In this document: positions 1 through 15,271 of the stretch, piece after piece
Layout: the number at the start of each line of letters is the position of its first letter
Numbering within the stretch: position 1 is the first letter of the stretch
Source of the DNA: Treponema sp.
GTDB lineage: Bacteria > Spirochaetota > Spirochaetia > Treponematales > Breznakiellaceae
Assembly (NCBI GenBank): GCA_031278025.1
Contig: JAITLF010000162.1
Location: forward strand, 1 to 15,271
Length of the DNA: 15,271 nt
Direction: 5' to 3'
Position numbers and translations under genes: made by a program
Notes under the pieces: generated by a model
Database searches by the model: none
What the model was told of the DNA's origin: nothing
What the model saw: the letters and a program-made list of their open reading frames with translations, nothing else

Positions 1-63
1 GGGGGGTAACTTATCGCCCGTTTTTCGCGGCGGGGGGGCCGGCATCTTCAACCTATCAATCAT
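1..63 (-). CDS. Partial unknown ORF, 5' end only, cut by contig edge
   Basis: Only the first codons are present, running off the left edge with no stop. Two ATG codons lie in tandem (66-64 and 63-61 on the minus strand). The second sits 6 nt after an AGGAG ribosome binding site (74-70), against 3 nt for the first, so the second is the likelier start. The visible peptide begins M-I-D-R-L-K-M-P-A-P-P-P and is too short to assign. It is preceded by a consensus promoter and belongs to the cassette that recurs at the right end of the window, where the corresponding peptide begins M-V-D. The matching leader and first codons suggest two members of one gene family or repeated element. The Pro/Gly-rich codons near the edge may include sequencing error. 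Confidence 0.45.
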   Translation of the reverse strand, partial: MIDRLKMPAPPPRKTGDKLPP

Positions 64-129
64 CATTCGCTCCTCTTTTCGGTAATGCGCTAGTACTTAT
101 TATAGCGCGGAACCCCCAAAAAACAATAC
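55..129 (-). repeat. 75-bp promoter/RBS/start cassette, copy A
   Basis: This segment aligns without gaps to 15131-15205 on the plus strand, with 66 of 75 positions identical by eye. It holds the -35 and -10 elements, a leader containing TAAGTACTAGCGCATTACCG, the ribosome binding site, two ATG codons and the next two codons. From the base after the -10 element to the end only two positions differ. The two copies are in inverted orientation and face out of the contig. Confidence 0.8.
99..126 (-). promoter_or_regulatory. Sigma-70-type promoter of the left-edge cassette
   Basis: Reading the minus strand, a TTGTTT -35 element (126-121) is followed by a 16-nt spacer and a perfect TATAAT -10 element (104-99). 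An AGGAG ribosome binding site and tandem ATG codons follow about 25 nt downstream. The same elements with the same 16-nt spacing occur in the right-edge cassette (TTGTTT...TATAGT), which supports this being a real promoter. Confidence 0.7.
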
Positions 130-244
130 CCAGAGCGCGCGTATCTGCAATCTCTGTCCCTCCCTCTGGCGATAACCCGTCCTGCGGTCCGGTTTGTGGT
201 AACGGTAAATTGCGTCCGCCTGGCGGGCCGCCTGGCAGGGCGCC

Positions 245-274
245 TTGACGAGAACCCCGGAGATGGGATACAAA
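245..274 (+). promoter_or_regulatory. Candidate promoter of the rpsF operon
   Basis: TTGACG (245-250) is followed by an 18-nt spacer and TACAAA (269-274), which matches TATAAT at four of six positions. This would give a leader of about 50 nt before rpsF. A six-base inverted repeat, ACAAAG (270-275) and CTTTGT (284-289), overlaps the -10 element and the expected start site and might be an operator or a leader hairpin. The evidence is motif matching only. Confidence 0.4.
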
Positions 275-333
275 GACGTACCTCTTTGTCCGTCCCTGGG
301 ATGGGCCAATTTTTTAGTCCGTAAGGAGGACCT

Positions 334-615
334 ATGCGTCAGTATGAACTGACGGTCATCTTCCCGCTGGAAGAAGACCTGTATCAGGCAGGCCGGGAGC
401 AATTGCAAACCGACCTGAGTTCTCATGAGGCCGGGATCGAAAAGACCGATGAAATCGGTGACCGGGACCTGGCCTACGAAGTCAAAAAGCGGCGGAGGGG
501 ACGGTATGTCCTCTACACCCTTAAGACCGATCCGGAAAAAATCACCGTCCTTGATCGGATTTTCAAACTCAACACAAACCTCCTTAAATATTTTTTCGTT
601 AAGGTGGAACAATAG
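334..615 (+). CDS. rpsF: 30S ribosomal protein S6
   Basis: S6 (93 aa) is a small-subunit protein that binds the central domain of 16S rRNA as a heterodimer with S18, whose gene lies two genes downstream. The N-terminal MRQYELTVIFPLEED matches the family's opening beta strand. The segment around residues 44-65 (DLAYEVKKRRRGRYVLYTL) matches the conserved 'LAY.I.k...G.Y....f' core, and the protein ends soon after LKYFFVKVEQ. The length is normal for bacterial S6 without a long acidic tail. A strong AAGGAGG ribosome binding site at 321-327 fixes the start. It is the first gene of the rpsF-ssb-rpsR cluster, with ssb beginning 9 nt after its stop. Confidence 0.97.
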   Translation: MRQYELTVIFPLEEDLYQAGREQLQTDLSSHEAGIEKTDEIGDRDLAYEVKKRRRGRYVLYTLKTDPEKITVLDRIFKLNTNLLKYFFVKVEQ

Positions 616-624
616 GAGGCATCT

Positions 625-1104
625 ATGGCGGATATTAATCATGTCGTACTGGTAGGAAGGTTGACTCGGGATGCGGAACTCAAGTATACCGCCGGAGGTC
701 AGGCGGTATGTAAGTTCTCTCTTGCCATTAACCGCCGGCGTAAGTCCGGCGAGCAATGGGTAGACGAGGCGAATTTTTTCGACATCGTTCTTTGGGGACG
801 GCAGGGAGAGGCCCTGAATCAGTACCTGGTAAAGGGAAAACAGGTGGGAATAGACGGCGAACTCCGCCAGGACCGCTGGGAGCAGGACGGCCAGAACCGT
901 TCTAAGGTCGAGATTGTCGCGAATAACCTTCAGCTTCTCGGCGGAGGGCCTGGCGGCGGCGGTGGTGGCTACACTCCGGGTGGCGGCTACACTTCGGGCG
1001 GGGGGTATCAGGAGCACCGGAACGAGGGCGGAGCGGAACGGCCTTCACGGGACAGCGGGCATCCTCGTGGCGATGATAGTTTTGCCGATGACATTCCGTT
1101 TTAA
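625..1104 (+). CDS. ssb: Single-stranded DNA-binding protein
   Basis: SSB (159 aa) coats single-stranded DNA during replication, repair and recombination and recruits partner proteins. Residues 1 to about 105 form the OB fold, starting MADINHVVLVGRLTRDAELK and including the FFDIVLWGRQGE segment typical of bacterial SSB. A glycine-rich disordered linker follows from about 106 to 135 with the repeated pattern GGGY, then a charged stretch. The last residues, DDIPF, are the conserved acidic tip that binds partners such as RecO, exonuclease I and PriA. The GGAGG ribosome binding site directly follows the rpsF stop, so translation is probably coupled. Placement between rpsF and rpsR is common in many bacterial phyla. 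Confidence 0.97.
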   Translation: MADINHVVLVGRLTRDAELKYTAGGQAVCKFSLAINRRRKSGEQWVDEANFFDIVLWGRQGEALNQYLVKGKQVGIDGELRQDRWEQDGQNRSKVEIVANNLQLLGGGPGGGGGGYTPGGGYTSGGGYQEHRNEGGAERPSRDSGHPRGDDSFADDIPF

Positions 1105-1162
1105 CCGGTTTAGCAGCGTTGTTTAATGCCGGGATAGTGATTTTAAGATTCAAGGAGCAAAT

Positions 1163-1498
1163 ATGTCTGATGCGAAATATGCAGAAAACGAGCATCCCCG
1201 GCAGGACCGGGGCGCGGAAAGCCAGCAGGATAGCCGGGATGGAGAAGGCCGTAGCGCAGGTGGTGGCGGCGGTGGCGGTAAAGGAAAGATTTTTTTCAAA
1301 AAGAAAGTCTGCAAATTCTGCACCCAAAAGCTGAAGATAGACTACAAAGATGCGGATGTGCTGCGCCGGTTTATCACTGACCGGGGAAAGATACTGCCCC
1401 GCCGGATTACCGGGACATGCGCGAAACATCAGCGGGCTCTGGCGGTGGCTATTAAGCGGGCCAGGATCATCGCCTTGCTTCCCTTCGTTGCCGAATAG
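1163..1498 (+). CDS. rpsR: 30S ribosomal protein S18 with glycine-rich N-terminal extension
   Basis: S18 (111 aa) pairs with S6 on 16S rRNA. The S18 core starts near residue 43 ([10 protein letters not shown]) and continues through [19 protein letters not shown] and [24 protein letters not shown], all strongly family-like. The CxxC pair in VCKFC together with the later C and H resembles the zinc-binding version of S18. The first 42 residues are an extra polar extension with a run of seven glycines, which makes the protein longer than the usual 70-90 aa. The start follows AAGGAG (1152-1157). An internal start after the glycine run would lack a comparable ribosome binding site, so the extension is probably real. 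Confidence 0.95.
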
Positions 1499-1513
1499 AT
1501 AGAGCCGGCTGTC

Positions 1514-2587
1514 ATGATGCCCCCCCACATACCTGTTTTGATAGGAGCGGTTGCCTGTGTTTTCCTGGCCCGTTTTTGGCTTTTTGGGTTTTTGTATTTA
1601 CTGCCCCTGGGCATCATGGCGGCGGGGTACGGTTTTAGGGCCGCATGGGTTTGTTTGGCTTTAGCGACGGCGGGGAATGGTCTTTTGTCGGCGGGGGCGG
1701 CTGTTTTTTCTCCCTATTCCGGGGAACAGGTTATCGGGGGTATTGTGCATTTCGCCCTGGCTGCCGGGGCTTTTACCTGGATGATGGCTCCTTCTTTCAA
1801 GGATGCCGGTGAAGCGCTGGGAAAGTATTCACCGGCGCGTATCCCTGGGGTATACCGTTTTGTAATCGCGTCCTGTGTTGCCAGCCTCTTGATTCTGCCC
1901 TTAATAGCTTCCCTTCGTCAGAATACGGGTTTTAACGGTTTTATCCGTACCCAGGCTGAGGCGTTGTCGGCCTTGTATACGGCATCCGCCGGGGCGGATG
2001 TGGTAGAGCAGTCCCTTTTGGAACAGTATTTGACGCCGGACTTTATCATTGATACCCTGATCTTTTCGGCCCTGCGTGGCGGGGTGATGGCATCCTTTAT
2101 GGTTTTCTTCTTCGTTAACCGTCAACTCGCCCTGGTTCTGGTTTGGGTTTTTCGCCGGAGACGGAGAGGCGGAACGGGATCCAGTGAGACGTTGCCTAAT
2201 TCGCACGGAGAAATGCGTAATTTCGCTCCTGTAGATTTCCATGTCCCTTCGGGGTTCATCTGGGTTCTGTCCTTTTCGCTCCTTGCCATTCTCGCGGGAA
2301 CGAAATGGGGAATAGCGCCCCTGGAAATCGTTGCCTGGAACGGTATGGTTATCTGCGGTATCCTGTACCTGGCCCAGGGCGGCGGAATAGCGGCGTATTT
2401 TGTTATCCGGGCAAACCTTTCGCCCTTCATGAGGCTGGTCCTAAAGGTCCTCTTGTTTTTGTTGATCGTTAGTCCCGGAATTAACGCGGTACTGTTAGGA
2501 TGTCTAATCCTTTTGGGTATCGCCGAAAATTGGGCGCCCTTTCGGACGCCAAAAATCAAAGGACCATCCTCTACTCCGGGGATGTGA
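1514..2587 (+). CDS. DUF2232/YybS-like integral membrane protein
   Basis: This polytopic membrane protein (357 aa) has about eight or nine hydrophobic segments, roughly at residues 6-40 (two), 43-64, 73-91, 113-134, 180-212, 246-262, 270-297 and 306-336. A basic RRRRRGG loop near residues 214-220 is probably cytoplasmic. The C-terminal half, with a 'WNGMVICGILYLAQG' segment and a late 'LLGIAENWAPFR', resembles the DUF2232/YybS family. That family is often encoded between rpsR and rplI in other phyla. Its biochemical function is unknown. There is no good ribosome binding site. The tandem ATG at 1514/1517 lies 15 nt after the rpsR stop, so translation may depend on coupling. The start is therefore uncertain by a codon or more. 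Confidence 0.75.
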   Translation: MMPPHIPVLIGAVACVFLARFWLFGFLYLLPLGIMAAGYGFRAAWVCLALATAGNGLLSAGAAVFSPYSGEQVIGGIVHFALAAGAFTWMMAPSFKDAGEALGKYSPARIPGVYRFVIASCVASLLILPLIASLRQNTGFNGFIRTQAEALSALYTASAGADVVEQSLLEQYLTPDFIIDTLIFSALRGGVMASFMVFFFVNRQLALVLVWVFRRRRRGGTGSSETLPNSHGEMRNFAPVDFHVPSGFIWVLSFSLLAILAGTKWGIAPLEIVAWNGMVICGILYLAQGGGIAAYFVIRANLSPFMRLVLKVLLFLLIVSPGINAVLLGCLILLGIAENWAPFRTPKIKGPSSTPGM

Positions 2588-2658
2588 ATCCGGCGAAGGC
2601 GCGGCTGTGTCCGTACCGGGTTCGGGTTAGGGTCCGTACTGCACAAGGAGCTTGGAAC

Positions 2659-3237
2659 ATGAAAGTAATTTTGAACAAGGATTTGAACACCCTGGGAGAA
2701 GAAGGGGATGTCAAAGACGTAGCCAAAGGGTATGCCCGGAATTATCTTTTTCCCCGGGGCATAGCGTTACCGTATACGGAAAAGAACATCAAGAAGTTCG
2801 AGGCCCGGCGGGAAGAAATCGAAGCTCGTAAATCCGCGAAACGCCAGGATGCCGCAGGGCTGAGAGAAAAACTGGAAGCCCTGGAACTGGTTATTACCAT
2901 GCCTGCCGGAGCCAACGGCAAGCTCTATGGCGCGGTTACCAGCCAGATGGTGGCGGACGAGCTTACCAGGCAGGGTTTCCCCACGGAACGGAAGCGGGTG
3001 GAATTACCCGGCAACAGCTTTAAGAGCGTAGGCAAGTACAAGGTGGCGATCAAGCTCTACGAAAGCGCCGCTGCGGAAGTCGGACTGACCGTAGAAGCCC
3101 AGGTTATTAAGAGCGAACCCAAACACCCCGCCCCGGTACGGAAGGACAGGCGGCGTCATGGAGAGCATGTTGCAGGACAGGCGGTCGAGACAGCGCCGGC
3201 TGAAGATCCCGCCGCCGGGACTTCAGGCCAGGCGTAA
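2659..3237 (+). CDS. rplI: 50S ribosomal protein L9 with C-terminal extension
   Basis: L9 (192 aa) binds 23S rRNA at the base of the L1 stalk and helps reading-frame maintenance. The N-terminal rRNA-binding domain is clear: MKVILNKDLNTLGEEGDVKD and VAKGYARNYLFPRGIA match the family signature. A charged connecting helix (about 41-76) and the C-terminal domain (about 77-151), including GKLYGAVTS, follow. Residues 152-192 form an extra low-complexity tail rich in K, R, A, P and E, against a usual total near 148 aa. The start at 2659 is chosen because of an AAGGAG site (2645-2650) and the exact family N terminus. Reading further upstream in this frame would only overlap the preceding gene. Confidence 0.95.
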   Translation: MKVILNKDLNTLGEEGDVKDVAKGYARNYLFPRGIALPYTEKNIKKFEARREEIEARKSAKRQDAAGLREKLEALELVITMPAGANGKLYGAVTSQMVADELTRQGFPTERKRVELPGNSFKSVGKYKVAIKLYESAAAEVGLTVEAQVIKSEPKHPAPVRKDRRRHGEHVAGQAVETAPAEDPAAGTSGQA

Positions 3238-3299
3238 TCCCCGGAACGGGAAACAGGCGGTTCCCTCGTTAGGGTAAGCCCACAAACTCCCAGGATCCT

Positions 3300-4661
3300 A
3301 TGGCAGCGGGACTCAAAGACAAAATACCTCCTCACAATGAAGAAGCGGAAAAAGCGACGCTGGGGGCTATGCTCCTTGATAGTGATGCTGTTCCCGTTGC
3401 CATGCAGTACCTCAAGCCCGGCGATTTCTATATCAACCGGAACCGCCGGGTCTATGAGGCTATCAGAACCCTTTCCGATCAGGGGCTGAAGGCGGATATT
3501 ATCACCATAGTCGAGGAACTCCGGAGAACCGGCGAACTCGACGGGGCGGGAGGGCCGGCCTACGTTGCGTCTTTGACCAACGTGGTGCCAACCACCGCCA
3601 ACATTGAGTATTACGCGAAAGTCGTTCAGGACGGTTCCCTCCGGCGTTCCCTGATACGGGTTTCCAACGAGGTTGTCGCAAAGTCCTTTGATGAGTCTCA
3701 GGAATCCCGAATTATCCTGGAGGAAACCCAGCAGCGTATCTTTGAACTTACCGACTCGCGGCAAACCCTCACCTTCAAGAGCATCAAGGAAATCATTCCG
3801 CCGGTCATTAACATCATCGAAAGCCGGTATCATTCAAAAAGCCAGTACACCGGCGTTCCTTCCGGGTTTGACGACCTGGATCAGTATACCTCCGGGTTTC
3901 AGCCTTCGGAACTGATCATCATAGGCGCCCGTCCGTCCATTGGGAAAACCGCCCTGGCCCTAACCATGGCGACGAACATCGCCATACACCAGAAAGTCTC
4001 CACCGCTTTTTTTACCCTGGAAATGTCTGACGTGGCCCTGGTCCAGCGGCTTATTTCGGGAGAGGCGAATATCGAATCCAACTCCTTACGGCTTGGGAAA
4101 CTGAAACCTTCGGAATTCTCGAAACTTCTGGATGCTGCGGGGAAAATCTACGAGGCGCCCCTGTACATCGTGGATATGCCGAACATGAAGCTCCTGGACC
4201 TCCGCTCTCAAGCCCGGCGGCTCCGATCTCAACAGAAGGTGGAGATCATCTTTATTGATTATCTTACCCTCATCTCCTCGGAGAACTCCCAGCTTCCCCG
4301 GCATGAGCAAGTGGCGGAAATATCCCGGTCCCTCAAGAGTCTTGCACGGGAACTGGGTATCCCCATAGTGGCCCTTTCCCAGGTACGCCGGGAAGTAGAG
4401 GGCAAACGGAGCGGGGAACATGCGGGGCGGCCCGGACTGGCGGACTTGAGGGAATCAGGATCTATAGAACAGGACGCGGACTTGGTTATCTTCCTGCACC
4501 GGGACCGGAAGGTGGAGCCAAGCAACGGCGAAGTCGAAATAGGGCCGGGGACGATACCGACGGAACTGATTATAGCGAAACAGCGGAACGGTCCGGTAGG
4601 AATCATCAACATTGTCTTTCACGCAAAATTCGCCAAATTCGCACCGAAAGCCAAAGATTAA
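3300..4661 (+). CDS. dnaB: Replicative DNA helicase DnaB
   Basis: DnaB (453 aa) is the hexameric 5'-3' helicase that unwinds DNA at the replication fork using ATP. The N-terminal primase-interacting domain starts with IPPHNEEAEKATLGAMLLD (about residues 9-27). A linker leads to the RecA-like motor domain from about residue 180. The Walker A motif is GARPSIGKT (209-217, catalytic Lys 216), with Ile where Met is usual. The Walker B motif IIFIDYL ends with Asp 320. Later motifs VALSQVRREVE, LADLRESGSIEQDAD and the C-terminal IIAKQRNGPVG are all typical. There is no intein. The ribosome binding site is weak (CAGGA at 3291-3295). It lies 62 nt after rplI and ends the operon, an order shared with other treponemes. 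Confidence 0.97.
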   Translation: MAAGLKDKIPPHNEEAEKATLGAMLLDSDAVPVAMQYLKPGDFYINRNRRVYEAIRTLSDQGLKADIITIVEELRRTGELDGAGGPAYVASLTNVVPTTANIEYYAKVVQDGSLRRSLIRVSNEVVAKSFDESQESRIILEETQQRIFELTDSRQTLTFKSIKEIIPPVINIIESRYHSKSQYTGVPSGFDDLDQYTSGFQPSELIIIGARPSIGKTALALTMATNIAIHQKVSTAFFTLEMSDVALVQRLISGEANIESNSLRLGKLKPSEFSKLLDAAGKIYEAPLYIVDMPNMKLLDLRSQARRLRSQQKVEIIFIDYLTLISSENSQLPRHEQVAEISRSLKSLARELGIPIVALSQVRREVEGKRSGEHAGRPGLADLRESGSIEQDADLVIFLHRDRKVEPSNGEVEIGPGTIPTELIIAKQRNGPVGIINIVFHAKFAKFAPKAKD

Positions 4662-4766
4662 GGACCCGCGGCGTATGAATAATATGGCCAACAGGGGCAG
4701 GACCCCACTAACTGCTTAACTGCGTCAGGGCAAGCGCATTTACTTTTCGTGAAGCAACGCGAACCC

Positions 4767-4796
4767 TTGACCCCCCCGAAAAATTAGAGTTATAAT
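4767..4796 (+). promoter_or_regulatory. Near-consensus sigma-70 promoter for the PfkB kinase gene
   Basis: TTGACC (4767-4772) is followed by an 18-nt spacer and a perfect TATAAT (4791-4796), about 24 nt upstream of the kinase start. This is one of the best promoter matches in the window and separates the kinase from the dnaB operon. No clear intrinsic terminator was seen between dnaB and this promoter. Confidence 0.75.
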
Positions 4797-4819
4797 TCGC
4801 GAAAATTAAGGAGATACGC

Positions 4820-5848
4820 ATGAAACGGGTCGTTTGTTTCGGAGAAATCATGATGCGCCTGAATCCTAAGAGCTATCTGCGGCTTCTTCAGGCTTCGGAG
4901 TTCGAGGCTTCCTATGCAGGAGGCGAGGCAAATGTGGCGGTAAGTCTTGCTCATTTCGGGGTCAACGCCGCGTATGTTACCAAGGTTCCCTCTCACGAGA
5001 TAGGCCAGTCGGCGGTCAACGAGCTCCGGCGTTTTGGGGTGGACACCTCAGGGGTTCTGCGGGGCGGTGAGCGTTTGGGCATTTATTTTGTGGAAAAAGG
5101 CGCTTCGCAACGGGCGTCCAAGGTCATCTATGATCGCGCGCATTCGGCTATTATGGAGGCAAAGAGCGGCGAGTTTGACTGGGAGACCCTGCTTAAAGGG
5201 GCGGATTGGTTCCATTTTACGGGCATTACCCCGGCGTTAAGCGACAACTGCGCCCAACTGTGTAAAGAAGCCCTGGGGGCGGCGAAGAAGCTGGGCGTTC
5301 CGGTAAGCTGCGATCTCAACTACCGGAAGAAGCTGTGGAGCAGGGAGAAGGCGGGCCAGGTTATGGGAGAACTCATGTCCCAGGTGAATGTATGCATCGC
5401 CAACGAGGAAGATGCCGCCGATGTTTTCGGTATACGCGCTGCGGATACGGACATCAATGCCGGCGCTTTAAGCCACGAGGGGTATGTCTCGGTGGCAAAG
5501 CAGCTTACGGACCGGTTCGGGTTTCAGAAAGTGGCCGTTACCCTCCGGGGCAGCATTTCCGCCAGCGACAACAAGTGGTCGGGCATGCTCTACGACGGGA
5601 AGTCCGGCGCCGCCTCTTTCGGCCCCGATTACTCAGTCCGCATCGTGGACCGGGTCGGCGGAGGCGATAGTTTCGGCGCCGCCCTGATCTACTCTCAGCT
5701 GGAAGGCTGGGATGATCAGAAGGCCGTCAATTTTGCCGTTGCCGCGAGTTGCCTTAAACACACCATTGAACATGACTTCAATATCATCAGTCTTGCGGAA
5801 ATCGAAGCCCTTGCGGCAGGAAACGCATCGGGCCGGGTACAACGGTAG
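4820..5848 (+). CDS. kdgK: PfkB-family sugar kinase, probably 2-keto-3-deoxygluconate kinase
   Basis: This ribokinase/PfkB-fold kinase (342 aa) most likely phosphorylates 2-keto-3-deoxygluconate to KDPG in sugar-acid catabolism. The N terminus VVCFGEIMMRL and the substrate-binding segment GGEANVAVSLAHFG (34-47) match KdgK. YDRAHSA in the middle resembles the YDRANSA motif frequent in that subgroup. The PfkB signature near the C terminus, DRVGGGDSFGAAL, carries the catalytic base Asp 283 and the anion-hole glycines. AAGGAG (4808-4813) sits 6 nt before the ATG. The gene appears monocistronic, with its own promoter and a strong terminator at 5980-6011. Substrate choice is inferred from motifs; another 2-keto sugar or fructose is possible. 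Confidence 0.8.
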   Translation: MKRVVCFGEIMMRLNPKSYLRLLQASEFEASYAGGEANVAVSLAHFGVNAAYVTKVPSHEIGQSAVNELRRFGVDTSGVLRGGERLGIYFVEKGASQRASKVIYDRAHSAIMEAKSGEFDWETLLKGADWFHFTGITPALSDNCAQLCKEALGAAKKLGVPVSCDLNYRKKLWSREKAGQVMGELMSQVNVCIANEEDAADVFGIRAADTDINAGALSHEGYVSVAKQLTDRFGFQKVAVTLRGSISASDNKWSGMLYDGKSGAASFGPDYSVRIVDRVGGGDSFGAALIYSQLEGWDDQKAVNFAVAASCLKHTIEHDFNIISLAEIEALAAGNASGRVQR

Positions 5849-5940
5849 TCCCCGTTGAGCGGACCGGCCGCTTGAAGCGCGCCGCGTTTGATGCGTGAGG
5901 CTTGCGGGCGGATGGGTAAAAATGTTTTTTCGGAGTTGAG

Positions 5941-5953
5941 GGGACTTTGTCCC
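5941..5953 (+). other. Small perfect hairpin downstream of the kinase gene
   Basis: GGGAC, a TTT loop and GTCCC form a five-base-pair perfect inverted repeat between the kinase stop and the terminator. There is no T run after it, so it is not a terminator by itself. It may act as a 3'-end structure of the kinase mRNA. No further role can be assigned. Confidence 0.35.
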
Positions 5954-5979
5954 AACAGCATAACTTGGAGCCGCGCGGG

Positions 5980-6011
5980 AATAACATGGCCGAAAGGTCA
6001 TGTTATTTTTT
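5980..6011 (+). terminator. Strong intrinsic terminator after the PfkB kinase
   Basis: A 12-bp stem pairs AATAACATGGCC (5980-5991) with GGTCATGTTATT (5996-6007), with one G-U pair. It is capped by a GAAA (GNRA) tetraloop and followed by TTTT and an A/T-rich stretch. This is a textbook Rho-independent terminator ending the kinase transcript, and it isolates malQ, which starts 75 nt later. The flanking sequence is A/T-rich on both sides of the stem, so it might also work in reverse. Confidence 0.85.
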
Positions 6012-6085
6012 AATAAATTAAAATTTGAACATCCTCCGGTTGGCACTGCGTAGGGAAAAAATTGAATAAAGGATAGAGGTATGTC

Positions 6086-8131
6086 ATGGCTAAAACACAG
6101 CGGACAAAAAGCGCCGTAAAACGGCTAATCGGTACAGTGGTCCCGGTAGGGGCACTGCGGAGCAAGGAGAGCGCCGGCGTCGGGGAATTTCCGGATTTGG
6201 TTGAATTTGCCGGATTATGCGGCAAAATGGGAATCGGCCTGATCCAGATACTGCCGGTTAACGATACGGGCTATGAAAGTTCCCCCTACAGCGCCCTTAC
6301 GGTGTTCGCCCTTCACCCCCTGTATCTGCGGATAGGCGAGCTTCCGGAAGCCCGCTCCGGGCCTCCGGAAATTCTCCAAAAGGTCAACGCCATGAGGCAG
6401 GAATTTGACGGTGAAAAACGGTTCCCCTTTGAAAAGATACTCCGGGCAAAGCTGGGCCTGCTCCGGGAAATCTATGCCGCCAATAAAGAGAACATAGCCG
6501 CTCAGGCGGAAACGGGCGACCTGGGAAACTGGATAGCCCAGAACCCCTGGATAAAGGAATACGCCGTATACCGGCGGCTCAAGGAAGCAAACGGCGGGAA
6601 GAGCTGGCAGGAGTGGCCCTCCTTCCGGCAGGTAACGCCGGAGGAAATTGAGGCCCTCTGGAACGACGGCGCACTCCGGGATGAACACCGCTTCTGGGCA
6701 TGGCTTCAGCAAGCACTGGATGCCCAGTTCCATAAAGCCGCCGGGGAAATCGCCGCACGGGGCATAATCCTTGAAGGGGACCTGCCCATCCTTATCAACG
6801 AGGATTCCTGCGACGTATGGGCGCACCCTGACTACTTCCATACCGAAATGTCCGCCGGGGCGCCTCCGGATATGTACAGTCCCGGCGGACAGAACTGGGG
6901 CTTCCCGACATACAACTGGGAGGCCCTGGCAAAAACGGATTACCTCTGGTGGCGGCAGCGCCTTAAAGCGGCTGAGAAATACTATCAGGCGTACCGTATC
7001 GATCATGTCCTCGGCTTCTTCCGCATATGGGCCAGTCCCCGGAAGGAGTATACCGCCGCCTTAGGCCGGTTTGTCCCCGCCGTCCCCGTAACCAGGGCTG
7101 AACTTTCCGTTCTGGGCTTCGACGATAGCCGTGTACGCTGGATGTCCCAGCCCCACATTCCCACCGGAGCGGTCTGGGACGCGCTGCGGGACAACTGGGG
7201 CGGGGCATACACGGAGTCGGAAATCGCCGCCGAGGCGGGAAAGGTTTTTTCCGCCGCCCTGAACCGCATAGGCGGCGAGGAACTGTGGCTTTTCAAAGAC
7301 GCTATCCGGGGAGAAAAAGATATTGCCGCCCTGGGGCTTCACCCCGCCGCTCAAACCTGCCTTTTCAACGCCTGGCATAACCGCATCTTCTTCGAGTACG
7401 AGAAGGGCACGTTCTCCCCGGTCTGGCATTACCGGGATTCCCGCGCCTACGCCTCTCTTTCCGGGGCGGAAAAGTCCCCGCTGGAAGAACTGCTGGTAAA
7501 ACACCGCGCCGATTCGGAAAAGATCTGGGAAAAACAGGGAAAGAAGCTCCTTTCAGTCCTCCGCGATTCCTCTTCTATGCTGCCCTGTGCGGAAGACCTG
7601 GGAGCCGTCCCGGACTGCGTTCCCCGTGTCCTTACGCGGCTCAAAATCCTGGGGCTTAGGGTCGTCCGCTGGCACCGGGAGTGGGACAAACCGGGGGAAC
7701 CCTTCGTACCCTTCGAGGACTACCCCGAATTGAGCGTCTGTACCGCGGCGGTTCACGATAGTTCCACCCTGCGGGAATGGTGGGAGCGGGAAGCCGATCA
7801 GCAGGGCATTTGTAACCTTATCGGCTATCCGTCCCTGCCCCGCACCTATAACCCCGGGGTCGCCAGGGTTTTGCTGCAAAAGATGGCCGCCGCCGCTTCC
7901 CGGTTCCGGGTCTTCCTGATTCAGGACCTGCTTCACCTGTCGTCCCGGTGGTACGCCGCGGATCCCGCTTCCGAGCGTATTAACGTGCCGGGCGTCGTTG
8001 ATCCGTTTAACTGGACCTACCGTCTGCCTGGGCCTGTTGAGGAACTCGCGAAAGACGGGGACCTGATCCATGCGGTATCGGATTTGGCGCGCATCACGGC
8101 GGCGAAGCGGAAGAAGGCAAACACAAAATAG
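6086..8131 (+). CDS. malQ: 4-alpha-glucanotransferase (amylomaltase, GH77)
   Basis: MalQ (681 aa) is a cytoplasmic disproportionating enzyme that moves alpha-1,4-glucan segments between maltodextrins in maltose or glycogen metabolism. The N-terminal barrel entry shows IGTVVPVGALRSKESAGVGEFPDL, then QILPVNDTGYESSPYSA, both typical of GH77. A middle segment SCDVWAHPDYF with PDMYSPGGQNWGFPTYNWEAL matches the acceptor-site region. The expected nucleophile is Asp 306 in YRIDHVLGFFRIW and the acid/base Glu 503 in CAEDLG; VHDSSTLREWW carries the third conserved Asp. Some motifs (VVRWHREW) look more like the divergent spirochaete/DPE2-type branch than the E. coli enzyme. No starch-binding domain is seen. 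GAGG (6076-6079) precedes the ATG by 6 nt. It appears to be a single-gene unit after a terminator. Confidence 0.93.
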   Translation: MAKTQRTKSAVKRLIGTVVPVGALRSKESAGVGEFPDLVEFAGLCGKMGIGLIQILPVNDTGYESSPYSALTVFALHPLYLRIGELPEARSGPPEILQKVNAMRQEFDGEKRFPFEKILRAKLGLLREIYAANKENIAAQAETGDLGNWIAQNPWIKEYAVYRRLKEANGGKSWQEWPSFRQVTPEEIEALWNDGALRDEHRFWAWLQQALDAQFHKAAGEIAARGIILEGDLPILINEDSCDVWAHPDYFHTEMSAGAPPDMYSPGGQNWGFPTYNWEALAKTDYLWWRQRLKAAEKYYQAYRIDHVLGFFRIWASPRKEYTAALGRFVPAVPVTRAELSVLGFDDSRVRWMSQPHIPTGAVWDALRDNWGGAYTESEIAAEAGKVFSAALNRIGGEELWLFKDAIRGEKDIAALGLHPAAQTCLFNAWHNRIFFEYEKGTFSPVWHYRDSRAYASLSGAEKSPLEELLVKHRADSEKIWEKQGKKLLSVLRDSSSMLPCAEDLGAVPDCVPRVLTRLKILGLRVVRWHREWDKPGEPFVPFEDYPELSVCTAAVHDSSTLREWWEREADQQGICNLIGYPSLPRTYNPGVARVLLQKMAAAASRFRVFLIQDLLHLSSRWYAADPASERINVPGVVDPFNWTYRLPGPVEELAKDGDLIHAVSDLARITAAKRKKANTK

Positions 8132-8139
8132 GAAACAAC

Positions 8140-8163
8140 CGCCCCCTGGTTTTGCCGGGGGCG
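8140..8163 (+). terminator. GC-rich hairpin after malQ, possible weak terminator
   Basis: CGCCCCC (8140-8146) pairs perfectly with GGGGGCG (8157-8163) across a 10-nt loop, 8 nt after the malQ stop. There is no T run downstream, so efficiency as an intrinsic terminator is doubtful. It could instead protect the mRNA 3' end. Confidence 0.35.
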
Positions 8164-8342
8164 CCTTCATGGCGCTTCACCGCCCGCCATCCCCCCGCGC
8201 CGCCTCCGCGCGCCGCGGACCTGCCTCCGCGGTGGGCAACCCTGGGTTTTTTGATCCCACCCCTGGGTTTCTTGATCCCAACCCTTTCTTTTCTGATCGC
8301 ACATCGCTCTTTCCAAGCCGCAGGCCCCTGCCTCCGGCGGTA

Positions 8343-8564
8343 CGGGAGGCGCCTCCCGCGTCCGCGTAGGCGCCTCCCGTGATCGCGTAGGCGCCTCCCG
8401 TGATCGCGTAGGCGCCTACCGTGATCGCGTAGGCGCCTCCCGTGATCGCGTAGGCGCCTCCCGTGATCGCGTAGGCGCCTCCCGTGATCGCGTAGGCGCC
8501 TCCCGCGTCCGCGTAGGCGCCTCCCGTGATCGCGTAGGCGCCTACCGTGATCGCGTAGGCGCCT
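8343..8564. repeat. Homogeneous 21-bp tandem repeat block (GGCGCC/GATC units)
   Basis: Nine complete 21-bp units start at 8364, 8385, 8406, 8427, 8448, 8469, 8490, 8511 and 8532. A divergent unit precedes them at 8343 and a partial one follows at 8553. The consensus is GCGTAGGCGCCTCCCG followed by TGATC. Variants are CTACC in place of CTCCC (units at 8406 and 8532) and CGTCC in place of TGATC (8343 and 8490). Every unit carries the palindrome GGCGCC, and eight carry GATC. Near-identity points to recent expansion or homogenisation. Confidence 0.92.
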
Positions 8565-8747
8565 GCGCCGTTACGGGGCCGCTCTCCGCGATGCGCGGAC
8601 CGCTCTCTCCCGCAGGCGCGGACCCTTCTCCCGCGTCCGCGGACCGCTCTTTACGTCTTGTAACCCTGGGTTTTTTGATCGCAAAACTACTTTTGCCGCG
8701 CGCAAAACTACTTTTGCTTCTCGTAAACCTGGGTTTACGACCCGTAC

Positions 8748-8873
8748 GCCGCGCTTTCCGGCTCCCGCGCCGCGCTTTCCGGCTCCCGCGCCGCGCTTTT
8801 CGGCTCCCGCGCCGCGCTTTTCGGCTCCCGCGCCGCGCTTTACGACCCGTGCACCGGGCTTTTCAAGCCGCAC
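8748..8873. repeat. Second 21-bp tandem block (CGCGCTTT units)
   Basis: Six units start at 8748, 8769, 8790, 8811, 8832 and 8853. The first four are nearly identical, with consensus GCCGCGCTTTCCGGCTCCCG plus C; two have TTTTCG in place of TTTCCG. The last two are diverged. The block ends about 60 nt before the FGGY kinase start. Read on the plus strand it would encode a seven-residue repeat (RRAFRLP), but that lies upstream of the better-supported GTG start. Confidence 0.85.
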
Positions 8874-8935
8874 ACCGGGCGCTCAAACTTTCCCCCCTGG
8901 CCGTGAGTTGGGTATATTCAACCTGGAGGCAAAGG

Positions 8936-10405
8936 GTGCTGTTGGTTATTGATATTGGGACTTCTACGTTTAAGGCGGGTGCGGCGCGGTATGACGGGGC
9001 GGGAGGGCGTTTCGTGAGCCTGCCTTTGGGGGGCGGACGCAGCCCCAGCGCCGAGCCGGGCCGGTGGCTCCGGGCTTTTGAGGATGCGGCTGCCCGGCTT
9101 GGCGCCCCGTGTCTTGCGGCGGTGGAAGGGATAGTTATCAGCGGCAACGGGCCGACTTTGACGCCGGTTACCGGGACGCCTGGCTGTTCCGGCGGGCGCC
9201 TGTCCCTGCCGGCGGCTCCCGCCCGGCTCTGGCTGGACCGCCGGGCCGAAGAGGAGGCCCGGATTGTATCCCGCGTCATGGGCGGCTTTGTGGACCCCGG
9301 CTTCTTCCTCCCCAAGGCCCTGGCGGTGAAGAACCGCGAAAGGGCGCTCTACGAAAAGACCCGGTGGTTTCTGTCCGCCCCCGAATACTTAGCCTGCGCC
9401 CTGACCGGGGAAGCGCGGACGGTGATCCCCTCCCAGGGGTTTGAAACGTGGTACTGGAACGATAGCGCCCTTGCGGCGCTGGGGCTCGACACGGAGAAGT
9501 TCCCCCCCTTTGTAACGCCGGGGGCCGTCATCGGGCTGGTAACGCCGGCGGCGGCGGCCCGGTTCGGCTTCAAAACAACCGTGAGGGTGATTGCCGGCGG
9601 CCCCGATTTCTTTGCCGCCATCCTGGGGACCGGGGCGGTTAGTCCGGGCCGCTCCTGCGACCGGTCCGGGACCTCCGAGGGGATCAACCTCTGCTCCGCC
9701 CGGCGGATTGACGACCGCCGGCTCATGTGCTACGGCCATCCGGTTAAGCCGTACTGGAATCTTTCCGGGATCGTTTCTACCACCGGGGAGGCCCTGGCCT
9801 GGGGCCGGGAACTTTTGGGCATGGCCGGCTTGCCCTACGCCGCGTTCTTCGGCCTGGCGGAATCCGCCGCTGCCGGCGCGGGGGGGCTCGTCTTTCTGCC
9901 CTACCTGGCCGGGGAGCGGGCGCCTATCTGGGACCCTCATGCGCGGGGGGTGTTCTTTGGGCTGGGCCTGGGGACCGGCAGGGGAGAGGCCGCCCGTGCA
10001 ATTGCCGAGGGGATATGTTTCGCCATCCGGGACGTGATCGCTGTAATGGAAGAAGACGGCGCGCCGGTGGAAGACCTGCGGGTTACGGGCAAGCCCGGAG
10101 AAAGCGCCTTTCTCAACCAGCTCAAGGCGGATGTTACGGGCCGTCCCGTGCTGGTTCCCCGGCTCCGGGCGGCGGAAGCGGCCCTTCCTCAGACGGAAGC
10201 GGCCCTTCCTCAGGCGGAATTGCTGGGGCTCCTTGCCCTGGGAGCCGCCGCCCTGGGGGCGTATGCCTCGGCGGAGGAAGCCGTCCGGGACCTGGTAGGC
10301 GTTGCACAGACCTTTGTCCCGCGCGGGGCAGTCAAGCCGGTCTATGATGATGCCTTTGGAACCTACCGGGAAACCTACCGGGCGCTCAAACCGCTCTTTA
10401 GATAG
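8936..10405 (+). CDS. FGGY-family carbohydrate kinase (xylulokinase-like)
   Basis: This kinase (489 aa from the GTG start) has the FGGY two-domain fold and transfers phosphate from ATP to a sugar or polyol. The N-terminal phosphate-binding motif is VIDIGTSTFKAG. The second-domain motif AGGPDFFAAILGTGAV carries the likely catalytic Asp 224, followed by DRSGTSEGIN. YLAGERAPIWDPHARGVFFGLGLG is the FGGY C-terminal signature, as in xylulokinases. The GTG at 8936 is chosen because GGAGG (8925-8929) lies 6 nt upstream and the protein then begins exactly at the family N terminus with normal length. The open frame continues upstream through the repeat array but is probably not translated. A tandem 21-bp duplication at 10172-10213 adds residues near 413-426. 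The substrate cannot be fixed from sequence; gluconate, xylulose or similar are options. Confidence 0.88.
   Translation: MLLVIDIGTSTFKAGAARYDGAGGRFVSLPLGGGRSPSAEPGRWLRAFEDAAARLGAPCLAAVEGIVISGNGPTLTPVTGTPGCSGGRLSLPAAPARLWLDRRAEEEARIVSRVMGGFVDPGFFLPKALAVKNRERALYEKTRWFLSAPEYLACALTGEARTVIPSQGFETWYWNDSALAALGLDTEKFPPFVTPGAVIGLVTPAAAARFGFKTTVRVIAGGPDFFAAILGTGAVSPGRSCDRSGTSEGINLCSARRIDDRRLMCYGHPVKPYWNLSGIVSTTGEALAWGRELLGMAGLPYAAFFGLAESAAAGAGGLVFLPYLAGERAPIWDPHARGVFFGLGLGTGRGEAARAIAEGICFAIRDVIAVMEEDGAPVEDLRVTGKPGESAFLNQLKADVTGRPVLVPRLRAAEAALPQTEAALPQAELLGLLALGAAALGAYASAEEAVRDLVGVAQTFVPRGAVKPVYDDAFGTYRETYRALKPLFR
10172..10213 (+). repeat. In-frame 21-bp tandem duplication within the FGGY kinase
   Basis: The unit CGGAAGCGGCCCTTCCTCAG plus one base occurs twice in tandem (10172-10192 and 10193-10213), differing only at the first base, and is followed by the start of a third copy (GCGGAA). 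It encodes AEAALPQ then TEAALPQ, just before the conserved 'ELLGLLALGAAALGAY' helix. The unit length preserves the reading frame. Confidence 0.9.
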
Positions 10406-10411
10406 GCGGGG

Positions 10412-11836
10412 CTAATCCCGGCGGAAACACACCACAGACTGACGGGCGGCCTTCACCTCGTCCGGCCTGCATATGGGGGCCGTGCGCGGCGCGGCGTGGA
10501 GGCTTTCGCTGTCCGCCAGCGCCTGATCGTACACCGAAAGGAAGGCCGCCGCGGCTTCGTCCAGGGTTTCCCTGGACTCGGTCTCCGTCGGTTCTATCAT
10601 GAAGGCTTCCCGGACGATGAGGGGAAAGTAGATCGTCGGCGGGTACATTCCTTTATCTTGCAGGGCTTTGGCAAAGTCCAGGGCGGAAACGCCGTAACCG
10701 GCCTTGAGCTTCTCCAGGGACACCACAAACTCGTGCATACAGGGGCCCGGATACTCAGGCGGCAGTTTTGCCCGCAGCCGCTCCATCAGGTAATTGGCGT
10801 TAAGCACCGCGTTTCTGGCCACTTCGGGAAGGTTTTCTTTTCCCAGGGTCAGGAGGTAGGCGGCGGCCCGTACGACGACCAGGAAGTTGCCGCCAAAAGC
10901 CCGCACCCGGCCTATGCTTTGCGGATGTTCCGCATCGCCGCCTTCCATGACGATGCACGGGACGGGCAGGAAGGGGGCCAGGCGCTCTTTACAGCCCACA
11001 ACGCCCGATCCCGGACCCCCGCCGCCGTGGGGGGTGGAGAAGGTTTTGTGAAGGTTGAGGTGAACCACGTCGAAGCCCATATCTCCGGGACGGGCTATGC
11101 CGATAACCGCGTTGAGGTTCGCGCCGTCGTAGTAGGTGAGCCCCCCGGCCTCGTGAACGATGCGGGTTATTTCCAGGATGTTCGGGTCGAAGACGCCCAG
11201 GGTGTTCGGGTTGGTGAGCATGAGCCCCGCGGTATCGGGACCCGCGGCGGCTTTTAAGGCCGCCAGGTCTATACAGCCGTCAGGCCCCGATGGGATGTTC
11301 ACTACCGAATAGCCGGCCATGCCCGCGCTGGCGGGATTGGTGCCGTGGGCGCTGTCGGGAACGATGATTTGCTTCCGCGCCCCCTCGCCGCGGCTTTCGT
11401 GGTAGGCCCGTATGAGGAGGAGCCCGGTGAGTTCCCCGTGAGCGCCCGCCGCGGGCTGAAAATTCACGGCGTCCATGCCGGTTATCTCGCAAAGATACCC
11501 GGCGGCCAGGTCCAGGAGCTTACGGCAGCCCTGCACGGTATGTTCCGGCTGTAGGGGATGTATGTCCGTAAAGCCCGCAAGCCCTGCCAGTTCTTCGTTC
11601 ACTTTGGGGTTGTACTTCATGGTACAGGAACCTAATGGATAAAACCCGTCGTTTATGCCAAAGACCCGGTTTGCCAGGGCGCTGTAATGCCGGGATAGCT
11701 GGTTTTCGTCCAGGCAGGGAAGGCGGGCGGGTTTTTTCCGCGCCATGTACGCAGGCAGGGGAGCGGCAGGCACGTCGCGGGGGGGAAGGATGCCGCAGCC
11801 TAAGCCTTCCCTGCTCTTTTCAAATATCAGTTTCAT
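10412..11836 (-). CDS. gcvPB: Glycine dehydrogenase (decarboxylating) subunit 2
   Basis: This is the PLP-binding half (474 aa) of the split glycine cleavage P protein. With GcvPA it decarboxylates glycine and passes the aminomethyl group to the lipoyl arm of GcvH. The N-terminal region has YPLGSCTMKYNPK (66-78), strongly conserved in the family. DSAHGTNPASA follows at 161-171. The Schiff-base lysine is expected at Lys 264 in LNLHKTFSTPHGGGGPG. GGAGG on the minus strand (11847-11843) is 6 nt before the ATG, and only 14 nt separate it from the gcvPA stop. It is the last gene of the gcv operon. Its stop lies 6 nt from the convergent FGGY kinase stop, with no visible terminator. Confidence 0.96.
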   Translation of the reverse strand: MKLIFEKSREGLGCGILPPRDVPAAPLPAYMARKKPARLPCLDENQLSRHYSALANRVFGINDGFYPLGSCTMKYNPKVNEELAGLAGFTDIHPLQPEHTVQGCRKLLDLAAGYLCEITGMDAVNFQPAAGAHGELTGLLLIRAYHESRGEGARKQIIVPDSAHGTNPASAGMAGYSVVNIPSGPDGCIDLAALKAAAGPDTAGLMLTNPNTLGVFDPNILEITRIVHEAGGLTYYDGANLNAVIGIARPGDMGFDVVHLNLHKTFSTPHGGGGPGSGVVGCKERLAPFLPVPCIVMEGGDAEHPQSIGRVRAFGGNFLVVVRAAAYLLTLGKENLPEVARNAVLNANYLMERLRAKLPPEYPGPCMHEFVVSLEKLKAGYGVSALDFAKALQDKGMYPPTIYFPLIVREAFMIEPTETESRETLDEAAAAFLSVYDQALADSESLHAAPRTAPICRPDEVKAARQSVVCFRRD

Positions 11837-11850
11837 AAGAATCCTCCGCG

Positions 11851-13179
11851 TTAACGTACGTGATGGCTGGTATCAAGGATACCGGTGAGTTCATCAATTT
11901 CTTCTTTTGTGTTCACTTCGGTAACACACCAGAGGATGCGGTTCCCCGGCAGGGGATAGCCGCCCAGGATGCCGTGTTCCTCAAGAAGGCGGAGCGCCTT
12001 TTCCGGCGCGGGACAGTGAGTAACGAATTCATTGAAAAACTCGCCGCCGTAGGCCAGATCAAACCCAGGAAGGGAGGAAAGCCGTTTCGCCGCGTAGACC
12101 GCTTTGGCATGGCATTGCCTGCCCGCTTCGGCAAAACCCGCCTCTCCCATCACCGCAAGGTACACCGCCGCGGTAAGGGCGCAGTGGGCCTCGTTGGAAC
12201 ACAGGTTGCTGGATGCTTTTTCCCGGCGTATATGCTGCTCCCGTGCCTGGTGGGTAAGGACAAAGGCCCGTTCCCCCCGCGCATCGGTGGTTTCGCCCAC
12301 GATTCTGCCGGGCAGCCTGCGCATACGGGCGCTCTTGCAGGCCATAAAGCCCAGGTAGGGGCCGCCAAAGGCCAGGGGCAGTCCCAGGGGCTGGCCTTCG
12401 CCCACCGCGATGTCCGCGCCGCATACGCCGGGACTTTCCAGTACGCCCAGGGACATGGGATTTACCCCTTCCACGAGCAGGGCGCCCGCGGCATGTACAA
12501 TTTCCGCTGTTTTGGCGGCATCCTCTATAAGCCCGAAGAAGTTCGGGGTTTGGAGGTAGAAACACGCGGCGCTGCCCCCGCTTTTCAAGACCCGCTCCAG
12601 GGCGGCAAGATCGGTTTTTCCGTCGCCGCCAACGGGAACAAGGACGACCGGAACACCCCGTCCCCGGCAGTAGGTTTTGACGGTTTCGATAACCTGGGGA
12701 TGGGCGGCGGCGGAAACATACGCCGTATTTCTGTTACGCTCCCGGCACATATTCACCGCTTCCGCCGCAGCGCTTGCCCCGTCGTAGACCGAGGCGTTGG
12801 AAACATCAAGGCCGGTAAGTTCACAGATCATGCTCTGGTATTCAAATATTGATTGAAGGATGCCCTGGCTGATTTCGGCCTGGTAGGGCGTGTAGGCGGT
12901 GATAAAACTTTCGTTGGCAGTTATCCGCTTTACCGCGGCGGGAATATAGTGGCGGTACGCCCCCGCACCCCGGAAGCACACGGGGAAAACCTTGTTTTCG
13001 CCCGCTAACGCGGTTATTTTCCGGACCGTCTCCATTTCGGACATGCCGGAAGGAAGGCGCAGCTCCTTGACCAGCGCTTCCCGTGGGATGGCCGCGAAAA
13101 GCTCATCAATAGATTTTCTGCCGATGGCCTCCAGCATGGCCTGCCTGCCGGAAGCGGTATTCGGGATATACGAACCCAT
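11851..13179 (-). CDS. gcvPA: Glycine dehydrogenase (decarboxylating) subunit 1
   Basis: This is the N-terminal-half subunit (442 aa) of the split P protein; it forms an alpha2-beta2 complex with GcvPB. The N terminus GSYIPNTASGRQAMLEAIG and IDELFAAIP are family hallmarks. Further conserved segments are ITAYTPYQAEISQGILQSIFEYQSMICELTG, VYDGASAAAEA and the late ALTHQAREQHIRREKASSNLCSN-like stretch (here beginning VLTHQAREQ). The PLP lysine is in the partner subunit, as expected. The length matches other GcvPA proteins. An AAGGA site lies 8 nt before the ATG, and the start falls 11 nt after the gcvH stop, indicating cotranscription. Split P proteins are usual in Firmicutes, spirochaetes and archaea. 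Confidence 0.96.
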   Translation of the reverse strand: MGSYIPNTASGRQAMLEAIGRKSIDELFAAIPREALVKELRLPSGMSEMETVRKITALAGENKVFPVCFRGAGAYRHYIPAAVKRITANESFITAYTPYQAEISQGILQSIFEYQSMICELTGLDVSNASVYDGASAAAEAVNMCRERNRNTAYVSAAAHPQVIETVKTYCRGRGVPVVLVPVGGDGKTDLAALERVLKSGGSAACFYLQTPNFFGLIEDAAKTAEIVHAAGALLVEGVNPMSLGVLESPGVCGADIAVGEGQPLGLPLAFGGPYLGFMACKSARMRRLPGRIVGETTDARGERAFVLTHQAREQHIRREKASSNLCSNEAHCALTAAVYLAVMGEAGFAEAGRQCHAKAVYAAKRLSSLPGFDLAYGGEFFNEFVTHCPAPEKALRLLEEHGILGGYPLPGNRILWCVTEVNTKEEIDELTGILDTSHHVR

Positions 13180-13190
13180 AATCGCCGTCC

Positions 13191-13568
13191 TTATTCACGG
13201 GGAAGCAGGGCTTTGTATTCCGCCGCGCTCAGGAGTTCTCCCGCGCGGGGCTCCCCTTCGGCACGGATAAGCCAGGCTTCGTAGGGCGATTCGTTGATGC
13301 TTTCCGGGGAAGCGGTAACTTTTTCGTTTATCGCCGTTACCGTTCCGGTAACCGGACTGTAAACCTCCGAAACCGCCTTTACCGATTCGACATCCGCGAA
13401 AGAAACGCCGGCCTTGAGGCTGTCTCCCGGTTCCGGCAGGCTGACAAACACGATGTCTCCCAATTCCTGCTGGGCAAAGTCGCTCAGACCGATTTCAAGA
13501 ACGCCCTCCGCCGTGATCCGTACCCACTCGTGGGATTTGGTGTACTTTAACTCTTCCGGTAAATTCAT
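13191..13568 (-). CDS. gcvH: Glycine cleavage system H protein
   Basis: The H protein (125 aa) is the lipoylated shuttle that carries the aminomethyl group from P to T and is reoxidised by the L protein (dihydrolipoamide dehydrogenase), which is not encoded in this window. The N terminus MNLPEELKYTKSHEWVR is family-typical. The lipoyl attachment site is Lys 64 in DVESVKAVSEVYSPVTG, followed by the usual NESPYEAWLIR. GGAGG (13580-13576) lies 7 nt before the ATG. The frame stays open upstream to 13688, but those extra residues overlap the intergenic hairpin and have no family match, so the shorter start is preferred. Confidence 0.96.
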   Translation of the reverse strand: MNLPEELKYTKSHEWVRITAEGVLEIGLSDFAQQELGDIVFVSLPEPGDSLKAGVSFADVESVKAVSEVYSPVTGTVTAINEKVTASPESINESPYEAWLIRAEGEPRAGELLSAAEYKALLPRE

Positions 13569-13597
13569 TTTGATTCCTCCAAATAATACGTTAAGGA

Positions 13598-13613
13598 GGG
13601 GGAAGTTTCCCCC
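13598..13613 (-). other. GC-rich hairpin between gcvT and gcvH
   Basis: In the 76-nt gcvT-gcvH gap a six-base-pair stem (GGGGGA, loop AACT on the minus strand, TCCCCC) lies just after a tandem direct repeat of CCGGTCCT (13613-13628, plus-strand reading). No T run follows it in the direction of transcription. It may mark an mRNA processing or stabilising site that sets different gcvT and gcvH levels. The role is inferred. Confidence 0.4.
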
Positions 13614-13644
13614 CGGTCCTCCGGTCCTCCGCTTTGGAACCGGC

Positions 13645-14754
13645 TCATGCTTTGCGGTAAAAGGGCAGGCCGCATATTTCCGCACCAAGCCGCTTTCCCC
13701 GCACGTCCGCTTCTACCTGGGTTCCCGGTTCGGCATGGGCTGAGTCTATCAGGGCCATAGCCAGGGCTTCTTTCAAATACGGGCAGAAGGTCCCGGAGGT
13801 GGTTTTCCCCACAAACGCTCCCTGGTAGAAAAGATCCGCCCCTTCCCGGACTATGCCCTTGCCGGTAACCCGCAGGCCGACCCTGACGCGGGAGGGATTG
13901 GCCTGCTTCAAAACAAGGGCCTGCTTCCCGATAAAACCGGGTTTGTCCATTTTGACGGCAAAGCCGAGACCCGCCTCAAACGGCGTTACGGACTCGTCCA
14001 TTTCGTGGCCGTAAAGGGGCATGGCCGCTTCCAGCCGCAAGGTATCCCTGGCCCCAAGGCCGCAGGGGATAAGCCCCCGGTCCCGCCCGGCTTCAAGAAG
14101 CGCCTCCCACAAGTTTTCCGCCTTTTCCGGCGGGCAGTAAAGCTCAAACCCCGTTTCCCCGGTATAGCCGGTACGTGAAACGATGCAGTCAATACCCGCA
14201 ACCCTTCCGTTTTCTCTGAGGGTGTAATATTTTTCCGGGATGCTTGTTGAAAGGGAGGCAAGTATGGCCGCCGATTCAGGCCCCTGCAGGGCCATCTGGG
14301 CCAGGGAGTCGGAGACATCCTCAAAGGAAACCCCGGCAGTCTGGCGGGTTCGTATCCATGCGGCAGCCAGGCGGGATCGTATCCATGCGGCGTCCTTGTC
14401 CCGGTTAGCGGCGTTTACCACCAGCATATACCGGGTTTCCGCCATCCTGCATACCACCAGGTCGTCGATGACGCCGCCGTCGTCGCCGCACATCAAGGTA
14501 TACCGGACCCGGCCTATGCTCATGCCGGAAAAATCATTCGTAAAAAGGAGTTGAAGGGCCTCCAGCGCCCCCGGCCCCTGAACAACGAATTCCCCCATGT
14601 GGGATACGTCGAACAGGCCGGCCTGTTCCCGAACCGCCAAATGTTCGGCGATAAGACCCGGTTCGTACCGCACGGGCAGAAGGCAGCCCGCAAAAGGAAC
14701 CATCTTTCCGCCATGAGATACATGCCATTCATAAAGGGGAGTTTTCTTTTCCAA
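13645..14754 (-). CDS. gcvT: Aminomethyltransferase (glycine cleavage T protein)
   Basis: The T protein (369 aa from the chosen start) moves the one-carbon unit from aminomethylated GcvH to tetrahydrofolate and releases ammonia. TPLYEWHVSHGGKMVPFAG opens the protein as in the family. The folate-site Asp lies in GGVIDDLVV (Asp 97/98). TGYTGETGFELYCPPEKAENLWEALLEAG, GARDTLRLEAAMPLYGHEMDE and the C-terminal barrel domain follow. The start is set at a TTG (14754) because AAAGAGG (14766-14760) is 5 nt upstream and the protein then begins MEKKTPLYEWH. A GTG at 14790 in frame has no ribosome binding site. An in-frame 27-bp duplication gives repeated AAWIR segments near residues 121-138. It is the first gene of the operon, behind the glycine riboswitch. 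Confidence 0.94.
   Translation of the reverse strand: MEKKTPLYEWHVSHGGKMVPFAGCLLPVRYEPGLIAEHLAVREQAGLFDVSHMGEFVVQGPGALEALQLLFTNDFSGMSIGRVRYTLMCGDDGGVIDDLVVCRMAETRYMLVVNAANRDKDAAWIRSRLAAAWIRTRQTAGVSFEDVSDSLAQMALQGPESAAILASLSTSIPEKYYTLRENGRVAGIDCIVSRTGYTGETGFELYCPPEKAENLWEALLEAGRDRGLIPCGLGARDTLRLEAAMPLYGHEMDESVTPFEAGLGFAVKMDKPGFIGKQALVLKQANPSRVRVGLRVTGKGIVREGADLFYQGAFVGKTTSGTFCPYLKEALAMALIDSAHAEPGTQVEADVRGKRLGAEICGLPFYRKA
14343..14391 (-). repeat. In-frame 27-bp tandem duplication within gcvT
   Basis: On the plus strand GGCGGGTTCGTATCCATGCG (from 14343) recurs at 14370 with one mismatch; 21 of 22 compared bases match at an offset of 27. The encoded protein reads DAAWIRSRL followed by AAAWIRTRQ. 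The two nine-residue copies lie in the folate-binding domain, shortly before GVSFEDVSDSLAQMALQGP. Confidence 0.9.
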
Positions 14755-14773
14755 ATCAGCCTCTTTCAGGAAA

Positions 14774-14785
14774 AGACGCCTGTCT
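14774..14785 (-). promoter_or_regulatory. Hairpin close to the gcvT ribosome binding site, possible expression platform
   Basis: On the minus strand AGAC, loop AGGC and GTCT form a short stem, extendable to GGAAGAC/GTCTTTTCC with bulges. It ends about 3-8 nt before the AAAGAGG ribosome binding site of gcvT. A second AGAC...GTCT pair lies at 14834-14821, so the halves could exchange partners. This might be the riboswitch expression platform acting on translation or as a weak terminator. The pairing is visible; the function is inferred. Confidence 0.35.
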
Positions 14786-14851
14786 TCCACGGACAGATGC
14801 GCCGCCGGAACCGGGCAGCCAGACGGTGTCGTCTCGCGATTCCGGAATGCG

Positions 14852-15064
14852 CTCCGTCCTCTACCTGAAAGATTCTCCCCCGGAAAACCGGAACTGGCCG
14901 CCGGGGAATTGCCTCTTCGGTGCCGCGCGGTTGTATGCCAAACGCGTAGCTTTTCGGAGTTTCGTCAAAGTCCGGTACTTTTGCCTGAGAGTTTTCCGCC
15001 CTGCCCCTTCGGCGACCGTTAAGCCCCGCGCGTTTTCCCCGCGGGCCGCCGGTTCTCTCCCGGA
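14852..15064 (-). ncRNA. Tandem glycine riboswitch upstream of gcvT
   Basis: Reading the minus strand, aptamer 1 begins with TCCGGGAGAG (15064-15055), contains GCCGAAGGGGCA (15013-15002) and CTCTCAGGCAAAAG (14991-14978), and closes with CCGGA (14975-14971), which pairs with the opening TCCGG. Aptamer 2 has ACTCCG (14960-14955) pairing with CGGAG (14856-14852), the conserved ACCGAAGAGGCAA (14921-14909) and CTTTCAGGTAGAGGAC (14871-14856). These core strings are the established glycine riboswitch signature. The position just before gcvT and after a promoter gives the expected regulation of glycine cleavage by glycine. Aptamer 2 departs from consensus at several core positions. Confidence 0.93.
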
Positions 15065-15085
15065 CCCGTCATTCGAATAAAGGCC

Positions 15086-15115
15086 ACTCTAACGCGGAAA
15101 CCGGAGGAATATCAA
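15086..15115 (-). promoter_or_regulatory. Promoter of the gcv operon
   Basis: On the minus strand TTGATA (15115-15110) is followed by an 18-nt spacer and TAGAGT (15091-15086). The predicted transcription start is about 10-15 nt before the first riboswitch stem at 15064, exactly where a riboswitch leader should begin. It lies back to back with the right-edge cassette promoter, whose -35 element is only 18 bp away. Confidence 0.6.
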
Positions 15116-15130
15116 GGGACCGCCCTTTCA

Positions 15131-15196
15131 GTATTGTTTTTTGGTGGGTTCGTAGTATAGTAAGTACTAGCGCATTACCGAAAAAAGGAGCGAATG

Positions 15197-15205
<9 letters not shown>
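15131..15205 (+). repeat. 75-bp promoter/RBS/start cassette, copy B
   Basis: This is the partner of the left-edge cassette (55-129, minus strand), identical at 66 of 75 positions with no gaps. Most differences fall in the promoter spacer. The leader, ribosome binding site and ATGATG with the following two codons are nearly unchanged. It faces out of the contig on the right. Confidence 0.8.
15134..15161 (+). promoter_or_regulatory. Sigma-70-type promoter of the right-edge cassette
   Basis: TTGTTT (15134-15139) is followed by a 16-nt spacer and TATAGT (15156-15161). The spacing is the same as in the left-edge copy, where the -10 is a perfect TATAAT. Together with the gcv promoter it forms a compact divergent regulatory region. 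Confidence 0.65.

Positions 15206-15271
<66 letters not shown>

Follow-up and report, generated by a model that had tools for sequence, protein, structure and literature searches.

A cassette at both ends of one contig

The 15,271-nucleotide stretch of DNA analysed here, hereafter the window, begins and ends in what appears to be the same promoter, leader and start codon, each copy pointing outward off the contig. This arrangement raises the question of why an assembly should break twice at one cassette, and of what such a cassette might do.

The repeat itself is clear. As an earlier note on this DNA had claimed, positions 129-55 of the minus strand align without gaps to positions 15131-15205 of the plus strand, with 66 of 75 bases identical; the runner-up match to the left copy within the window reaches 34 of 75. 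The core 16-mer TACTAGCGCATTACCG, with up to three mismatches allowed, has only two sites in the window (0.07 expected; two or more sites in 1 of 200 shuffles), and a repeat search recovered the cassette pair, at 85 nt and 85%, as the longest inverted repeat of the window. Gapless likeness between the upstream flanks of the two copies ends about 10 bases past the repeat. An Rfam search of the window gave no match at the cassette.

Both copies contain the parts that had been assigned to them, namely a -35-like TTGTTT, a -10 element, a 20-base leader, a Shine–Dalgarno (SD) sequence and tandem ATGs. As read from the sequence, the left copy, which extends through the next codons (55..129, minus strand), has its -35-like element at 121..126, in a promoter core common to relatives, its -10 TATAAT at 99..104 and its ribosome-binding site GAGGAG at 70..75. 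Its predicted leader ORF starts as MMIDRLKMPAPPPRKTGDKLPP and runs off the contig (1..66, minus strand), reaching GDKLPP and then six Cs at the contig edge (1..6, minus strand); these Cs are preceded by TTA and lie 60 nt after the first ATG, where relatives have their C tract (57-73 nt). The right copy (15131..15205, plus strand) has its -35-like element at 15134..15139, its -10 TATAGT at 15156..15161 and its ribosome-binding site AAGGAG at 15185..15190; its predicted leader ORF start (MMVDL; 15194..15209, plus strand) is cut earlier, by a 62-base poly-G tail (G16 T G45; 15210..15271, plus strand). Conservation had been described as strongest from after the -10 through the start codons. This holds for the leader, but the first 14 bases (GTATTGTTTTTTGG) are equally conserved, and the variable part of the pair is the -35/-10 spacer together with part of the -10.

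A cassette family in related genomes

NCBIfam names for ten window proteins include rpsF, ssb, dnaB, gcvPB, gcvPA and gcvT. The window GcvPB shares 68% identity with the GcvPB of Treponema sp. isolate Cd354_bin68 (L001), and the 195 genomes of this isolate's family formed the comparison set. Within this set the closest DnaB proteins are those of genomes G029 at 98%, G030 at 94% and G028 at 94% (residues 1-385); those of G043 (69%) and G092 (61%) are more distant from the window. The source is likely a Treponema-like gut spirochaete, and we infer a termite-gut origin.

Related genomes bear out the suggestion of a multi-copy family, with cassettes of like build. A promoter pattern gave 7 matches in G028 and 9 in G029, with none for the reversed control and none in G030, G122 or G082. 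A sequence-only model, R1, built from 12 rows (two of them from the window) and run against the 195 family genomes at E<=0.001, returned 32 matches in 5 genomes: 12 in G028, 8 in G029, 8 in G043, 3 in G030 and 1 in G092; 10 of these matches are rows of the model itself and 22 are not. The layout in relatives is a promoter, a leader, an SD sequence, a short ORF, often a C tract, and then a paralogous lipoprotein gene.

The genes behind the cassette are homologous as well, with 13 of the 32 matches lying directly upstream, on the same strand, of one predicted lipoprotein family. One member, behind the cassette of G028:C308, is 954 aa long and carries FTMNGGTISGN-like repeats; its N-terminal 200 residues match 14 of the 195 genomes (10 matches in G028, 9 in G029, 6 in G043, 6 in G138 and fewer in the others), and the protein family is therefore wider than the cassette, which was found in five. 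G092 has one cassette and no lipoprotein match. Some homologues are named 'right-handed parallel beta-helix repeat-containing protein' by NCBI, and others share the N-terminus with domains such as PF03781 or PF15902 (70 proteins); a Pfam search of three G028 lipoprotein pieces gave no match. By analogy with these relatives, the window's own copies may also drive lipoprotein genes. At one locus (L178, in G028:C158; 1951-4769) the lipoprotein lies in two overlapping open frames, so that this copy looks frame-shifted or misassembled.

The earlier note had linked the breaks at both window ends to the presence of the cassette, and the same link is found in relatives, where 19 of 30 copies have a contig end at most 700 nt downstream, against 4 of 30 on the upstream side; C295 and C321, not included among these 30, continue for more than 3 kb downstream. 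In relatives there is good support for the family, for the genes behind it and for its association with contig ends. Homopolymers, which the earlier note did not raise any more than it did the short leader ORF or the C tract, are a second reason for contig breaks, beside the multi-copy nature of the cassette. The window ends outward in six Cs on the left and in a 62-base run of Gs with one T on the right; on three relative contigs (G028:C332, G028:C140 and G030:C72) an outward G-rich run forms the contig end at the place expected for the start of the C tract, a paralogue, G030:C237, has 19 Cs at the tract place, and contig-end tails also occur on G029:C241 and G043:C37. The right-hand poly-G of the window begins 16 nt after the first ATG, ahead of any visible tract place. 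We considered this run as the cassette's own tract and rejected the idea, given the same kind of G-rich tail on relative contigs; it is most likely an artefact tail of sequencing or assembly. In two-colour Illumina sequencing, cycles without signal are read as G.

Leader reading frames and C tracts

Relatives have short leader ORFs behind the ATG, for example MSGCLDRRFFFSGVFYATLELSLPPPP in G043, MSNRLKARFLSSVSKILNFTPPPP in G028, MSGCLTTVSSFSNLSSPNKTLPPPPPP in G030 and MFGLLKQQFFCSSFSNTTVKLLPPPPP in G092, and their C tracts, where present, start 57-73 nt after it. A short leader ORF ending in Lys-x-Leu-Pro-Pro with a C run at this distance would mark a member of the family; the left end of the window reads GDKLPP with six Cs at 60 nt, where the contig stops. 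Across the 32 copies, the run at this place has at least 12 Cs (12-21) in 8 and 3-8 Cs in 15, a G-rich contig tail stands there in 3, and the contig is cut before it in 6. Among the 23 readable copies, that is, 8 have a C run of at least 12 and 15 have no C run longer than 8; the window's left copy has its six Cs at the contig edge.

Long C tracts are also found elsewhere. Distinct tracts of at least 12 Cs number 14 in G028, 15 in G029 and 12 in G043, and among the 30 of these 41 that were inspected, some follow an SD-preceded start codon or precede a lipobox-like gene, others prove to be contig tails, and several belong to neither group. It was considered whether long C tracts might be limited to the cassette family, and this was ruled out: such tracts occur in 177 of the 195 family genomes, and so are not special to the cassette. 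As a separate observation, other predicted lipoprotein genes, without a match to the cassette model, are preceded by long C tracts at a distance of 110-380 nt (G028:C24, C36, C42 and C71; G029:C37; G043:C101), and the arrangement of leader and tract may therefore be wider than the cassette family.

Thirteen leaders, including three without a long tract (G028:C174, C308 and C158), were read in all three tract phases. Eight of the 13 have one phase in which the leader ORF extends over 64-81 codons and its stop codon overlaps the start of the gene, and three others have one phase that stays open and joins the gene in frame; in the remaining two, G043:C42 and G028:C158, every phase ends after 21 and 24 codons. 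For the 11 open leaders this leaves 22 phases, of which 14 stop at 24-41 codons and 8 run on. Six of the seven leaders with a tract of at least 12 Cs and an ORF open to the tract are in a short phase as assembled, although assembled tract lengths are untrustworthy. The overlap of stop and start adds no evidence; it simply follows from gene starts that read ATGA.

In 8 leaders, the most C-biased 80 nt downstream of the tract count 21-38 C against 3-10 G, in windows picked for this bias; such a composition suits Rho-binding sites, which are cytosine-rich (PMC7446863). Terminator hairpins between tract and gene gave no consistent signal (z from 1.5 to -2.9). Several leaders (G028:C295, G029:C223 and G043:C192) have a palindrome of the type CTGTTCCAAAAC...GTTTTGGAACAG between the promoter and the lipoprotein gene.

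A proposed phase-variable switch

Our principal reading, to which we give roughly even weight, is that each of the two 75-bp copies forms the 5' end of a different member of the cassette family, and that the cassette serves as a phase-variable switch of predicted surface-lipoprotein genes. In the mechanism that we infer, slippage of the C tract would shift the frame of the leader ORF, alter how far leader translation reaches, and in this way switch the lipoprotein gene. In the short phases the ribosome would halt soon after the tract and leave C-rich, G-poor RNA bare; in one phase it would carry on as far as the lipoprotein start codon. The off state could come about through Rho-type termination in the bare RNA, a role for Rho being suggested by the C-rich, G-poor sequence, or through loss of translational coupling, and leader translation would be the controlling step in both versions.

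A broader reading is more tentative, and we hold it with somewhat less than even confidence: gut treponemes may run a genome-wide random switchboard, in which one promoter and leader ORF with a slippery C tract is used over and over, and tract length sets read-through to the next gene, so that whole modular families of surface lipoproteins are turned on or off with the protein sequence untouched. If this is true, likely insect-gut symbionts would routinely use phase variation, which is known chiefly from work on pathogens, and its moving part would be a leader ORF in place of the promoter or of the gene that is switched. The fragmentation of such genomes at cassette loci in short-read assemblies would then be explained in part.

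The proposed switch is a variant of homopolymer phase variation, and it can be compared with several known systems. It shares a variable homopolymer in the mRNA 5' leader with a leader repeat system read by a small RNA; there, the small RNA pairs with the repeat, whereas the proposed reader here is the ribosome in the leader ORF. In intra-ORF homopolymer systems, the tract lies within the switched gene, whereas in the cassette it lies in a leader ORF ahead of the gene, so that the lipoprotein sequence itself would stay intact except in phases that join both frames. The likeness with such tracts inside a switched ORF is the change of frame through slippage; systems of this kind are named in PMC7864442.

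Two further comparisons concern the position of the tract and the nature of the off state. In Treponema pallidum, the tpr genes, tp0126 and tprL are described as having promoter poly-G tracts, for which a change of length is proposed to alter expression, and the start site of tprL is given as the fourth base after its poly-G tract (PMC7864442). Both cases concern a spirochaete with a G or C homopolymer adjoining a surface-protein gene family. However, the T. pallidum tract as described there lies in the promoter, whereas that of the cassette lies past the leader ATG (by 57-73 nt in relatives and 60 nt in the window's left copy), well downstream of the -10; in neither the relatives nor the window's left copy is a tract placed within the promoter, before the transcription start. 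In the flagellar switch of Clostridioides difficile, a DNA inversion flips the 5' leader and Rho terminates transcription there, Rho-binding sites being cytosine-rich (PMC7446863). A phase-variable 5' leader with an off state through Rho termination would be common to both, but the C. difficile leader, in this account, flips by inversion and the C tract of the cassette would slip. Among the titles and abstract beginnings listed for the open-licence literature, none describes a C tract placed in a leader ORF of its own, which is a weak absence.

The alternative that survives best, though we consider it unlikely, is that a strong promoter and leader have been duplicated before paralogous lipoprotein genes with no switching at all, the C tracts being neutral low-complexity sequence. 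The 15 of 23 readable copies without a C run longer than 8 fit this alternative, as does the general commonness of C tracts in the family genomes. It is countered by tracts of 12-24 Cs within a narrow range of distances from a start codon that has an SD sequence before it and by a pre-tract leader peptide that is alike across genomes. The reading frames speak on both sides. In 11 of the 13 leaders, the post-tract frame that meets or joins the gene is open, yet the chance of this in shuffled sequence is 0.14-0.80 per leader, often near what chance would give and unremarkable singly; jointly, all seven leader types are open in a useful frame, with a chance of about 2e-4 when multiplied over the seven, one leader per type having been picked post hoc.

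Relation of the window copies to the family

The principal reading also requires that the window's copies be members of the relatives' family. They could instead be a repeat family of their own lineage, like the relatives' cassettes only as generic promoters and start sites are alike, a view that we regard as rather improbable. It draws on the exact leader, which has no match in any collection searched: exact leader patterns gave 0 matches in viral_contigs and genome_contigs, and phage and plasmid collections gave no match to the window leader. A 15-mer with 3 mismatches had 150 matches in G001 against 119 for the control, which is no signal. Set against a separate lineage is the single blastn match of the left copy among the 195 family genomes, to G029:C408 (34 nt at 85%; E=2e-4, reckoned for one genome); this contig, too, breaks off directly after the start codon. 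The other copies in relatives came to light through the promoter pattern and the model.

Profile searches bear on the same question. With a profile of ten G028 and G029 copies, the left end of the window scored 20.1 bits (E=3.2e-4), ahead of everything else in the window and in 100 shuffles, and the right end fell within the shuffles and was not significant; G029:C408 is one of these ten copies and had itself been found with the window as query. In an unrestricted scan with C408 removed, the left end still came first, at 5.8 bits, but was not significant (E=7.4), in keeping with a separate lineage. A targeted test, in which the profile contained neither the window nor C408, gave a different result for the left end, whose score was reached by 3 of 2000 self-shuffles with 9 copies and by 0 of 2000 with 18 copies, some of the 18 having come from a model with window rows. 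The right end was reached by 6 of 2000 self-shuffles with 9 copies and had no match from the 18-copy profile, a miss that again fits a lineage of its own. The shuffle test of each end is fair because the place was named beforehand. The parts also stand in the same order and the contigs break in the same place, with TTA and a C run 60 nt after the ATG; this last combination occurred in 7 of 300 shuffled windows, for a pattern chosen afterwards.

Judged by sequence, the left end probably belongs to the relatives' cassette family. Membership of the right end rests mainly on its identity to the left; the right alone lacks significance. Membership of the window cassette as a whole is likely, not proven.

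Other explanations of the cassette

If the copies do belong to the family, the C tract might still act without slipping. It encodes proline in every frame, and ribosomes stall at three or more prolines (PMC4176338), so that a proline-stalling attenuator, in which stalling at proline runs (through EF-P or the state of Pro-tRNA) sets expression, can be imagined for leader peptides with PPPP or longer. We think this quite improbable, as the copies with a broken tract, G028:C174 and G028:C308, keep an open leader frame and lose most of the prolines.

The earlier note had left the choice between a paralogous gene family and an insertion-type element of which the cassette forms one end. The gene family is upheld by the 13 of 32 copies upstream of one lipoprotein family; the insertion-type element has little in its favour, and we consider it very unlikely, even though copies lie in unrelated flanks and the orthologous sites in G028, G029 and G030 are without the cassette. 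The contig continues for at least 700 nt past 13 copies; 9 of these lead into that one family and 1 into another lipoprotein (G029:C351), and no mobile gene was found within the repeated unit. The remaining three are G029:C204, G043:C189 and G029:C111; the last is the only copy with a transposase-like ORF behind it, which looks like an IS insertion.

A chimeric join of one window end to a copy of the other, which the homopolymers at both ends and the 62-base G tail on the right might suggest, is the least credible explanation, given that the copies differ at 9 of 75 bases and that many diverged copies exist in relatives.

Other features of the window

Three further observations concern the genes between the two copies. 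Upstream of gcvT, a glycine riboswitch-like match to RF03166 lies at 14850-15076 on the minus strand, with 58.1 bits, below the gathering score of 110, and E=4e-10. Between malQ and an ORF of the FGGY-type kinase there are 21-bp direct-repeat arrays at 8309-8606 and 8713-8901 (plus strand); the second lies inside the N-terminal part of the called ORF 8591-10405, whose true start codon may be further in. Finally, the contig ends 334 nt upstream of rpsF in the window, and 295-400 nt upstream of it in G029, G030 and G028 too (L157, L158 and L159). The sequence upstream of rpsF at the contig end differs in each of these three loci, and this region may be a recurrent place for variable insertions.
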